Shown: positions 1-64,000 of the stretch, piece by piece
How the letters are laid out: every line of letters begins with the position of its first letter
Numbering within the stretch: the first letter of the stretch is position 1
Source: Streptomyces sp. CA-278952
GTDB lineage: Bacteria; Actinomycetota; Actinomycetes; Streptomycetales; Streptomycetaceae
Reading direction: 5' to 3'
Assembly: GCF_028747205.1 (NCBI RefSeq)
Contig: NZ_CP112880.1
Location: forward strand, 2,480,001 to 2,544,000
DNA length: 64,000 nt
Translations under genes and position numbers: made by a program
Notes under the pieces: model-generated
What the model was told of the DNA's origin: nothing
The model's input: only the letters and a program-made list of their open reading frames with translations
Database searches by the model: none

Positions 1-529
1 CCGCGTTGCAGGAGACGGAGCGGAAGCCGCTGGTGACCCGGATGGACTGGTCGCCCAGCGCGTGGCGCAGTGCCTCCAGCTTCCACATGCTGCTCAGCGC
101 GTTGGCCTTGGCCGTGCCCGCCGCGACCTTCCCGCCGGCCCAGGTGCTGTTGCACTTGTTGAGCTCGGGGTACGTGAAGTGGATCGGCGTGCAGTCGTTG
201 TCCTGGAGCGCGTAGAGCTTGGACTGGGTGGCCGGCCCGGCGATCCCGTCGGCGGCCAGGCCGTAGGCCGCCTGGAACCGCTTGACGGCGGCGGTGGTAG
301 CGGGGCCGTAGGAACCGTCGATGGCGAGCACCGCGTTGTAGCCCGGGTAGCCGGCCACCCGGATCTGGAGCTGGGTGACATCGTTGCCGGTGGCCCCGGC
401 CTTCAGGGTGCGGTTCCAGGTGTAGCAGCCGTCGGCCTGGGCGGTGCCGGCGGTCAGCACCGCACCCCCCAGCGCGAACGCAATGGTCATGACAAGTCCG
501 AGCAGAACACGTGCGGTGCGTCTCAGCAC
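1..529 (-). CDS. Zinc D-Ala-D-Ala carboxypeptidase (M15 family), 3' end cut by window edge
   Basis: Secreted cell-wall hydrolase that would trim D-Ala from peptidoglycan stem peptides or act as a muramyl peptidase. A GTG start at 529 follows a GGGAG ribosome site and opens a Sec signal peptide (two Arg near the start, then a hydrophobic stretch rich in Leu, Ala and Gly, with a likely cut after TAQA). Next comes a peptidoglycan-binding repeat (LKAGATGNDVTQLQ, then AIDGSYGPATTAAVKRFQ), then the start of an M15-type catalytic domain ending at VTSGFRSVSCN, a motif typical of the Streptomyces albus G type D-Ala-D-Ala carboxypeptidase. The zinc ligands would lie beyond base 1, so catalysis cannot be checked here. 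A separate unit from def upstream, with its own promoter. Confidence 0.85.
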   Translation of the reverse strand, partial: MLRRTARVLLGLVMTIAFALGGAVLTAGTAQADGCYTWNRTLKAGATGNDVTQLQIRVAGYPGYNAVLAIDGSYGPATTAAVKRFQAAYGLAADGIAGPATQSKLYALQDNDCTPIHFTYPELNKCNSTWAGGKVAAGTAKANALSSMWKLEALRHALGDQSIRVTSGFRSVSCNA

Positions 530-568
530 AGGGGTCTCCCTCTGAACGTCACGGTCGATGTGCACGCG

Positions 569-597
569 AGCCTGGCGCAGACAGCTACGCGCGTCAA
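569..597 (-). promoter_or_regulatory. Candidate promoter of the secreted carboxypeptidase
   Basis: On the minus strand, TTGACG (597-592), a 17-base spacer and CAGGCT (574-569) fit the HrdB-type consensus of Streptomyces vegetative promoters. Transcription would begin about 35 bases before the GTG at 529. Read from sequence only. Confidence 0.45.
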
Positions 598-647
598 CTA
601 CGTCTGGGGAAACTGCAGTTATCTGCCAGGGGAGGAGCGGAAACCGA

Positions 648-685
648 CAGGGACCCGGCACCGGCGAACCGGTAACGGGTCCCTG
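648..685 (-). terminator. Terminator hairpin after def
   Basis: A perfect 10-bp stem (CAGGGACCCG / CGGGTCCCTG) encloses an inner ACCGG/CCGGT stem and a GCGAA-type loop. It begins 16 bases past the def stop codon and is followed on the minus strand by a short T-rich stretch. Confidence 0.7.
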
Positions 686-700
686 CGGAGGCGTCCGTCC

Positions 701-1339
701 TCAGGCGTTCGGGACGACCTCGTAGCGCGGAGTGCCCTCGTCCATCTGCCGCAGCGCGTCCTTGCGCTCCCGCTTGGAGAGCCGGTCGATGTACAGGTAG
801 CCGTACAGGTGGTCCGTCTCGTGCTGGAGGCACCGCGCGAAGTAGCCGCTGCCCCGCACCTTGACCGGATTGCCCTGCGCGTCCTGCCCGCGCACCACCG
901 CGTAGTCCGGGCGGGCGAGCGAGGCGTACGCGGTCGGGACCGAGAGGCAGCCCTCGTTGGAGTCGTCCAGCACCCGCGCCTCGGGAGCCAGCTCCTCCAG
1001 GACCGGGTTGCAGATGACGCCGGTGTGGCGCACCCCGTCGTCGTCGGGGCAGTCGTAGACGAAGACCTTCAGGTCCACGCCGATCTGGTTGGCGGCCAGG
1101 CCGACGCCCTCGGCCGTCTTCTGGCTGGCGAACATGTCGTCGATCAGCCGCGCCAGCTCGTCGTCGAACGCGGTGACGTCCTTGCACTCCTTGTGCAGCA
1201 CCGGGTTGCCCACGACCGTGATCGGACGGGAGGTGCCACGCTCGCGGTAGGCCGCCTCGCGCTCCTCGCAGTCCTCCGTGTCGACGAGGAACCCCTCGTC
1301 GTCCACTCCGATCCGCCCGTCCGTCTCCTGCTGCGACAT
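701..1339 (-). CDS. def: Peptide deformylase
   Basis: Cytoplasmic Fe/Zn enzyme that removes the formyl group from the initiator methionine of new proteins. All three family motifs are visible in the 212-residue product: [10 protein letters not shown] (motif 1), EGCLSVP (motif 2, metal-binding Cys) and QHETDHLYG (motif 3, HExxH with two metal-binding His). The N-terminal 35 or so residues are an acidic extension beyond the usual core. The ATG at 1339 has a GGAAGG sequence upstream. It lies downstream of the TPR gene on the same strand with a 115-base gap, and ends at a strong hairpin. Two initiator tRNA genes are in the same window. Confidence 0.95.
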
Positions 1340-1454
1340 GTCCGCCGTACGCCTTCCTGCAAAACCTCAAAGTCGGTGACCCGAGAGCCCCGGGTACCCG
1401 GGCGCTCGGAGGAACAGCACCGCGATCGGTGCGCGTACAGCCTACGGGCAGAGG

Positions 1455-2450
1455 TCAGCAGACTTCTTCGAGATCCCGCCACTCGCGGCTGTCCGGGCTG
1501 TCGGCGACCCAGCCGTCCAGCAGGCCGCGCACCAGCCCGGCGGGGGCCGCGAGACCGCACTCGCGCTCCGGGACCCACAGGTCTCCGGCGCCCGCGGTGC
1601 GGTGGCCCAGCGGCCCGGGATGGCCCGGCTCGCTGTGATCGTGCGGGTCCAGGTGCTCCCCGTCGCCCTCGTCGCTCTCCATCCGGCTCTCCGAGCACGC
1701 CCGGCACAGCAGCCGTACGGAGGAGGACCAGTCCTCGGCGGCGAACCCGGCGTCCGAGGCCAGCTTCTCCAGCGCGTCCCGGTCGTCCTCGGTCGCCGCC
1801 TCCAGCAGCACCACCCAGGTCGGCACCGGGGACGGGGCCCACAGCTCGATCTCGTCGAACACCGGATACGAGGGCCCGGCCGCGGTGACCCGCTCGCCGT
1901 TGGGCACCCCGTCGTGCAGGACGACCTCGCCCCAGCGCCGCCCGGAGGACGGCAGCGGGATCGAGAGCACCTCGATCCGGGCCGGGTCGAGCCGGCGGCC
2001 CCAGACCACCTCGGCCTCGCCCTCCGGCGAGAGCCGCACGGCGGCGCTGCCCAGCTCCATACCGGTCGGCTCGGTGGTGGCCGCGCTGTGCTGACCGCCG
2101 CCGGGGACCTTCAGTCCGTACGCCTGCCAGGCCCGCCGCGCCAGCGGCCAGTCCTGGAGCGCGGTGGCCGCGATCCCGACGTTCCACCAGTCCGGGGCGC
2201 CCGACTCCCGGTCGAGCAGCGCGACGGCCCGCAGTCCCGCCGCCCTCGCCTGCTCCCAGTCGTGCCGGAACTTGTGCAGCAGCGCCAGATTGAACCAGGA
2301 CTCCGAGAGCCAGGGCTCCAGATCCGCCGCGCGCGTCAGCAGCGCCCCCGCGTCCTCGTACCGGCCGTCGCCGATCAGCGTGAACGCGCGGTCCGTGGCC
2401 TGCCGCCAAGAGGCGGACGGCCGATGCCGTACCTTCCCGAAGATCCTCAC
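1455..2450 (-). CDS. Tetratricopeptide-repeat protein
   Basis: A 331-residue cytoplasmic protein with no signal peptide or membrane segment. Residues 15-100 form about two TPR helix pairs (RYEDAGALLTRAADLEPW; SWFNLALLHKFRHDWEQARA), so a protein-protein contact role is likely. The rest (from about 130) is a conserved streptomycete domain with a Cys pair (LLCRAC) and an acidic, His-containing loop, for which I recognise no function. I chose the GTG at 2450 (VRIFGKVRHRP), preceded by GGCGGGA; an in-frame ATG at 2510 would add 20 residues with less typical composition. It is the gene just upstream of def. Confidence 0.75.
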   Translation of the reverse strand: MRIFGKVRHRPSASWRQATDRAFTLIGDGRYEDAGALLTRAADLEPWLSESWFNLALLHKFRHDWEQARAAGLRAVALLDRESGAPDWWNVGIAATALQDWPLARRAWQAYGLKVPGGGQHSAATTEPTGMELGSAAVRLSPEGEAEVVWGRRLDPARIEVLSIPLPSSGRRWGEVVLHDGVPNGERVTAAGPSYPVFDEIELWAPSPVPTWVVLLEAATEDDRDALEKLASDAGFAAEDWSSSVRLLCRACSESRMESDEGDGEHLDPHDHSEPGHPGPLGHRTAGAGDLWVPERECGLAAPAGLVRGLLDGWVADSPDSREWRDLEEVC

Positions 2451-2598
2451 GATTCCCGCCTGTCCCGACTGGACACCCTCGTCATTCGCTCTGCTTTCGC
2501 ATCCAACCATGCCCGGCCGGACGCCCGCTCATTACCCATGGGTTACCCAGCTCCGGCCGGGGTCAGACCGCCCGCGCGAAGGCGCGTCCCCACGCCTT

Positions 2599-2619
2599 GG
2601 CCACCGGTTGCCGGTGGCC
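2599..2619. other. Stem-loop in the rsrA-TPR gap
   Basis: GGCCACCGG-TTG-CCGGTGGCC forms a perfect 9-bp stem with a 3-base loop. It sits between the rsrA terminator and the TPR gene start and may add to termination. The remaining 2451-2748 sequence holds only this hairpin and the next one; I see no gene. Confidence 0.5.
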
Positions 2620-2669
2620 CCGCCCGGTGCCGGGGCCGAGCCGCTCCAGCGCTGCCCCGGACATGCGTG

Positions 2670-2704
2670 GGCCGCTGTGCCCGGGCGATCGGGGCACAGC
2701 GGCC
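2670..2704 (-). terminator. Terminator hairpin after rsrA
   Basis: A 13-bp perfect stem (GGCCGCTGTGCCC / GGGCACAGCGGCC) with a 9-base loop begins 45 bases past the rsrA stop codon on the minus strand. It lacks a long T tract, as is common in Streptomyces. Confidence 0.7.
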
Positions 2705-2748
2705 GTCGCACCGGACCTCGGGGATCCGCCGGTGCATCTGCGGGTGGA

Positions 2749-3069
2749 CTACTCGGCGGCGGACGCCGACCGGTCGGCGTCCTGCACGGTCAGATCCTGC
2801 TCGGGCACGGCCTCGCCGGCCCGGATCAGGTCGATCCGGCCCATCACCTTGGAGCGCAGGTCGGCCGGGACGTCGTCCTGCCCGCAGCAGCGCTTGACCA
2901 GCTTCTTCACGGCCTGTTCGAGGCCGTACTTCTCCAGGCACGGGGAGCACTCCTCGAAGTGCACCTCGAACTTGGTGCAGTCGCCCTCGGGCATCTCCCG
3001 GTCGAGAAACTCGTAGAGATGGTCGAGGACCTCCGAGCAATCCGTCTCGTGCGGCTCTCCGCAGCTCAT
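2749..3069 (-). CDS. rsrA: RsrA, zinc-binding redox anti-sigma factor
   Basis: Binds and inhibits SigR under reducing conditions; thiol oxidation forms a disulfide, releases zinc and frees the sigma factor. The 106-residue protein has the ZAS signature H37-x3-C41-x2-C44 plus C11, the positions known in S. coelicolor RsrA for zinc (His37, Cys41, Cys44) and for the trigger disulfide (Cys11 with Cys44). Further cysteines are C3, C31 and a C61-C62 pair, also typical. Its ATG overlaps the sigR stop as ATGA, so translation is coupled. The partner gene sigR lies immediately upstream in the same transcript. Confidence 0.97.
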
Positions 3070-3722
3070 GAGGCCGAGCCCTTCCGATCGTCCGAGTCAC
3101 CGGCGCCGGCCGCGACGAGCCCGCGCTCACGGGCGTAGTCCTCCAGCATGCCGCGCAGCTGGCGGCGGCCACGGTGCAGCCGGGACATCACCGTACCGAT
3201 GGGAGTCCCCATGATGTCCGCGATCTCCTTGTAGGCAAAGCCCTCGACATCGGCGAGATACACGGCGATGCGGAACTCCTCGGGAATCGCCTGGAGCGCC
3301 GACTTCACGTCGGAGTCCGGGAGATGGTCGAGCGCCTGGGACTCCGCCGAACGCAGACCGGTCGACATGTGCGACTCGGCCCGTGCCAGCTGCCAGTCCT
3401 CGATCTCCTCGGCGGCGCTGCGCTGGGGCTCCCGCTGCTTCTTGCGGTACGAGTTGATGAAGGTGTTGGTCAGAATGCGGTACATCCACGCCTTGAGGTT
3501 CGTACCCTCACGGAACTGGTGGAAGGAGCCGTACGCCTTGGCGTAGGTCTCCTGGACCAGGTCCTCGGCATCGGCCGGGTTACGCGTCATGCGCAGTGCG
3601 GCCGAGTACATCTGGTCGAGAAAGCCGAGGGCGTCCCGCTCGAAGCGCGCGTTGCGCTCGGCGGACGTCTCGGGTGCACGGCCGTCGTCGGTCCCTGTGT
3701 CGGTCCCAGTGACCGGACCCAC
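3066..3722 (-). CDS. sigR: SigR, ECF sigma factor for thiol-oxidative stress
   Basis: Directs RNA polymerase to thiol-stress genes such as thioredoxins, mycothiol functions and proteases. The 218-residue form starts at GTG 3722, beginning [10 protein letters not shown]. Region 2 is seen in [20 protein letters not shown] and the [14 protein letters not shown] to [19 protein letters not shown] stretch. Region 4 is seen from [18 protein letters not shown] to [20 protein letters not shown], with a typical HTH. GGAGGAG abuts this GTG, which is unusually close. An in-frame ATG at 3908 with well-spaced GGAGAGGGAG would give a 280-residue form. In S. coelicolor a longer, unstable SigR isoform made from an induced promoter is established; the same arrangement is seen here. 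rsrA follows with a 4-base overlap. Confidence 0.96.
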
Positions 3723-3908
3723 CTCCTCCAACGATGTGGCGGAGCCGAAACCGGACCCGCTCGCATCGGAGAATAGTCGACCTTGCTTCGAGACGGGCGC
3801 TCGATCAGCACCGCCCGCCGGCCGCTCGTGGCTGGTCCTCGCCGCAGGCAGCACGGTCCACTCCAGGTCAGCGGCGTTCGAGCGGCTGGGGCAGATGGTC
3901 GAACCCAT
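3723..3908 (-). other. sigR: In-frame N-terminal extension of SigR (long isoform)
   Basis: Sixty-two sense codons run without a stop from ATG 3908 into sigR. The ATG has the ribosome site GGAGAGGGAG eight bases upstream, better placed than the one for the GTG at 3722. The extension begins [17 protein letters not shown]. The transcript from the SigR-type promoter at 3970-3996 would cover this start. By analogy with S. coelicolor SigR-prime, I infer a stress-induced isoform with faster turnover. Confidence 0.7.
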
Positions 3909-3969
3909 GCGACGGACTCCCTCTCCACGTTGTTCGGGGGTACCACGTATCTGTACCGACGTCCCGAAC

Positions 3970-3996
3970 AACAGCGCCCCCCGGCGGAGCATTCCC
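3970..3996 (-). promoter_or_regulatory. SigR-dependent autoregulatory promoter of sigR-rsrA
   Basis: On the minus strand GGGAAT (3996-3991), exactly 18 bases, then GTT (3972-3970) is a perfect match to the SigR consensus GGAAT-N18-GTT. It lies about 60 bases ahead of the long-isoform ATG at 3908. In S. coelicolor the equivalent sigRp2 gives positive feedback. The rest of the 324-base stretch 3723-4046 holds the extended reading frame and this promoter only. Confidence 0.85.
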
Positions 3997-4046
3997 GGGG
4001 CCTGTGCCACGTGCGTGAGGCCCGGGTCACTCCGGGGCGGATCCGG

Positions 4047-4688
4047 TCATCCGAGTGACGCGATCCACCCGGCCACCGCGTCGGTGAGGACGCGCATCGT
4101 CTCCTCCTCGGTCCGCCCCGACCTCTTCGGCACCGCGAACCCGTGGTCGCCGCGGTCCACTTCGGCCAGCTCGTACGGGCCGGGCGGGAACTCGTCGGGA
4201 CGGCCGAACGGATCGTTGCCGCCCTGCACCACCAGGGTGGGCACTCCGGCGCCGAGCAGTTCGTCGGCGCGGGACTTCTCGGGCCTGCCCGGGGGATGCA
4301 GCGGGAAGCTGAGCGCGAGGACAGCCGCCGCGCCCAGCTCCGTCGCCGTACGGCAGGCGACCCGGGCCCCGGCGCTGCGGCCCCCGGAGACGACGGGAAG
4401 GCCGGGAGCGGCCAGGGCGGGCCACAGACCGCGCCAGCCGGTGTCCAGGGTCTTCGGGGCGGGGGCGACCTTCTTTCCGGCCACCCGCCACGGCTGCTCC
4501 ACCAGGGCGACGGTGACGCCGTGCCCGGGCAGGGCCGCGGCCAGGGCCTTCAGATCGCGGGCCTCGATGCCGCCGCCCGCCCCGTGGCTCACGGCCAGCA
4601 CGAGGCGGGGCGCGGGCGCTGGGACCCAGGTGATCCGGGCCTCACCGGCGTCGGTGGTGACGTTCTGCGTACGTGGTTGACGGCTCAC
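4047..4688 (-). CDS. Alpha/beta hydrolase, KANL3/Tex30-like
   Basis: A 213-residue cytoplasmic alpha/beta-hydrolase-fold protein. The visible triad elements are the nucleophile elbow GGRSAGAR (Ser), QGGNDPFG (acid region) and DHGF (His); SHGAGGG near residue 38 would form the oxyanion loop. This layout matches the small KANL3/Tex30-like hydrolase family, whose substrates are unknown. The start chosen is GTG 4688 (VSRQPRTQN), with GGGAGAGG upstream; an in-frame ATG at 4736 would reach nearly to the preceding SRAP gene. It lies 63 bases after SRAP and upstream of sigR on the same strand. Confidence 0.8.
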   Translation of the reverse strand: MSRQPRTQNVTTDAGEARITWVPAPAPRLVLAVSHGAGGGIEARDLKALAAALPGHGVTVALVEQPWRVAGKKVAPAPKTLDTGWRGLWPALAAPGLPVVSGGRSAGARVACRTATELGAAAVLALSFPLHPPGRPEKSRADELLGAGVPTLVVQGGNDPFGRPDEFPPGPYELAEVDRGDHGFAVPKRSGRTEEETMRVLTDAVAGWIASLG

Positions 4689-4751
4689 CGCGCCATCCTC
4701 TCCCGGGCGGCCGCCCAGCTCCCGCCGGCCACCCACGCTCCCGCGCGCCGC

Positions 4752-5567
4752 TCAGAACAGCGTGGACTCCTCCGGCGCGGCCAGCTCCTCCAGCAGTTCG
4801 GGCCCGTTGTTGCGCACGTTGCTGACGGTGGTGGCGACCGGGTAGGCGCGCATCAGCCCGCCGGGCGGCGGCTCCAGCAGCGCGCGCAGCTCCTCGACAC
4901 CCGTGTGCGTGGGATCCAGCCAGGTGTCCCAGCGGTCGGGGGTGAGCATCAGCGGCATCCGGGGGTGGATGTCGGCGAGCGCGCCGGGCCCCTCGGCGGG
5001 GGCGACGGCCAGCGGGGTGGTCTCCGCCTCGGTGGTGATCACCGAGCACGTCACCCACCAGGCGTGTCCGTGGTCGCCGGGCAGTGTCGCGTCGCGCCAG
5101 AACTCGTACAGTCCGGCCATCGCGAATACGGACCCGTCGGCGGGGGTCACGAAGTAGGGCTGCTTGCGAGCCCGCTTCTTGCCCTTCTTCTCCTCCAGCT
5201 GCCGTTCCTCCGAACCGGTGACCCACTCGTAGTAGCCGTCGGCGGGCAGGATGCAGCGGCGCTGGGCGAAGGCGCGGCGGAAGGAAGGCTTCTCGTGCAC
5301 GGTCTCCGCGCGGGCGTTGATCATCCGGGCGGCGCCTTCGGGGGTCTTCGACCAGGACGGCACGAGTCCCCATTTCAGGGCACGCAGCTGGCGAACCGGA
5401 CGCTGGTCGTCGGCGTCCTTAACAGGACGCTCCAGAACCGCGTAGACCTCTTTGGTCGGCGCCACGTTCCAGTCCGGCTCCAGGGTCTCGGTGGGTTCCC
5501 ACTTCTCGACGCCGAAGAGCCCGGTCAGGTCCTCGGGGTTCCGGCTCGCCGCATACCGTCCGCACAT
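4752..5567 (-). CDS. SRAP/YedK-HMCES family abasic-site protein
   Basis: Shields single-stranded abasic DNA by forming a thiazolidine crosslink through Cys2 and can also cleave DNA; it is linked to the SOS response in many bacteria. The 271-residue product must start at ATG 5567 because the family needs Cys2 exposed (MCGRYAASRN). Other conserved elements are APTKEV, LKWGLVPSW, the active-site MINARAET, ADGYYEW, MAGLYEFW and the catalytic His in DIHPRMPLML. A Lys/Arg-rich insert (EEKKGKKRARK) follows the YYEW motif, as in many actinobacterial members. Divergent from the M50-like gene, with 53 bases between the starts. Confidence 0.93.
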   Translation of the reverse strand: MCGRYAASRNPEDLTGLFGVEKWEPTETLEPDWNVAPTKEVYAVLERPVKDADDQRPVRQLRALKWGLVPSWSKTPEGAARMINARAETVHEKPSFRRAFAQRRCILPADGYYEWVTGSEERQLEEKKGKKRARKQPYFVTPADGSVFAMAGLYEFWRDATLPGDHGHAWWVTCSVITTEAETTPLAVAPAEGPGALADIHPRMPLMLTPDRWDTWLDPTHTGVEELRALLEPPPGGLMRAYPVATTVSNVRNNGPELLEELAAPEESTLF

Positions 5568-5620
5568 AGGTGCCAGACTGCCACGACCGCCCACCCCGAC
5601 CGCAAGGAGCCGCCCGGCCG

Positions 5621-6334
5621 ATGAACAGCACCGAATTGGGCGATCTGTGGGATCGCGTCACCGGAACCCAGTCCGCTCCCGAGCAGTGGCTGGTGGTGGT
5701 GACGGCCACGCTCGCCCTCATCGCCGTCGTGCCCAACCCGATATGGCGGCTCGCGCGCAACACCATCACCATCGCGCACGAGGGCGGCCACGGGCTGGTG
5801 GCGCTGCTCACCGGGCGCCGGCTCTCCGGCATCCGGCTGCACTCGGACACCAGCGGCCTGACCGTGAGCCGCGGCAAGCCGACGGGGATCGGCATGATCC
5901 TCACGGCGGCGGCGGGCTACACGGCCCCCTCGCTGCTGGGCCTGGGCGGTGCCTGGCTCCTGACCAACGGCAGGATCACCCTCCTGCTGTGGGTGGCGAC
6001 GGCCCTGCTCGCGGTGATGCTGGTGATGATCCGCAATGTGTACGGGGCCCTCACCGTCATTCTGACCGGCACCGCGTTCCTGCTGGTGTCCTGGCTGGCC
6101 TCCTCGGACGTCCAGTCGGCGTTCGCGTACGCGGTGGTGTGGTTCCTGCTGCTGGGCGGGGTGCGGCCGCCGTTCGAGCTCCAGTCCAAGCGGCGCCACG
6201 GCGGCGCCCCGGACTCCGACGCGGACCAGCTGGCCCGGCTGACCCACGCCCCGGCGGTGCTGTGGCTCTTCCTCTTCCACGCGGTGTCGCTGTGCTCGCT
6301 GATCGGCGGCGGGCGGTGGTTGCTGGGGTGGTGA
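5621..6334 (+). CDS. M50-like membrane zinc metallopeptidase
   Basis: A 237-residue integral membrane protein with about six hydrophobic segments. The zinc motif IAHEGGHGLVALLTGR contains HExxH within a helix, as in site-2-protease-like and related M50B proteins. The start is ATG 5621 (MNSTELGDLW), with AAGGAG upstream. No PDZ domain is present. I do not see the second-half NPDG-type aspartate motif of classical site-2 proteases, so it fits the shorter actinobacterial M50 group of unknown substrate. It stands alone, divergent from SRAP and before aroA. Confidence 0.8.
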   Translation: MNSTELGDLWDRVTGTQSAPEQWLVVVTATLALIAVVPNPIWRLARNTITIAHEGGHGLVALLTGRRLSGIRLHSDTSGLTVSRGKPTGIGMILTAAAGYTAPSLLGLGGAWLLTNGRITLLLWVATALLAVMLVMIRNVYGALTVILTGTAFLLVSWLASSDVQSAFAYAVVWFLLLGGVRPPFELQSKRRHGGAPDSDADQLARLTHAPAVLWLFLFHAVSLCSLIGGGRWLLGW

Positions 6335-6438
6335 GGGCCGATTGAGCCGCCCCGGTCCGTACCACTCCTTCATTACGAGGCGGTTTCCGCCCTTTTGGTG
6401 ACGATCCGGGTTTGCGGGGAGCCACTAAAGTAAGGGCC

Positions 6439-7791
6439 ATGACCGAGAGTTCCGTGCACCCCGCCCTCTGGCCCGCCCCCCACGCGAGCGGAGCCGTCGA
6501 CGCGACCGTCACCGTGCCCGGATCCAAATCGGTCACCAACCGCGCACTCGTGCTGGCCTCGCTGGCCGCCGAGCCGGGCTGGCTGCGCCGCCCGCTGCGC
6601 TCCCGCGACACCCTGCTCATGGCTGACGCGCTGCGCGCCATGGGCGTCGGGATCGAGGAGACCGTCTCCTCCTCGTCCGCCTCCAGCCCGTCCGCCGCGG
6701 CCTCCCCGGACAGTTCGGGCGAGGCCTGGCGGGTCATCCCGGCGGGGCTGCACGGCCCGGCGGCGGTCGACGTCGGCAACGCCGGCACGGTCATGCGCTT
6801 CCTGCCGCCCGTCGCCACACTCTCCGACGGTCCGGTCCGCTTCGACGGCGACCCCCGGTCCTACGAGCGCCCGCTGACCGGCGTGATCGAGGCGCTGCGG
6901 GCGCTCGGCGCGCGGATCGACGACGACGGGCGCGGGGCGCTGCCGCTGACCGTGCACGGCGGCGGGGCCCTGGAGGGCGGCCCGGTGTCCATCGACGCCT
7001 CGTCCTCCTCGCAGTTCGTCTCGGCGCTGCTGCTGTCGGGACCGCGCTTCAACCAGGGCGTGGAGGTCCGGCACACCGGGTCCACGCTCCCCTCGATGCC
7101 GCACATCCGGATGACCGTCGACATGCTGCGGGCCGTCGGCGCGCAGGTGGACGAACCGGAGACGGGCGGCGAGCCGAATGTGTGGCGGGTCTCGCCCTCC
7201 GCGCTGCTCGGCCGCGACCTGACGATCGAGCCGGACCTGTCCAACGCCCAGCCGTTCCTGGCCGCCGCCCTGGTGACCGGCGGCCGGGTCACGATCCCCG
7301 ACTGGCCCGAGCGCACCACCCAGCCGGGCGACGCGCTGCGCGAGATCTTCACCGCGATGGGCGGCAGCTGCGAGCTGACCGAGCGCGGGCTGACCTTCAC
7401 CGGTACGGGCCGTATCCACGGCATCGACGTGGACCTCGGCGAGGTCGGCGAGCTGACCCCGGGCATCGCGGCGGTCGCGGCGCTGGCCGACTCCCCCTCC
7501 ACGCTGAGCGGCGTCGCCCATCTGCGGCTGCACGAGACGGACCGGCTGGCCGCGCTGACCAAGGAGATCAACGAGCTCGGCGGCGATGTCACCGAGACGG
7601 CCGACGGGCTGCACATCCGCCCGCGCCCGCTGCACGGCGGCGTCTTCCACACGTACGACGACCACCGCATGGCCACCGCCGGGGCGATCATCGGCCTGGC
7701 GGTGAAGGGCGTGGAGATCGAGAACGTGGGCACGACCGCCAAGACCCTGCCGGACTTCCCGGACATGTGGACCGGAATGCTCGAGGCCTAG
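6439..7791 (+). CDS. aroA: 3-phosphoshikimate 1-carboxyvinyltransferase (EPSP synthase)
   Basis: Sixth step of the shikimate pathway: joins shikimate-3-phosphate and PEP to give EPSP. The 450-residue enzyme shows the shikimate-binding PGSKSVTNR near the N-terminus, [23 protein letters not shown], the [11 protein letters not shown] loop, [23 protein letters not shown] and [11 protein letters not shown] near the C-terminus. The ATG at 6439 (MTESSVHP) is preceded by AAGGG. A TAAAGT element at 6426-6431 is close enough that the transcript might have a very short leader, but I see no matching -35 box. rsgA follows after 3 bases, so they form an operon. Confidence 0.97.
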
Positions 7792-7794
7792 AAG

Positions 7795-8811
7795 ATGCGC
7801 CGTTACGGGAAGAATCCCGACGAGGACGACATCCGCTTCCGCCCCAACCGCAAGGGCAACCGGCCGCGTACGCACATCCGGCCCAAGCACGAGGACGCCG
7901 AGGACGGCATGGTCCTCACCGTCGACCGGGGCCGGCTCACCTGCCTCGTCGAGGGTCGGACCGTGGTGGCGATGAAGGCCCGCGAACTGGGCCGCAAGGC
8001 CGCCGTGGTGGGCGACACCGTCTCCATCGTCGGCGACCTCTCCGGCGAGAAGGACACCCTGGCCCGGATCGTGCGGATCTCCCCGCGCCGTACGGTGCTG
8101 CGCCGCACGGCGGACGACGACGATCCGTACGAGCGCGTGGTCGTCGCCAACGCGGACCAGCTGGCGATCGTCACGGCGCTGGCCGACCCGGAGCCCCGCC
8201 CGCGCATGATCGACCGCTGTCTGGTGGCGGCGTACGACGGTGGGCTCACCCCGCTCCTGGTGCTGACCAAGTCCGACCTGGCGTCTCCGGACGCGCTGCT
8301 GGAGGCGTACACCCCGCTCGGCGTGCCGTACATCGTGACCAGCCGTGAGGAGCTGGAGAGCGGGGACTCGGCGGACCGGGTGCGCGAGTTCCTCAACGAC
8401 CGCGTCACCGCCTTCGTCGGGCACTCCGGGGTCGGCAAGACGACGCTGGTCAACGCCCTGGTGCCCCCGGAGCGGCGACGGACCACCGGCATCGTCAACG
8501 CGGTCACCGGCCGGGGGCGGCACACCACCACCTCGGCCCTCGCGCTGCCGCTGCCCGGCGACCGGGGCTGGGTGGTCGACACCCCGGGCGTGCGCTCCTT
8601 CGGGCTGCACCACGTCGACCCGTCCCGGGTCATCAACGCCTTCCCGGACCTGCAGCCGGGCACCGAGAACTGCCCGCGCGGCTGCACCCACGACGAGAAC
8701 CAGCCGGAGTGCGCGCTGGACGCCTGGGTGGCGGAGGGGCACGCCGACCCGGCACGGCTGGACTCCCTGCGCCGGCTGCTGGCGACCCGGGAACGGCGCG
8801 AGGGCGACTGA
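7795..8811 (+). CDS. rsgA: RsgA, ribosome small-subunit-dependent GTPase
   Basis: Circularly permuted GTPase that assists late 30S subunit maturation. In the 338-residue protein the OB domain comes first (GMVLTVDRGRLTCLVEGR), then G4 (TKSDL), G1 (GHSGVGKTTLVNAL) and G3 (VDTPGVRSFG) in the permuted order typical of the family. A C-terminal zinc finger is seen as CPRGCTHDENQPEC. The basic N-terminus (MRRYGKNPDEDDIRF) is usual in actinobacteria. It lies 3 bases after aroA and ends at a hairpin at 8820. Confidence 0.96.
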   Translation: MRRYGKNPDEDDIRFRPNRKGNRPRTHIRPKHEDAEDGMVLTVDRGRLTCLVEGRTVVAMKARELGRKAAVVGDTVSIVGDLSGEKDTLARIVRISPRRTVLRRTADDDDPYERVVVANADQLAIVTALADPEPRPRMIDRCLVAAYDGGLTPLLVLTKSDLASPDALLEAYTPLGVPYIVTSREELESGDSADRVREFLNDRVTAFVGHSGVGKTTLVNALVPPERRRTTGIVNAVTGRGRHTTTSALALPLPGDRGWVVDTPGVRSFGLHHVDPSRVINAFPDLQPGTENCPRGCTHDENQPECALDAWVAEGHADPARLDSLRRLLATRERREGD

Positions 8812-8819
8812 CGGCTCAT

Positions 8820-8837
8820 CCGGCCGGAATCGGCCGG
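8820..8837 (+). terminator. Terminator hairpin after rsgA
   Basis: CCGGCCG-GAAT-CGGCCGG, a 7-bp perfect stem with a 4-base loop, begins 8 bases past the rsgA stop codon. Confidence 0.55.
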
Positions 8838-8883
8838 GGCAGCGCGGGCATGTTTGCGGGCTTCAACGACTGGTAAAGGCATA

Positions 8884-8943
8884 ATCGCACCGAGTGGGCA
8901 GTGCGATCATGCCGTCCACCGGGTACGTTCCCGAACCGATGCC
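8884..8943 (+). promoter_or_regulatory. Structured leader of the SMR gene (three small stem-loops)
   Basis: ATCGCAC / GTGCGAT (8884-8890 with 8901-8907) forms a 7-bp stem with a 10-base loop. It is followed by CGGG-TACGTT-CCCG (8920-8933) and ACCG-ATGC-CGGT just after. SMR exporters of this group are often guanidine exporters under riboswitch control, but I do not find the conserved guanidine-I or -III sequences here. The function is unknown. Confidence 0.3.
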
Positions 8944-8970
8944 GGTCACCTATGCGGGAGGCAACTGACG

Positions 8971-9294
8971 ATGCCCTGGCTGCTGGTCGTGGTCGCAGGA
9001 CTGCTGGAGACCGGCTTCGCCGTGTGTCTGAAGCTTTCCCACGGATTCACCCGGCTCTGGCCGACCATCGCGTTCGCCGCGTTCGCGCTGGGCAGTTTCG
9101 GTCTGCTGACCCTGGCGCTGAAGAAGCTCGACGTCGGTCCGGCGTACGCGGTGTGGACCGGGATCGGGGCGGCCGGGACGGCGATCTACGGCATGATCTT
9201 CCTCGGTGACGTGGTCTCCACGCTGAAGCTGGTGTCGATCTCGCTGGTGATCATCGGGGTGATCGGCCTCCAGCTGTCCGGCTCGGCCCACTGA
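8971..9294 (+). CDS. Small multidrug resistance (SMR) family exporter, Gdx/SugE-like
   Basis: A 107-residue inner-membrane protein with four transmembrane helices that should work as a dual-topology dimer. The essential glutamate is in helix 1 (VVVAGLLETGFAVCLKLS). The context GLLETGFA together with KLDVGPAYAVWTGIGAAG matches the Gdx/SugE side of the family (guanidinium and small quaternary ammonium export) more than EmrE. The ATG at 8971 follows GGGAGG. Its 3' end overlaps the convergent TetR gene by 44 bases. Confidence 0.88.
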   Translation: MPWLLVVVAGLLETGFAVCLKLSHGFTRLWPTIAFAAFALGSFGLLTLALKKLDVGPAYAVWTGIGAAGTAIYGMIFLGDVVSTLKLVSISLVIIGVIGLQLSGSAH

Positions 9295-9871
9295 GACCAC
9301 CCGCCGGAACCGCAGCCCGCGCCCCTTCCCTGACGAGCCCGAGCGCACGGCTGTCCGCGGCGTCGTCGCCCGGCACCGGGACGAGCACGCAGGACAGCGC
9401 GAGGCGTAGCGCGATCTCGCAACGCCCGGCGGCGGCCCCGGGTGACACCGCCACCATCCGGTCCCGTACGAGGGCGAGCAGCTCCTCGGGGGCCGGCGGC
9501 GGTCTCCCGCCCGTACGTCCCCGGGGGCTCGGCCGACTTTCCGGGCGGGGCAGCCCCTCCGCCCAGCACCCCGTGAGCAGCGCCTTGACCAGCGCGTCCT
9601 GGCGGGCGGCCCGCACGGTCCAGAGCGCGACGGCGGCCGGACGGTCGGGGGCGGGGGCGGTCAGGGCGCGGTCCACCCCGGCGAGATAGCCGTCGGCGGC
9701 CCGTCGCAGCAGGGCCCCGGCCAGTCCGCCCTTCGTGCCGAACTCGTTGTAGAGGGTCTGCCGCGAGACGCCGGCCAGGGCCGCGACGTCAACCATGCGC
9801 ACCGTGCGCCAGGGCCCCTCGTCCAGCGCCCTGAGGGCGGCGTCCAGCAGTGCCTGCCGCGCTGTCGGCAT
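9251..9871 (-). CDS. TetR/AcrR family transcriptional regulator
   Basis: A 206-residue repressor-type protein. Residues 1-55 hold the TetR DNA-binding domain (ALLDAALRALDEGPW, VRMVDVAALAGVSRQTLYNEFG, a typical HTH). The C-terminal half is the ligand domain and is poorly conserved. The ATG at 9871 has a GGAGG site 5 bases upstream (GGGGAGGCGACG). It is convergent with the SMR exporter and overlaps its end by 44 bases, and is divergent from hisN. The SMR gene is an attractive target, but the TetR operator candidate lies at its own promoter (9909-9933), so control of hisN or itself is equally possible. Confidence 0.8.
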   Translation of the reverse strand: MPTARQALLDAALRALDEGPWRTVRMVDVAALAGVSRQTLYNEFGTKGGLAGALLRRAADGYLAGVDRALTAPAPDRPAAVALWTVRAARQDALVKALLTGCWAEGLPRPESRPSPRGRTGGRPPPAPEELLALVRDRMVAVSPGAAAGRCEIALRLALSCVLVPVPGDDAADSRALGLVREGARAAVPAGGLSGPSRTAGGRSPR

Positions 9872-9908
9872 CGTCGCCTCCCCCGCCCCGGGACCCTGCG
9901 GTTCAGAG

Positions 9909-9933
9909 TTGACGCGCTCCCGGGGGCTGTCAA
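9909..9933. promoter_or_regulatory. Divergent promoter and candidate TetR operator
   Basis: TTGAC (9909-9913) and GTCAA (9929-9933) form an inverted repeat separated by 15 bases. On the minus strand TTGACA (9933-9928), 17 bases, AACTCT gives a promoter toward the TetR gene. On the plus strand TTGACG (9909-9914), 17 bases, AAGGGT gives a weaker one toward hisN. An operator overlapping both -35 boxes would let the TetR protein control both directions. This is inference from sequence. Confidence 0.4.
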
Positions 9934-9995
9934 GGGTGCCGGGCGGCGCGGGGGCGCTGTAGCCCGCGCCCGGCGGCGCTGGATACTGTGACGGC

Positions 9996-10796
9996 ATGCC
10001 CGACTACCACGATGATCTGCGCCTGGCCCACGTACTGGCGGACGCCGCCGACGCGGTGACGATGGACCGGTTCAAGGCTCTCGACCTGAAGGTGGAGACC
10101 AAGCCGGACATGACGCCGGTGAGCGAGGCCGACAAGGCCGCCGAGGAGCTGATCCGGGGCCACCTGCAGCGGGCCCGGCCGAGGGACGCGATCCTGGGCG
10201 AGGAGTACGGGATCGAGGGCAGCGGACCTCGGCGCTGGGTGATCGACCCGATCGACGGCACCAAGAACTACGTGCGCGGTGTCCCGGTGTGGGCGACGCT
10301 GATCTCGCTGATGGAGGCGGGCGAGGAAGGGTTCCAGCCGGTCATGGGCGTGGTCTCCGCGCCCGCGCTGAACCGGCGCTGGTGGGCGGCGAAGGGCGCG
10401 GGCGCTTTCACCGGGCGCAGCCTCACCTCCGCGACCCGGATGCACGTGTCGAAGGTGGAACGGATCGCCGACGCCTCGTTCGCGTTCTCCTCGCTGGCCG
10501 GCTGGGAGGCGCAGGGCCGACTCGACGGCCTCCTGGACCTCACCCGGGCCTGCTGGCGTACGCGGGGGTACGGGGACTTCTGGCCGTACATGATGGTCGC
10601 CGAGGGTTCCGTGGACATCTGCGCGGAGCCGGAGCTGTCGCTGTGGGACATGGCGGCGACCGCGATCATCGTGCAGGAGGCGGGGGGCCGGTTCACCTCG
10701 CTGGACGGGGTGGACGGTCCGGGCGGCGGAAACGCAGCGGCCTCCAACGGGCCGCTCCACGACGAGCTGCTGGGTTATCTGAACCAGCGGTACTGA
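9996..10796 (+). CDS. hisN: Histidinol-phosphatase, inositol-monophosphatase fold
   Basis: Removes phosphate from L-histidinol phosphate in histidine synthesis; actinobacteria use this IMPase-type HisN. The 266-residue enzyme shows the metal-binding motifs of the superfamily: the LGEEYG glutamate, [19 protein letters not shown] (DPIDGT) and the C-terminal [19 protein letters not shown] aspartate. ATG 9996 opens [20 protein letters not shown] general inositol monophosphatase is the alternative, but the size and N-terminus match the streptomycete HisN group. It is followed at 198 bases by the CBS gene. Confidence 0.88.
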
Positions 10797-10954
10797 CCGC
10801 ACCCTTTCGGGTCCGTCCGAAACCGTACGGTCCGTGAAACGTGCCGGGGGCGCGTTGTGTGCTTTTCGGGCGCCCTCCCCGCGCTTCACCCACCCCTTGT
10901 CGACCCGCCCCAAGGGTGCAACTCTGAGAGCCCCCCACTTGTGAACTTGTGAAT

Positions 10955-10969
10955 CGACTCACAGAGTCG
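10955..10969. promoter_or_regulatory. Inverted repeat upstream of the CBS gene
   Basis: CGACTC-ACA-GAGTCG is a perfect 6-bp inverted repeat, 26 bases before the CBS-protein start. It could be an operator or a leader hairpin; no matching regulator is evident. Confidence 0.3.
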
Positions 10970-10994
10970 GCTCGCCGAGGAGGTGGCTCGTTTC

Positions 10995-11393
10995 ATGCTC
11001 GTCCGTGACGCCATGAGCACGGTGGTCCTCACCATCGGTCCCGCCCATACGCTCCGCCAGGCGGCCCGACTGATGTCGGCCCGCCGCATCGGGGCAGCCG
11101 TCGTCCACGATCCGGATACCTGCGGGCTCGGCATCATCACCGAGCGCGACATCCTCGATGCGATCGGATCGGGGCTGGACCCCGACCGGGAGACCGCGTC
11201 CGCCCACACCACCACCGACGTGGTGTTCGCCGCCCCGGCCTGGACCCTGGAGGAGGCCGCGGAGGCCATGACGCATGGCGGATTCCGGCATCTGATCGTG
11301 CTGGACGGCGACGGGCCGGTGGGCATCGTGTCGGTGCGCGACATCATCCGCTGCTGGGCGCCCGTCCGGCGTACGGTCGCGGCCGCCGGCTGA
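10995..11393 (+). CDS. Two-CBS-domain protein
   Basis: A 132-residue cytoplasmic protein made of two CBS repeats: LVRDAMSTVVLTIGPAHTL to LGIITERDILDAIGSG, then TTDVVFAAPAWTLEEAAEAM to GIVSVRDIIRCW. Such stand-alone pairs bind adenosyl ligands and act as energy-state sensors; the partner is unknown. GAGGAGGTG upstream suits ATG 10995; a GTG at 10983 is possible but sits inside that ribosome site. The stop codon is immediately followed by four perfect 17-bp repeats. Confidence 0.85.
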   Translation: MLVRDAMSTVVLTIGPAHTLRQAARLMSARRIGAAVVHDPDTCGLGIITERDILDAIGSGLDPDRETASAHTTTDVVFAAPAWTLEEAAEAMTHGGFRHLIVLDGDGPVGIVSVRDIIRCWAPVRRTVAAAG

Positions 11394-11461
11394 CCGCCCC
11401 CGGCGTGTGTCCGCCCCCGGCGTGTGTCCGCCCCCGGCGTGTGTCCGCCCCCGGCGTGTGT
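11394..11461. repeat. Four perfect 17-bp tandem repeats
   Basis: The unit CCGCCCCCGGCGTGTGT occurs four times without a mismatch, starting on the first base after the CBS-protein stop. It fills the gap before the convergent catalase gene together with CCGGCGCCGG just after. Copy number probably varies between strains. Confidence 0.95.
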
Positions 11462-11535
11462 CCGGCGCCGGAACGACCGGTGGGCCGGGTCCCCCCGCGA
11501 GGGGATCCGACCCACGGTCGACGGCAGGCGTCCGG

Positions 11536-12987
11536 TCAGCCGCGGAGGGCCTGGACCGCGGCTTCCAGCCGCTTGCCGAAGTCGCCGTCCGCCTGGCGGA
11601 AGTTGTTGATCGCGCGCTCGGCGATGTCGTCGCGCGAGACCTTGGCGATGAACCCGGCGAGGTTCTCGATCAGCCGGGTCTTCTCGTCCTCCGAGTAGAG
11701 CCGGTAGAGGTTGCCCGCCTGCACGAAGTCGTTGTCCTCGGCGTGGACGGGGGCCTCGGTGTTACCGGTGGTGCCGGTGACCGGGAGCGGCTGCCACAGC
11801 GGGCGGTCCGTCTGGAACGGGCCGCCGAAGCTGTTCGGCTCGTAGTTCTTGGCGCCCTGGTGACGGCCGTCGTAGAGAAGGCCGTCCCGGCTGTTGGTCC
11901 GCGCCTCGGTGGCGTGCGGGCGGTTCACCGGCAGGTGGTCGGCGTTGATGCCGACGCGGTAGCGGTGGGCGTCGCCGTACGCGAAGAGGCGACCCTGGAG
12001 CATCTTGTCCGGGGAGGGGCCGATGCCCGGCACGAAGTGCGCGGGGCTGAAGATCGACTGCTCGACCTCGGCGAAGACGTTCTGCGGATTGCGGTTGAGC
12101 TCCAGCTTGCCGATCTCGATCGGCGGGTAGTCCGCGTGCGGCCACACCTTGGTGAGGTCGAACGGGTTGAAGCGGTAGCCGGCCGCGTCCGCCGCGGGCA
12201 TGATCTGGACCTGCACCGTCCAGGACGGGAAGTCACCGCGCTCGATCGACTCGCGCAGATCGCGCTGGTGGCTGTCGGGGTCGACACCGGAGAGCCGGAC
12301 GGCCTCCTCGGTGGTGAGGTTCTTGATCCCCTGGTCGGTCTTGAAGTGGTACTTGACCCAGAAGACCTCGCCGGCCTCGTTGTTCCACTGGAACGTGTGC
12401 GAGCCGTACCCGTTCATGTGGCGCAGCGTGGCCGGGATGCCGCGGTCGCCGAAGAGCCAGGTCACCTGGTGCGTCGACTCCGGCGACAGCCCCCAGAAGT
12501 CCCAGACGTTGTCCGCCTCCTGCGAGCCGGTGTACGGGTCGCGCTTCTGGGTGTGGATGAAGTCGGGGAACTTGATGGCGTCCTTGATGAAGAACACCGG
12601 GGTGTTGTTGCCGACGAGGTCGTAGTTGCCCTCTTCGGTGTAGAACTTCAGCGCGAAGCCGCGGGGGTCGCGCACGGCGTCGGCGGAGCCGAGGTTGCCC
12701 GCGACGGTGGAGAAGCGCAGGAAGGTCTCGGTCTGCTTGCCGACCTCGGAGAGGAACTTCGCCCGGGTCCACTGCGAGACGTCGCGGGTCAGCGTGAAGG
12801 TGCCGTAGGCACCGGCGCCGCGGGCGTGCACGATCCGCTCCGGGATGCGCTCGCGGTTGAAGTGGGCGAGCTTCTCCAGCAGCGCCTGGTCCTGGACCAG
12901 AACCGGACCGCCGGCGCCAGCGGTCTCGCTGTTCTGGTTGTCGGCTACCGGCGCGCCGGCCTCCGTAGTGAGCGGTCCCTGCGTCAC
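11536..12987 (-). CDS. katA: Monofunctional haem catalase
   Basis: Breaks hydrogen peroxide into water and oxygen. The 483-residue small-subunit catalase shows catalytic His54 ([12 protein letters not shown]), Asn127 (GNNTPVFF), and the haem-ligand Tyr337 in [14 protein letters not shown]. Length and order match clade 3 small catalases. I placed the start at GTG 12987 ([11 protein letters not shown]), which has GGAGG 5 bases upstream; an ATG at 13005 has no clear ribosome site. It is divergent from catR, and the shared 189-base gap carries a palindrome that CatR is likely to bind, so peroxide induction is expected as for S. coelicolor CatA. Confidence 0.95.
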
Positions 12988-13093
12988 GTGCGCCTCCTGC
13001 GTCATGTCCTGCACATCAGTGATCGGCCGACCTCGATCGTCGGTCCGATGTTTCCGCACAGCCTGTCCCTTGGCGTATGCCGGTCTCGATCCT

Positions 13094-13107
13094 ACAATGG
13101 ACATTGT
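13094..13107. promoter_or_regulatory. Candidate CatR operator
   Basis: ACAATG-GA-CATTGT is a short inverted repeat with an AT-rich centre in otherwise GC-rich DNA. It sits between katA and catR, about 107 bases before the katA start. Fur/PerR-type repressors bind such palindromes. Confidence 0.6.
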
Positions 13108-13163
13108 CTAAGTCAAGCGAGCATCCAAAGTCACACCCGATCGGGACTCGGTTCCCCCACTGT

Positions 13164-13176
13164 TAGGCTGGGCTGC
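13164..13176 (+). promoter_or_regulatory. Candidate -10 box giving a leaderless catR mRNA
   Basis: TAGGCT (13164-13169), a good Streptomyces -10 box, ends 7 bases before the catR ATG at 13177, so transcription would start at or next to the A of the start codon. No ribosome site is visible before the ATG. The -35 is not clear. Confidence 0.4.
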
Positions 13177-13596
13177 ATGAGCGACCTGCTGGAACGACTT
13201 CGTGGACGCGGCTGGCGTATGACGGCGCAGCGGCGTGTCGTGGCCGAGGTCCTCGACGGGGACCACGTACACCTGACGGCGGACGAGGTCCACGCGAGGG
13301 CCGTTTCCCGGCTGCCCGAGATCTCGCGCGCCACCGTCTACAACACCCTCGGCGAGATGGTGTCCCTCGGTGAGGTGCTGGAGGTATCCACGGACCGCCG
13401 GGCCAAGCGCTACGACCCGAACGCGCACCACCCGCACCACCACCTGGTGTGCGCCCGGTGCGGCGCGATCAGGGACGTGCACCCCGCGGGCAACCCGCTG
13501 GCGGACCTGCCGACGGACGAGCGCTACGGCTTCATGGTCTCCGGCGTCGAGGTGACGTACCGCGGCGTCTGCCCCAGCTGCGCCACCACCGCCTGA
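13177..13596 (+). CDS. catR: CatR, Fur-family peroxide-sensing repressor
   Basis: A 139-residue PerR/CatR-type repressor that should control the divergent catalase and its own gene; Fe-dependent oxidation of the protein releases DNA. The winged-helix HTH covers residues 5-65 (RMTAQRRVVAEVL, SRATVYNTLGEM). The metal-binding half has the HHPHHHLVC stretch and two structural CxxC pairs, C92-x2-C95 and C132-x2-C135. Context beside a catalase gene separates it from Fur, Zur and Nur paralogues. It ends at two hairpins, 13609-13630 and 13655-13693. Confidence 0.92.
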   Translation: MSDLLERLRGRGWRMTAQRRVVAEVLDGDHVHLTADEVHARAVSRLPEISRATVYNTLGEMVSLGEVLEVSTDRRAKRYDPNAHHPHHHLVCARCGAIRDVHPAGNPLADLPTDERYGFMVSGVEVTYRGVCPSCATTA

Positions 13597-13654
13597 CCCG
13601 GCCCCTTCGGGCCCGCCTCCGGGCGGGCCCGGCTTCTGCACGGTCACCGGACAT

Positions 13655-13697
13655 GACGAAGGCCCGGATCTCGATGAGATCCGGGCCTTCGTCTTTT
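13655..13697 (+). terminator. Strong terminator between catR and tRNA-fMet
   Basis: An 18-bp perfect stem (GACGAAGGCCCGGATCTC and its complement) with a 3-base loop is followed on the plus strand by TTTT, so it ends catR. It also starts 8 bases beyond the 3' end of the minus-strand tRNA gene and should terminate that too. A shorter hairpin (GGGCCCGCC / GGCGGGCCC) lies at 13609-13630. A near copy of the long hairpin occurs at 16139-16180. Confidence 0.9.
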
Positions 13698-13700
13698 CAG

Positions 13701-13774
13701 TAGCGGGGACAGGATTTGAACCTGCGACCTCTGGGTTATGAGCCCAGCGAGCTACCGAGCTGCTCCACCCCGCG
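13701..13774 (-). tRNA. Initiator tRNA-fMet (CAT), copy 1
   Basis: The 74-base gene has anticodon CAT in the loop CTCATAA, flanked by the three G-C pairs (GGG/CCC) that mark initiator tRNAs. The first base C1 faces T72, so the acceptor end is unpaired, another initiator feature; D-arm AGCTCGGTAGCT and T-arm GGTTCAAATCC are normal. No CCA is encoded. Identical to the copy at 16184-16257. Confidence 0.97.
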
Positions 13775-13884
13775 TCGGTGAATGCAACATTACGTCAGCA
13801 GGTCGGGCGGCGCAAATTCATTCACGCCGACCCGTGGATCCGACAGGGCTGGGCCCTGTCCGGTGCTGATCCGCCGGACACGCC

Positions 13885-15957
13885 CTACGCCGTCAGCTCC
13901 TGGTGCAGCGCCTCGCGCAGCCGCGCGGCCCGCTCGGCCACCTCGGCCGGGCCCAGCTCCACCGCCCGGGCGCACCAGCGCTGCCCCTCGGTCAGCTCGC
14001 CCCGGCGGGCGGCGAGGAGCGCCAGGCGCAGCGCGGCACGGCCGTGTCCGGCGGCGGCCGCACGGCTCCACCACAGGGCGGCCTCGCGCTCGCTGCCCTC
14101 ACGGGCCAGCAGCAGCCCGAGGTTGAAGGCCCCGTTGCGGCTGCCCGCCTCGGCGGCCTCCCGGTACCAGTGGGCGGCGCTCTCCACGTCCCCGCGGGCG
14201 GCGGCGAGCATGCCGACCCGGACCTGGGCACGGCGGTGCCCCTGCTGGGCGGCCCGCTCGTACCACTCCTCGCACTCGGTCTTCTCCGGCATCGGCTCGC
14301 CCAGGGCGGGCGGTCCCGGCGGCGGCTGGCGGGCGTCCAGCACCCCGGCCAGCCGGAACGCGGCCTCGGCGCTGCCGCCGCCCGCGGCGCAGCGCAGGTG
14401 CCGCTCGGCCTCCCGGTCCTCGCCGTCGCGCAGCAGGGCCATGCCGACCTGGAGTGCGGCGTCGGTGTGCCCGGCAGCCGCGGCGCGCTCGTACCAGCCC
14501 AGCGCCGTACGGTCCTCGTCGCGCCCGGCGTGCAGGATGCCGAGGTTGAAGGCCGCGTCGACACTGCCCGCCTCGGCCGCCTTGGAGAACCAGGGCTCGG
14601 CCCCGGCGTGGTCGCCGGCCTGGAGGAGCAGCACCGCGAGCGCGTTGGCGGCCTCGCGGTGCCCGGCGTACGCGGCGCGGCGGTACCACTGCTCGGCCTG
14701 CGGGGTGCGGTCCTGGGCGGCACAGAGCAGCCCGAGGTTGTACGCCCCGTTGACGTCGCCCGCGTCCATGGCGGCCCGGTACCAGCGCTCGGCGGTCTGC
14801 TGCTCACCGCGTGCGGCGTGCAGCGCGCCGAGCGCGTTGGCGGCGTTGCCGTCGCCGTCCTGGGCGGCCCGCAGCCACCACACGGCGGCGCTCTCCTCGT
14901 CGCCCGCGTCGCGCAGCAGGAAGCCCAGCGCGCAGGCGGCGCGCGGCTCGCCGTCCTTGGCCGAGGTGAGGTACCAGCGTCCGGCCTCCTTGAGCTCGCC
15001 GCGCTGCTCCAGGATCGCGCCGAGGTGCAGGGCGGCGCGCCGGTGGCCCCGGGCTGCGGCCTGGCGGTACCACTGCTCGGCCTCGCCGACCCGGCCGGCG
15101 GCGGGTCCCGCCACGGGGCTGTCGCCGTCGGCCGCGCTCCTGGTGCCCGCGGTACCCGTCGCCCGTCCGTCATACGGGGGTGCGGGCGGGGCGACGGGGA
15201 GGCCGAGGCCCGTTCCGGTTCGCCCGGAAGCGGTGCCCCTGCCCAGGCCGAAGGCCTCGTGCGGGTCCTTGACGGCCTTCCGCTCCAGGGCGCGGGCCAG
15301 CCGGTAGGCGGCCTCACGGTGCCCCTGTTCCGCGGCGGCGCGCAGCCAGCGCTCGGCGCCGACGTCGCCGCGGTGCTCCAGCAGGTCGGCCAGCGCGTAC
15401 GCGCCCAGCGCGTGGCCCTGCTCGGCGGACTGGCGCAGCCAGTACTCCGCGCCGGGCTCGTCGCCGCGCTCGCGGAAGTGCCGGCCGAGCGCGTGTGCGG
15501 CGGCGGCGGATCCGGCCACGGCGGCGATGCGCCACCAGCCGGCGGCCTCGTCCGGGTAGCCGCGCTGGTGCAGCAGGACGCCCAGGTTGTTCGCGGCGGC
15601 GCGGTCCCCGTCGGCGGTGGCGGCGCGCAGATACCGCTCGGCGCCGTCCAGCTCGCCACGGCGCAGCAGCAGCGCGCCCAGGACGCTCATGGACGCGGTG
15701 TCCCCCGCGTCGGCGGCGCGCCGGTGGCGCGCCTCGCTCTCGGCGCTGTCCGCGGCGTCGACCGCGTCCGTGGTGTCCTCGTCGGACGCGGTCACGATGG
15801 CGCTCGCGTCGATGGCGCCGGTCCGCTGGACCGGTGCGCCCGCCCCGGCGATGGCAGCAGCGAAAGCCGCGTCTACCGCGCTTTCACCATCTTGGCCGCG
15901 CTGCTGCACAAACCGCCCTGTCTCCAACAGAGTTGCCCTGTCCCCCATAAATACCAT
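13885..15957 (-). CDS. Sel1/TPR-repeat protein
   Basis: A 690-residue cytoplasmic protein built almost wholly of about fifteen Sel1-like/TPR units of some 36 residues. Typical units read AEQGHREAAYRLARALE or AYAGHREAANALAVLLLQAG, with alternating Ala-Gly-His turns. A Gly/Ser/Pro linker near residues 225-265 splits the array in two. The N-terminus is MVFMGDRATLLETGRFVQQRG. Such solenoids act as scaffolds; no catalytic domain is present. ATG 15957 has GGTGG upstream; ATG 15948 has none. The gene lies between two identical initiator tRNA genes on the same strand. Confidence 0.85.
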   Translation of the reverse strand: MVFMGDRATLLETGRFVQQRGQDGESAVDAAFAAAIAGAGAPVQRTGAIDASAIVTASDEDTTDAVDAADSAESEARHRRAADAGDTASMSVLGALLLRRGELDGAERYLRAATADGDRAAANNLGVLLHQRGYPDEAAGWWRIAAVAGSAAAAHALGRHFRERGDEPGAEYWLRQSAEQGHALGAYALADLLEHRGDVGAERWLRAAAEQGHREAAYRLARALERKAVKDPHEAFGLGRGTASGRTGTGLGLPVAPPAPPYDGRATGTAGTRSAADGDSPVAGPAAGRVGEAEQWYRQAAARGHRRAALHLGAILEQRGELKEAGRWYLTSAKDGEPRAACALGFLLRDAGDEESAAVWWLRAAQDGDGNAANALGALHAARGEQQTAERWYRAAMDAGDVNGAYNLGLLCAAQDRTPQAEQWYRRAAYAGHREAANALAVLLLQAGDHAGAEPWFSKAAEAGSVDAAFNLGILHAGRDEDRTALGWYERAAAAGHTDAALQVGMALLRDGEDREAERHLRCAAGGGSAEAAFRLAGVLDARQPPPGPPALGEPMPEKTECEEWYERAAQQGHRRAQVRVGMLAAARGDVESAAHWYREAAEAGSRNGAFNLGLLLAREGSEREAALWWSRAAAAGHGRAALRLALLAARRGELTEGQRWCARAVELGPAEVAERAARLREALHQELTA

Positions 15958-16138
15958 CGTCGCACCACCTGTAACCCGCGTACACCTGGTATATCGCGGG
16001 CAGTAAGGTCACTACAGCGTTTTGTCGACATGCCCACAGGGAGACAAGTCAAACACGTTCGGAAGCAACTGGTGCCCAGCGAACCGCACTTCACGCCCCC
16101 AGCTTGGGACCGACACGGCCTGCACGCACAACAGGCAC

Positions 16139-16180
16139 GACGAAGGCCCGGATCCCTTGGGATCCGGGCCTTCGTCTTTT
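16139..16180 (-). terminator. Terminator hairpin after tRNA-fMet copy 2
   Basis: GACGAAGGCCCGGATCCC-TT-GGGATCCGGGCCTTCGTC, an 18-base arm pair, then TTTT on the plus strand. It is a near copy of the hairpin at 13655 and holds the same position, 7 bases past the tRNA 3' end. The rest of 15958-16138 (upstream of the Sel1 gene) shows nothing I can name. Confidence 0.85.
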
Positions 16181-16183
16181 CCG

Positions 16184-16257
16184 TAGCGGGGACAGGATTT
16201 GAACCTGCGACCTCTGGGTTATGAGCCCAGCGAGCTACCGAGCTGCTCCACCCCGCG
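16184..16257 (-). tRNA. Initiator tRNA-fMet (CAT), copy 2
   Basis: Same 74-base sequence as the copy at 13701-13774: anticodon CAT, three G-C pairs in the anticodon stem, C1-T72 mismatch and no encoded CCA. The matching stretch extends only a few bases beyond the 5' end (CGTCG), then the flanks diverge. Confidence 0.97.
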
Positions 16258-16299
16258 TCGTTGTGTTCAAACCGTACCACGACGCGGGGTGGACTCTTC

Positions 16300-19200
16300 T
16301 CAGCTGCCCTGGTCGGAGCCCTTCTCGGCTCCTTCGGCCGCATCCGGCTTCCTCGCCGGATCCGCCTTCTCCGCGTCCGCCGGCTTCCCGGCGCTCGCGG
16401 GCTCGGCCGAGCTGTCCGGCTTGGCGTCGTCCGCCGGCTTCTCGGCGCCGTCGGCCTTGTCCCCCTCGCTGCCCGCCTTGGGCTGCGCGGCGGCGGCTCG
16501 CTCCAGGGCGTCCTGAAGAGCCTCCTGGGCCTTGCCGTAGGCCGGCCAGTCCTGCTCCTGCAGCGCCTTCTCACCGTCCGAGTACGCCTTCTGGGCGTCC
16601 GCGATGGCCTTCTTGAGCGCCGCGCTGCCGGTGGCCGGGGGCTCATCGGTCTCGCCCGGCGGCTCCTCGGTGTCGGGCGGTGGCGTGGCCCCGTCGTCCT
16701 CGACCCCGAAGACGGCGTTGAGCGCCTCCCCGAGGCTGTTCTCGAAGACGATCTTCGAACCGTACGAGGCGGCCACCTTGCGCAGCAGCGGGTAGTTCTG
16801 GTTGCCACCGCGCGTGTAGACGGGCTCGATGTAGAGGAAGCCGCCTTCGAGCGGCACCGTCAGCAGGTTGCCGTACTCGATGTCGGAGTCCGTGCCCTTG
16901 AGGTCCCGCACGAACGTGGCGACGTCCTCGTTGCCGTTGAGCTCACTCTGTACCTGGCCGGGGCCCTTCACCGTGGAGGTGACCCGTAGCAGCCGCATCT
17001 CGCCGTAGTCCTTGCTGGCCGCGTCCGCGTTCACCGCCATGAAGGCACCCAGGTTGGGGCGCCCTCGGGGAGTGAACGTGGTGGTCAGCGAGAACTGCTG
17101 CTCGTCCTGGCCCGGCATCTTCATGCTCAGGTAGTACGGCGGGACGGAGCCGGGCTCCTTGTTGGTCGGGTCGTCCGGCACCTGCCACGCGTCACTGCCG
17201 CTGTAGAACTGCGCGGGGTCCTCGACGTGATAGCGGGTGAGCAGCTCGCGCTGGACCTTGAAGAGGTCCTGCGGATACCGCAGGTGGTCCATGAGCTCCT
17301 GCGGAATCTCCCCGCGGGACTCGACCGTCCCCGGGAACGCCTTGCGCCAGGTCTTGAGGACCGGGTCCTTGGTGTCCCACTCGTAGAGCTTGACCTTGCC
17401 GTCATAGGCGTCGACGGTGGCCTTAACCGAGTTGCGGATGTAGTTGACCTGGTTCTGCTGGGCGACGACCGCGCGCTGGTTGGTGGTCAGCGAGTCGGCC
17501 GTGGTGTCGCCGAGCGTGGTCCGGGACGCGTACGGATAGCCGTTGCTCGTGGTGTACGCGTCGACGATCCACTGGATCCGGCCGTCGACGACCGCCGGGT
17601 AGGCGTCGCCGTCGATGGTCAGCCACGGGGCGACCGCCTCGACGCGCTCCTTGGGCGTGCGGTTGTACAGGATCCGCGAGCCCTCACCGATGGCTCCCGA
17701 GTACATGATCTGCGGCTCGCTGAAGGAGACCGCGTACGCGGCACGGTTGAAGGTGTTGGAGAGGTTGACCCCGCTGTCGCCCTTGTAGCTGGTGGTCTTC
17801 TCGCCGTCCTCCTCGTAGTCGAGCTCCTTCTGGGGCCCGCCGACGATGGAGTACTGCTGGGTGTTCTCGCCGTAGTAGATCCGCTGCTCGTACTTGCCGA
17901 ACTCACCGGTGGTGGGCAGCCCCGACTCGCTGAAGTCCGGAGACCCCGTCGGATTCGTCCCGGTGGTGGTGCCCTTGGCCGCGATGGCGCCGTAGCCGTG
18001 GGTGTACGTGAAGTGGTCGTTGATCCAGTTCCGCTTGGGCAGGCCCTGGATGTTCAGCTCACGCAGACCGATGACGGTGTCCTGCTCCTTGCCGTCCTTG
18101 TCCTTGTAGCGGTCGACGTCCAGTGTCTTGGGGAACTGGTAGTAGTTCCTCCGCTGCTGGAGCTGCTGGAAGGCCGGGGAGACGACGTTGGGGTCCATCA
18201 CCCGGTAGCTGGCGGCCGTGCTGGCCGCCGCCCGCAGCTTGGTGTCGTCCTCCGTCGTCGCCTGGCCCTCGTAGTCGTCCACCGTGGCGTCATCGATGTC
18301 ATACGCGTCGCGTGTGGCATTGATGTTCTTCTTGATGAACTCCGCTTCCTTGGCCTGCTCGTTCGGCTGGACCTGGAACTTCTGCACGATCGCCGGGTAG
18401 AGCCCGCCGATCAGGATCGCCGAGAGCACCATCAGGCCGAAGCCGATGACCGGGAGCTGCCAGGTGCGGCGCCACAGCGTCGCGAAGAACAGCACGGCGC
18501 AGATGGCCGCGATGCAGAACAGGATGGTCTTCGCCGGGAGGTAGGCGTTGGCGTCGACGTACCGCAGGCCCGTCCAGTTGTCCGCGGCCTTGAAGTCACT
18601 GGACTTCACCGCCAGCCCGTACCGGTCGAGCCAGTACGCCACGGCCTTCAGGGAGACGAAGATGCCCAGCAGTACCGAGAGGTGGCCGGTGGCCGCCCCG
18701 GTGGCGCGGGCGCCGGGGCTGGTGATGCGCAGCCCACCGTACAGATAGTGGGTCAGCGCGGCGGCGATCAGCGAGAGCACGGTCGCCGCGAAGCCGAAGC
18801 CCAGCAGGAAGCGGTAGAACGGCAGGTCGAAAGCGAAGAAGGCGACGTCCAGCCCGAACTGGGGGTCCTTCTGGTTGAACGGCACGCCGTTGACGTACAG
18901 CAGCCACGTACGCCACTGGCCGGAGGCGGAAGCTCCGGCGATCAGCGCGACGAGCGCCGTGACGGCGAGCAGCACCCACTTCTTGTAGGGGGCGATGCTC
19001 ATCCGGTAGCGGTCCAGGCTCTGCTGCTCCAGAGACATCGCGCTCAGCGGCGGCCGGAGCCGGTGCGCGAGCCAGATGTTCACACCGATGGCGATCGCCA
19101 TCAGCAGTCCGAAGACGAGGAACAGCCCGATCTTGGTCCACAGGGTGGTGGTGAAGACGGATGAATACGCGACCGACCTGTACCAGAGCCAGTCCGTCCA

Positions 19201-19335
19201 GAACCCGGCGAACATGACGAAGGCCATGGCGAGAACCGCCAGGACACCCAAAGTCATGAGCAGGGTACGGGCGCGCCGGGACGGGCGGCCGACTCTGATC
19301 CGTGGCCCGGTCGGGCCTCCGCCGCGGTCCGGCAT
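16300..19335 (-). CDS. UPF0182 family large membrane protein
   Basis: A 1011-residue membrane protein of a family conserved in actinobacteria and cyanobacteria (M. tuberculosis Rv3193c), function unknown. About seven transmembrane helices fill residues 25-330 ([40 protein letters not shown], and others), followed by a large domain probably outside the cell that carries family motifs such as [19 protein letters not shown]. The last 120 residues are an Ala/Lys/Glu/Asp-rich tail with repeated KPADAEK-like words. The start chosen is ATG 19335 ([20 protein letters not shown]); GTG 19356 is also possible. Divergent from the PPA1309 gene. Confidence 0.88.
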
Positions 19336-19470
19336 CTGGAAAGCCAACGTGCGCACCTCGTAGTTCGCGGTCGTGTGGACGGGCCCAGCGATCCTGGAGC
19401 CCACCTATGCAACTTACTGAGGCTTTACCTAGTTCCCGTTCCCGGGGCGGAAGGAGGCAGGATATTGCCC

Positions 19471-20031
19471 ATGCCCAACGTTTCCCCCGCAGGACCCCCG
19501 ATGGCCGCGAGTCCGCTCACCGTCGCCGTCCTCGAAATCGACGCCTATGCCTCCAACCTCGGCTGGGACCAGCCCGCCCGGCTGTTCGCCCTGGTCGACA
19601 CCGCACAGCTGCGGGTCCAGGAGCCCGGTCTCGCCCGTCAGCTGGGCCTGGAGGACCCCAGCTCCTCCGTCGCCGCACTCACCCCGATCGAGCAGGACGA
19701 ACTTCCGCCGGGCACCGCGCTCGACGACTTCCTCGGCACGATCGCCTGGCCCGACGCCGTGGTCGGCTGCGCCATGACGGTGGAACGGCTGATGCTGCCG
19801 CCGTCCGCCGAGACCTCCGTGCCGGAGGGTCTGAACGACAAGCAGCTGACCCAGTGGGTCGCCAAGCACCCCGACCGGCAGGAGGTGCGGATGACCGTGG
19901 CCGTCCTGCGGGACGGGGCCCGCGAGTCCGCCGTACGGCTGCGCGAGAAGGACTCCCCCACCGAGGTGCTGACCGGCTCCGGTCTGGTGCCCGGCCTGGC
20001 CGAGGCGCTGGCGGCGACGTTCGAGTCCTGA
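19471..20031 (+). CDS. PPA1309 family protein
   Basis: A 186-residue soluble protein of a conserved actinobacterial family with no known function. Recognisable stretches are LTVAVLEIDAYASNLGWDQP, ARLFALVDTAQL, IEQDELPPGTALDDFLGTIA and WPDAVVGCAMTVERLMLP. AAGGAGG at 19451-19457 is 13 bases from the ATG at 19471, but only 7 from an in-frame TTG at 19465, so the true start may be that TTG. The gene faces the PDZ protease gene tail to tail and is divergent from the UPF0182 gene, the same company it keeps in mycobacteria. Confidence 0.82.
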   Translation: MPNVSPAGPPMAASPLTVAVLEIDAYASNLGWDQPARLFALVDTAQLRVQEPGLARQLGLEDPSSSVAALTPIEQDELPPGTALDDFLGTIAWPDAVVGCAMTVERLMLPPSAETSVPEGLNDKQLTQWVAKHPDRQEVRMTVAVLRDGARESAVRLREKDSPTEVLTGSGLVPGLAEALAATFES

Positions 20032-20079
20032 TCGGGCCGCTGCCCGGGGCCGCCGTACGGTTCCCGGGCGGCGCGGCCG

Positions 20080-21195
20080 TCAGCCGGTCGAGCAGCTCGG
20101 CAGGCCCGCGGTCTTCCCCGTACGGATCTGCTCCATCGACTTCGTGGCGTCCTCGATGGTCTTGACCCGCACCAGGGTGAGCCCGTCAGGCGTGTCGGCG
20201 GCGGCCGACACGCAGTTGTCGTCGGGGGTGAGGAAGTAGCGGGCGCCGGCGTTCCTGGCCCCGACCAGCTTCATGTTGATGCCGCCGATCGGGCCGACCG
20301 TACCCGCGTCGTCGATGGTGCCGGTGCCCGCGACGAACTTGCCGCCGGTCAGGTCACCCGGGGTGAGCTTGTCGATGATGCCGAGGGAGAACATCAGGCC
20401 GGCGCTCGGCCCGCCGACGTCCGCGAGCTTGATGTCGATCTCGAACGGGAACGTGTGGTCCGTCCCGGCCCTGATCCCGACGATCGCCCGGTCCTTCCCG
20501 CCCCCCTCGCCGTCGCCCTCGGCGGCGGGGGCCTTCGCGGTCCTGATGGTGATCTCCTCGCCGCCCTCGGGGGCGCGCCCGGCCTTCTCGGCCGCGGCGG
20601 CGGTCTTCGCCGGGATGATGGTAAAGGTGACGTCTTCGCCGGGCTGGTGCTTGGTGACGAGCTTCGCGACGTCGCCGGGCTCCTTGACCGCGGTGCCGTC
20701 GACGGCCTTGATCACGTCGCCCGCGTGCAGCTTGTCCTCGGAGGGGCTGCCCTTGACCACCGTGGAGACCACGACCTGGGTGGCGACCGGGATGTCCAGC
20801 TCCTCCAGGGCGGCCACCTTGGCGCTCTCCTGGGACTGGCTGAACTCCTCGGCGTTCTCCTGGGTGGACTGCTCCTCGGTCTTGCCGTCCGGGTAGAGCG
20901 TGTCGTGCGGCACCACGACGCTGTCGTGGGCCAGCCAGCCGTAGACGGCCTCGAAGATGTTCATCCGGTACTCCGCCCCGGTGACGCGGACCGTCGTCAT
21001 GTTGAGGTGCCCGGACGCCGGGTACGTCTTGCGACCGGAGATCTGCAGGACGGGCTCGCCACGCGCGTCGCCCAGCGTGTTCACCGTCGGTCCGGGGGAC
21101 ATCTCCGAATACGGCACTTTGATCAGCACGCCTGCGCAGAGCAGCGCGATGAGGACGAGGGCGGAGGCGAGCATCGTCGCGGTGCTGCGTGGCAT
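20080..21195 (-). CDS. YlbL-like PDZ/Lon (S16) serine protease
   Basis: A 371-residue membrane-anchored protease related to Bacillus YlbL. An N-terminal transmembrane anchor (LASALVLIALLCAGVLIKV) is followed by a conserved outer domain (YSEMSPGPTVNTLG), a PDZ domain near residues 130-200 (GSPSEDKLHAGDVIKAVDG) and a Lon-type proteolytic domain. The catalytic Ser is in ADVGGPSAGLMFSLGI and the Lys in GGINMKLVGARNAGA. Disordered Ala/Glu/Gly inserts occur after the PDZ domain. It is M. tuberculosis Rv3194c-like. A role in clearing damaged membrane or septal proteins is known for YlbL and is only inferred here. Confidence 0.92.
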   Translation of the reverse strand: MPRSTATMLASALVLIALLCAGVLIKVPYSEMSPGPTVNTLGDARGEPVLQISGRKTYPASGHLNMTTVRVTGAEYRMNIFEAVYGWLAHDSVVVPHDTLYPDGKTEEQSTQENAEEFSQSQESAKVAALEELDIPVATQVVVSTVVKGSPSEDKLHAGDVIKAVDGTAVKEPGDVAKLVTKHQPGEDVTFTIIPAKTAAAAEKAGRAPEGGEEITIRTAKAPAAEGDGEGGGKDRAIVGIRAGTDHTFPFEIDIKLADVGGPSAGLMFSLGIIDKLTPGDLTGGKFVAGTGTIDDAGTVGPIGGINMKLVGARNAGARYFLTPDDNCVSAAADTPDGLTLVRVKTIEDATKSMEQIRTGKTAGLPSCSTG

Positions 21196-21297
21196 GGAAC
21201 GACAGTACGGGAAGGGCCTGTCAGTGCACCGCCGGGGCCGGTCCGTACGGGGAGACCGGAACGCGGCGGAAGGTGGTCACGCGGCGTGCGTCGGTCT

Positions 21298-21468
21298 TCA
21301 GAGAGCCCCGGAACCGGAGTGCGATTTCTCCATCGCGTCACGGAACCTGGCGTAGCCGGCGAGTTCGGTGACATCGCCGGTCGTGCGATTGCGGGCAGCC
21401 CAACTCGCCCATATCGCACCACCGACAGCAGCGAAAAGTGGAATCAACAGCCAAGCGAGTGCCGCCAT
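21298..21468 (-). CDS. Small single-pass membrane protein
   Basis: A 56-residue protein, MAALAWLLIPLFAAVGG onward, with one N-terminal transmembrane helix (residues 5-24) followed by a short charged cytoplasmic tail (NRTTGDVTELAGYARFRDAM). The ATG at 21468 has GGGAGG 5 bases upstream, which strongly supports it as a real gene. It lies between the YlbL-like protease (downstream, same strand) and moaE. Its function is unknown; small membrane partners of proteases are one possibility. Confidence 0.75.
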   Translation of the reverse strand: MAALAWLLIPLFAAVGGAIWASWAARNRTTGDVTELAGYARFRDAMEKSHSGSGAL

Positions 21469-21594
21469 CACGACCTCCCTACCCCATGAGCGACCGGATG
21501 CCCGATCAGCAGATTAACGATCCGGAAGACCAACGCTCATGGCGGGGGTGCGGTTACGCAAATCGGGGCTGATGCGCCCCGGTCCGGTTTGCGC

Positions 21595-22056
<462 letters not shown>

Positions 22057-22107
22057 GCTCCCATCGTGCCGTACGGCTCCGACATCCCGGAATTGCTTGT
22101 TCTTCCG

Positions 22108-22123
22108 GCGGCCGGCCGGCCGC
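22108..22123. terminator. GC palindrome between the SDR gene and moaE
   Basis: GCGGCCGGCCGGCCGC is a perfect 16-base palindrome followed on the plus strand by TTT. It may be the terminator of the SDR gene that ends at 22163 on the minus strand. Confidence 0.4.
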
Positions 22124-22162
22124 TTTGGAGCCTCCTACAGGGCCTCGGGCGCGGCCGAGCGG

Positions 22163-23314
22163 TCAGATGCGGCGGCGGGCCTTGCGGGCACGGCGCACCA
22201 CGGCGGCAGCGCCGAGCAGGGCGACCGTCGCTCCGGCCGCTCCAGCGGCGGTGGCGTCCTTGCGGCCGAGGCGGCGCCCGGCGAGCGTGTGGCGGCCCTC
22301 GACCTCTTCGAGGAGGGCTCCGAGCACCTCCTCGTTCGTCCACTTCGGCCGCCACCCCACGTCGTGGAGCCTGCTGACGCTGACCACCCAGGGGTGCATC
22401 GTGTACGCCAGGTCACCGGCCGGGGACGGGGTGAGGCCGATCCGGTGCAGCCGGGCGGCGGCCCCGAGCGCGACGGCGGAGGGCAGCTCCATCCGGCGCA
22501 CCCCGCTGAGCTCCTCGACCTCCTCCTGCTCCAGCCAGCCGTCGCAGCCGACCGCGAACTCGCCGTCGATCTTCTCCAGGGCGGCGTACTCCAGCGCCGT
22601 CACCAGGTCCTCGACATGGCAGAACTGCCAGGTGGGGCGCGATCCGGCGACGACCAGAAGGCGCGGAGACTCGAAGTAGCGGGTCAAGGCGGTGTCGGTG
22701 CCGCCGACCAGGACGGTGGGACGCACGACGGTGACATTGAGCCCGGGGTGGGCGCGCGGGGCCCGGCGGCCGAGCCGCTCGATCTCCAGGAGGTCGCCGA
22801 CCCCGGTGGCCTCGGCGGTGGCTCGCAGCTCGGCGTCCTCGGAGAGCGGCACATCGTTGTCGGCGAGCGCCCCGTAGACCATCGCCGAGGTGCACAGCAC
22901 GACCCGGTGGACCCCGACGGCGGCCGCGGCGGTGAGCACGGTCTGGGTGCCGCGTACGTTGTACGCGCTGCGGGCGGCGGGGTCGGTCTCCAGGTCGAGA
23001 TCGAGGGCCAGGTGGACGACGACGTCCGCGCCGCGCAGCTTCTCGGCGATCGCCGGATCCCGTACGTCCAGAATGTGCCAGGTCGCCTCGGAGACCTCTC
23101 CCCGGCGCTCGTCGATCGCGATGACCTGCTTGATCGCGTCGGATGCGGCGAGGTGGGCGGTCAGCAGTTCGCCGATGCCGGTGGCGGCACCGGTGACCGC
23201 GACGACGGGGCCCCGGTTTCTGGGGGTCCTGGGGCGTTTCGTTTCGGGTGTGCTCTCGGGCGAGGGGTCGGTCAGGTTTCGCGCTGCGCGAACCTGCGGA
23301 TCTGGGGAACTCAC
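22163..23314 (-). CDS. NAD-dependent epimerase/SDR-family protein with C-terminal hydrophobic tail
   Basis: A 383-residue extended-SDR protein. The Rossmann motif is VVAVTGAATGIGELLTAHL; further landmarks are HILDVRDP, ADVVVHLAL, YNVRGTQTVLTAAAAVG and LCTSAMVYG. The usual YxxxK is not obvious, since the segment after SAMVYG differs, so catalysis is uncertain. The last 30 residues are an Ala/Gly/Val hydrophobic stretch ending in RRARKARRRI, which suggests a membrane anchor with a basic stop. GTG 23314 has GGAG 8 bases upstream. It is divergent from the metalloprotease-like gene. Similar proteins occur next to this block in mycobacteria. Confidence 0.8.
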   Translation of the reverse strand: MSSPDPQVRAARNLTDPSPESTPETKRPRTPRNRGPVVAVTGAATGIGELLTAHLAASDAIKQVIAIDERRGEVSEATWHILDVRDPAIAEKLRGADVVVHLALDLDLETDPAARSAYNVRGTQTVLTAAAAVGVHRVVLCTSAMVYGALADNDVPLSEDAELRATAEATGVGDLLEIERLGRRAPRAHPGLNVTVVRPTVLVGGTDTALTRYFESPRLLVVAGSRPTWQFCHVEDLVTALEYAALEKIDGEFAVGCDGWLEQEEVEELSGVRRMELPSAVALGAAARLHRIGLTPSPAGDLAYTMHPWVVSVSRLHDVGWRPKWTNEEVLGALLEEVEGRHTLAGRRLGRKDATAAGAAGATVALLGAAAVVRRARKARRRI

Positions 23315-23339
23315 CGGGCGTCTCCAGCGGTTGTCTTCA

Positions 23340-23366
23340 GTACGTACCCGAATGACGCGTACGTAC
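23340..23366. promoter_or_regulatory. Paired GTACGTAC palindromes in a divergent promoter region
   Basis: Two copies of the self-palindromic octamer GTACGTAC (23340-23347 and 23359-23366) are separated by 11 bases, so their centres are 19 bases apart, about two helical turns. They lie 26 bases upstream of the SDR start. This looks like a binding site for a dimeric regulator contacting one DNA face. Confidence 0.45.
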
Positions 23367-23504
23367 CAGGTGGCGTCCATCCTGCCGCAGGCCGGGAGTC
23401 GGCGGAGCACTGAGGCCCGAAGCGGGCGTGGTGTCTACGCTGGATGGTGATGTCGGGCAGTCGCCGCCGGTTCGAGCCGGCGGCCCTACGAGCCGAGGAA
23501 ACCC

Positions 23505-24986
23505 GTGAGTGACACCCCATTCGGATTCGGCCTTCCGCCGGAGGAGCCGGAGAACGGCGACGAGGGCAAGAAGAAGGACCCCACCGAAGGTGGGCAGAGC
23601 GCGGGCGGGCCCGGGGGCCCGTTCGGATTCGGGCCGGGAGCTGGCGGGGACAACCCGTTCGCCGCAATGTTCGGCTCGATGAATCCGAACGATCTCGGCG
23701 CCGCCTTCCAGCAGCTCGGTCAGATGCTGAGCTACGAGGGCGGTCCCGTGAACTGGGACATGGCCAAGCAGATCGCCCGCCAGACGGTCTCACAGGGCGC
23801 CCCGGACGGCTCCAAGGACGCCAGTGTGGGCCCGTCCGAGCGCACGGCGGTCGACGAGGCGCTGCGGCTGGCGGACCTGTGGCTGGACGGCGTGACGTCG
23901 ATGCCGTCCGGTTCGGTCTCCACCGTGGCGTGGAGCCGCGCGGAGTGGGTCGAGGCCTCGCTGCCGGCCTGGCAGCAGCTGGTCGACCCGGTGGCCGAGC
24001 GGGTGGGCTTGGCGATGGGCGATGTGCTGCCCGAGGAGATGCAGGCCATGGCGGGCCCGCTGATCGGCATGATGCGGTCGATGGGCGGCGCCATGTTCGG
24101 CCAGCAGATCGGGCAGGCCGTGGGCGTGCTGGCCGGTGAGGTGGTCGGTTCCACCGACATCGGGCTGCCGCTGGGACCGGCGGGCAAGGCCGCGCTGCTC
24201 CCGCTGAACGTGGAGAAGTTCGGCAAGGACCTCAGCGTCCCGCAGGACGAGGTCCGGCTGTATCTGGCCCTGCGCGAGGCCGCTCACCAGCGGCTCTTCG
24301 CTCATGTGCCGTGGCTGCGGTCGCATCTGTTCGGCGCCGTCGAGGCGTACGCCCGCGGCATCAAGGTCGACACCAGCAAGCTGGAGGATGTCGTCGGCCA
24401 GTTCGACCCCTCACAGCCGGAGCAGTTGCAGGACGCCCTTCAGCAGGGCATGTTCCAGCCGGAGGACACGCCCGAGCAGAAGGCGTCCCTGGCCCGTCTG
24501 GAGACGGCTCTCGCGCTGGTGGAGGGCTGGGTGGACGCGGTGGTCCACGAGGCTGCGAAGTCCCGGCTGACCTCGTCCGACGCGCTGCGCGAGACGATGC
24601 GCCGGCGCCGTGCCTCCGGTGGTCCGGCCGAGCAGACGTTCGCCACGCTCATCGGTCTCCAGCTGCGCCCGCGCCGGCTGCGGGACGCCTCGCGCCTGTG
24701 GGCCTCGCTCACGGACGCCCGGGGTCTGGAGGGGCGGGACGCGCTCTGGGCCCACCCGGACATGCTGCCGACGGCCCACGATCTGGACGACCCGGACGGC
24801 TTCGTCCATCACGAGCAGGCCGACTTCTCCGAGCTGGACAAGATGCTCGGCGAGGCCGCACAGGGGCGCTCCGGCAAGCCGAAGGCCCCGGAAGCCTCCG
24901 AGGCCCCGGAGGCCGCCGAGTCCGAGGCCGACGATCAGGGCGAGGGCAAGCGCGACGAGGACGGCAAGGACGGCCGCGACCAGTGA
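23505..24986 (+). CDS. Zinc-dependent metalloprotease-like protein (DUF2342)
   Basis: A 493-residue soluble protein of the actinobacterial DUF2342/zincin-like family. A low-complexity N-terminus (GGPGGPFGFGPGAGG) leads into NPNDLGAAFQQLGQML. The core has WSRAEWVEASLPAWQQLVDP, MFGQQIGQAVGVLAGEVVGS, and LREAAHQRLFAHVPWLRSHL where the family's zinc-ligand helix lies, plus VEGWVDAVVHEAA with a second His-Glu. The C-terminal 60 residues are acidic, Ala/Glu-rich. GTG 23505 (VSDTPFGFG) follows GAGGAAACC. The Nudix gene overlaps its end by 4 bases, so the two are translated together. Substrate unknown. Confidence 0.82.
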   Translation: MSDTPFGFGLPPEEPENGDEGKKKDPTEGGQSAGGPGGPFGFGPGAGGDNPFAAMFGSMNPNDLGAAFQQLGQMLSYEGGPVNWDMAKQIARQTVSQGAPDGSKDASVGPSERTAVDEALRLADLWLDGVTSMPSGSVSTVAWSRAEWVEASLPAWQQLVDPVAERVGLAMGDVLPEEMQAMAGPLIGMMRSMGGAMFGQQIGQAVGVLAGEVVGSTDIGLPLGPAGKAALLPLNVEKFGKDLSVPQDEVRLYLALREAAHQRLFAHVPWLRSHLFGAVEAYARGIKVDTSKLEDVVGQFDPSQPEQLQDALQQGMFQPEDTPEQKASLARLETALALVEGWVDAVVHEAAKSRLTSSDALRETMRRRRASGGPAEQTFATLIGLQLRPRRLRDASRLWASLTDARGLEGRDALWAHPDMLPTAHDLDDPDGFVHHEQADFSELDKMLGEAAQGRSGKPKAPEASEAPEAAESEADDQGEGKRDEDGKDGRDQ

Positions 24987-25522
24987 CCCTGCACGACGAT
25001 GCCACCCTCGTACTGAAGGCGTACGCCCCCGGGGACGAGGCAGGTGACCAGGCCGAGCTGCGTCAGGCCTATCTGGATCACCTGGCACAGCACGAGGACG
25101 GCATGGGGAAGGCGTGCCGGGCCGGGCATCTGACGGGGAGCGCCCTGGTGATCGATCCGGAGCGGGGGAAGGTTCTGCTGACCTTGCACCGGAAGCTCCG
25201 GATGTGGCTCCAGATGGGCGGCCACTGCGAGGAGCAGGACGCCACCCTGGAGGCGGCGGCGCTCCGTGAGGCGACGGAGGAGTCAGGCATCACGGGGCTC
25301 ACCCTGCTGCCCGGCGGACCGGTCCGGCTGGACCGGCACCCGATTCCGTCTCCCTGTAACTGGCACCTCGATGTGCAGTACGCCGCGCTGGCCCCGCCCG
25401 GAGCGGCGGAGCGGATCAGCGAGGAGTCCCTGGAGCTGCGCTGGTTCGGCTACGCGGACGTGCCCGGTGTCGCCGACGCGTCCGTCGTGCGCCTCCTGGA
25501 GGCGACGCGGTCCCGGCTGTAG
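24983..25522 (+). CDS. Nudix hydrolase
   Basis: A 179-residue Nudix-fold hydrolase. The Nudix box is seen in a variant form: WLQMGGHCEEQDATLEAAAL leading to REATEESGI; the REATEESG part is canonical, while the spacing of the first Gly is one residue longer than the classic pattern, as in several actinobacterial members. LVIDPERGKVLLTLHRKL is the strand before it. GTG 24983 overlaps the previous stop as GTGA. Substrate cannot be inferred; nucleotide-diphosphate compounds are usual. The gene ends at a 15-bp hairpin. Confidence 0.85.
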   Translation: MTLHDDATLVLKAYAPGDEAGDQAELRQAYLDHLAQHEDGMGKACRAGHLTGSALVIDPERGKVLLTLHRKLRMWLQMGGHCEEQDATLEAAALREATEESGITGLTLLPGGPVRLDRHPIPSPCNWHLDVQYAALAPPGAAERISEESLELRWFGYADVPGVADASVVRLLEATRSRL

Positions 25523-25543
25523 CGGCAGGCCGCATGGATATGC

Positions 25544-25577
25544 GTAAGGGGCGGCCTCTCTGGAGGCCGCCCCTTAC
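25544..25577. terminator. Bidirectional terminator between Nudix and AIM24 genes
   Basis: GTAAGGGGCGGCCTC-TCTG-GAGGCCGCCCCTTAC is a perfect 15-bp stem with a 4-base loop between two convergent genes. No T tract. Confidence 0.85.
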
Positions 25578-25601
25578 CGCTGTGCCCTGTGGGCGCCGGT
25601 A

Positions 25602-26357
25602 TCAGTTCCAGGCGTTGTTCTGGTTCTGGCCGTGGGAGCCCTGCTGGCCCATGCCGAGCTGGGCGCGGGCGCCCTGGCCGATCTGGGCGTTCTGCGGAGG
25701 CATGACCTCGCTCGGCTGGACCAGGGCGAAGCCCTGGCCGAGGAAGCTCAGCTCCCAGCCCTCTCCGGTGTTGCCGCGACGCCTGATGACCCCCGAGGAG
25801 TGCGTCTGGGCCTGCATCTGCACACGCAGGGAGCTGGACCAGGCGACGATCGCGTCCGCGTCGACGTTGACGTACTTCTCGGGCGTGACCTGCATCATCA
25901 GGGGCTGGCCCGAGGTCATGAGGGCGACCTTGCCCGAGCCGGAGATGTTGAGCTGATACTTGCCGCTGCCGGAGATCCCGTACTGGCTGTCCACCGCGAT
26001 GACCTCGGTATGCAGGGAGGAGTCGAGCGCGAGGACGTAGGAGCTGTCCACGGTCATCCCCTCGCGGTCGACGTCCACGACGTGGATGTACTGCGCGAGG
26101 TTGGCGAGGTAAACGGTGCCCTGGCCGGACACGCGCATCAGGTCGAGGCCCTCGCCGGTGTTCGCGCGGGCGCGGCGCTGGCCCTGGGACTGGTATTCCC
26201 CGTCGAAGTCCATCAGGCCCTGGTAGGCGACCATGGCGCCCTTGCGGGCGAGCACGTCGTCGTGGCCGGTCAGCGAGACGCGCAGGAGCTGCGGGTTCTG
26301 GATCGCGTAGCGGTCCTGGGTCTGCTGCTCGGTGTGGCTGAAAAGCGGACTCTGCAT
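25602..26357 (-). CDS. AIM24 family protein (third gene of the TerD-AIM24 operon)
   Basis: A 251-residue soluble beta-rich protein of the AIM24 family (mitochondrial AIM24 and bacterial TryP-like relatives; function in bacteria unknown). Family features are LARKGAMVAYQGLMDFDGEYQ near the N-terminus, the repeated Gly-rich turns (GISGSGKYQLNISGSGKVAL), NVDADAIVAWSSSL and ELSFLGQGFALVQPSE at the end. The C-terminus is Gln/Asn/Gly-rich. ATG 26357 lies 19 bases after the next AIM24 gene. It probably forms hetero-oligomers with its two neighbours, which is inference. Confidence 0.88.
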   Translation of the reverse strand: MQSPLFSHTEQQTQDRYAIQNPQLLRVSLTGHDDVLARKGAMVAYQGLMDFDGEYQSQGQRRARANTGEGLDLMRVSGQGTVYLANLAQYIHVVDVDREGMTVDSSYVLALDSSLHTEVIAVDSQYGISGSGKYQLNISGSGKVALMTSGQPLMMQVTPEKYVNVDADAIVAWSSSLRVQMQAQTHSSGVIRRRGNTGEGWELSFLGQGFALVQPSEVMPPQNAQIGQGARAQLGMGQQGSHGQNQNNAWN

Positions 26358-26376
26358 GATGTGTTCTCCCTCCCCG

Positions 26377-27057
26377 TCAGTTCCGGATCCGCAGCCGGTC
26401 CGTGCTGTCCTCGCTCGGCTGGACGACGACGATGCCCTGGCCGGAGAAGGCCATCTGGTACGCCTCGCCGCTGCCGCGGCCGATCAGCGATCCGGCCTTG
26501 AAGCTCCGCTTGCCCTTCACCTTGAGGTTCGGGGACCAGGCGACGAGCGCGTCCGGGTCGACGTACGTCTCGTCCTCGCCGCGTCCGCAGTCGACGACGA
26601 TCGGAGTGCCGCGCGAGGTGATGGCGACCCATCCGGTGCCCTGGACGACGACGTTCCACAGACCCTGTCCGGCGAACTTGGCGAGCCCCTTGACCTTCTC
26701 GACGCCCCAGGTGAGGTGGGCGTCGAAGGCGAGGAGGTTGGTGCCGTTGACGGAGATGGAGTCGTTGTCGAGGTTGATGACGACCACGTCGGCGCCGTAG
26801 TCGGCGAGGTAGAGCAGTCCGTCGCCGGAGCACTTCATGACGGGCGCGCCCTCGCCGGTGATCCACTGGGAGGCGATCTGCCGGGCGGCGGGCGGGTTGG
26901 GCTCGTACTGGATGAAGCCCTCGTACGCCACCATCGAGCCGGTGCGCGCGAAGAGGTCCTGCCCGGAGGCCATGGCGACCTTGAGCATGGTCTTGCCGTG
27001 GTTCTCCATACGGGCAGTGACAGGGGTCGGGGCGAAGCCCGCGAGTTGCTGGTTCAT
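26377..27057 (-). CDS. AIM24 family protein (second gene of the operon)
   Basis: A 226-residue AIM24 paralogue. The same signature order as its neighbours is seen: LFARTGSMVAYEGFIQYEPN, MKCSGDGLLYLADYGADVVV, LLAFDAHLTWGVEKVKG, VVQGTGWVAITSRGTP, VDPDALVAWSPNLKVK and MAFSGQGIVVVQPSE. A Cys in VVDCGRGEDETYVD is not shared with the neighbours. ATG 27057 follows the TerD-AIM24 stop by 11 bases with GGGAG upstream, so translation is likely coupled. Confidence 0.88.
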   Translation of the reverse strand: MNQQLAGFAPTPVTARMENHGKTMLKVAMASGQDLFARTGSMVAYEGFIQYEPNPPAARQIASQWITGEGAPVMKCSGDGLLYLADYGADVVVINLDNDSISVNGTNLLAFDAHLTWGVEKVKGLAKFAGQGLWNVVVQGTGWVAITSRGTPIVVDCGRGEDETYVDPDALVAWSPNLKVKGKRSFKAGSLIGRGSGEAYQMAFSGQGIVVVQPSEDSTDRLRIRN

Positions 27058-27068
27058 GACGGGCTCCC

Positions 27069-28706
27069 TCAGACCTCGTAGGGCTGGACGACGATGAAGT
27101 TGCCGGGGGCTCCCCGGAACTGGAGGTTCACGGTCTCCCCGCTGTGCCCGGGGTAGGCGTTGCGGCGCAGCCGGACCTGGCTGGAGACGATCACCTGGGA
27201 GGCGGCCGACCAGGCGACCACCGCGTTGCAGTCGGCGAACGTGGTGGGCGTGACCGGCAGGACGACCGGGGTGCCGTGGGTCTTCACGATCACGGTGCCG
27301 GTGCCCTGGAACTGCATGGTGAACAGGGCTCCGCCGGGGATGCCGTGCCCTTCGACCCTGCGGACCTCGTACTGGAGGGACTCGTCGAAGGCGAGGACGC
27401 TCTCGGCGGAGACGCAGATGGCATCGCCCTGCAGCTCGATCGGATGCAGGTGCGAGCCCTCCTCGGCGAGGAAGACCTGGCCGCGGCCGGTACAGCGCAT
27501 CAGCTGCATCTCCTGGCCGGTGGCATTGCCCACGGCGCGGCCGACGAACCCGGCGCTCTTGTAGCCGAAGTCCACCTTGCCCTGGTACATCACCATGCTG
27601 CCCTGGCGCGCCAGGACCCCGGATCCGCCCATGGTCAGGTCGACCCGCATGAGCTGCTGGTTCTGCGGGGTCCAGCGCTGCCCGGTCGCGGTCTCCTTGT
27701 ACGGCTGCAGAGCCGCCTGGAGGCCCGCGCCCGTGGCCGGTACTCCCTGGGGCACGCCCTGCGGGACACCCGGCGGCATGCCGACGGGGGGCTGCTGGCC
27801 GTACGGGGCCGGCGCCGACTGGCCGTAGGGAGCGGGGGCCTGCTGGCCGAACGGAGCGGCGGGCGGCGCACCCTGGCCGGGGACCTGACCCCACTGGGGC
27901 TGGTGCGGCTGGTGCGGCTGCTGGGGCTGGCCGTACGGGGACGGGGCCTGGGGCGCCCGCGGCGTCTGGGGAGCCAGCGGGGCCGCGATCGTCGGCGCCG
28001 CGTGCATCGGCTGCTGCGGTGCGGGCGGCGGCGTGGGCGCGGACGGGGCGCCGAAGGCCGGTGCGGGCTGCGGAGCCGGGGCGGCCGGCGGCGCGCCGAA
28101 GGCGGGGGGCGCTACGGCCTGGGCCGGCGGGGCGAATCCCGGAACGGCGGCCGGGGCGGCGGCGGGCGGCGCCTCTTCCTCGGCGACCTCGCCCCCGAAG
28201 TTCTTCAGGAGCGCGTCGAGACCGCCGTCGAAGCCCTGGCCGACGGCGGCGAAGCGCCAGACGTCCTTCAGATAGAAGTCACCGAGCATCACAGCGCGCT
28301 CGGTGGTGAACTCCGACCCGGTGAAGGCGTATCGCACCACTTCCTCGCCGCCCGCGACGATGCGGATGTATCCCGGACCGATCTGGGACATCTGCCCGGA
28401 ACCGTCGAGCGTCGCGGTGAAGGAAAGCTTCTGGATGGCTGCCGGAATGCGGTCGAGCGTGACGCGGAAGGACTCGGTGTCACCGGACTGCGCGCCGAGG
28501 AGCTGAATGGACTCCTCGGGCGATTTCGGCTGGTTGAAGAAGATGAAGTACCGGTCGTCGGAGAGCTGCTCATGGGCGTCGAGGCCGAAGCAGCTGATGT
28601 CGAAAGTCAGCCCCGGGGCCGCGATCTGCACGCCTACGTACAGATCCGTCCCCGGCGTGAGATCACTGATCTTGGCCTTGTGGCCGCGTTGGAATTCCCT
28701 GGCCAT
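27069..28706 (-). CDS. TerD-AIM24 fusion protein (first gene of the operon)
   Basis: A 545-residue two-domain protein. Residues 1-172 form a TerD domain (LYVGVQIAAPGLTFDISCFGL, DDRYFIFFNQPKSPEES, FTTERAVMLGDFYLKDVWRF), a calcium-binding fold known from tellurite-resistance and stress proteins. Residues 175-330 are a Pro/Ala/Gln linker with many PYGQ and GVPQ words. Residues 335-545 form an AIM24 domain (LARQGSMVMYQGKVDFGYKS, DCNAVVAWSAASQ, RGAPGNFIVVQPYEV). The start is ATG 28706 (MAREFQRGHKAKISDL). The fusion joins the two families physically, and two stand-alone AIM24 genes follow, which points to one complex. Confidence 0.9.
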   Translation of the reverse strand: MAREFQRGHKAKISDLTPGTDLYVGVQIAAPGLTFDISCFGLDAHEQLSDDRYFIFFNQPKSPEESIQLLGAQSGDTESFRVTLDRIPAAIQKLSFTATLDGSGQMSQIGPGYIRIVAGGEEVVRYAFTGSEFTTERAVMLGDFYLKDVWRFAAVGQGFDGGLDALLKNFGGEVAEEEAPPAAAPAAVPGFAPPAQAVAPPAFGAPPAAPAPQPAPAFGAPSAPTPPPAPQQPMHAAPTIAAPLAPQTPRAPQAPSPYGQPQQPHQPHQPQWGQVPGQGAPPAAPFGQQAPAPYGQSAPAPYGQQPPVGMPPGVPQGVPQGVPATGAGLQAALQPYKETATGQRWTPQNQQLMRVDLTMGGSGVLARQGSMVMYQGKVDFGYKSAGFVGRAVGNATGQEMQLMRCTGRGQVFLAEEGSHLHPIELQGDAICVSAESVLAFDESLQYEVRRVEGHGIPGGALFTMQFQGTGTVIVKTHGTPVVLPVTPTTFADCNAVVAWSAASQVIVSSQVRLRRNAYPGHSGETVNLQFRGAPGNFIVVQPYEV

Positions 28707-28826
28707 GCGTAACGACCGTCCCCCATCCAGAAGGTAAATGCGTCGCGTCAGGCTAACCGCAAACGACGACATCGGACCAAGCCGGTACACACCCGGTACA
28801 GAATCGGCGAAAGCGACCGGCCCCGG

Positions 28827-29450
28827 TCACTCCTCGCGGGCGGCGGGCAGGTGGGGCAGCCGATCGGCCGCCACGACGCCCTCCAGGTACCCCCGGGCGC
28901 GCTCGGTGCGCGGATAGGCCTCCAGCAGCCGCCAGAACCCGGGACCGTGTCCGGGAACGAGCAGATGTGCCAGTTCGTGGAGGAGTACGTAGTCGATCAC
29001 GTACTCCGGCATGCCCTGCAGCCGGTGCGAGAGTCTGATGCTGCCCTCGGCAGGGGTGCACGAGCCCCAGCGGGTGTTCTGGTTGGTCACCCAGCGCACC
29101 GAGACGGGCCTGGCGCGACCGTCGAAATACTGGGCGGACAGCCGCCCGGCACGCTCGACGAGTTCGGTGTCGCCCAGGACGCGCTTGTTCTCCTGGGCGG
29201 CGAGCTTGTCCAGCATCACGCCCACCCAGCGCCGCTCCTCCGCCTCCGACATCCGGGCGGGGATGAGCACGATCGTGCGGTCGCCCTCGCGGTACGCGGA
29301 GACCGTTCTCCTGCGCCGGGTGCTCCTGCGGACCTCGACCGCGCTCGTCGCCGAAGCGCGGGCCGCAGGGGCTGCCGCGCTGCGCTGATGGCTTCCGGCG
29401 CTGGGCACGGGGGTCTCCCCGGCGAAGCCGGACGACGGGTCGGCGGACAC
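28827..29450 (-). CDS. YgjP-like (DUF45/M48-type) metallopeptidase
   Basis: A 207-residue soluble zinc metalloprotease-like protein. The zinc motif VLLHELAHLLVPGHGPGFW has HExxH plus a third ligand His, followed by the family's FWRLLEAYP. Upstream, VRWVTNQNTRWGSCTPAEGSIRLSHRL is the WGSC...G signature of the YgjP family. The N-terminal 45 residues are Ser/Ala/Arg-rich and probably unfolded. ATG 29450 opens MSADPSSGFAGE. It is divergent from the TOMM-like gene and lies 120 bases upstream of the TerD-AIM24 operon on the same strand. Confidence 0.88.
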   Translation of the reverse strand: MSADPSSGFAGETPVPSAGSHQRSAAAPAARASATSAVEVRRSTRRRRTVSAYREGDRTIVLIPARMSEAEERRWVGVMLDKLAAQENKRVLGDTELVERAGRLSAQYFDGRARPVSVRWVTNQNTRWGSCTPAEGSIRLSHRLQGMPEYVIDYVLLHELAHLLVPGHGPGFWRLLEAYPRTERARGYLEGVVAADRLPHLPAAREE

Positions 29451-29546
29451 GCCACGACGTTACCCGCTGTCCGTGGGGGAAGTCCCGCCCCCGGGAACGG
29501 TTCGCGGAGATCCGCGCCCCGGCACGCACCAGGCGCACAACCACAC

Positions 29547-29573
29547 GCTTGAACGACCAAAGGCTTGAATGAC
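29547..29573. promoter_or_regulatory. Direct repeat in the divergent M48/TOMM-like promoter region
   Basis: GCTTGAACGAC (29547-29557) and GCTTGAATGAC (29563-29573) are 11-base direct repeats with one difference, starts 16 bases apart. Each contains a TTGAA(C/T) -35-like box. The rest of 29451-29712 shows no other structure I can name. Confidence 0.35.
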
Positions 29574-29712
29574 TAATGACCTGCGCCTGTGGACAACTCC
29601 GGGCGCGGTTCGGGGCGGACCCGCATTCTGGCAGAGGTCCCGCGGATAGACCCGTGGATCAACCGGTCTGTGGGCACAGCTGTGCCCGCGACACCGCTCG
29701 GGGGGAGAAGTC

Positions 29713-30873
29713 ATGTATCCGATGCTGAAGCCCGCACTGCGCCGCGCCTGGCGCGGACGGAACACCGTGCAATTCGGTGTGACACCCGCACATGCCGTGA
29801 CGCTCGGGCCGGTGGACCTCGCCACGGGCAGCTTCCTGGAACTGCTCGACGGCACGCGAGGGCTGCCGCTGCTGCACGAGGAGGCCCGCGCCCTGGACCT
29901 GTCGGAGCGTCATGTGGAGACTCTGCTCTCTCGGTTGGCGGAGGCCGGGCTCCTGGACGACCCGCGGTCGGCCGGTCCGGGGGCCGATGTCCTGTGCCGG
30001 CGCGCCGAGGTGATGGACCGCCAGCGTCCGGATGTGGCCTCCCTGTCCGTCGTCCGTCCCGAGCCGGGCGGCGGCACGCGCCGGATGGCGGCCCGGCGGG
30101 CGATGAGGGTCCAGGTTCGGGGAGCGGGCCGGGTCGGGGCCTCCATCGCCTCGGTGCTGTCGGGCGCCGGAGTGGGGCACGTGGAAGTGCTCGACGGGGG
30201 CCGGGCCGAGCACTGGGACGTGGCGCCCGGGGGGCTTCCCCCGGCAGCCGTGGGGGAACGGCGCGACGTGGCGGCCCGCCGGCTCGTCCGCCGGTGCGCG
30301 CCCGGGCCCGCTCCCCGGCAGGCGAGGACGGACGGAGCGGCGGCCGACCTGCCGGGGAGCGCCGGGCAGCCCGGTCTGTCCCTGATCGTCGTCGCTCCCC
30401 GGGACGGCCTCGCGGTGTACGCGCCCGTCCCGGACACGGCCGGTCCCTGGATCGCGTCGGGCACTCCCCATCTCTATGCGGGTGTGATCGAGGCCACCGG
30501 GGTGGTCGGGCCTCTCGTTCTCCCCGGGGGCACCGGGTGCGCGGGCTGCCTGGAGCTGCACCGCGCGGACCGGGATCCGCAGTGGCCCCGGATGCTGGCG
30601 CAGTGGCGTTCCGGGCGGCGGGGAGCCGTGCCCGCCTGCGATCTGGGGCTCGCGACGGCGGTCGCCGGTCTCGCCGCGGCACATGCCCTGGCCTTTCTGG
30701 ACGGGGACCTCCCCGCCTGTACCGGAGCTCGCTGGGAGGCCGCTCTGCCCTTGCTGGACTGGCGTTCCGAGCCGATCGGCCCGCATGCGGACTGCTCCTG
30801 CGGGGCGGCCGGGGGCGCTATGAGGGAACGGCCCTCCGGGGCTCTTCCGGCGCAGGACACAATGGCGGGGTGA
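29713..30873 (+). CDS. ThiF/E1-like TOMM cyclodehydratase-partner-type protein, orphan
   Basis: A 386-residue protein resembling the E1-like/leader-binding partner of YcaO enzymes in thiazole/oxazole-modified peptide clusters. Residues 1-95 are a winged-helix, RRE-like domain (MYPMLKPALRRAWRGR, VDLATGSFLELLDGTRGLPLL). Then a Rossmann-like segment RVQVRGAGRVGASIASVLSGAG with the degenerate core GAGRVG. The C-terminal part has GGTGCAGCLELHRADRDPQWP and HADCSCGA: two Cys pairs that would bind zinc as in E1 enzymes, and the HRxDRDPxWP word typical of the TOMM family. No YcaO gene or precursor peptide is in the window. The next gene is an ABC1 kinase 64 bases downstream. Function inferred only. 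Confidence 0.65.
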   Translation: MYPMLKPALRRAWRGRNTVQFGVTPAHAVTLGPVDLATGSFLELLDGTRGLPLLHEEARALDLSERHVETLLSRLAEAGLLDDPRSAGPGADVLCRRAEVMDRQRPDVASLSVVRPEPGGGTRRMAARRAMRVQVRGAGRVGASIASVLSGAGVGHVEVLDGGRAEHWDVAPGGLPPAAVGERRDVAARRLVRRCAPGPAPRQARTDGAAADLPGSAGQPGLSLIVVAPRDGLAVYAPVPDTAGPWIASGTPHLYAGVIEATGVVGPLVLPGGTGCAGCLELHRADRDPQWPRMLAQWRSGRRGAVPACDLGLATAVAGLAAAHALAFLDGDLPACTGARWEAALPLLDWRSEPIGPHADCSCGAAGGAMRERPSGALPAQDTMAG

Positions 30874-30937
30874 CCGCCGTCGCCGGAGAGATCCCGGAGG
30901 CACGAGCGGCACGGCAGTCTGGGAACTGGAGGGGCAC

Positions 30938-32401
30938 ATGTCTGATCTTCCCCGGAAGGCGGTTACGCGTACGGCCAAGCTGGCCGCGCTTCCGCTCGGC
31001 TTCGCCGGCCGTGCCACATGGGGTCTGGGCAAGCGGATCGGTGGAAAGTCGGCCGAGCTGGTCGCCCGTGAGGTGCAGCAGCGCACGGCGGACCAGTTGT
31101 TCAAGACCCTGGGCGAGCTGAAGGGCGGGGCCATGAAGCTGGGCCAGGCCCTCTCCGTCTTCGAGTCGGCCCTGCCCGAGGAGGTCGCCGGCCCGTATCG
31201 GGCCGCGCTGACCAAGCTCCAGGAGGCCGCGCCGCCACTGCCCGCGCGCACGGTCCACGGGGTTCTCGCGACACGGATCGGGGAGGACTGGCGGGAGTAC
31301 TTCCTGGAGTTCGAGGACACGCCGGCGGCTGCCGCCTCGATCGGGCAGGTGCACCGGGCGGTGTGGCACGACGGCCGCGAGGTCGCGGTGAAGGTGCAGT
31401 ATCCCGGCGCGGGAGAAGCGTTGCTCTCCGACCTCGCCCAGCTCAGCCGCTTCGCCCGGCTGCTCGGCCCGCTGGTCCCGGGGATGGACGTCAAGCCACT
31501 GATCAAGGAGCTGCGGAACCGGGTTTCGGAGGAGCTGGACTACGAGCTGGAGGCCCGGGCGCAGCAGGAGCACGCGGCGGAGTTCGAGGATGACCCGGAT
31601 GTGGTGGTTCCTCAGGTGGTGCACCAGTCCGACCAGGTGCTGGTGACGGAGTGGATCGACGGGATCCCGCTGTCCGAGGTCATCGCGGAGGGGACGGCGG
31701 AACAGCGGGACCGTGCGGGACAGTTGCTGGCCCGCTTCCTCTTCTCCGGTCCGGCACGCACCGGCCTGCTGCACGCCGACCCGCATCCGGGCAACTTCCG
31801 GCTGCTGCCCCCGGCGCCGGAGAGCGCGGAGCATACGGAGGGCGCGGAGCATACGGAGGGGGCCGGCGGTTCGTTCGGGTCGTGGCGGCTGGGGGTGCTG
31901 GACTTCGGCACGGTCGACCGGCTGCCGGGCGGGCTGCCGCGGACCATCGGCGACTCCCTGCGGCTGACGCTGGAGGGCGACGCGGCGGGGGTCTACGGGC
32001 TGCTGCGGGAAGAGGGCTTCGTGAAGGAGTCGATCGACCTGGACCCGGACGCGGTGCTCGACTATCTGCTCCCGATCATCGAGCCCACGCAGGTGGAGGA
32101 GTTCACCTTCAGCCGGGGCTGGATCCGTGAACAGGCGGCCCGGATAGCCGATCCGCGCTCCCCCGCCCATCAGCTCGGCCGGCAGCTGAATCTCCCGCCT
32201 TCCTACGTCCTCATCCACCGGGTGACGCTCAGCACGATCGGGGTGCTGTGCCAGCTGGGCGCGACGGTCCGGCTGCGCGACGAGCTCGAGGCGTGGCTGC
32301 CGGGGTTCCTCGCGGAGGACGCCGAGGAGGACGCCGAGGTGGAGGGGACGGAGTACGCCGAGGAGGAGGGCGAGCCGGAGGGGGAGCCCGTTCAGGGGTA
32401 G
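30938..32401 (+). CDS. ABC1/AarF (UbiB-type) atypical kinase
   Basis: A 487-residue member of the ABC1/ADCK family. Visible motifs are the KxGQ segment (GGAMKLGQALSVFE), the Ala-rich loop AAAASIGQVHRAVW, VAVKVQYPG (Lys), EELDYELEA, the catalytic-loop-like LLHADPHPGNF and the metal-binding DFG (VLDFGTVDRL). A streptomycete insert with the duplicated word EHTEGA interrupts the region after HPGNF. The C-terminus is very acidic. Family members act on isoprenoid-lipid quinone metabolism or as ATPases. The mycobacterial orthologue (Rv3197) also sits beside whiB7, and this one is separated from wblC only by two small genes. Confidence 0.9.
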   Translation: MSDLPRKAVTRTAKLAALPLGFAGRATWGLGKRIGGKSAELVAREVQQRTADQLFKTLGELKGGAMKLGQALSVFESALPEEVAGPYRAALTKLQEAAPPLPARTVHGVLATRIGEDWREYFLEFEDTPAAAASIGQVHRAVWHDGREVAVKVQYPGAGEALLSDLAQLSRFARLLGPLVPGMDVKPLIKELRNRVSEELDYELEARAQQEHAAEFEDDPDVVVPQVVHQSDQVLVTEWIDGIPLSEVIAEGTAEQRDRAGQLLARFLFSGPARTGLLHADPHPGNFRLLPPAPESAEHTEGAEHTEGAGGSFGSWRLGVLDFGTVDRLPGGLPRTIGDSLRLTLEGDAAGVYGLLREEGFVKESIDLDPDAVLDYLLPIIEPTQVEEFTFSRGWIREQAARIADPRSPAHQLGRQLNLPPSYVLIHRVTLSTIGVLCQLGATVRLRDELEAWLPGFLAEDAEEDAEVEGTEYAEEEGEPEGEPVQG

Positions 32402-32421
32402 GAGAGGTCAGGGAGCCTCGG

Positions 32422-32625
32422 TCACCACCAGAGTGAGTCGAGGCGGCTCTCGATCGCGCGGAGGTGGAGGCGGGCGCAGCCCTCGCAGAAGAGGAGACGA
32501 TGTCCGTCCTCCACGGAACAGAGCCAGGTCAAAGGGGCTGCGTCGCCCTCGGCTGCGGTGCCGCAGCGGGCGCACACCACGCTGTGTGCGGCGGGTTGTT
32601 CGGGGGGATGGGTCTCCTCGTCCAC
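32422..32625 (-). CDS. Small zinc-ribbon-like protein
   Basis: A 67-residue protein with Cys pairs CARCG (18-21) and CEGC (47-50) plus a single Cys in WLCSVEDGHRLLF, consistent with a zinc ribbon. The C-terminus is ARLHLRAIESRLDSLWW. GTG 32625 begins VDEETHPPEQ, with AGAAGG upstream. It is convergent with the ABC1 kinase gene, whose stop lies 20 bases away. DNA or RNA contact or a partner of the neighbouring regulator is possible but not shown. Function unknown. Confidence 0.7.
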   Translation of the reverse strand: MDEETHPPEQPAAHSVVCARCGTAAEGDAAPLTWLCSVEDGHRLLFCEGCARLHLRAIESRLDSLWW

Positions 32626-32668
32626 CTTCTGACGATATCCCCGTGACCGGATGGGCGGCGGTACAACG

Positions 32669-32706
32669 CACCGCGGGGCCGTCCGTGTCCGGACGGCCCC
32701 GCGGTG
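32669..32706 (-). terminator. Terminator hairpin after the small Arg-rich gene
   Basis: CACCGCGGGGCCGTCCG-TGTC-CGGACGGCCCCGCGGTG is a perfect 17-bp stem with a 4-base loop, 17 bases past the stop codon at 32723 on the minus strand. Confidence 0.85.
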
Positions 32707-32722
32707 ACGTGATGGTGCACGG

Positions 32723-32986
32723 TCAGTGCATGACCGCCATGGCCAGCGCGCGGCGGGCGCGCAGCGAGGCGCGCTCCGCTCGGCGCTGCATCCGGCGGGC
32801 GGCGATCAGGCGGGCCGACTGGCGGTCCTCCTGGGCCTCCCGCAGGCGGTCGCGCATATGCGCACGCGCCATGGCTTCTGGGATGAGTTGCATTTCGCGG
32901 GTCCTGTTCTGACGCGAGTCGTTCGCGCCGATGATGGTGACGTCGGGGGTGGCGGAGCCGACGGGCTCCTTCGTGGGGGTGATCAT
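32723..32986 (-). CDS. Small Arg/Ala-rich basic protein
   Basis: An 87-residue protein whose second half, from MQLIPEAMARAHMRDRL to RRALAMAVMH, is a strongly basic amphipathic helix rich in Arg and Ala. Third codon positions are G/C through the whole frame from ATG 32986, which supports the longer form; an internal ATG at 32893 with AGGA upstream would give a 56-residue form matching the conserved helical part. It lies between wblC and the zinc-ribbon gene on the same strand. A possible nucleic-acid binder; function unknown. Confidence 0.65.
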   Translation of the reverse strand: MITPTKEPVGSATPDVTIIGANDSRQNRTREMQLIPEAMARAHMRDRLREAQEDRQSARLIAARRMQRRAERASLRARRALAMAVMH

Positions 32987-33078
32987 CGGTGCCTGATTCC
33001 GGGGGTCATGGGTCTGGGGACGGTCGATCGTTCCGAGGCGGAGCCTGCGTGGGGGGGCGGGGACCCCACAGGTCGCGG

Positions 33079-33447
33079 TCACGCTGCGACCGGGTTCTTG
33101 CGCGGACGGCCACGCGGACGCTTGCGGGCCACGACGACGCCCTGGACGAAGAGCTCGCCGCCCCAGACGCCCCACGGCTCGCGGCGGTCCTTCGCCCCGG
33201 CGAGGCAGGCCTCGACGAGCGGGCAGGTGCGGCAGAGGGACTTGGCGTACTCGACGTCGGCGGGCGACTCGGCGAAGAAGACCTCCGGGTCGTAGGAACG
33301 GCAGGGGACGGGTACGCCGAGGTTCTCGATGGCGTCGTCGAGCGCGGTGAGCGTGGTGAGCGGGGTCAAGGCGGAGTCCTCCGTGGAGCCGGGCGGCGAG
33401 ATCGGGGTGGAAAGCGGTACTGACGGGGCGTGCGTTTCGATGTGCAC
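33079..33447 (-). CDS. wblC: WblC/WhiB7, Fe-S transcription factor for antibiotic resistance
   Basis: A 122-residue WhiB-family activator that binds the housekeeping sigma factor and turns on ribosome-protection, efflux and other resistance genes under translational stress. The [4Fe-4S] ligands are Cys49, Cys72, Cys75 and Cys81 (VPCRSYDP, LCRTCPLVEAC). The turn GVWGGELF (93-100) and the C-terminal AT-hook RGRPRK (112-117) are diagnostic of WhiB7/WblC among WhiB proteins. The start is GTG 33447 (VHIETHAPSV). Its mRNA has a leader of about 600 bases with an upstream ORF and an intrinsic attenuator, so control is largely by premature termination. Confidence 0.96.
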   Translation of the reverse strand: MHIETHAPSVPLSTPISPPGSTEDSALTPLTTLTALDDAIENLGVPVPCRSYDPEVFFAESPADVEYAKSLCRTCPLVEACLAGAKDRREPWGVWGGELFVQGVVVARKRPRGRPRKNPVAA

Positions 33448-33557
33448 GGTGGGTGGTGTCCTCGTCTGGTCGTGCCGGCCTGTTGGCCGGTTGGCGGCTG
33501 CTGGTACCAGGTCCTGCTTGTCCCGAGGCTCCTTCGCTCCGTCCCGTCCGTTCGGAC

Positions 33558-33600
33558 AAAACAAAAGGGCCGCGGATCCCGAGTGGGGTTCCGCGGCCCT
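33558..33600 (-). terminator. Intrinsic attenuator in the wblC leader
   Basis: On the minus strand a 15-base arm pair with one mismatch (AGGGCCGCGGAACCC with GGGATCCGCGGCCCT), a 5-base loop CACTC, and then TTTGTTTTGT. It is the most classic rho-independent terminator in the window, yet it lies upstream of wblC, about 110 bases before its start and 24 bases after the stop of the upstream ORF. Transcription attenuation of whiB7/wblC is established in mycobacteria and Streptomyces. Confidence 0.9.
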
Positions 33601-33623
33601 GAAGGCGCCGGCCTGATGCTGGA

Positions 33624-33953
33624 TCAGGCTGGATCGCTCCAGGGTTCAGGCCCACGGAAGGCCCACATCGTGCGGTGGTGCTGCGTCTGCTTATCGGCTC
33701 CGGCACCGGCTGCCGCAAAGGCATAGGCCTGAGCCTGTGCTGCCTTCGCTACTGCTGCCGCCGGTGCCTCGATCGGTCGCTCATTACGCTCCCGCGTCAC
33801 AGGGAGGCTCACCAGGGACAGCGGACGGACGGCGGAGACGCCGGACAGACCGGTGGCGCGAAGCGAGGCAACCGAGGAGCGGGTGAGGCCGAGCGAGCAG
33901 GCGGAGACGACCGAGAGATCGGTCATTTTCTGGGTTTCGATGATGCTGATCAC
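33624..33953 (-). CDS. Upstream ORF in the wblC leader
   Basis: A 109-codon frame starting at GTG 33953, with GAGAGGAGG eight bases upstream, an excellent ribosome site. It begins VISIIETQKMTDLSVVSACS and ends just before the attenuator. The first half has mostly G/C third positions; the second half (from about TRERNERPIEAPAAAVAKAA) has mixed third bases, including GCA, GTA and TAT codons, so selection there may act on RNA structure rather than protein. Ribosome stalling on it would be expected to change folding of the attenuator. A second tiny frame (GTG 34026, 23 residues, with a TTA codon) runs into its ribosome site. Role inferred. Confidence 0.65.
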   Translation of the reverse strand: MISIIETQKMTDLSVVSACSLGLTRSSVASLRATGLSGVSAVRPLSLVSLPVTRERNERPIEAPAAAVAKAAQAQAYAFAAAGAGADKQTQHHRTMWAFRGPEPWSDPA

Positions 33954-34067
33954 TTCAATCGCCTCCTCTCGGCGTCTCAGGGGGACCGGCCGGGACCGGT
34001 CCTGCGTATTCGGATAAGTACAGCACGGATTCAGGGCTTCAGAGAAGTCGCTGTTCCCGTGGTTAAG

Positions 34068-34105
34068 AACCTATGGTGACGACTGGGGCGGGCGCAAACT
34101 ATTTT
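34068..34105 (-). promoter_or_regulatory. wblC promoter with WblC-type AT-rich activator site
   Basis: On the minus strand AAAATAG (34105-34099) directly precedes TTGCGC (34097-34092); then 18 bases and TAGGTT (34073-34068). An AT-rich patch just upstream of the -35 box is the known architecture of WhiB7-activated promoters, so this fits autoactivation. Predicted start near 34061, leaving about 610 bases of leader. The 33448-34120 stretch holds only this promoter, the upstream ORF and the attenuator. Confidence 0.7.
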
Positions 34106-34120
34106 CTGGACGAGTTTCAC

Positions 34121-36346
34121 TCAGGTCTCGTCCGCGCCCTCCTCGGACTCGCCATCCATCGCCTCACCTGCGCAGATGGCCAGAACATCGGTGCCGAAGC
34201 GGCTCAGCTTCCGGTTGCCGACGCCGGCGATGACGACCAGCTCGCCCTCGGTGGACGGCACGGCCTCGGCGATCGCCATGAGCGTCTTCTCGGTGAACAC
34301 GCAGAAGTCCGGCTGCCCCAGCAGGGCCGCCTGGGCGGCGCGCCAGTCGTACAGCCGCCCGTACAGCGCCTCGTCCATGTCCGAGGGGCACTCCTCGCAG
34401 CGCATCAGCTTCATCTCGCCCGCGTCGGTGAGCGTGCGTCCGCAGACCCGGCAGCGCACCGGGCTCCTGGGTTTGCGCTCGACGGCCGGGGTCCGCCCGA
34501 CGGCGGACCGGCCGGTCCCCCGGTCGATCCCTCCGACGCCGCCGGCCCCGCCGGCCCCGCTCCGCGCGCCCGAGGCCGTCGAGCCCGGGCGCAGCCCGTT
34601 CAGGAAGCGGGTCGGCCGTCGGCTCGCGCGGCCGCCCGGTGACCGGGACAGCGCCCAGGAGAGCGAGAGGTGGACGCGGGCGCGGGTGATGCCGACGTAC
34701 ATCAGGCGCCGCTCCTCCTCGACCTGCTCGTCGGTCTTGGCGTAGGCGATCGGCATCATGCCCTCGGTGAGGCCGACCAGGAACACGGCGTCCCATTCCA
34801 GGCCCTTCGCCGAGTGCAGCGAGGCCAGGGTCACCCCTTGGACCGTCGGGGCGTGCTGGGCAGCCGCCCGCTCGTCCAGCTCCCGGACCAGGTCGGTCAG
34901 GGTCGCCCCCGGTTTGGCCGTCTCGAAGTCCTCCGCGAGGCGCACCAGCGCGGCCAGCGACTCCCAGCGGTCGCGCACGGCTCCCGACCCGGCGGGCGGC
35001 CGGCTGGTCCAGCCCTTGGTGGAGAGCACCGCCCGCACCTGGGCGGCCAGGTCCTCCGCACCGTCGAGGAGCGAGTCGTTGCCTCCGGCGCGGGCCGCGC
35101 CGCGCAGGGCGGTGCCCGCCTCGCGGACCTCGGCCCGCTCGAAGAACCGCTCGGCGCCGCGCAGCTGGTAGGGCACCCCGGCGTCCGCGAGTGCCTGCTC
35201 GTAGACCTCGGACTGGGAGTTGACGCGGTAGAGGACGGCGATCTCGCCGGCCGGCACGCCCGCGGCGACGAGATCGCGGATCAGCCGGGCGGTGCCCTCG
35301 GCCTCGGTGGGCTCGTCGGAATACTCCGCGTAGACGGGCTCGGGCCCCTTGTCGCGCTGCGAGACCAGCTCCAGCCGGTGGTCGGCCGCCTTGCCGTGGG
35401 CCTGGCTCAGCAGGCCGTTGGCGAGGTGGACGACCTGGGGGGTGGAGCGGTAGTCCCGCACCAGCTTGACCACGGTCGCCCCGGGGTGGCGGGTGCGGAA
35501 GTTCAACAGGTGGTCCGGGGTGGCCCCGGTGAAGGAGTAGATCGTCTGGCTGGCGTCGCCGACGACGCAGAGATCGTCCCGGTCCCCGACCCAGAGGTCG
35601 AGCAGCCGCTGCTGGAGCGGGCTCACGTCCTGGTACTCGTCGACGACGAAGTGCTGGTACTGGCCGCGCACGTGCTCGGCGATGTCGCTCCGGTCCTGGA
35701 GGATGCCGACGGTGAGCAGCAGCACGTCCTCGAAGTCGATCACCGAGCGGTCGCGCTTGAGCTGTTCGTACGTGGAGTAGATCTGGGAGAGGACCGCCGG
35801 ATCGCGGGGGGCGTCCCGCTGGGTCTTGGCGACGGCCGCCGGATAGTCGGCGGGGACGGTCTGGGTGACCTTGGCCCACTCGATCTCGCTGGTGACGTCC
35901 CGCAGCTCGTTGCGGTCGAGCCGGAGCTCGCAGCGGGCGGCGGCCTCGGCGACCAGCTGCACCTTCCGCTCCAGCAGCCGGGGCAGCTCGCCACCGACTG
36001 CTTTCGGCCAGAAATACTGGAGCTGGCGGAGGGCGGCGGAGTGGAAGGTCCGCGCCTGGACGCCGGTCGCGCCGAGCTGGCGCAGGCGGCCGCGCATCTC
36101 TCCGGCGGCCCGGTTGGTGAAGGTGACGGCGAGCACGGTGGCCGGCTGGAGGATGCCCGCACGCACCCCGTACGCGATGCGGTGCGTGATCGCGCGGGTC
36201 TTGCCCGTACCGGCTCCGGCCAGCACGCACACCGGTCCGTGCAGGGCCAGAGCCACCTCGCGCTGCTCGGGGTCGAGCCCGTCGAGCACGGCGTCCGGGG
36301 TCTCGGGGACCTGAGGGAAGAGGGTGGAGTGCGTTGCTGCTGTCAC
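34121..36346 (-). CDS. uvrD2: UvrD2-type superfamily 1 DNA helicase
   Basis: A 741-residue 3'-5' helicase. Motifs in order: Walker A VLAGAGTGKTRAITHRIAYG, Ia VLAVTFTNRAAGEMRGRL, II FVVDEYQDVSPLQ, III VVGDASQTIYSFTGA, IV VRDYRSTPQVVHLANG, V VTLASLHSAKGLEWDAVFLV, VI LMYVGITRARVHLSLSWA. The C-terminus has the tetracysteine motif CRVCGRT...CEEC and an HRDC domain (LYDWRAAQAALLGQPDFCVF to ICAGEA), the layout of mycobacterial UvrD2. A Gly/Ala/Arg linker separates the two. It is directly upstream of the wblC leader and divergent from mycoredoxin, as in M. tuberculosis. Confidence 0.96.
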   Translation of the reverse strand: MTAATHSTLFPQVPETPDAVLDGLDPEQREVALALHGPVCVLAGAGTGKTRAITHRIAYGVRAGILQPATVLAVTFTNRAAGEMRGRLRQLGATGVQARTFHSAALRQLQYFWPKAVGGELPRLLERKVQLVAEAAARCELRLDRNELRDVTSEIEWAKVTQTVPADYPAAVAKTQRDAPRDPAVLSQIYSTYEQLKRDRSVIDFEDVLLLTVGILQDRSDIAEHVRGQYQHFVVDEYQDVSPLQQRLLDLWVGDRDDLCVVGDASQTIYSFTGATPDHLLNFRTRHPGATVVKLVRDYRSTPQVVHLANGLLSQAHGKAADHRLELVSQRDKGPEPVYAEYSDEPTEAEGTARLIRDLVAAGVPAGEIAVLYRVNSQSEVYEQALADAGVPYQLRGAERFFERAEVREAGTALRGAARAGGNDSLLDGAEDLAAQVRAVLSTKGWTSRPPAGSGAVRDRWESLAALVRLAEDFETAKPGATLTDLVRELDERAAAQHAPTVQGVTLASLHSAKGLEWDAVFLVGLTEGMMPIAYAKTDEQVEEERRLMYVGITRARVHLSLSWALSRSPGGRASRRPTRFLNGLRPGSTASGARSGAGGAGGVGGIDRGTGRSAVGRTPAVERKPRSPVRCRVCGRTLTDAGEMKLMRCEECPSDMDEALYGRLYDWRAAQAALLGQPDFCVFTEKTLMAIAEAVPSTEGELVVIAGVGNRKLSRFGTDVLAICAGEAMDGESEEGADET

Positions 36347-36430
36347 CCCGCCATGCTGCCAGGTCCCAGGGGGCGGATGCGGCGGTTGTCCACAGGGGTG
36401 AGGTATTCGTCGTACCGGCTACCGAGGCAC

Positions 36431-36480
36431 GGGGGCCGGTACGAGGGCCGGTACGAGGGCCGGACGGCCGGTACGGGGGC
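36431..36480. repeat. 12-bp tandem repeat upstream of mrx1
   Basis: GGGCCGGTACGA occurs twice exactly (36433-36456), followed by a degenerate copy with an insertion (GGGCCGGACGGCCGGTACGG). It lies in the uvrD2-mrx1 divergent region just before the SigR-type promoter. Confidence 0.6.
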
Positions 36481-36485
36481 GTGGT

Positions 36486-36512
36486 GGGAATGGTGGCCGC
36501 GTCCCGTACGTT
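36486..36512 (+). promoter_or_regulatory. SigR-dependent promoter of mycoredoxin
   Basis: GGGAAT (36486-36491), exactly 18 bases, then GTT (36510-36512) is a perfect SigR match, 95 bases before the mrx1 ATG. The same pattern precedes sigR itself. Confidence 0.8.
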
Positions 36513-36606
36513 CCTTATCCATACGGAAGGGCCGCGACAGCGGCCTGACCGCGAGTGACGCTGCCGGCCGCGCAGCGTACGGACGAGACGAAGGAGCGCC
36601 AGCGAC

Positions 36607-36861
36607 ATGGCGGGCACTGTGACGATGTACAGCACCACCTGGTGCGGCTACTGCCGTCGGCTGAAGAGCCAGATGGACCGCGAGGGCATCGCGTACAACG
36701 AGGTCAACATCGAGCACGACCCGGAGTCGGCCGCGTTCGTCGAGAAGGCGAATGGCGGAAACCAGACGGTCCCCACGCTGCTGATCGTGGCCCCCTCGGG
36801 CACCGAGTCGGTCATGACGAACCCGTCCCTCGCCCAGGTGAAGCAGGCGCTCGCCGCCTGA
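36607..36861 (+). CDS. mrx1: Mycoredoxin (glutaredoxin-like)
   Basis: An 84-residue thioredoxin-fold protein that reduces mycothiol mixed disulfides in actinobacteria. The active site is Cys13-Gly-Tyr-Cys16 (YSTTWCGYCRRLKSQM), the cis-Pro lies in NQTVPTLLIV, and the C-terminal helix carries NPSLAQVKQALAA. Length and CGYC match mycobacterial Mrx1 (Rv3198A), also adjacent to uvrD2. ATG 36607 is preceded by GAAGGAGCG. A SigR-type promoter precedes it, so induction by thiol stress is expected. It ends at a strong hairpin. Confidence 0.93.
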   Translation: MAGTVTMYSTTWCGYCRRLKSQMDREGIAYNEVNIEHDPESAAFVEKANGGNQTVPTLLIVAPSGTESVMTNPSLAQVKQALAA

Positions 36862-36893
36862 TCCCGGCCGATGGACGACCGCCCGTCGCGCGT

Positions 36894-36926
36894 ACCACTG
36901 CCCCCGGCACCGCCGGGGGCAGTGGT
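36894..36926. terminator. Bidirectional terminator between mrx1 and nudC
   Basis: ACCACTGCCCCCGGC-ACC-GCCGGGGGCAGTGGT is a perfect 15-bp stem with a 3-base loop between convergent genes. Confidence 0.9.
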
Positions 36927-36940
36927 GTGTCCGGGGGTGC

Positions 36941-37897
36941 TCAGTCGGTCCGCTTCGCGCTGCCGGGCCTCGGGAGCGGCTTGCCGTACCAGAGCTCGAT
37001 CAGGCGGGCCGCGATCGAGATGCCGAACGGGGGCATGACCTCGCCGGACTCGAACGCGGCGGTGAGGTCTTCGCGGGAGAACCACCGGGCCTCCTCGATC
37101 TCCTCGCCGTCGACGGTGATGTCGAAGGTGGTCGCCCGCGCCATGAAGCCGAGCATCAGGCTGGAGGGGAACGGCCACGGCTGGCTGGCGATGTACTCGA
37201 CCTCGCCGACGGTGACCCCGGCCTCCTCGTAGACCTCGCGGGCCACGGACTGTTCGATCGACTCCCCCGGCTCGACGAACCCGGCGAGGGTGGAGAAGCG
37301 GCCCTCCGGCCAGTGCACCTGGCGGCCCAGCAGGGCCCGGTCCTGGTCGTCGGTGACCAGCATGATGACCGCCGGGTCGGTGCGCGGGTAGTGCTCGGCG
37401 CCGCACGCCTGGCAACGGCGGATGTGGCCGGCCGCCGCGATGACGGTGCGCTCGCCGCAGCGGGAGCAGAAGCGGTGCAGCCGCTGCCAGTTCTCCAGGG
37501 CGACGGCGTGCGCCATCAGGCCCGCGTCGCGGGGGCCGAGGAGCAGTCCCGCCTCGCGGAGCCCCGCGGGCCGGGCCGACTGGTCCATGCGGCCGGGCAG
37601 CGAGTCCTTCTGGAGCGCGAAGTAGCTGACGCCGTTCTCGTCGGTGCCGAGGAAATACCGGTGGGTCTCGGTGACCGGGGCCTCGAAGGCCTGGGTCATG
37701 ACGATCTCGGTGCCCCCGTCGGGGGTGTCGTCGATCAGCACCTGCCCGCCGGAGACGACGAAGACGCGGGTCGTCGGGTGGCTCCACGCCACGGCCAGCC
37801 ACGCCTCGTCGAGGCGGTGGTGTGCCGCGCGGTCGATGCCGCTCGGCGCGGTGAGGCCGATCGGGCGGTCTGCGGTGGCGTTGTCGAAGGTGCTCAC
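36941..37897 (-). CDS. nudC: NudC, NAD(H) pyrophosphatase / RNA deNADding enzyme
   Basis: Hydrolyses NADH to NMNH and AMP and can remove NAD caps from RNA. The 318-residue protein has a zinc ribbon (HRFCSRCGERT ... RRCQACGAEHYPRTDP), a canonical Nudix box (GFVEPGESIEQSVAREVYEE then AGV) and the NADH-specific SQPWPFPSSLMLGF just after. The start is the GTG or ATG-type codon at 37897 (MSTFDNATADRP). The region upstream carries degenerate 17-bp repeats and the end of the M20 peptidase gene. Confidence 0.95.
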   Translation of the reverse strand: MSTFDNATADRPIGLTAPSGIDRAAHHRLDEAWLAVAWSHPTTRVFVVSGGQVLIDDTPDGGTEIVMTQAFEAPVTETHRYFLGTDENGVSYFALQKDSLPGRMDQSARPAGLREAGLLLGPRDAGLMAHAVALENWQRLHRFCSRCGERTVIAAAGHIRRCQACGAEHYPRTDPAVIMLVTDDQDRALLGRQVHWPEGRFSTLAGFVEPGESIEQSVAREVYEEAGVTVGEVEYIASQPWPFPSSLMLGFMARATTFDITVDGEEIEEARWFSREDLTAAFESGEVMPPFGISIAARLIELWYGKPLPRPGSAKRTD

Positions 37898-37978
37898 AGG
37901 TGCTTCCTACTCCCCCTGGGTGGATCGGGTGTGCACAGGTACGTGGAGGGTGTGCAGAGGATTCAGCGGAGTTCCGGT

Positions 37979-38098
37979 TCCGGGCGTTCAGCAGGTCCGG
38001 GCATGCGGCGGGTCCGTGCATTCGGCGGTTCCGGGCGTTCAGCGGTTCCCCGGGCGTTCGATGGTTCCGAGCGTTCAGCAGTTGCGGGCATTTCAGCG
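37979..38098. repeat. Seven degenerate 17-bp tandem repeats
   Basis: Units with consensus TCCGGGCGTTCAGCGGT lie head to tail at 37979, 37996, 38013, 38030, 38047 (19 bases), 38066 and 38083. The last one overlaps the stop codon of the M20 peptidase gene. The repeats differ at 2-5 positions each, so the array is old. Confidence 0.85.
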
Positions 38099-39487
38099 CA
38101 GTGCCGTGGCCAGCTCGCCCCACAGGTGGGCGGTCGTCTCCACACCCTTGAGCAGCAGGTCGAGCTCGACCTTCTCGTCGGGGGCGTGCCAGCCGTCGGA
38201 GGGTACGGAGATGCCGAGGAAGAGGACGGGCGCGCCGAGCACGTCCCTGAGGTCGGCGGCGGGCCCGGAGCCTCCTTCGCGAGTGAAGAGGATCTTCTTC
38301 CCGAAGGCCCGGCCCATCGCGCGGGCCACCGCCTTCAGGGCGGGGTGGTCCAGCGGGGTGAGGCAGGGGCGGGTAGACGGTTGGAAGGCGATCCGGTGGC
38401 GGACGCCCGCCGGGATACGGGACTCGGCCCAGCTCCGGACGGCCTGCTGTACGCGGTCGGGCTCCTGGCCGTCGACCAGCCGGAAGCTGATCTTCACCAG
38501 GGCCGAGGAGGGGATGATCGTCTTGCTGCCGGCGCCCTGGTAGCCGCCGCCGATGCCGTTGACCTCGGCGGTGGGGCGGGCCCAGACGCGCTCCAGCGTG
38601 GAGTACCCGGCCTCGCCGGCCGCGGCCCCCGACTTCGCGGTGCGCAGCCAGGTGGCCTCGTCGAAGGGCAGCTCGGCGAAGAGGGCCCGCTCGGTGTCGG
38701 TGAGGTCGGTGACCCCGTCGTAGAAGCCGGGGATCGCGACCTTGCCGTCCGCGTCGTGGAGGGCGGCGACGAGGCGGGCGATCTCGGTGGCCGGGTTGGG
38801 GACGGCTCCGCCGAACGATCCGGAGTGGATGTCCTGGGCGGGGCCGTACAGCTCGATCTCGCACTCCGCGAGGCCGCGCATGCCGGTGCAGACGGTCGGG
38901 GTGTCCTCGTCCCACATGCCCGTGTCCGAGACGATCACCGCGTCGGCGGCGAGCCGGTCCGCCCGCTGCTCGGCCAGGGCGCGGAAGTTCGGGGAGCCCG
39001 ACTCCTCCTCGCCCTCGATCAGCAGCTTGAGGTGGACGGCGGGGGTGGTGCGGCCGGTCGCCGCGAGGTGGGCGCGGACCCCGAGGGTGTGGAAGAACAC
39101 CTGGCCCTTGTCGTCGGCCGCGCCGCGTCCGTACATACGGCCGTCCCGGATCACCGGCTCGAACGGGTCGGTCGCCCAGCCGTCCTCGCGGGCGGCGGGC
39201 TGCACGTCGTGGTGGCCGTAGACCAGGACCGTCGGGGCGTGAGGGTCCTCGCTGGGCCACTCGGCGAAGACCGCCGGCGCTCCGGGGGTCTCCCAGATCT
39301 CGGTGACCGGGAAGCCGGTCTCCTCGAGCTTGGCGCTCAGCCACTCCGCGCTGCGCCGTACGTCCCCGTGGTGCTCCGGCTGCGCGGAGACGGACGGGAT
39401 GCGCAGCCACTCCGCGAGGTCGTCGAGGAAGGCTGCGCGGTGCTGTTCGGTGTACGTACGGACGGCGCTGTCCGGGGTCTCGCTCAT
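38093..39487 (-). CDS. M20 family dipeptidase/deacylase
   Basis: A 464-residue cytoplasmic co-catalytic zinc hydrolase. Metal and catalytic motifs are VLVYGHHDVQPAAREDGW (His and Asp), MYGRGAADDKGQVFFH (bridging Asp), LIEGEEESGSPNF (general base Glu and ligand Glu), VIVSDTGMW (Asp) and the C-terminal WHAPDEKVEL (His). DIHSGSFGGAVPNP is the dimerisation-domain loop. The family fits carnosinase-like dipeptidases (CNDP group) better than DapE or ArgE. It starts at ATG 39487 (MSETPDSAVRTYTEQH) and follows adnB by 10 bases, so it is probably cotranscribed with the adnAB operon. Confidence 0.9.
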   Translation of the reverse strand: MSETPDSAVRTYTEQHRAAFLDDLAEWLRIPSVSAQPEHHGDVRRSAEWLSAKLEETGFPVTEIWETPGAPAVFAEWPSEDPHAPTVLVYGHHDVQPAAREDGWATDPFEPVIRDGRMYGRGAADDKGQVFFHTLGVRAHLAATGRTTPAVHLKLLIEGEEESGSPNFRALAEQRADRLAADAVIVSDTGMWDEDTPTVCTGMRGLAECEIELYGPAQDIHSGSFGGAVPNPATEIARLVAALHDADGKVAIPGFYDGVTDLTDTERALFAELPFDEATWLRTAKSGAAAGEAGYSTLERVWARPTAEVNGIGGGYQGAGSKTIIPSSALVKISFRLVDGQEPDRVQQAVRSWAESRIPAGVRHRIAFQPSTRPCLTPLDHPALKAVARAMGRAFGKKILFTREGGSGPAADLRDVLGAPVLFLGISVPSDGWHAPDEKVELDLLLKGVETTAHLWGELATALR

Positions 39488-39497
39488 GCTCTTGAGC

Positions 39498-42400
39498 CTA
39501 TCCGTCCCCGGGGGCCGGCTCGTCCAGCAGGATCCGCTCCAGCTCGGCCCGGCCGGGCAGTCCCTGCGGGTGGACGGTCTCCCCGCTGCGTACGTAGAGG
39601 AAGGTGGCGGTGACCTCTTCGAGCGGCAGATCGTGCAGTTCGGCCCAGGCCAGCCGGTAGACGGCGAGCTGGAGCGGGTCGGCGGTGCGGTGGCGGGTGG
39701 TCTTCCAGTCGACGATCTCGTACTGGTCGCCCGTGCGGTAGACGGCGTCGATCCGGCCCCGGATCACGCGGCCCGCCAGGGTGATCTGGAACGGGGTCTC
39801 CACCCGGTACGGCGTGCGCCGGGCGTACGCGGTGCGCTCGAACGCCTCCTTCAGCTCGGCGAGGTCCCGCTCGTCGGCGATCTCCGCGTCGCTCTCGTCG
39901 CCCCCGGGCAGTTCGTCGGGGCCGAGCATGGGCAGCGGCAGTTCCTCGTACCGCGACTCCACCCAGGCGTGGAACCGGGTGCCCCGGCGGGCGGCGGGCT
40001 GGGGCGGGCGGGGCATGGGCCGGGCCAGCTCCCGGGCGAAGGCGTCGGGGTCCTCGGCCAGGCGCAGCAGCTGGGTGGCGGAGAGCGCGGCGGGCACGAG
40101 GACCTCGCGCACGGTGGCGCGGGCGCGGCGCAGCTCCCCGGCCAGGGAGTCCAGGTCCCGGTCCCAGGAGGCGAGGGTGCGGGCCTCCTCGGGGGTGAGC
40201 CGTTCCGCGGGACCAGCCTCCTGGGGGTGGCGGGCGGCCGGGATGTGCGGGGGCGGGTGCGGTGCGGTGTCAGGTGCCGGGTCCGGTGCCGTCCCGGGTG
40301 CGCCCGGGGGGCGTTCGGTGGGGAGCGCGTCCCAGTCCCAGTCCTCGTCGAGCGGCTCCTCGTCGAGCGGCTCCGCGTCGAACGGCTCCTCGTCGGGCAG
40401 TTCCTCGTCGGCCGGTGTGTCATCGGCCGGTGCCTCATCGGGCTCGTGCGCAGGCTCACCGGTGGCCAGCCGTTCCAGGTGGGCCAGCACCGTGTCCCGG
40501 GCGGCGCGGCGGCGGGCGAGGGCGTCGGCGTCCAGCGGGAGCGGCCAGGCCAGGTCGGCGTCCCGGTCCGCGAGGGCCGGGTTCTCCTCGTCCTCCGCGG
40601 GCTCGTCCGCCCAGGCCTCGATCTCGCCGTGGCCCGCCGCGCAGTGCTCGTACAGCGCGTCGAGGAAGGCGGACGGGCCCCGCGTCCGCTTCTGGGTCGG
40701 GCCCCACCAGTGGCCGGAGCCGAGGAGCAGGGTGCGGGGGCGGGTGAAGGTGACGTAGCCGAGGCGCAGTTCCTCCGTGTGCTGGTGCTCCTTCATCTCC
40801 GCCTTGAACGCCTTGATCCCCTTGGCGTCGAGGCCGTCGTGCGTGTCGAGGGCCGGGAGCGTCTCCGCGTCGCCGCGCAGGGCGTGCGGGAGCACCTGGG
40901 GCTGGGCGGTCCACGCCTCGCGGGCCCGGTCGCTCGGGAACTGGCCCGTGACCAGTCCGGGTACGGCGACGACGTCCCATTCCAGGCCCTTGGACTTGTG
41001 GGCGGTGAGGACCTTGACGGTGTTCTCGCCGCCGGGCAGCGCGTTGTCGAGGCCTTTCTCGTACTGCGCGGCGGTCCGCAGGAAGCCGAGGAAGGCGAGC
41101 AGGGTCGCCTCGCCGTCCAGGGAGGCGAACCGGGCCGCGGTGTCCAGGAAGTTGGCGAGGGTCTCCCGGCGGCGGGCGGCCAGCGCCTGCGGGGACGCGG
41201 ACAGCTCGACCTCGAGGCCGGTGGTGGCCAGGACCCGGTGCAGGACGTCCATCAGGGGGTCCGCGAGCGAGCGTCGCAGGTCGCGCAGCTCGCGGGCGAG
41301 GCGGGCGAAGCGGACGCGTGCCTCGGCGGAGAACGGCAGCCCGTCGTCGGCCGCGTCCCCCACGACCAGGAAGGTGTCCAGCGCGTCCGCGAGCGATATC
41401 ACCTCGGCCGGGTCCGTGCCCTCGACCGCGTCCGCGAGCCGCTGGTCCGGGTCGGCGTCGTCCGCGTGGCCGGCCCGGTGCACGAGGAGGCGGGCGCGGC
41501 GGCCCAGGAGCGCGAGGTCACGGGGGCCGATGCGCCAGCGCGGTCCGGTGAGGAGGCGGACCAGGGAGGCATTGGCCCCCGGGTCCTGGAGGACCTCGCA
41601 GACGGCGACCAGGTCCGCGACCTCGGGCAGGTGGAGCAGCCCGGCGAGGCCGACGACCTCGACCGGGATGTCCCGGGCGACCAGCGCCGCCTGGATCTCG
41701 GGGAAGTCCCCGGCGGTGCGGCACAGGACGGCGATCTCGCCCGGCGGGGTGCCGGTGCGCACGAGGTGGGCGAGGGAGTCGGCGAGCCAGTCGATCTCCT
41801 GGGTGTGCGTGGTCAGCAGGGCGCAGCGGACCATGCCGTCCCGCTCGGCTCCCGGGGCGGGGCGCAGCGCCTCGACGCCCTCGTGCATCGCCCGCAGGGG
41901 TCCGGCGAGACTGTTGGCGAGCTGGAGGAGCCGGCCGCCGCTGCGCCGGTTCTCGCTGAGGCTGTAGCGGGTGGCGGGGGTACCGTCGGCATGCGGGAAG
42001 TGCTCGGGGAAGTCGTCGAGGTTGGCGACGGACGCGCCGCGCCAGCCGTAGATCGCCTGGCAGGGGTCGCCCACGGCGGTGACGGCGTGGCCGGTGGCGG
42101 CGGTGTCCGGGCCGGCTCCGAACAGCGCGGAGAGCAGCAGCCGCTGGGCCACCGACGTGTCCTGGTACTCGTCGAGGAGGACCACCCGGAACTCCTCGCG
42201 CAGGATCTTCCCGACCTCGGGCCGGGTCAGGGCCAGCTCGGCGGAGAGGGCGATCTGGTCGCCGAAGTCCAGCAGGTCGCGGCTGCGCTTGGCGGTTCGG
42301 TAGCGCTCGGTGAGACCGAGGAGGGAGCGGCGGGCCTCGGCGGCCTCGGGGATCTTGCGGAGGTCGGCGTTGCTGAGTTTCGTGTGCTCCAGGGCGCTCA

Positions 42401-43013
42401 GCAGCTCGGTGTCGTGGCGGTGCAGCGCGCCGGGCCCGACGAGGTGTTCGGACAGCTCCCCGTCGAGCGCCAGGAGATCGCTGACCAGGGTGGGGAAGGA
42501 CCGGGTGAGCGCCGGATAGGGGCCCGGGGCCTCGCGCAGCACCTTCGCGGCGAGCTGGTAGCGGGTGGCGTCGGCGAGGAGGCGGGTGGTCGGCTCCAGG
42601 CCGATGCGCAGGCCGTGCTCGGTGAGGAGGCGGCCGGCGAAGGCGTGGTAGGTGGAGATGGTGGGTTCGCCCGGGGGGTTGTCCGGGTCGATGACGTCGG
42701 GGTCGGTGACCCCGGCGGCGATGAGCGCCCTGCGGACGCGCTCGGCCAGCTCGCCGGCTGCCTTGTTGGTGAAGGTGAGGCCGAGGACCTGCTCCGGCGC
42801 GACCTGTCCGGTGCCGACCAGCCAGACCACGCGGGCCGCCATCACCGTGGTCTTGCCCGACCCGGCCCCGGCCACGATCACCTGCGGGGCGGGCGGCGCG
42901 GTGATGCAGGCCGTCTGCTCCGGGGTGAACGGGATCCCGAGGAGCTCCTTGAGCTGCTCGGGATCGGTGATACGTGGGGACACGTGAGAAACGGTAACCG
43001 GAGCCACTGACAA
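39498..43013 (-). CDS. adnB: AdnB, helicase-nuclease subunit of the AdnAB recombination complex
   Basis: With AdnA it resects double-strand breaks. The 1171-residue protein has an N-terminal UvrD-like motor: Walker A VIVAGAGSGKTTVMAARV, LTFTNKAAGELAERV, VVLLDEYQDTSVAQ, AVGDPCQAIYGWRGAS, KVLTAHKSKGLEWDVVAVPG and LGYVTFTRPRTLLL. An acidic Asp/Glu/Pro linker (about 860-960) precedes the RecB-family nuclease (RGRIDAVYRTGDQYEIVDWK, QLAVYRLAWAEL). The frame opens at TTG 43013; GTG 43007 is an alternative and neither has a strong ribosome site. It lies 25 bases after adnA, the same order as in mycobacteria. Confidence 0.93.
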   Translation of the reverse strand: MSVAPVTVSHVSPRITDPEQLKELLGIPFTPEQTACITAPPAPQVIVAGAGSGKTTVMAARVVWLVGTGQVAPEQVLGLTFTNKAAGELAERVRRALIAAGVTDPDVIDPDNPPGEPTISTYHAFAGRLLTEHGLRIGLEPTTRLLADATRYQLAAKVLREAPGPYPALTRSFPTLVSDLLALDGELSEHLVGPGALHRHDTELLSALEHTKLSNADLRKIPEAAEARRSLLGLTERYRTAKRSRDLLDFGDQIALSAELALTRPEVGKILREEFRVVLLDEYQDTSVAQRLLLSALFGAGPDTAATGHAVTAVGDPCQAIYGWRGASVANLDDFPEHFPHADGTPATRYSLSENRRSGGRLLQLANSLAGPLRAMHEGVEALRPAPGAERDGMVRCALLTTHTQEIDWLADSLAHLVRTGTPPGEIAVLCRTAGDFPEIQAALVARDIPVEVVGLAGLLHLPEVADLVAVCEVLQDPGANASLVRLLTGPRWRIGPRDLALLGRRARLLVHRAGHADDADPDQRLADAVEGTDPAEVISLADALDTFLVVGDAADDGLPFSAEARVRFARLARELRDLRRSLADPLMDVLHRVLATTGLEVELSASPQALAARRRETLANFLDTAARFASLDGEATLLAFLGFLRTAAQYEKGLDNALPGGENTVKVLTAHKSKGLEWDVVAVPGLVTGQFPSDRAREAWTAQPQVLPHALRGDAETLPALDTHDGLDAKGIKAFKAEMKEHQHTEELRLGYVTFTRPRTLLLGSGHWWGPTQKRTRGPSAFLDALYEHCAAGHGEIEAWADEPAEDEENPALADRDADLAWPLPLDADALARRRAARDTVLAHLERLATGEPAHEPDEAPADDTPADEELPDEEPFDAEPLDEEPLDEDWDWDALPTERPPGAPGTAPDPAPDTAPHPPPHIPAARHPQEAGPAERLTPEEARTLASWDRDLDSLAGELRRARATVREVLVPAALSATQLLRLAEDPDAFARELARPMPRPPQPAARRGTRFHAWVESRYEELPLPMLGPDELPGGDESDAEIADERDLAELKEAFERTAYARRTPYRVETPFQITLAGRVIRGRIDAVYRTGDQYEIVDWKTTRHRTADPLQLAVYRLAWAELHDLPLEEVTATFLYVRSGETVHPQGLPGRAELERILLDEPAPGDG

Positions 43014-43038
43014 CCCGGGCCGATGCCCACGAAAGGCC

Positions 43039-46000
43039 CTACTCCACCACCTGCCGGCCTTCCGGCTGCGCGCTGCACGAGGCGCGGAAGGCGCAGTGGG
43101 CGCAGTGGGTGCCGGTGGTGGGGGTGAAGCGTTCGTCCAGGACCTTTCCGGCGGCGGTGGCGAGCAGGCCGGAGACCCACTCCCCCGCCAGCGGTTCCTG
43201 GGCCTGGACCTTGGGGAAGGCGTCGCCGCCCTCCTTCTTGGGCGCGGGCTGACGGAGCTGGACCAGCTCGGCTCCGCCCGGCTCGGGGCGGTGGCCGTCG
43301 AAGACCTCGTCGACCGCGCCCTCGCGGACGGCGAGCTGGTAGACGGCGAGCTGGGGGTGGGCGGCGACCTCGTCCTTGGTGGGCGCGCCCTTGCCGGTCT
43401 TGAAGTCGACGACGTACGCCCGGCCCTCGGCGTCCTGTTCGACCCGGTCCATCGAGCCCCGGATGCGGACGGTGTACTCGCCCGCCTCCAGCGTCACGTC
43501 GAAGTCGTGCTCGCTCGCGGTGGGCGTCCGGCCGCCCCGGTCCAGGACGTGCCAGTGCAGGAAGCGTTCCAGGGCGGCGCGGGCGTGGTCCTTCTCCTGC
43601 TCGGACTTCCAGGGGGCGTCGAAGGCGAGGCCGTTCCACACGGAGTCCAGGCGTTCCATGAGGACGTCCAGGTCGGCGGGGGTACGGGAGGAGGCGACCT
43701 CGTCGGCGAGTACGTGGACGACGTTGCCGAACCCCTGGGCGGCGGTGGCCGGGGCGTCGGCCTTCACCTCGCGGCCCAGGAACCACTGGAGGGCGCAGGT
43801 GTTGGCGAGCTGGTCCAGCGCGCTGCCGGAGAGGGTGACGGGCTGGTCGCGGTCGCGGAGGGGAACGGCGGAGCGGGTCGGCTCCTCCAGGCCCCACCAG
43901 CGGTACGGGTGGGCCGCGGGCACCAGCGGCTGCCCCTCGTCGTCGGTGAGCGCGGCGAGCCGGGCGAGGCGGTGGGCGGCGGCCTCGCGCAGCGCGTCGG
44001 AGGCGGCCGGGTCGACCGTGGTGGCGCGCAGCTCGGCGACGAGCGCGGCGACGGCGAGGGGGCGGCGGGGTCGGCCGGTGACGTCGCGGGGTTCGACGCC
44101 CAGCTCGGTCAGGAAGCGGGAGGGCTGGTCGCCGTCGTCGGCGGGGGCCTTCACCGCGGTGACGACGAGGCGGTCGCGGGCGCGGGTGGCAGCGACGTAG
44201 AAAAGCCGGCGTTCCTCGGCGAGGAGGGCCCCCGGCGTGAGGGGTTCGGCGAGTCCGTCGCGGCCGATCCGGTCGGCCTCCAGGAGGGAGCCCCGGCGGC
44301 GCAGGTCGGGCCAGACGCCTTCCTGGACCCCGGCGACGACGACGAGCCGCCACTCCAGGCCCTTGGACCGGTGGGCGGTCATCAGGCGTACGGCGTCGGG
44401 GCGGGCGGTCCGCCGCGAGAGGGTGTCCGCGGCGATGTCCTGGGCGTCGACCTCTTCGAGGAAGTTGAGGGCCCCGCGCCCGCCGGTGCGCTCCTCGGCG
44501 CGGGCGGCCGTCTCGAACAGGGCGCACACCGCGTCGAGATCGCGGTCGGCGTTGCGCCCGCCCGCCCCGCCGCGCAGCGCGGCCCGCTCCAGCCTGCCGG
44601 GCCAGGGGGTGCCGTTCCACAGGGCCCACAGGGCCTCCTCGGCGGTGCCGCCGCCTTCGAGGAGTTCGCGGGCCTTGCGCAGGAGCGCGCCGAGGCGCTG
44701 CGCGCCGTGGGCGTACGCCGGGTCGTGGGTGACGAGTCGTTCCGGCTCGGCGAGGGCGCGGGCCAGCAGTGCGTCGGAGGGGGCGGGCACCCTGATCCCG
44801 GCGGCGCGCTCCTCGTCGCGCAGGGCCCGGCCGAGGCGGCGCAGGTCGGCGGCGTCCATGGAGCCGAGCGGGGAGGTGAGAAGGGTGAGGGCGGTCTCGG
44901 AGTCGAGCCAGGGGGCCTCCGCTTCGTCCGGCTCCTCGTCGGCGCGGGCGGTGTCCGGCTCCGCGTCACCGCGGGCAGTGTGCAGCTCCTCGCCGCCGCG
45001 GACGGTGTGCAGCTCCTCGTCGGCGCGGGCGGTGTCCGGCTCCTTGTCGGCGCGGACGGTGTGCGGCTCCTCGCCGCCGCGGACGGTGTGCAGCTCCTTG
45101 TCGGCGCGGGCAGTGTGCAGCGCCGCCGCGGCCACCGTCCGCAGCGCTGTCAGCAGGGGGGCGACGGCCGGTTCATGGCGCAGCGGCAGGTCGTCGCCGT
45201 CGACCTCCAGGGGGACTCCGGCGGAGGTGAGGGCGCGGCGCACGGCGGGCAGCGAGCGGCCTCCGGCCCGTACCAGCACGGCCATCTCCCGCCACGGCAC
45301 CCCGTCCTCCAGGTGGGCGCGGCGCAGCAGGTCCGCGATGTTCTCCAGCTCCGTGGACGCGGTCGGGTAGGTGTACGTCTCGACCTGGCCGCCGTCCCGG
45401 ACGGCGGCCGGGTCGCGGTGGGCGCGGACCATGTCGGCGGGCAGCCGGGTCAGCGGCATCCGGCGGGTGAGCAGCCGGGTCGCCGCGAGCAGTCCGGCCC
45501 CGGAGCGGCGGGAGGTGGTGAGGACGCCCACGGGCGCTGGCCCCCCGTCCGCCCGGCGGAAGGTGTCCGGGAAGTCGAGGATGCCGTTCACGTCGGCGCC
45601 CCGGAACGTGTAGATCGACTGGTCGGGGTCGCCGAAGGCGACCAGCGTCCGCCCGCCGCGCGCGGTCGCCCCGCGCTCCTCGGCGTACCCCGGCGCGCGC
45701 CCCCGGTTGCCCGCCAGCGCGTGCAGCAGGCGCACCTGGGACGGGTCGGTGTCCTGGTACTCGTCGACGTACACCGCGTCGTAGCTCCCGGCCAGCCGCT
45801 CCGCCACCTCGGGGCGCTCGGCGAGCAGGACCGCGCGGTGCACCAGCTCGGCGTAGTCCAGGACGCCCTGGGCGTCGAGGATGTCGAGGTACTCGGCGAG
45901 GAACTGGGCCGCCGCCGTCCAGTCCGGGCGGCCGGTGCGGCGGGCGAAGGCGGCCAGCGCGTCCGGGCCGAGGCCCAGTTCACGGCTGCGGGCGAGCACG

Positions 46001-46560
46001 GCGCGCACCTCGTCGGCGAAGCCGCGGGTGGTCAGGCAGGACCGCAGCTCGTCCGGCCAGCGGACGTGGGCCAGGCCCTCCTTCTCCAGGTCGAGCTGGC
46101 CCGCGAGCAGCTCGCGGACGGTGACGTCCTGTTCGGGTCCGGACAGCAGGCGCAGCGGATCGGCGAACAGATCGGCGTCCTGGTGGGCCCGGACCAGGGC
46201 GTAGCAGTACGAGTGGAAGGTGGTGGCCTGCGGTCCCCGGGCCGCCCCGAGGCGGGCGGCCATCCGGTCACGCAGCTCGACGGCGGCCTTGCGGCTGAAG
46301 GTGAGGACAAGGATGCGGGCGGGGTCGGTGCCCCGGTTGACCCGCGCGGCGACGGATTCGACGAGGGTGGTGGTCTTTCCGGTGCCGGGCCCGGCGAGGA
46401 CCAGCAGCGGGCCGCCCGGGTGGTCAACCACCGTGCGCTGGCCTGCGTCCAGGAGGGGGGGATCCACGGAACCGGGCGGAGTGCGGACCAGGCGGTACGC
46501 ACCCGTGGTCCGCGGCCGTGACTCACGGTGCGGACTGTGCCGGGTGGAGGAGGAGCTCAC
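43039..46560 (-). CDS. adnA: AdnA, helicase-nuclease subunit with iron-sulfur nuclease domain
   Basis: A 1173-residue partner of AdnB. Motor motifs: LVLAGPGTGKTTTLVESVAA (56-66), LTFSRKAAVELRDRM, VYVDEYQDTDPSQ, AFGDPDQSIYTFRGAD, RLMTAHRSKGLEWRLVVVAG and LFYVAATRARDRLVV. The C-terminal nuclease has VDFKTGKGAPT and QLAVYQLA. A Cys in LANTCALQWFLG together with HCAHCAFRASC at the end matches the 4Fe-4S staple of AddB/AdnA-type nucleases. Residues 481-543 are seven 9-residue repeats not expected in the family. GTG 46560 (VSSSSTRHSP) has AGGA 12 bases upstream. First gene of the adnA-adnB-peptidase operon. Confidence 0.93.
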   Translation of the reverse strand: MSSSSTRHSPHRESRPRTTGAYRLVRTPPGSVDPPLLDAGQRTVVDHPGGPLLVLAGPGTGKTTTLVESVAARVNRGTDPARILVLTFSRKAAVELRDRMAARLGAARGPQATTFHSYCYALVRAHQDADLFADPLRLLSGPEQDVTVRELLAGQLDLEKEGLAHVRWPDELRSCLTTRGFADEVRAVLARSRELGLGPDALAAFARRTGRPDWTAAAQFLAEYLDILDAQGVLDYAELVHRAVLLAERPEVAERLAGSYDAVYVDEYQDTDPSQVRLLHALAGNRGRAPGYAEERGATARGGRTLVAFGDPDQSIYTFRGADVNGILDFPDTFRRADGGPAPVGVLTTSRRSGAGLLAATRLLTRRMPLTRLPADMVRAHRDPAAVRDGGQVETYTYPTASTELENIADLLRRAHLEDGVPWREMAVLVRAGGRSLPAVRRALTSAGVPLEVDGDDLPLRHEPAVAPLLTALRTVAAAALHTARADKELHTVRGGEEPHTVRADKEPDTARADEELHTVRGGEELHTARGDAEPDTARADEEPDEAEAPWLDSETALTLLTSPLGSMDAADLRRLGRALRDEERAAGIRVPAPSDALLARALAEPERLVTHDPAYAHGAQRLGALLRKARELLEGGGTAEEALWALWNGTPWPGRLERAALRGGAGGRNADRDLDAVCALFETAARAEERTGGRGALNFLEEVDAQDIAADTLSRRTARPDAVRLMTAHRSKGLEWRLVVVAGVQEGVWPDLRRRGSLLEADRIGRDGLAEPLTPGALLAEERRLFYVAATRARDRLVVTAVKAPADDGDQPSRFLTELGVEPRDVTGRPRRPLAVAALVAELRATTVDPAASDALREAAAHRLARLAALTDDEGQPLVPAAHPYRWWGLEEPTRSAVPLRDRDQPVTLSGSALDQLANTCALQWFLGREVKADAPATAAQGFGNVVHVLADEVASSRTPADLDVLMERLDSVWNGLAFDAPWKSEQEKDHARAALERFLHWHVLDRGGRTPTASEHDFDVTLEAGEYTVRIRGSMDRVEQDAEGRAYVVDFKTGKGAPTKDEVAAHPQLAVYQLAVREGAVDEVFDGHRPEPGGAELVQLRQPAPKKEGGDAFPKVQAQEPLAGEWVSGLLATAAGKVLDERFTPTTGTHCAHCAFRASCSAQPEGRQVVE
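44932..45120 (-). repeat. Seven 27-bp in-frame repeats inside adnA
   Basis: Exactly 189 bases encode seven 9-residue units: LHTARADKE, LHTVRGGEE, PHTVRADKE, PDTARADEE, LHTVRGGEE, LHTARGDAE and PDTARADEE. They insert a charged flexible segment at residues 481-543, between helicase motifs. Confidence 0.95.
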
Positions 46561-46717
46561 GTGGATCGCCGGTCCTGGTGGGTGTACGCGGGTGTACGAG
46601 TGATGGATGAGGGACGGGGTCGGTGCAGACGGGAAAGAGGGGAGGGGCGGAGCGTGCCGCGCGATGACGACGCTACGCCAGCGACGGCACGGGAGGCAGC
46701 GGCTGTGCCGCGTCGCT

Positions 46718-46753
46718 CGTCACGTGCGCTGCCGCCGTCACGTGCGCTGCCGC
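46718..46753. repeat. Two perfect 18-bp tandem repeats
   Basis: CGTCACGTGCGCTGCCGC occurs twice head to tail in the 231-base gap between adnA and the ATL gene. Otherwise 46561-46791 shows nothing I can name. Confidence 0.85.
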
Positions 46754-46791
46754 GTGGGGCCGTATCCGCCGGGGGCCGATGGCGGAAGCTG

Positions 46792-47382
46792 TCAGGTGTG
46801 AGCTTTCTCGCCCCGACCGCCCGCACGGCCGCCCCGGCCGCCCGCGCCGCCGACGTCACCGCCCGCACCACGCGCCTCACCCCCCGCACCACGCGGGTCA
46901 CCGCTGACGTCACCGCCGGCGTCACCGCCCGCACCGCGCCCTTCGTCAGGCGCGGCCCCCGTCCGCCCGCTCTCACCGCCGCCGCCGTCCGGTCGCACGC
47001 CACCGTCCCAGCGGGCGCGCCGCATGTCGATGCGCGGGATATGGCCCTCCGCCCGGTGCGACGCCTCGCGCAGCGGGGTGCCCTCGGCGCGGTAGTGGTC
47101 CAGCGCCCGCAGCTCGTGGGTGGGGAGCAGGGTCCCGTCGGAGCGGACGACGCGCCACCACGGCACGGCCGATCCGTACAGCGCCATGACCCGGCCGACC
47201 TGGCGGGGTCCGCCCTCGCCCAGCCACTCCGCGATGTCGCCGTACGTCATCACCCGGCCGGGTGGGATCAGGTCGGTCACATCGAGGACGCGCTCCGCGT
47301 ACTCCGGCAGTTCGGCGCCGGTAGGGGCGGTGCCGGTAGGGGCGGTGCCGGACCCGCCCTCGTCCGTCTGGTCCTGGCTCAT
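46792..47382 (-). CDS. Alkyltransferase-like protein (ATL) with Trp in place of the active Cys
   Basis: A 196-residue DNA-damage recognition protein. The MGMT-like DNA-binding fold is clear (LIPPGRVMTYGDIAEWLGEG, PRQVGRVMALYGSAVPWWRV), but the PCHRV cysteine motif reads PWWRV, the hallmark of ATLs, which bind alkylated guanine and recruit nucleotide excision repair without transferring the group. Residues 130-196 are a Gly/Arg/Ala/Asp tail with repeated GAGGDxxG words, absent from typical ATLs. The N-terminus has TAPTG twice. The start is ATG 47382 (MSQDQTDEGG). It sits beside adnA and is divergent from the flippase-like gene; an ATL (Rv3204) has the same neighbours in M. tuberculosis. Confidence 0.88.
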   Translation of the reverse strand: MSQDQTDEGGSGTAPTGTAPTGAELPEYAERVLDVTDLIPPGRVMTYGDIAEWLGEGGPRQVGRVMALYGSAVPWWRVVRSDGTLLPTHELRALDHYRAEGTPLREASHRAEGHIPRIDMRRARWDGGVRPDGGGGESGRTGAAPDEGRGAGGDAGGDVSGDPRGAGGEARGAGGDVGGAGGRGGRAGGRGEKAHT

Positions 47383-47603
47383 CCGCCCCATCCTGCCGTA
47401 CGCCACCGACAGCCCGGCCGGAACGGTAACCGTCCGGGCACACCGCGTGCGCACGGGTGGAAAGGAGCGTATGTTGCGCTTCCCGCGCCCGTGCGATGCA
47501 CCCTGATGCCCTCCTCTGTCTACGGGCCGTGCCACCATCATGCGGGCGGTGACCGGTGATACCAGAACACGAAGACGGACCAGAGGCGATGAAGGAGCAG
47601 GGC

Positions 47604-50453
47604 GTGCAGCCACCGAAGGCGGCGGACGCCTCCGATGCCGGGGAGCGCCCTCAGGGTGATTCCGAGTCCTCCGGAGCGCCCCGTGCCGACGGCCCCACGG
47701 CGTCCACCACCGGACATCCGGCCGGCTCCACCCTGGCCTCGGCCGAGGCCGCTCTGACCGACCGGGTCTCCGGCGACGAGCCGCTGCTCCCCGCCCGGGT
47801 GCACCGCCCCTCCGACCTGATGCGGCTGCTCATCGGGGTGCTCGCGATCGCGGTCCTGTTCTCGATCGCCGCGTTCGCCCAGGGCACCACCACCGGCCTG
47901 GAGGACGACATCTCCAAGGGCACCGAACAGGCGCCCGATCTGTTGATCAAGATCGCCGGTCTGGTGTCCAGCATCGCCGTGCTGCTGGTGCCCGTCGCCT
48001 TCGCCATCGAACGCCTCATCAAACGCGACGGGCTGCGCATCGCGGACGGTGTGCTCGCGGCCGTGCTCGCCCACGGGGTGACGCTCGCCACCGACCTCTG
48101 GGTCTCGCGGTCCGCGCCCGGCACCATCCAGGACGCGCTGACCCAGCCGCAGACGGCCGGCGGGCTGACCGACCCGGTGCACGGCTATCTCGCGCCGGTC
48201 ATCGCGTACATGACGGCGGTCGGGATGGCACGGCGGCCTCGCTGGCGCGTGGTGCTGTGGGTGGTCCTGCTGCTCGACGCGTTCGCGATGCTGGTGGGCG
48301 GGTACACCACCCCGTTCTCGATCATCCTCACCGTGCTGATCGGCTGGACCGTGGCGTACGGGACGCTGTACGCGGTCGGCTCGCCGAACGTCCGCCCCAC
48401 CGGCCAGCACCTGATGGCGGGGCTGCGGCACGTGGGCTTCCGTCCGGTCGCGGCGATGCGTACCGAGGACGCCCAGGACCACGCCGACCAGAACGACCGG
48501 GGGCGGCGCTATCTGGTCACCCTGGAGGACGGCCCCCCGCTGGACGTCACCGTCGTCGACCGGGAACAGCAGGCCCAGGGGTTCTTCTACCGGGCCTGGC
48601 GTCGGCTCACGCTGCGCGGGATCACCCAGCGGCGCTCGATCCAGTCGTTGCGCCAGGCACTGGAGCAGGAGGCGCTGCTCGCGTACGCGGCCATCGCCGC
48701 CGGGGCGAACGCCCCCAAGCTGATCGCCACCTCGGAGCTGGGCCCCGACGCGGTGATGCTCGTCTACGAGCACATCGGCGGCCGGACGCTGGACTCGATG
48801 GAGGACGAGGAGATCACCGACGATCTGGTGCGCGGCACCTGGCGTCAGGTGAAGGCCCTCCAGTCACGTCGGATCGCCCACCGCAGGCTGACCGGTGACG
48901 CGCTCCTGGTGGATCGTTCCGGCAGGGCGTTCGTGACGGATCTGCGCGGCGGTGAGATCGCCGCCGGTGATCTGGTGCTGCGGATGGACGTGGCCCAGTT
49001 GCTGACCACGCTGGGGCTGCGGGTGGGGGCCGAGCGGTCGGTCGCCGGGGCGCTGGCCGTGCTCGGCCCGGACGCGGTGGCGGACTGTCTGCCGCTGCTC
49101 CAGCCGATCGCGCTGAGCCGCTCCACCCGGGCGACGCTGCGCCGGATCGCCCGCGAGCGTTCGCAGCGCGAGCGGGAAGCGGCGGTGGAGGCCTCGCAGG
49201 CGGCCAAGCAGGCGAAGGCGCAGGCCGCCGCGGAGTCCGATGGGGAGTCCGCGGCGGAGTCCGCCGGGGGGACTCTCCCGGATCTCGGCGCGGACCCGAA
49301 GGCCGAGCAGAAGGCGGGCCCCAGGACGAGCCCCAAGGCAGACCTCAAGGCGGACCAGAAGGCGGAGCGCAAGTCGCTGCGCACCGAGAAGCAGGCCGAG
49401 AAGCGCGCCGTGGACGACGCGCTGGAGGAGGCCCGCGAGGAGGATCTGCTCGCCCAGATCCGGCGTCAGGTGCTGCTGATCCGTCCGCAGGCCCCGGTCG
49501 AACCGGTCCGCCTGGAGCGCATCAAACCGCGCACCCTGTTCAGCTTCATCGCCGGGGCCATTGCCGCGTACTTCCTGATCTCGCAGGTCACCCAGGCGAA
49601 CTTCGGGGTGGTCGTGGAGCAGGCGGAGTGGGGCTGGGTGGCGGCCGCCCTCGGCTTCTCGGCGCTGAGCTACGTGGCGGCGGCGATGAGTCTGCTGGGC
49701 TTCGTCCCGGAGCGGGTGCCGTTCTCGAAGACCGTGCAGGCGCAGGTGGCCGGCTCGTTCGTGAAGATCGTCGCGCCGGCCGCCATCGGGGGCGTGGCCC
49801 TGAACACCCGCTTCCTCCAGCGCGCCGGGGTGCGCCCCGGGCTCGCGGTGGCGAGCGTCGGGGCCTCGCAGCTCTTCGGGCTCGGCGCCCACATCATGCT
49901 GCTGGCGCTGTTCGGATACCTCACCGGGACGGAGCGGACCCCGGACTCGCTGACCCCGTCCCGGACGGTGATCGCCGGTCTGCTGACGGTCGCGGTGCTG
50001 GTGCTGGTGGTGACGGCGGTCCCGTTCCTGCGGAAGTTCGTGGTGACGCGGGTGCGCTCGCTGTTCGCCGGGGTCGTGCCGCGCATGCTGGACGTGGTGC
50101 AGCGGCCGCAGAAGCTGCTGACGGGCATCAGCGGCATGCTGCTGCTGACCGGCCTGTTCGTGCTCTGTCTGGACGCCTCGATCCGGGCGTTCAGCGGCCC
50201 AAACGTGCCCCAGCTGAGCTACGCGAGCATCGCGGTGGTCTTCCTGGCGGGGAACGCGATCGGCTCGGCGGCCCCGACCCCGGGCGGAATGGGCGCGGTC
50301 GAGGGCGCGCTGACGCTCGGCCTGATCGCGGTCGGCCTGCCGGCGGAGGTCGCGGCGCCTGCGGTGCTGCTCTACCGCGTGATGACCCTGTGGCTGCCGG
50401 TGCTGCCGGGGTGGATCGCCTTCAACCAGCTCACCCGCAAGGGCGAGCTGTAG
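47604..50453 (+). CDS. Multi-domain membrane protein: pseudokinase-like core plus LPG-synthase-type flippase domain
   Basis: A 949-residue protein. A Ser/Ala-rich N-terminus leads to about six transmembrane helices (LLIGVLAIAVLFSIAAFAQG, VVLWVVLLLDAFAMLVGGYT). Residues about 270-540 resemble an aminoglycoside-kinase/ABC1-type fold (MLVYEHIGGRTLDSM), but the catalytic loop reads IAHRRLTGDALLVDRSGRAF and the metal site TDLRGGE, so the usual HGD and DFG residues are replaced. A Lys/Glu/Ala coiled-coil linker follows (about 560-640). The last 280 residues are the MprF-like integral membrane domain (AGSFVKIVAPAAIGGVALNT, AAPTPGGMGAVEGALTLGL). GTG 47604 has AAGGAG 6 bases upstream; GTG 47556 or ATG 47589 would extend it. 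Role in lipid transfer is inferred. Confidence 0.78.
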   Translation: MQPPKAADASDAGERPQGDSESSGAPRADGPTASTTGHPAGSTLASAEAALTDRVSGDEPLLPARVHRPSDLMRLLIGVLAIAVLFSIAAFAQGTTTGLEDDISKGTEQAPDLLIKIAGLVSSIAVLLVPVAFAIERLIKRDGLRIADGVLAAVLAHGVTLATDLWVSRSAPGTIQDALTQPQTAGGLTDPVHGYLAPVIAYMTAVGMARRPRWRVVLWVVLLLDAFAMLVGGYTTPFSIILTVLIGWTVAYGTLYAVGSPNVRPTGQHLMAGLRHVGFRPVAAMRTEDAQDHADQNDRGRRYLVTLEDGPPLDVTVVDREQQAQGFFYRAWRRLTLRGITQRRSIQSLRQALEQEALLAYAAIAAGANAPKLIATSELGPDAVMLVYEHIGGRTLDSMEDEEITDDLVRGTWRQVKALQSRRIAHRRLTGDALLVDRSGRAFVTDLRGGEIAAGDLVLRMDVAQLLTTLGLRVGAERSVAGALAVLGPDAVADCLPLLQPIALSRSTRATLRRIARERSQREREAAVEASQAAKQAKAQAAAESDGESAAESAGGTLPDLGADPKAEQKAGPRTSPKADLKADQKAERKSLRTEKQAEKRAVDDALEEAREEDLLAQIRRQVLLIRPQAPVEPVRLERIKPRTLFSFIAGAIAAYFLISQVTQANFGVVVEQAEWGWVAAALGFSALSYVAAAMSLLGFVPERVPFSKTVQAQVAGSFVKIVAPAAIGGVALNTRFLQRAGVRPGLAVASVGASQLFGLGAHIMLLALFGYLTGTERTPDSLTPSRTVIAGLLTVAVLVLVVTAVPFLRKFVVTRVRSLFAGVVPRMLDVVQRPQKLLTGISGMLLLTGLFVLCLDASIRAFSGPNVPQLSYASIAVVFLAGNAIGSAAPTPGGMGAVEGALTLGLIAVGLPAEVAAPAVLLYRVMTLWLPVLPGWIAFNQLTRKGEL

Positions 50454-50571
50454 CCGGAGGCCCGGGCCGGGCGAGCAGACCCGCCGCCGGGCCCCCGCGG
50501 GCGAGCTGTAGCCGGAGGCCCGGGCCGGGTGAGCGGACCCGCCGCCGGGCCCCCGCGGGCGAGCTGTGGCC
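50441..50571. repeat. 58-bp tandem repeat, 2.3 copies, over the end of a gene
   Basis: The unit begins GGGCGAGCTGTAGCCGGAGG at 50441 and repeats at 50499 with few changes; a third partial copy (GGGCGAGCTGTGGCC) is at 50557. The first copy includes the last codons and stop of the flippase-like gene (GGC GAG CTG TAG), so each copy re-creates that stop. Each unit can also fold through CCCGGGCC and GGGCCC stretches. Confidence 0.9.
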
Positions 50572-50661
50572 GAGCGTGGCCCGGCGGCGGGAGCGGGCCT
50601 CCGCCACCCGCATGGACCGTGCCCGGCCGCGCTCCCCGGCGCCCCGCCGCACGATGGGGAC

Positions 50662-52254
50662 ATGAGGACTTCCCCCGCCCTGCGTGCCGCCGCCCTCGCC
50701 GCCACCGCCACCGTGCTGCTGCCGCTGGCCGCCTGTTCGGACGACGGTGACGGGGAGGGGTCCTCGACGCCCACCGGGGCCTCGACCGCCTCTCCGTCCT
50801 CCACCGCCGACGATCTGGCTTCGCAGCAGCTCGAATGGTCCCCGTGCCCGCCCCCGAACTCGGCCCAGGGCGGCGGCGAGTCGCCGTCGCCGCTGCCCGG
50901 CGGTGTGGTGTGGGAGTGCTCCTTCATGGACGTGCCCCTCGACTACGCGGAGCCGGACGGCCGCACGATCGAACTGGCGCTGGTGCGGGCGAAGGCCAAG
51001 GAGCAGAAGCGGCGGATCGGCTCGCTGGTGTTCAACTTCGGCGGACCCGGCGCGTCCGGCGTCGCTACGCTGCCCGCGTTCGGCACCGAGTACGACAAGC
51101 TCCGCACCCGGTACGACCTGGTGAGCTTCGACCCGCGCGGGGTCGGCCGCAGCGAGGGCGTCGAGTGCGCCGACGACGCCCAGCTCGACGCCTTCTACCA
51201 GGAGGACTCCACCCCGGACGACGCGGCCGAGGAGAAGCAGTTCGTCCAGGGGCAGAAGGACTTCATCGCGGACTGCGAGGAGAACTCCGGCCCCGAACTC
51301 CCCTTCGTGGGCACGACGAACGCCGCCCGCGACATGGACCTGATGCGCACGGTGCTGGGCGACGACAAGCTGCACTACTTCGGCATCTCGTACGGCACCG
51401 AGCTGGGCGGCGTCTACGCCCACCTCTTCCCCGACAAGGTCGGCCGGGCGGTCTTCGACGCGGTGGTCGACCCCACGAAGGACGCCGAGCAGTCCGCCAT
51501 CGGCCAGGCCCAGGGCTTCCAGTTGGCCCTGGACAACTTCACGAAGGACTGCGCGGAACGCGACGACTGCGCGCTGCCCGGGGCCACCCAGCAGGAGGTC
51601 GAGCAGGGCATCGCCGATCTGCTGGCCGAGCTGGAGGAGGAGCCCGTCGACGGACTCGGCGACCGGGCGCTGACGCAGACGCTGGCCACCACCGGCATCG
51701 CGTCCGCCCTGTACTCCAAGGAGACCTGGCCGCTGCTGGAACAGGGCCTGGACGAGGCGGGCGGCGGGAACGGCGGGCTGCTCCTCGCCCTGGCCGATTC
51801 GCTGAACGGCCGCTCGGAGGACGGGCAGTACGACAACTCCAACGCCGCCAACATCTCCATCAACTGCGCGGACAGCTCGCAGCGGTTCTCCCTGGAGCAG
51901 ACGAAGGCGGCGCTGCCCGCGTTCCGCAAGGCGTCCCCGCTGTTCGGGGACTACCTGGGCTGGGGCCTGATGAGCTGCACCGGCTGGCCGGTGGCGGGCG
52001 CCTGGAAGACCCCGGACGTGCGTGCCCCCGGCTCCGCCCCGATCCTGGTCATCGGCAACACCGGTGACCCGGCGACCCCGTACGCGGGCGCGAAGGCGAT
52101 GGTGGAGAAGCTGGGCAAGGGCGTCGGCGTCGAGCTCACCTACGAGGGCGAGGGGCACGGGGCGTACAACAGCAAGGACGCGTGTGTCCAACGGACGGTC
52201 GACGGCTATCTGTTGAACGGTACGGTGCCGAAGTCCGGCACCGTCTGCGGGTGA
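50662..52254 (+). CDS. Secreted tripeptidyl-aminopeptidase-like lipoprotein (S33, TAP-type), copy 1
   Basis: A 530-residue exported serine hydrolase that would remove tripeptides from protein N-termini. The lipoprotein signal ends in LPLAACSDD, with Cys as lipid site. The alpha/beta hydrolase core has the oxyanion motif NFGGPGASG, SFDPRGVGRSEGVEC, the nucleophile YFGISYGTELGG (Ser), the acid in VIGNTGDPATPY (Asp) and the His in GEGHGAY. The C-terminal TAP-like domain follows the family. It has the Cys pair CAERDDCALPG that its neighbour lacks. ATG 50662 has GGGGAC upstream. It resembles Streptomyces SlpD/SlpE; the next gene is a paralogue. Confidence 0.9.
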   Translation: MRTSPALRAAALAATATVLLPLAACSDDGDGEGSSTPTGASTASPSSTADDLASQQLEWSPCPPPNSAQGGGESPSPLPGGVVWECSFMDVPLDYAEPDGRTIELALVRAKAKEQKRRIGSLVFNFGGPGASGVATLPAFGTEYDKLRTRYDLVSFDPRGVGRSEGVECADDAQLDAFYQEDSTPDDAAEEKQFVQGQKDFIADCEENSGPELPFVGTTNAARDMDLMRTVLGDDKLHYFGISYGTELGGVYAHLFPDKVGRAVFDAVVDPTKDAEQSAIGQAQGFQLALDNFTKDCAERDDCALPGATQQEVEQGIADLLAELEEEPVDGLGDRALTQTLATTGIASALYSKETWPLLEQGLDEAGGGNGGLLLALADSLNGRSEDGQYDNSNAANISINCADSSQRFSLEQTKAALPAFRKASPLFGDYLGWGLMSCTGWPVAGAWKTPDVRAPGSAPILVIGNTGDPATPYAGAKAMVEKLGKGVGVELTYEGEGHGAYNSKDACVQRTVDGYLLNGTVPKSGTVCG

Positions 52255-52371
52255 CCCCGGCCCCCGACTCCCGTGTCTCGCAAGGCGGTTAGCATGGCCG
52301 CACATCACAGCCGCCCGACGCGTCACCACCGGCTTCGGGCAGGACGCCCCCCAGGGGAGGGAAGCCGGATC

Positions 52372-53967
52372 ATGCGTGCGCACCGTCGTGCCCAGCGGGC
52401 CGCCGTCTCGACAGGAGCAGCCCTCCTCGCGGTGGGAGTGCTCGCCGGCTGCGGCCTGTTGCGTTCGGAGCCGGACGCGAGCGATCCGGCGGGCGGCCGT
52501 CCCGCCGACGCCTCCGCCGCGCCCGGGCCGACGGACCTCAAGGACGCCCCCAGGACACCGGAGCTGCCCTCCGCCCTCACCTCGCAGCGCCTCGACTGGA
52601 AGCGCTGCCCGGCCCCGGGGGCCGGCGAGGCCCCCGGTTCCGCCTGGCGTTGCGCGAGCGTGGACGTACCGCTGGACTACGCGGAGCCGTCGGGGGAGAC
52701 GCTCTCCGTCGCGCTGGTCCGCAAGGAGGCCCGTGACAAGGGGCGGCGGCTCGGCTCGCTGCTCTTCAACTTCGGCGGCCCCGGCGGATCCGGCGTCGGA
52801 ACACTGCCGCGCTCGGCCGACACGTACGCGAAGCTCAACTCCCGCTACGACCTGGTGAGTTTCGACCCGCGCGGGGTCGCGGCCAGCGCCGGGGTGCGCT
52901 GCCGCACCGACAAGGAGCAGGAGCAGGCCCACCGGAGCGTCGACCTGACTCCGGACACGGCGGCCGAGGAGACGGCGTTCATCGAGGACGCCGCGGACTT
53001 CGGCGCCGGCTGCGAGCGCCGCTCGGGCGCGATCCTGCCGCACGTCGGCACGGTCAACGCCGCCCGCGACATGGACCTGATCCGCGAGGTCCTGGGCGAC
53101 GAGAAGCTGTCCTACTTCGGCTTCTCCTACGGTACGGAGCTGGGCGGAACGTACGCGCACCTCTTCCCGCACACGGTGGGACGTACCGTGCTGGACGCGG
53201 TCGTCGACCCGACGGCCGACGGAACCGGGCACGCCCGCAACCAGACCACGGGCTTCCAACGCGCCCTGGAGAACTACCTCGAGGACCGCGGCCAGGACCC
53301 GGAGGCGGGCTCCGAGCGCATCGCCCGGCTGCTGGCCCGCATCGACCGGAGCCCACTGCCGACCGACTCGGGCCGCGAACTGAGCGAATCGCTCGCCATC
53401 ACCGGCATCGTCACCCCGCTGTACTCCGAGTCGGGCTGGCCCGCCCTGACGGCCGCGCTCGACGAGGCGGAGAACGCCGGAACGGGCAATGGTCTGCTCC
53501 GGCTCGCCGACTCGTACAACGGCCGTGACGAGCAGGGGCGTTACGACACCCAGAGCCACTCGCAGCGGGCGATCTCCTGCGCCGACTCGGCGTCCCGTCC
53601 CACCGTGGACGAGGCCCGTGCGCTGCTGCCGGAGTTCCGGAAGCTGTCACCGGTCTTCGGCCCGTTCCTGGCCTGGGACACCGTGGGCTGGTGCGCCCAG
53701 TGGCCGGTCGAGGGGGAGCACGAGACACCGGAGACCAGCGCGCCTGGCGCGGGCCCGATCCTGGTCGTCGGGACGACCGGCGACCCGGCGACCCCGTACG
53801 AGGGGGCGCGGCGGATGGCGGACGAGCTGGGCAAGGGCGTCGGCATCCTGCTGACCAACAAGGGCGAGGGGCACGGGGCCTATGGCGGCAACGACTGTGT
53901 GACCTCGACGATCGACGACTACTTCCTGGACGGGAAGGTCCCCGAGGACGGGAAGACCTGCTCCTAG
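52372..53967 (+). CDS. Secreted tripeptidyl-aminopeptidase-like lipoprotein (S33, TAP-type), copy 2
   Basis: A 531-residue paralogue of the preceding gene. Lipobox LAGC follows a hydrophobic signal (AALLAVGVLAGCGLLRSEPD). Catalytic motifs are NFGGPGGSG, SFDPRGVAASAGVRC, YFGFSYGTELGG (Ser), VVGTTGDPATPY (Asp) and GEGHGAYGGNDC (His). Around residue 300 the segment that in copy 1 carries CAERDDCALPG is shortened to EDRGQDPEAGSE, so a disulfide of the lid region is probably missing. ATG 52372 follows AGGGGAGGGAAG. The 117-base gap to copy 1 may allow joint transcription. It ends at short repeats and a hairpin. Confidence 0.9.
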   Translation: MRAHRRAQRAAVSTGAALLAVGVLAGCGLLRSEPDASDPAGGRPADASAAPGPTDLKDAPRTPELPSALTSQRLDWKRCPAPGAGEAPGSAWRCASVDVPLDYAEPSGETLSVALVRKEARDKGRRLGSLLFNFGGPGGSGVGTLPRSADTYAKLNSRYDLVSFDPRGVAASAGVRCRTDKEQEQAHRSVDLTPDTAAEETAFIEDAADFGAGCERRSGAILPHVGTVNAARDMDLIREVLGDEKLSYFGFSYGTELGGTYAHLFPHTVGRTVLDAVVDPTADGTGHARNQTTGFQRALENYLEDRGQDPEAGSERIARLLARIDRSPLPTDSGRELSESLAITGIVTPLYSESGWPALTAALDEAENAGTGNGLLRLADSYNGRDEQGRYDTQSHSQRAISCADSASRPTVDEARALLPEFRKLSPVFGPFLAWDTVGWCAQWPVEGEHETPETSAPGAGPILVVGTTGDPATPYEGARRMADELGKGVGILLTNKGEGHGAYGGNDCVTSTIDDYFLDGKVPEDGKTCS

Positions 53968-53977
53968 CCCGGCCGGA

Positions 53978-54020
53978 CACACGGAGGGGCGGCACACGGA
54001 GAGGCGGCACACGGAGGGGC
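53978..54020. repeat. Three 15-bp tandem repeats
   Basis: CACACGGAGGGGCGG occurs three times with one change, between the second peptidase gene and the terminator; the last copy runs into the left arm of the hairpin. Confidence 0.85.
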
Positions 54021-54047
54021 CCGGTCCGCAGTGCGCGGACCGGGCCC
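54017..54047. terminator. Bidirectional terminator before moeZ
   Basis: GGGCCCGGTCCGC-AGTGC-GCGGACCGGGCCC is a perfect 13-bp stem with a 5-base loop between the convergent peptidase and moeZ genes. Confidence 0.85.
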
Positions 54048-54067
54048 CTCTCCCGTACGGGACGGTG

Positions 54068-55246
54068 CTAGTACACCGGCTTCTCGGGCTCGATCTGGTT
54101 GACCCAGCCGATCACGCCGCCGCCGACGTGCACCGCGTCGGCGAAGCCCGCGGACTTGAGGACCGCGAGGACCTCGGCGCTGCGGACGCCCGTCTTGCAG
54201 TGCAGGACGATGCGCTTGTCCTGCGGGAGGTCCTGGAGGGCGGTGCCCATGAGGAACTCGCCCTTCGGGATCAGCTTCGCGCCGGGGATCGAGACGATCT
54301 CGTACTCGTTCTTCTCGCGGACGTCGATGATCTCGATCTTCTCGTCGCCGTCGATCCACTCCTTGAGCTGCTTGGGAGTGATCGTCGCGCCGAGCGCCGC
54401 CTCCTGCGCCTCCTCGGACACGACGCCGCAGAAGGCCTCGTAGTCGATGAGCTCGGTGACGGTGGGGTTCTCGCCGCAGACCGCGCAGTCGGGGTCCTTG
54501 CGGATCTTGACCTGGCGGTACTGCATCTCCAGGGCGTCGTAGATCATCAGGCGGCCGACCAGCGGGTCGCCGACCCCGGCGAGCAGCTTGATGGCCTCGG
54601 TGACCTGGATGGAGCCGACGGACGCGCAGAGCACGCCCAGCACGCCGCCCTCGGCGCAGGAGGGAACCATGCCCGGCGGCGGGGGCTCCGGGTAGAGGCA
54701 GCGGTAGCAGGGGCCGTGCTCGGACCAGAACACGGAGGCCTGGCCGTCGAAGCGGTAGATCGAGCCCCAGACGTACGGCTTGTTCAGCAGCACCGCGGCG
54801 TCGTTGACGAGATAGCGGGTGGCGAAGTTGTCCGTGCCGTCCACGATCAGGTCGTACTGCGCGAAGATCTCCATCACGTTCTCGGCTTCGAGCCGCTCTT
54901 CGTGAAGGACCACGTTGACGTACGGGTTGATACCCAGCACCGAGTCCTTGGCGGACTGCGCCTTGGACCGGCCGATGTCGGCCTGGCTGTGGATGATCTG
55001 GCGCTGCAGGTTCGACTCGTCGACCTCGTCGAACTCCACGATGCCGAGCGTGCCGACACCGGCCGCGGCCAGATACATCAGGGCCGGCGAGCCGAGGCCG
55101 CCGGCGCCGACACACAGCACCTTGGCGTTCTTCAGACGCTTCTGTCCGTCCATCCCGACATCCGGGATGATCAGGTGGCGGGAGTACCTGCGGACCTCGT
55201 CGACGGTGAGCTCAGCAGCTGGCTCGACCAGGGGTGGCAGCGACAC
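54068..55246 (-). CDS. moeZ: MoeZ, adenylyltransferase/sulfurtransferase
   Basis: Activates small ubiquitin-like sulfur carriers (MoaD, CysO and antibiotic-pathway carriers) by adenylation and then thiocarboxylation. The 392-residue protein has an E1-like domain: KVLCVGAGGLGSPALMYL, QRQIIHSQADIGRSKA, VDGTDNFATRYLVND, zinc pairs CYRC and CAVCG. The C-terminal rhodanese domain is IEIIDVREKNEYEIVSIPGA with the active loop HCKTGVRS (catalytic Cys). Start GTG 55246 (VSLPPLVEPA). M. tuberculosis MoeZ (Rv3206c) has the same neighbours. The promoter lies in the 99-base gap before the spherulin-like gene. Confidence 0.95.
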   Translation of the reverse strand: MSLPPLVEPAAELTVDEVRRYSRHLIIPDVGMDGQKRLKNAKVLCVGAGGLGSPALMYLAAAGVGTLGIVEFDEVDESNLQRQIIHSQADIGRSKAQSAKDSVLGINPYVNVVLHEERLEAENVMEIFAQYDLIVDGTDNFATRYLVNDAAVLLNKPYVWGSIYRFDGQASVFWSEHGPCYRCLYPEPPPPGMVPSCAEGGVLGVLCASVGSIQVTEAIKLLAGVGDPLVGRLMIYDALEMQYRQVKIRKDPDCAVCGENPTVTELIDYEAFCGVVSEEAQEAALGATITPKQLKEWIDGDEKIEIIDVREKNEYEIVSIPGAKLIPKGEFLMGTALQDLPQDKRIVLHCKTGVRSAEVLAVLKSAGFADAVHVGGGVIGWVNQIEPEKPVY

Positions 55247-55273
55247 AGGAACCTCAACAATGCAGGTGGTCGG

Positions 55274-55310
55274 ATTCTACGTAGACCGACTTCTTACGGT
55301 CGACTACGTA
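55274..55310 (-). promoter_or_regulatory. moeZ promoter within an inverted repeat
   Basis: On the minus strand TCGACC (55303-55298), 18 bases, TAGAAT (55279-55274) fits a vegetative promoter, with start near 55267. TACGTAG (55278-55284) and CTACGTA (55304-55310) form an inverted repeat that brackets the spacer and overlaps both boxes, suggesting an operator. Confidence 0.5.
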
Positions 55311-55345
55311 CGGTTGTTCTCCCCGTAACACTGCCACGCCCCTTC

Positions 55346-56224
55346 TCATTCCGAGATACCAGGTCCGATCCGCGAGACGATTTCGTCCCAGTACCTGGGC
55401 AGCGCCGCGAATGGGTCGCTTTGTCCGCTTCGGCCGTCCCGGTTGCCTCGGCCCTCCTGGTCGTTCCGGTCGTTCCGGTCGTTCCGGTCGTTCCGGTCGG
55501 TGAAGAAGATCGTCCCGGCGCCCTGCCAGCGGGCGATGCGCATGGCCTCTTCCAGGTGGGTGCGCGGCACCCCGTGGACGAGGTGGGCGAACCGCTCCGG
55601 TGGGTAGTCGGCCGTCCACTCGGCCACCTGGGACCAGCGGTAGTCGGTCCACGGGCCCTGGAAGGTGACCAGTTGGTCGGCCGCCTCCGCGTACCCGGGA
55701 TACGGGTGCGTGCCGTGGCCCAGCACCAGGCGGCCCCCGTCGTCGGCGCTGTCGCCGGCCGCCAGCAGGGCGTGGAGCGTACCGGTGAGCCTGCGGACGG
55801 CCGGCAGCTCGGCCCGCTCGGCGGGGCAGCGCGCGAGGTAGAAGCCACCGATCCGGTACCAGTCGATGAAGGACCGGGCGTCCGCGATCAGCTCCTCGAA
55901 CGGCCGCTCGCCCCAGGCCAGGTCGAGGTGGCCGAGCAGCCTCCCGCCGGAGGCCCGGACGGTGTCGTCCGGGGAGCCGCCGTGCAGGGCGCGTTCGCGG
56001 GCGTTGCGCAGCCTGCCCGCCGCCTCCAGGCAGTGCGGGTCGGGCCGGGAGCCGGGGCCGTCCGCGATGTTGAGGACGGCCCAGTGCAACGGGGTGCCGG
56101 GGCGGGCCAGTTCGGCCCATTCGGCGGGGGCGAGCAGCGGGTGGGCGTAGCCGGGGACGCCGAAGCCGAGCTGTTCACCGCCCGCGGTGCGGCGGGCGGC
56201 GGTGGGAGCGGTCAGATACGGCAC
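55346..56224 (-). CDS. Spherulin-4 family protein (GH135/Sph3-like)
   Basis: A 292-residue TIM-barrel-type protein of the spherulin-4 family, to which the fungal galactosaminogalactan hydrolase Sph3 (GH135) belongs. Family features are LGFGVPGYAHPLLAPAEWAE, WAVLNIADGPGSRPDPHCLE, LLGHLDLAWGERPFEELIAD, RSFIDWYRIGGFYLARCP, LVLGHGTHPYPGYAEAADQL and TFQGPWTDYRW. No signal peptide is visible, unlike Sph3. GTG 56224 has GGAGG 4 bases upstream and overlaps the epimerase gene by 13 bases. A (Arg-Asn-Asp)4 repeat interrupts the C-terminus. It is the last gene of a polysaccharide-type operon. Confidence 0.82.
   Translation of the reverse strand: MPYLTAPTAARRTAGGEQLGFGVPGYAHPLLAPAEWAELARPGTPLHWAVLNIADGPGSRPDPHCLEAAGRLRNARERALHGGSPDDTVRASGGRLLGHLDLAWGERPFEELIADARSFIDWYRIGGFYLARCPAERAELPAVRRLTGTLHALLAAGDSADDGGRLVLGHGTHPYPGYAEAADQLVTFQGPWTDYRWSQVAEWTADYPPERFAHLVHGVPRTHLEEAMRIARWQGAGTIFFTDRNDRNDRNDRNDQEGRGNRDGRSGQSDPFAALPRYWDEIVSRIGPGISE
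55461..55499. repeat. 9-bp microsatellite inside the spherulin-like gene
   Basis: TCGTTCCGG is repeated four times (55461-55496). Read on the minus strand it encodes Arg-Asn-Asp repeats, so changes in copy number keep the frame. Confidence 0.95.
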
Positions 56225-57177
56225 GCCGCCTCCATCCAGATGTCCGCCAGAGACTCCTCCAGATTGATCCGGGGCCGCCAGCCGAGCCGGTCCCGCGCGG
56301 TGCGGACGTCGGCCTGCTGCCAAGCGCCGCAGCCGTCGGGATAGGGAGACGGGGTGGCGGCGAGGTGCTCCATGACGGACTCGGCGGAGGTGCGCGGAGC
56401 CCCGATGGGCAGGCGCGCGGGGGGCGTGTCCAGCTCGTGGAGCGCGCCCGCGTACCCGGCGACTCTCGCCAGGACGGCGGCGGCGTCGCGGAGGCGGACG
56501 GCCCGCCCGGTGCCGATGTTGACGACGCCCTGGGCGGCGGAGAGCGAGGCGGCGTGGACGGCCCGCGCCACGTCCCGTACGTCGACGAAGTCCCGCTGCA
56601 CGCCGAGACCGCTGAGCTTCAGCTCGCCGTCGCCGGACTGCATGGCCCGGCGCATCGCCTCGGCAAGCCGGCCGAGCGGCGAGCCGGCGGGGGTGCCGGG
56701 GCCGACGGGCGAGAAGACCCGCAGGACGACGGCGTCGAGGCCGGAGCCGAGGACCAGTTCGGTAGCGGCGAGCTTGCTGACGCCGTACGGGCCGCCGGGG
56801 CGCGGGACCGCGTCCTCGGCGGTGGAGGACCCGGGCTGCGAGGGCCCGTACTCCGAGGCGCAGCCGACCTGGACGAGCCGCGCCCCGCAGCCGCTGCGGC
56901 GCAGGGCCTCGCAGACGGTGGCGACGGCGACGGTGTTGTGCCGGGTGAGGTCGCGGGCACCGCCGCGCGTGGCGCCCGCGCAGTTGACGACGACTCCGGG
57001 GTGGACGGCGTCGAGGAAGCGGGTGAGCGCCCCGGGGCTGCCGCCCGCGAGGTCGAACCGGACGTCGGCGTCGTCGCCGCGGCCCAGAGCCGTGAGATGG
57101 ACGGCCGGATCGGCGAGCAGACGGTCGGCGACGAAGCGGCCGAGGAATCCGTTGGCTCCGAGCAGCAGCACCCTCAT
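56212..57177 (-). CDS. NAD-dependent sugar epimerase/dehydratase
   Basis: A 321-residue extended-SDR enzyme. The Rossmann motif is MRVLLLGANGFLGRFVADRL; catalytic elements are VQVGCASEYGPSQPGSS and PYGVSKLAATELVL (Tyr-x3-Lys), followed by LRVFSPVGPG and RDFVDVRDVARAV. These are features of UDP-sugar 4-epimerases and dehydratases. GAGG precedes ATG 57177. The spherulin-like gene overlaps its end. In context a UDP-GlcNAc/GalNAc 4-epimerase like PelX or fungal Uge3 is an appealing role, but the substrate is not shown by sequence. Confidence 0.85.
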   Translation of the reverse strand: MRVLLLGANGFLGRFVADRLLADPAVHLTALGRGDDADVRFDLAGGSPGALTRFLDAVHPGVVVNCAGATRGGARDLTRHNTVAVATVCEALRRSGCGARLVQVGCASEYGPSQPGSSTAEDAVPRPGGPYGVSKLAATELVLGSGLDAVVLRVFSPVGPGTPAGSPLGRLAEAMRRAMQSGDGELKLSGLGVQRDFVDVRDVARAVHAASLSAAQGVVNIGTGRAVRLRDAAAVLARVAGYAGALHELDTPPARLPIGAPRTSAESVMEHLAATPSPYPDGCGAWQQADVRTARDRLGWRPRINLEESLADIWMEAACRI

Positions 57178-57374
57178 CGCGCACCGCCTCGGTGCCGACG
57201 GCTCACTGCCGGTGCGGGGGATTGGGGGGTCATGGCGGGTTTCTCCTAGGTCATCGAGTCGGTCGTGCGGTGCTGGACTCTCCCGCGACGTCGGCTCCGC
57301 GGGAGTGGGACGGTGCAGCGGTGAAGCGGTGGAACGGTCGGAGTGGCTGGTGCGGTGGTCGGTGGTCGGTGGGC

Positions 57375-57420
57375 GGGTCGTGCGGTGGTTCGTGGGTGGG
57401 TCGTGCGGTGGTACGTCGGT
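57375..57420. repeat. Two 23-bp tandem repeats in the operon gap
   Basis: GGGTCGTGCGGTGGTTCGTG onward (57375-57397) is repeated at 57398-57420 with three changes, and a weaker copy precedes it. The 252-base gap 57178-57429 is otherwise without a gene and could hold a promoter for the last two genes. Confidence 0.65.
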
Positions 57421-57429
57421 GGGGCCGGC

Positions 57430-58701
57430 TCAGGTCCGGGTGTGGGCGGAGGCGCGGGAGAGCGCGAACGCCGCGTGCAGCAGCAGGCCGACGGCGGCCC
57501 CGCCGCAGGCGAGGGCGGAGACGGCTCCAATCCCGCCCGCCGAGACGAGGGCGTTCACGGGCTGGGCGAGGGGTTCGAGTCCGGGGAGCCGGGCGGCGAG
57601 GACGAGGGCCAGGGCCCCGGCCTCGACGGCGCAGGCGGCGGCGAGCGCGACCGTGCCCGGCTCGGGCAGCCCGTGCGCGGCGAGCAGCCGGGCCACGAAG
57701 AACAGGACCCCGAGGGCGGCGGCCGCGACGGGCGTGCCTCCGCCGAGACCGAGGTCGGCCAGGTACAGCAGGGGCAGCAGCGCGGCGACGAAGAGGGTGA
57801 CGGCCGCCAGGAGCAGGGGCCGCACGCCCGCGCCGAACTCCTCCAGGGCGCGGGAGCCCGTCAGTCTGCGGTGGGCGTGGACGGTGAAGAGATGGGCGCA
57901 CCAGGCGGCCGGGGCGACGGCGGCGCCCAGGCCGAGCAGCGGGGCCGGGGTGCCGTCCCACGGACCGTCCGGGCCGCCGGTCATGACCTGGGCGAGCAGT
58001 TCCTCGCCGTAGACCGCGTAGCTCAGCAGCCAGCAGCCGTACATCCCGGCGCGGCCCGCTCCTTCGGGGGCGCGCAGGGGGCCGCGGCCCAGGCACGCCC
58101 GGAGCGCCAGGCAGGCCAGGACGGCGCCGACGACGGTGACGAGGGCCCGCGTCCCGTCGCCGAGGACGCCCTCGGTGACCCGGAGCACCCCGGCGGTCGC
58201 CAGGCAGGCGGCGCCCGGGAGCAGGGCGAGGAGCGTCCAGGTGGCCCGCGCGTCGGTGTCGGGACCGGGGCCGGGGGACCCGCCGGCTGCGGGCTCCCGC
58301 GTACGGGGCGGCATGCGGGCGTACAGCTCCTCGGCGAGGGCGAAGACGTCGCGGTGGCGGTAGCGGGCGGCGGTGCGGTCGGTGATGCCGTGCGCCTCCA
58401 GTCCGGCGGCGATGTCCAGGGGGTCCACGGCCCGTTCGCACAGGTCGCGGTGGTGGTGGAGGAGCAACTTCACCGGGTCGGCCGGACCCCGGCGGGCGGC
58501 GGCGCCCGGCGCCCGGCGCGCCGGGGTGCGGGGCCGGATCTCCGCAGGGCGTTCCGGGGCGGCAGCGGGATTCGCCGGGTCGTCCGGACGGGTCATCGAG
58601 GGGTCTCCGTGGTCGGGGCGGCCTCCGGGGCCGGGAAAGCTCGCTTCATGGAGGACCGGTTCGTGAAAGGCCGGTTCGTGGAAGGCCGGGTAGTCACGCA
58701 T
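57430..58701 (-). CDS. Multi-pass membrane protein of the Pel-like operon
   Basis: A 423-residue protein. The N-terminal 35 residues include the near-duplicate words AFHEPAFHEPVLHE, then a Pro/Ala/Arg-rich stretch, then a soluble segment VKLLLHHHRDLCERAVDPLD to RHRDVFALAEELYARMPP. From about residue 155 on come eight or so hydrophobic helices (LVTVVGAVLACLALRACLG, PLLLAAVTLFVAALLPLLYL). I recognise no named family. ATG 58701 has GGAGG 5 bases upstream and overlaps the glycosyltransferase stop (ATGCGTGA), so translation is coupled. By position it could export or anchor the polymer made by the glycosyltransferase; this is inference. Confidence 0.72.
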   Translation of the reverse strand: MRDYPAFHEPAFHEPVLHEASFPGPGGRPDHGDPSMTRPDDPANPAAAPERPAEIRPRTPARRAPGAAARRGPADPVKLLLHHHRDLCERAVDPLDIAAGLEAHGITDRTAARYRHRDVFALAEELYARMPPRTREPAAGGSPGPGPDTDARATWTLLALLPGAACLATAGVLRVTEGVLGDGTRALVTVVGAVLACLALRACLGRGPLRAPEGAGRAGMYGCWLLSYAVYGEELLAQVMTGGPDGPWDGTPAPLLGLGAAVAPAAWCAHLFTVHAHRRLTGSRALEEFGAGVRPLLLAAVTLFVAALLPLLYLADLGLGGGTPVAAAALGVLFFVARLLAAHGLPEPGTVALAAACAVEAGALALVLAARLPGLEPLAQPVNALVSAGGIGAVSALACGGAAVGLLLHAAFALSRASAHTRT

Positions 58702-60478
58702 CGCCGCCTCCCACCGGTCCGGACGCGATCGCGCAGACGCCCGCGGGCTCCGGGGCCGGCCGTGGACGGAGGTGCCGCCCGGGCTGGGTCCAGTGGCCGA
58801 GGAGGCGGGCTTCCGGCGGGGTGGCGAAGGGCAGCGGGTTGCCGTCGGCGTCCACGGAGTCGGCCTCGCGGCGCACCGGGGTGCGCGAGATCAGCTCCAG
58901 GTAAATGCCGCGAAATGCCGCGAGGTTCTGTTCGACGGTGAAGAGTTCGAGCGCGCGGGCCCTTGCGGCGGCCCCCAGGCGTGCTCGACGCTCGGGGTCG
59001 CGCAGCAGTGCGACGCAGGCGTCGGCGAGCGCCTTGGGGTTGCGCGGGGGCACCACCAGGCCGGTGCCGCCGATGACTTCGACGACCGCTCCCACGTCGG
59101 TGGAGACGGTGGCCCGACCGCAGAACATGGCTTCGACGAGGCTGACCGGGAAGCCCTCGACGACGCTGGACAGCACGATCACGCCGCCCGCGCCGTAGGC
59201 CTCGGCGAGGTCGGGGATTTCGGGGCCGCCGATCTCCTCGAAGGTGACCGGGCTGACGCCCTCGGTGTGCGCGCCGGCGGCCTCGTCCGGGAAGAGCTGG
59301 GCGGCCAGGGCCGTGCAGTGGGCGAGGTAGGTGGTGGCCTCGTCGCCGTCCGCCGGGGCGCCGAAGACGCGCAGCCGGGCACCGGGCTCGGCGCGGCGGA
59401 CCTCGGCGAAGGCGTGGAGGAGGGCGATCAGGTCCTTGGCGGGCTCGATCCGGCCGACCCAGACCAGCGTGTCGGGGCCGCCGGCGCCCCCGTCCGCCGC
59501 GGCGAGGCGTTCGGCGTCCTCGCCGACCCGGCCGAACCGCTCGGCCGCCATGCCCGGGTAGACCGTGCGCTGCTTGGCGGGGTCCGCTCCGCAGCGCTGC
59601 TGCCAGCGGCGGACGTGGGTGTTGCCGGGGGTGACGATCGCGGCCTGCCGGTAGACCTCGGTGGTGAGACGGCCGTGGAATCCGGCGAGGAGGGCGCGCA
59701 CGGAGGTTCCGTACGGGGTGTCGCAGGCGGCCAGGTAGTGCGCGCGCAGCGGGACGCCGTGCTCGGTGACCAGCAGCGGCACCCCGAAGAAGCGTTTGGC
59801 CAGGAGCCCCGGAAGCGCGGCCGCTCCCCCGGAGGCCGCATGGCAGAGGTCGACCGCCCCGAGACTCTCCTGGTCGTACCAGTCCAGCGAGAGGGGTCGC
59901 AGCGCGCGTTCCAGCTCGGCGGCGAAGGCGAGGTGGTCGGGGACGGTGGCGCTCTGCACGGTGCGGCCCGCGCCCCGGGCGCGGGAGGCGGCCTCCAGGA
60001 TCCGGACGGTGTCCTCGGAGCGCAGGGCGAGATGGAGTCCGCCGCGCTCGCGGGCCAGCTCGGCGAGGCCGTAGAGCCCTTCGGCGAACAGCCCGGCGCC
60101 GGGGCCCTCGCCCGCGCCCGTACCGGGCTCGTCGGGGGCGCAGATCGCGGTGGCGAGGGCGGTGAGGCGGTCGGTGAATCGCCGGCGGTCGCGCCGCCCG
60201 TAGGACTGTTCGCCCCCGGTCACCAGCCGGGCCAGCAGGCCGCGTTCGCCGCTGCCGCGCAGGGTGCCGTCCTCGGGGGTCCACAGCGGCGCGGTGCGCA
60301 CCCGGCCGACCTGGGGCGGCAGCCGGACCCAGCCCTGGCCCTCCTGGTGGGCGGAGCGGCTCAGTGCGAACAGGTCGAACTCGTGCTGCGGCAGCCCGCG
60401 CACCAGTCGGTCGCACCAGAGTCCGGACTCACCGGTCGCATACGGATAACCACCGTCGGTGAGCAGTCCGATCCGCAC
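58694..60478 (-). CDS. GT4 glycosyltransferase with DUF3492 domain (PelF-like)
   Basis: A 594-residue cytoplasmic glycosyltransferase. The N-terminal domain starts MRIGLLTDGGYPYATGESGL, the DUF3492 signature of PelF, the UDP-GalNAc-using polymerase of Pel exopolysaccharide. Further landmarks are DLCHAASGGAAALPGLLAKR, LLVTEHGVPLRAHYLA, LVWVGRIEPAKDLIALLHAF, then the GT4 donor site SSVVEGFPVSLVEAMFCGR (E-x7-E) and STDVGAVVEVIGGTGLVVPP. The last 70 residues are a variable tail. GTG 60478 has GGGGG upstream. It is the first gene of the operon. A simple GT4 of other specificity is the alternative, though DUF3492 makes PelF-like use of UDP-HexNAc the better guess. Confidence 0.87.
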   Translation of the reverse strand: MRIGLLTDGGYPYATGESGLWCDRLVRGLPQHEFDLFALSRSAHQEGQGWVRLPPQVGRVRTAPLWTPEDGTLRGSGERGLLARLVTGGEQSYGRRDRRRFTDRLTALATAICAPDEPGTGAGEGPGAGLFAEGLYGLAELARERGGLHLALRSEDTVRILEAASRARGAGRTVQSATVPDHLAFAAELERALRPLSLDWYDQESLGAVDLCHAASGGAAALPGLLAKRFFGVPLLVTEHGVPLRAHYLAACDTPYGTSVRALLAGFHGRLTTEVYRQAAIVTPGNTHVRRWQQRCGADPAKQRTVYPGMAAERFGRVGEDAERLAAADGGAGGPDTLVWVGRIEPAKDLIALLHAFAEVRRAEPGARLRVFGAPADGDEATTYLAHCTALAAQLFPDEAAGAHTEGVSPVTFEEIGGPEIPDLAEAYGAGGVIVLSSVVEGFPVSLVEAMFCGRATVSTDVGAVVEVIGGTGLVVPPRNPKALADACVALLRDPERRARLGAAARARALELFTVEQNLAAFRGIYLELISRTPVRREADSVDADGNPLPFATPPEARLLGHWTQPGRHLRPRPAPEPAGVCAIASGPVGGGDA

Positions 60479-60558
60479 GAATACACCCCCGATCTCCCTT
60501 GTGGGCGGCCGCCGTTGAAATGGCGACTCGCAGCGGGACGACCGTAAGCGGATACGCC

Positions 60559-60592
60559 GGTGGTGCGACGGACGGTTGTCCGTCGCACCACC
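60559..60592 (-). terminator. Terminator hairpin after the DUF3152 gene
   Basis: GGTGGTGCGACGGAC-GGTT-GTCCGTCGCACCACC is a perfect 15-bp stem with a 4-base loop, between the DUF3152 stop (60710) and the glycosyltransferase start. The remaining 60479-60709 bases should hold the operon promoter, but I see no clear boxes. Confidence 0.75.
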
Positions 60593-60709
60593 GAAAGGGG
60601 TGAACCGTCGTAACTTTCCCGCCCCGGTCGCGTTGCGTCGCGATACAGCGGTCGGCTGTTACGGAGAGTCAGGCCCGGGCCAGCCCCTCACGGGCCGACG
60701 CGTGCCAGG

Positions 60710-62164
60710 TCAACCGGTGGGGTGAACCCAGGGGTTGGGCTTGCACTTGATGCCGTCGATCTCAAGGGTCTTGGTCTGCTGCTGCATGACCGGAGCCAGG
60801 GCGCCGGGGGTGCGGCAGTTCACATGGTTGTAGCGCAGCCGGTGGCCGACCTCGTGGTTGATGAGCATCTGACGGTAGGGCAGCAATTTGTCCGGGCCGA
60901 AGGTGGCTGCGCCCTGCGCCCAGCGATAGGCGTTGATCATGACGCGGTCGGTCGCGGCGGAATCGCACGAGACGTTGTCGACGGTGGTGTCGAGACCCGA
61001 CTTGGCACACCAGTCGCCGGTGGTCCCGGGGCTGGCGAGCGTGATCACGAAGTCCGGGGTCCCCGACGAGATGCGCTCGAAGGTCATCGCGCCGTTGTGC
61101 GCCCAGCTCCGGTCGTCGTTGAGCGTCTTCTGCACGGCTTCGGCGAACAGGCCGGCGTCGAGGCCGAGGCCCTTCTCCACATCGATCCGGTAGCGGTGCT
61201 TCTGCCCCTTCCCCGGGGCCTTCGCGAGCCCGGGCACCGCCTCGAACGTGCCGCTCGCCTTCAGGTCCGCGGCGAGCGGAAACGGCTGCGCCATCTTCTC
61301 CGCGTACGAGAAGGGCTTGACCTCGGGTTTCGCCGAGGGCTGCTTGGGCCGGCCCGGGGTCGGGCGGGCGTCGGAGCGCGAGGCGTCGGCGCCCGGGTCC
61401 TGCCGCTCCGCATCGGCGGCGCGCGCGGCGGCCGCACGGTCGCCGGAGTCCTCGGCGACCTGTCCGGCCACCACGACCGCGAGCACGGTGGTCACCGCGG
61501 CGGCGGCGATGCCGGTGAACGTCCGCCCCCTGCCGCCCCGGGGCGCGGCGGGTTCGTCCGGCTCCCCGGCATCGGCGCCGGTGCCGGTGTCGGTGCCGTC
61601 CACGCCGTCCGGAGTTCCGGCCGGCGGCGCGTCGGCGTCGAAGGCGTCGACGAACTCCCGGCGCGGGCCCGGCACCGAGGCGCCGGCGGGCGTCGGCTGC
61701 CGCGCCGCCCGGCCGTCCGCGGCGCGCTGGGCCGCGCGCTGGGCGGAGACCTGGCGGGCCACGGCCTGCTGCCGGGCGGCGTCCTGGGGCCCGGCGGGCC
61801 CGCCGGGATACGGCCGGGCGTCGGCGGGTCGGCTGTCCGGACCGGAGGACCGGCCCTCGTCCTGGTGGGGCGGACGGGGATGGGGGGCGCTGCGGGGCGC
61901 GGGGGCGCCGGACTCCCGGCCGTAGCGGGGTACCGATCCGGTGCCCCAGCCGCCGCCCTGCTCACGCTGTTCGGGGTGGCCGCCGCGCACCTGCGGGGCG
62001 TCGGGGGAGAACGGGCCCTGCCCGTCACCGGTCGGCGCGGGAGCGGTCCGCCTGCGCCGGCCGCCGCCGGGTAGGGGCCTCGCCGCGGCGCGCTCGCCGC
62101 CCGGTTCCGTTGCGGCCGTGTCCGGGCGGATCGCCCCGGAGCCCTTTCGACTGTGTCGTCCCAC
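60710..62164 (-). CDS. DUF3152 membrane-anchored metalloprotease-like protein
   Basis: A 484-residue protein. The first 210 residues are a Pro/Arg/Gln/Gly-rich cytoplasmic stretch (QQAVARQVSAQRAAQRAADG). A transmembrane helix (FTGIAAAAVTTVLAVVVAGQ) leads to an outer domain, DUF3152, from KPFSYAEKMAQPFPLAADLK on. It carries MLINHEVGHRLRYNHVNC, an HExxHxxxxxH zinc motif like that of metzincins, and cysteines in DWCAKSG, VSCDSAA, NCRTPG and IKCKPNP that may form disulfides. GTG 62164 (VGRHSRKGSG) lies 8 bases after the hydrolase stop, so the two are cotranscribed. The M. tuberculosis relative is Rv3207c, next to moeZ. Confidence 0.85.
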   Translation of the reverse strand: MGRHSRKGSGAIRPDTAATEPGGERAAARPLPGGGRRRRTAPAPTGDGQGPFSPDAPQVRGGHPEQREQGGGWGTGSVPRYGRESGAPAPRSAPHPRPPHQDEGRSSGPDSRPADARPYPGGPAGPQDAARQQAVARQVSAQRAAQRAADGRAARQPTPAGASVPGPRREFVDAFDADAPPAGTPDGVDGTDTGTGADAGEPDEPAAPRGGRGRTFTGIAAAAVTTVLAVVVAGQVAEDSGDRAAAARAADAERQDPGADASRSDARPTPGRPKQPSAKPEVKPFSYAEKMAQPFPLAADLKASGTFEAVPGLAKAPGKGQKHRYRIDVEKGLGLDAGLFAEAVQKTLNDDRSWAHNGAMTFERISSGTPDFVITLASPGTTGDWCAKSGLDTTVDNVSCDSAATDRVMINAYRWAQGAATFGPDKLLPYRQMLINHEVGHRLRYNHVNCRTPGALAPVMQQQTKTLEIDGIKCKPNPWVHPTG

Positions 62165-62172
62165 GCCCCGGA

Positions 62173-63138
62173 TCAGCTCCCGCCGCAATCGTCCAGCAGT
62201 TCCCGGAACGCCTGGGCGACCGCCTCCGGGTACTCCATCATCGCCACGTGCCCCGCGTCGGGCAGCGTCAGCAGCCGGGCGTCGCGGAAGGCCGCGGCCG
62301 CCCTGCGTGCCATCCGGTACGAGACGAGCTGGTCCCGTCCGCCGTACACGAGCTGGGTCGGTGCCAGCACCCGCTCGGCCTGGCGCCACAGTCCGTGCTG
62401 GCCGCCCAGGGTGTACGCGTCGACGATGCCCCGGGCCGAACGCGTCATCGCGTCCCAGAAGTACGGCAGCTCCAGCCGTCGCTCCATCTCGGCCACCGCG
62501 TTGCGGAAGGCTTCGTCGGAGACCTGTGCCGGATCGCCGTAACAGAGTGCCATGACTCCGCGCGTCCGCTGCTCCGCCGTCCAGCCCTTCGTCAGCCGGG
62601 CGAACAGGGATGCGACTCCCGGCACCGCGAGGAGACCGGTCGGGACGGCGGGTCGCTGCACCCGCCACTCCGGCAGGGCGGGCGAGATCAGGGTGAGGGT
62701 GCGCACCAGGTCGGGGCGGACGGCGGCGACTCGGGTGGCGACGGCGCCGCCCAGCGAATTGCCGAACAGGTGGACGGGCCCCCGCTCCTCCGCGTCCAGC
62801 AGCCGGATCACCGCACGCGCGTGTCCGGTCACCGAGTAATCGCCGTCGTCCGGCGGCGGCGAGTCCCCGAATCCGGGCAGGTCGACCGCCTCGCCGTCGA
62901 CCAGGTCGGACAGCAACGGCATCAGCGCGGACCAGTTCTGCGACGAGCCGCCGAGCCCGTGCACGTACAGCGCGGGGGGCAGTCCGGTCCGGTCGCCCGG
63001 CCGGCAGCGGACGTTCAGGCCGATCCCCGGCAGCGACACGGAGCGCAGCCGCTCACCGTCGGCGACCCGGACGGCACTGACCGTGGGAGCCACCGCGGCG
63101 GCGGCGGCCTGGGCACCCGGCAGCTCGGTCGAAGACAT
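62173..63138 (-). CDS. Alpha/beta hydrolase
   Basis: A 321-residue cytoplasmic alpha/beta-hydrolase-fold enzyme. Elements are the oxyanion loop YVHGLGGSSQNW, DLPGFGDSPPPDDGDYSV, the nucleophile elbow HLFGNSLGGAVATRVA (Ser), the acid region LVYGGRDQLVSYR (Asp) and the His in LPDAGHVAMMEYP. It is close to the bacterial epoxide-hydrolase/esterase-like group; the substrate is not inferable. ATG 63138 opens MSSTELPGAQ. First gene of a two-gene unit with the DUF3152 protein and divergent from the small acidic protein gene. Confidence 0.88.
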   Translation of the reverse strand: MSSTELPGAQAAAAAVAPTVSAVRVADGERLRSVSLPGIGLNVRCRPGDRTGLPPALYVHGLGGSSQNWSALMPLLSDLVDGEAVDLPGFGDSPPPDDGDYSVTGHARAVIRLLDAEERGPVHLFGNSLGGAVATRVAAVRPDLVRTLTLISPALPEWRVQRPAVPTGLLAVPGVASLFARLTKGWTAEQRTRGVMALCYGDPAQVSDEAFRNAVAEMERRLELPYFWDAMTRSARGIVDAYTLGGQHGLWRQAERVLAPTQLVYGGRDQLVSYRMARRAAAAFRDARLLTLPDAGHVAMMEYPEAVAQAFRELLDDCGGS

Positions 63139-63249
63139 GCGGCAATGTTACGAGACGATCACGCCACCATTCATGTGTTCGCCATCACAGGCCGCATCGC
63201 GGGGCAGGCGGGTAGCTCCTACGCTTCAGGGAAGGAAGGGAGCTGCGAC

Positions 63250-63465
63250 ATGACGGTCGACCCGAGCGACCCGGAAACCTTCGAGAACGCCGAACCGGAA
63301 GCGGCCGGGCCCGAGGCCCCGGAGGCGGACGCCGCCGAGCAGCGTACGGATGTCCTGCCCGAGGACGACGAACGGGCGGAGAGCGTCGATCCGGACACCG
63401 CCAATGAGGCCGATGTGGCGGAACAGCGCAGGGTGATTCCCTTGGATGAGGACGATTACCGGTAG
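63250..63465 (+). CDS. Small acidic protein, probably unfolded
   Basis: A 71-residue protein composed mainly of Glu, Asp, Ala and Pro (MTVDPSDPETFENAEPEAAG onward) and ending VIPLDEDDYR. EQR occurs twice in similar settings (AAEQRTDVLPEDDE, VAEQRRVIPLDEDD), a short internal duplication. ATG 63250 has GAAGGGAG upstream. Function unknown; such acidic proteins are frequent in Streptomyces. Confidence 0.72.
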   Translation: MTVDPSDPETFENAEPEAAGPEAPEADAAEQRTDVLPEDDERAESVDPDTANEADVAEQRRVIPLDEDDYR

Positions 63466-63632
63466 TACGCCCCGGTTTGCTCACGACCAGGGAGAACTGT
63501 GGCTTCCACAGCCGTCCGGTCCATGAAATTCTGCGTCCGCGCCGCGCACACCCGGGTTACCCAAAAGTACGATGGCTGTACGGCGCAGCGTGCACGGACC
63601 GGCTGTGCTGGAACACATATTTGGGAGGCGGC

Positions 63633-64000
63633 GTGACAGCCATCGAGCAGACAGAGGCCGCGCGCCCGCGGGGTACACGCCTTCCCCGCCGCGCCCGGCG
63701 CAATCAGCTGCTGGGCGCCGCACAGGAGGTCTTCGTCGCGCAGGGCTACCACTCCGCCGCGATGGACGACATCGCCGAGCGGGCCGGAGTCAGCAAGCCC
63801 GTGCTCTACCAGCACTTCCCCGGAAAGCTGGAGCTCTACCTGGCCCTGCTCGACCAGCACTGCGAGTCCCTGCTCCAGGCCGTGCGCACGGCGCTGGCCT
63901 CCACGACGGACAACAAGCTGCGCGTCGAGGCGACCATGGACGCCTACTTCGCGTACGTGGAGGACGAGGGCGGCGCGTTCCGGCTGGTCTTCGAGTCCGA
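63633..64000 (+). CDS. TetR-family regulator, FasR-like, 3' end cut by window edge
   Basis: The first 122 residues of a TetR protein. GTG 63633 (VTAIEQTEAARPRG) has GGAGG 5 bases upstream. The HTH domain is RRARRNQLLGAAQEVFVAQG to AMDDIAERAGVSKPVLYQHF, followed by GKLELYLALLDQHCESLL. The ligand domain begins with EATMDAYFAYVEDEGGAFRL. Position next to DUF3152 and moeZ matches M. tuberculosis Rv3208, which is FasR, the acyl-CoA-sensing regulator of fatty acid synthase genes; the assignment rests on synteny and family, not on a decisive motif. Confidence 0.75.
   Translation, partial: MTAIEQTEAARPRGTRLPRRARRNQLLGAAQEVFVAQGYHSAAMDDIAERAGVSKPVLYQHFPGKLELYLALLDQHCESLLQAVRTALASTTDNKLRVEATMDAYFAYVEDEGGAFRLVFES

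Follow-up and report, generated by a model that had tools for sequence, protein, structure and literature searches.

In the accessible text of Bamford et al. 2020 (PMC7229062), all bacterial Agd3-like operons identified are described as encoding a cytoplasmic glycosyltransferase together with a multi-spanning membrane protein, often accompanied by a GH114 gene, and in some Actinobacteria also by Spherulin-4 genes. The fungal GAG cluster consists, according to the part of PMC4817252 available, of uge3, sph3, gtb3, agd3, and ega3. In this study, we analyzed a stretch of 64,000 nucleotides from Streptomyces sp. CA-278952 (termed the window; all positions refer to it), in which the minus-strand operon 55346-60478 had been predicted to be Pel/GAG-like. 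Our main reading, to which we assign a probability of about 0.52 together with the working model outlined below as a whole, is that this operon descends, in a reduced form linked to moeZ, from a GAG/Pel-like cluster of actinobacteria.

On re-check, all four predicted minus-strand genes were found again, as were the stop/start overlaps at two of the three junctions. The reading frames encode a PelF-like DUF3492/GT4 glycosyltransferase (GT, 58694..60478), a multi-pass membrane protein (MEM, 57430..58701), an NAD(P)-dependent short-chain enzyme (EPI, 56212..57177), and a Spherulin-4/GH135-like protein (SPH, 55346..56224). The overlaps measure 8 bases (GT/MEM) and 13 bases (EPI/SPH), and MEM is separated from EPI by a gap of 252 bases. 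A leader reading frame of 19 codons on the same strand (57174..57233), with the Shine-Dalgarno-like sequence AGGAGA, ends in an ATGA overlap with the EPI start; the gap before EPI was also searched for remnants of the remaining cluster genes, without a significant match (best E 0.09, to GH114). The conserved downstream neighbor moeZ/moeB (54068..55246, minus strand; ThiF and rhodanese domains) served as locus marker. EPI matches at E <= 1e-60 were obtained, one per genome, in 141 of 150 sampled genomes of the family, and moeZ and EPI share one locus in 80/80 named loci (the best 80 of at least 564 relatives), so that the operon is not a chance find.

Fuller clusters of actinomycetes contain genes for an Agd3-like deacetylase, GT, MEM, and SPH, often for a GH114 hydrolase, and sometimes a dehydratase-nucleotidyltransferase-EPI trio. 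An Agd3-like protein and a GT were encoded together in 13 of 20 fetched regions; the other seven comprised three moeZ-linked loci, one partial cluster (L063), one region with SPH only (L057), one without any assigned role (L054), and one without a gene call (L051). An EPI homologue stands beside a LegB-like dehydratase and a nucleotidyltransferase in 5 of the 13 full clusters. Identity of full-cluster proteins to those of the window is 34-42% for GT, 42-45% for EPI (5 loci), and 25-41% for SPH. The best solved match of a 14-member profile of the Agd3-like proteins was 6nwz (E 1.1e-5). All 14 members share the Asp-Asp pair covered by this alignment; their His motif lies in a segment of the 6nwz match that has no significance of its own. 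Pfam Agd3_CE was matched by 8 of the 14 members at E <= 0.01, but those members that were scanned against the cut-off of this family scored below it.

One full cluster, L105, belongs to the same family as the window genome and lies near moeZ, with two opposite-strand gene calls between GH114 and moeZ. Its Agd3-like gene is truncated where the fetched sequence ends and was recognized as such only through 54% identity with that of L058; searched as a single sequence, it matched no Agd3 among solved structures and no Pfam family. The GT tree unites the 19 reduced GTs in a single clade (100/99); L105 is its sister at 93/87, which falls short of the starred level. In the EPI tree, L105 joins the moeZ clade (97), but this tree came from a quick search in which L105 was marked as a long branch. 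Because a full cluster lies near moeZ in L105 and the trees place L105 beside the window clade, the interpretation that suits the window operon best is that of a reduced descendant; descent with reduction from a fuller cluster is, as judged from sequence comparison, probable. L105 is the single full cluster near moeZ on which this ancestry argument rests.

Reduction appears to have gone further at some loci, where SPH, GT, or MEM is absent. According to the gene caller, L104 has EPI only, without GT, MEM, and SPH, and L102 has EPI and SPH without GT or MEM. Since the gene caller was a simple GC-frame script, an absent gene is a less certain result than a present one. The samplings of moeZ-linked loci behind our counts partly overlap, and second loci of one genome were excluded from the trees and from the 19-row GT and 48-row EPI motif counts. 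Short calls were likewise excluded: GT below 350 aa (tree and 19-row count) or 250 aa (18-row and 64-locus counts), EPI below 230 aa, and SPH below 120-190 aa depending on the set.

The GT matched DUF3492 (PF11997) with 93.5 bits against a cut-off of 23.3, and also GT4 domains, which bears out the predicted DUF3492 assignment; the further designation as PelF-like holds at this level and not at that of the PelF equivalog NF038011, for which the score of 93.7 bits is below the cut-off of 100. Two full-cluster GTs reached 177.9 and 166.6 bits against NF038011. The GT is the sole DUF3492 match in the genome. Its EX7E motif is intact (Glu441, 59156-59158; Glu449, 59132-59134). The motif and/or the donor-site Arg/Lys were lost in several lineages (10 of 19 GT rows), while all four scored residues were present in 53 of 64 named loci and loss was seen in 11 (loci among the best 80 of at least 564 relatives); in a further locus sample both motif Glu occurred in 18/18 GT rows covering the motif, a count that does not include L134, with a GT row truncated by the gene caller, and L136, without a GT call. 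The motif is thus intact in the window species and missing in some sister genera. Given these losses and the loci lacking SPH, GT, or MEM, not every part is needed everywhere, which speaks against the main reading. The dN/dS of GT was 0.13-0.32 (6 pairs).

The MEM shares an N-terminal motif with full-cluster MEMs. In a rough hydropathy count its hydrophobic segments numbered 7, in agreement with its description as multi-pass; most full-cluster MEMs have more. Neither Pfam nor NCBIfam gave a match at E <= 1, and the original description had likewise recognized neither PelE nor PelG in it. An AlphaFold2 model from a shallow alignment of 61 rows (pLDDT 57) gave no Foldseek match at E <= 0.001; WzxE (E 2.2) and MurJ (E 6.9) were among the weak matches and were not counted. 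MEM dN/dS was 0.11-0.42 (8 pairs).

For EPI, the label sugar epimerase holds at the superfamily level only (PF01370, 126 bits). Among solved structures, GDP-4-keto-6-deoxyhexose reductases rank first and second (2pk3, 75.8 bits; 6x3b, 62.4 bits), followed by MoeE5 (53.1), 6wjb (52.6), 6wj9 (50.9), and a UDP-glucose 4-epimerase (49.3 bits). Database entries list 6wjb and 6wj9 as epimerase/dehydratase family; we take both to be the PelX epimerase. No NCBIfam cut-off was reached by EPI or by two full-cluster EPIs scanned, in which galE was the top model far below threshold (49.6 and 49.9 of 262.3 bits). Given the reductases at the top of the list and the dehydratase and nucleotidyltransferase beside 5 of the full-cluster homologues, a Uge3-like UDP-HexNAc epimerase is doubtful, and an Rmd-like 4-keto reductase appears more likely than a 4-epimerase; the epimerase scores, close behind those of the reductases, and the galE result speak against the reductase reading. 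The GxxGxxG and YxxxK motifs are intact; among reduced-operon EPIs the three Gly and the Lys are present in 48/48 and the Tyr in 47/48. Of the four proteins, EPI evolves under the tightest constraint (dN/dS 0-0.14, 8 pairs).

The SPH matched PF12138 Spherulin4 with 51.4 bits (cut-off 30.2), as predicted, and the claimed lack of a signal peptide agrees with the absence of an N-terminal hydrophobic stretch by crude score. A profile built from the window SPH and 16 others, either secreted or from fuller clusters, aligned Sph3 (5c5g) at E 6.5e-32. Both acids of Sph3 fall on the scored Asp and Glu columns, which were anchored on 5c5g; the single SPH sequence found no solved structure. At the position of the nucleophile Asp of Sph3 and full-cluster homologues the window has Ala (codon 131, 55832..55834, minus strand), and at that of the acid/base Glu it has Gln (codon 189, 55658..55660, minus strand). 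Among 108 distinct moeZ-linked SPHs (18 of 126 rows were removed, the last 140 residues being identical to another), 107 carry another residue in place of the Glu and 26 in place of the Asp, the Asp being kept in 82; counter to the main reading, one reduced SPH, that of L138, has both acids. Both are present in 14/14 full-cluster homologues, and also in L052_5 and L057_7, which have a signal-like start and stand outside this set. Of 1242 database homologues, the 120 listed as best all lack the catalytic Glu (0/120). Tallies of PF12138 are lower bounds, as the fast family search used for them twice missed the SPH of the window itself, which it did find in another instance.

At the Glu site 11 other residues occur (Asp in 3 sequences), and its column is number 231 of 247 in the variability ranking, with near-invariant adjoining residues. 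Acids at positions 225, 226, 243, 280, and 281 are found in 86-100% of the reduced clade vs 7-29% of full clusters. With a dN/dS of 0.17-0.33 (8 pairs), SPH is still under evolutionary constraint. Its AlphaFold2 model, examined for the TIM-barrel fold of GH135 (pLDDT 47; shallow alignment of 55 rows, all >=77% identical to the window SPH), had no Foldseek match at E <= 0.001, and the pLDDT of the SPH and MEM models is too low to reveal a binding cleft. The original prediction of a trimming hydrolase had itself named loss of the Sph3 acids beforehand as evidence against it; as both are gone, trimming by SPH is not supported, and SPH is very probably not a GH135 hydrolase.

In S. coelicolor, where SCO5178 is moeB, the accessible text of an expression paper reports SCO5174, SCO5175, and SCO5177 as up 2.2-3.8 log2 in second mycelium; SCO5176 is without mention in that text. 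A SCO5174 mutant is described, again in accessible text, as having reduced actinorhodin, with cell envelope as the category given for this gene. SCO numbers were paired with the window genes by gene order and annotation only; on this pairing, the likely counterparts of GT, MEM, and SPH are induced in differentiated mycelium.

These data may be combined in a working model in which the operon is active and builds a surface glycan; we see roughly even odds for it. Comparison with full clusters shows that the operon has no Agd3-like deacetylase, no GH114 hydrolase, no LegB-like dehydratase, and no nucleotidyltransferase, that the hydrolytic pair of SPH is gone, and that MEM has fewer segments, while EPI and, in this species, GT retain their catalytic motifs. 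EPI may supply or modify a nucleotide sugar, more likely through reduction of a 4-keto group than through 4-epimerization, and GT may add a hexosamine-type sugar to a surface glycan at MEM. SPH could be a cytoplasmic, non-hydrolytic subunit that binds glycan or GT and was retained for binding, and glycan would be produced mainly in differentiated mycelium.

If only EPI (and moeZ) were useful, GT, MEM, and SPH could instead be undergoing neutral loss with no product. The strong constraint on EPI and its wider retention (L104, L102) fit this, as do the missing GT catalytic residues in several genera and the lost MEM segments. However, dN/dS of SPH, GT, and MEM is well below 1 in all pairs tested, many SPH positions outside the active site are near-invariant over 108 sequences, most named loci retain all four GT motif residues, and the likely S. 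coelicolor counterparts are strongly induced in development; we consider such decay fairly unlikely. Distinctly less probable is a conversion of the polymer-making cluster into a developmental membrane complex, in which SPH, and in several genera GT too, would have ceased to catalyze and would only bind sugars or nucleotide sugars, grouped around a single active reductase; such a complex would link the supply of nucleotide sugars to remodeling of the envelope as hyphae differentiate.

The model proposed originally, a working GAG/Pel-like operon in which an epimerase feeds UDP-GalNAc to GT and a Spherulin-4 hydrolase trims a cationic polymer, draws on the kinship of the genes with GAG/Pel clusters, the intact GT motif, and the epimerases among the weaker EPI matches. 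The kinship is real, through DUF3492 and the full clusters including one near moeZ, but ancestral. The missing SPH acids, the sub-threshold PelF score, and the reductases heading the EPI matches speak against the model. Moreover, an Agd3-like protein was not matched in the window genome at E <= 1e-20 with the L058 protein, a query that found matches in 32 of 61 genus genomes searched; a search of the entire genome for PelG (PF16933) gave nothing at E <= 0.001; and the single GH114 lies at 8.03 Mb, 5.5 Mb from the operon. A deacetylated (cationic) polymer is therefore not supported, and we regard the model as very unlikely. The least probable reading is that SPH is an enzyme of altered chemistry, with a relocated acid or a transfer reaction needing Asp alone: the Asp in 82 of 108 reduced SPHs and the five clade-typical acids would suit it, but the window SPH lacks the Asp as well, no conserved substitute acid adjoins the lost Glu, and the Glu site tolerates 11 other residues.

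The reduced-descendant reading matters since Streptomyces is a developmental model, and an operon that is family-wide and probably induced in development now has a nameable origin. The natural series of full cluster, four genes, three genes, and one gene bears on the role of a GH135 domain unable to cut. At such loci the labels 'spherulation-specific family 4' and 'epimerase' are, without a test, no proof of a GAG hydrolase or a UDP-HexNAc epimerase.

Compared with the operons in the accessible text of Bamford et al. (PMC7229062), the fuller clusters L044-L050, L052, L053, L055, L056, L058, L062, and L105 resemble this kind, which is already in print. The window operon differs from it in lacking agd3 and GH114, in lying at moeZ, and in a Spherulin-4 without catalytic acids; no account of this reduced moeZ-linked form was found in the literature searched. 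Like Gram-positive pelDEADAFG, as far as given in PMC7112168, the window operon has a DUF3492/GT4 PelF-like glycosyltransferase. Unlike pelDEADAFG, it has no PelG in its genome, a GT below the PelF cut-off, and MEM, EPI, and SPH without a Pel-family Pfam match, none of the four proteins matching PelD, PelE, or PelA in Pfam. Unlike the fungal GAG cluster in the text seen of PMC4817252, it has neither deacetylase nor Ega3, its EPI is nearest to Rmd, and its SPH has no visible signal peptide and lacks the GH135 pair; in both, however, a spherulin-4 protein is encoded alongside an NAD-dependent sugar enzyme and a glycosyltransferase linked to the membrane.

The operon (window 55346-60478, minus strand; the window spans 2.48-2.54 Mb of the 8.21-Mb genome) encodes, in this order, a DUF3492/GT4 PelF-like glycosyltransferase (GT), a multi-pass membrane protein (MEM), an enzyme of the "epimerase" superfamily (EPI), and a Spherulin-4 (GH135/Sph3-like) protein (SPH); moeZ (ThiF plus rhodanese) then follows. 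Reading frames and family searches bore out the coordinates, overlaps, and families originally predicted for the four genes. Whole-genome searches gave one match each for Spherulin-4 and DUF3492 and none for PelG or an Agd3-like protein, so a second galactosaminogalactan (GAG)/Pel cluster of such kind was not found in the genome. Its sole GH114 match (endo-galactosaminidase family; genome position 8028177-8028821) is distant from the operon, at 0.18 Mb from the contig end, and the strain may therefore still encounter polymers of GalN. Upstream of GT, a DUF3152 protein (60710-61762) and an alpha/beta hydrolase (62173-63093) are encoded, both recurring near GT in a number of relatives. Elsewhere in the window, two tRNA-Met genes (13700-13774 and 16183-16257) with identical anticodon and equal Rfam scores are 2.4 kb apart.

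There is good support for loss of the active site in SPH. By alignment to solved Sph3 (5c5g; E 6.5e-32), both active-site acids were located on SPH columns; their spacing of 56 residues in the 5c5g chain is consistent with D166/E222 as the Sph3 acids. They are printed as Asp196/Glu222 in an excerpt of PMC12054363. Both acids are present in 14/14 SPHs from full clusters, i.e. actinomycete clusters with an Agd3-like deacetylase, including L105, a full cluster near moeZ. Among 108 distinct SPHs of moeZ-linked reduced operons like that of the window, the Asp was retained in 82 and the Glu in one (L138), the latter being replaced by Ser (50), Ala (17), Arg (14), Cys (6), Thr (6), Gln (4), Asp (3), Asn (3), Leu (2), Tyr (1), or His (1). 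Among the homologues listed from the database for the window SPH (best 120 of 1242), none has the Glu. With a variability rank of 231 of 247, the Glu column is one of the most changeable, whereas the motif around it is near-invariant; dN/dS values of 0.17-0.33 in eight pairs indicate persisting constraint on SPH. Judged from these alignments, SPH appears to have given up cutting and retained some other role, instead of acting as the hydrolase of the original prediction. A tandem DRN repeat of four copies near the C-terminus of the window SPH (55463-55498) recurs in part in the nearest aligned relative (P0126) only.

For GT, the EX7E motif is intact in the window. Both Glu were found in 9/19 reduced GTs versus 14/14 full-cluster GTs (13 plus L105), and in 18/18 GT rows of a further locus set; Arg, Lys, and both Glu were retained in 53 of 64 named loci (from the best 80 of at least 564 relatives). 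Catalytic residues were lost in some lineages, among the named loci Streptacidiphilus and Peterkaempfera. By a crude count, MEM has 5-8 hydrophobic segments in reduced operons versus 8-12 in fuller ones.

EPI of reduced operons retains three glycines (48/48), Lys (48/48), and Tyr (47/48) at a dN/dS of 0-0.14. It was proposed as an epimerase, and galE is indeed the top NCBIfam model for two full-cluster EPIs, albeit far sub-threshold, which counts against a reductase. The top solved relatives of the window EPI, however, are GDP-4-keto-6-deoxyhexose reductases (75.8 and 62.4 bits), with epimerases ranking lower (MoeE5 53.1, 6wjb 52.6, GalE 49.3 bits). Two scanned full-cluster dehydratases scored 454 and 459 bits with the LegB model (cut-off 475) and adjoin a nucleotidyltransferase, which fits EPI as a 4-keto reductase for the third step. 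A reductase is tentatively considered more likely than a UDP-HexNAc epimerase. In the window genome, a close LegB-like protein was not found (best match 35% identity). A leader frame of 19 codons (57174-57233) carries a Shine-Dalgarno-like site, terminates in the ATGA start of EPI, and may couple EPI translation. Such leaders (15-49 codons) precede 21 of the 33 EPI starts found by motif in 81 sequences, 19/33 falling within 8-40 codons; a rough control with EPI starts still included gave 77/932 called gene starts (8-40 codons).

Paralogous clusters were reached via one class-wide and one genus-wide Spherulin-4 search, and 20 regions were fetched. Some members were family-checked, the remainder being assigned by BLAST role. 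An Agd3-like protein and a DUF3492-type GT were present in 13/20 regions, of which 12 had MEM, 12 SPH, 8 GH114, and 5 the trio of LegB-like dehydratase, nucleotidyltransferase, and EPI. The Agd3-like assignment follows from a profile match to solved Agd3 (6nwz; E 1.1e-5) with an invariant Asp-Asp pair (14/14). These trio clusters are L044, L045, L046, L049, and L050, to which L105 (below) is added.

EPI-centred regions were also taken from the family, with 20 genomes sampled (19 representing other genera, plus G234 from the window's genus). L105 encodes Agd3-like, GT, MEM, LegB-like, nucleotidyltransferase, EPI, SPH, and GH114 proteins, two opposite-strand gene calls standing between cluster and moeZ; its Agd3-like gene, cut by the region edge, shares 54% identity with that of L058. 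The 19 reduced moeZ-linked GTs form a single clade (100/99) with L105 as sister (93/87). A quick EPI tree also places L105 with the moeZ clade (97), yet on a flagged long branch. Descent of the window operon from a full cluster is fairly well supported, and the simplest reading would be shrinkage of a full cluster located at moeZ, a reading that rests on one full-cluster genome. Some loci have GT, MEM, and EPI without SPH (e.g. L094, L098, L103, L110), L102 has only EPI and SPH of the set, and L104 has EPI without the other three.

In S. coelicolor, where moeB is SCO5178 (excerpt of PMC4340878), SCO5174, SCO5175, and SCO5177 are presumably the counterparts of GT, MEM, and SPH, as matched by gene order and annotation, not sequence. 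In Table 3 of PMC3610822, SCO5174 (transferase), SCO5175, and SCO5177 figure among the unknown genes with the strongest differential expression in the second (differentiated) mycelium, with log2 values of 2.2-3.8 versus first mycelium at 24, 48, and 72 h. According to passages of PMC6585502, SCO5174 is classed among cell-envelope genes and its mutant showed lowered actinorhodin.

In the open-licence literature searched, neither a moeZ-linked reduced operon nor a dead GH135 protein within one was found described. Whatever product is proposed for the operon is putative. In the trio clusters, 6-deoxy-HexNAc may be the building block, which would make their product a 6-deoxy version of a GAG/Pel-type polymer. 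The full cluster is already known, since Agd3-like exopolysaccharide operons of this kind were reported by Bamford et al. 2020 (PMC7229062), and the window operon is a reduced, partly pseudo-enzymatic variant of that known kind.
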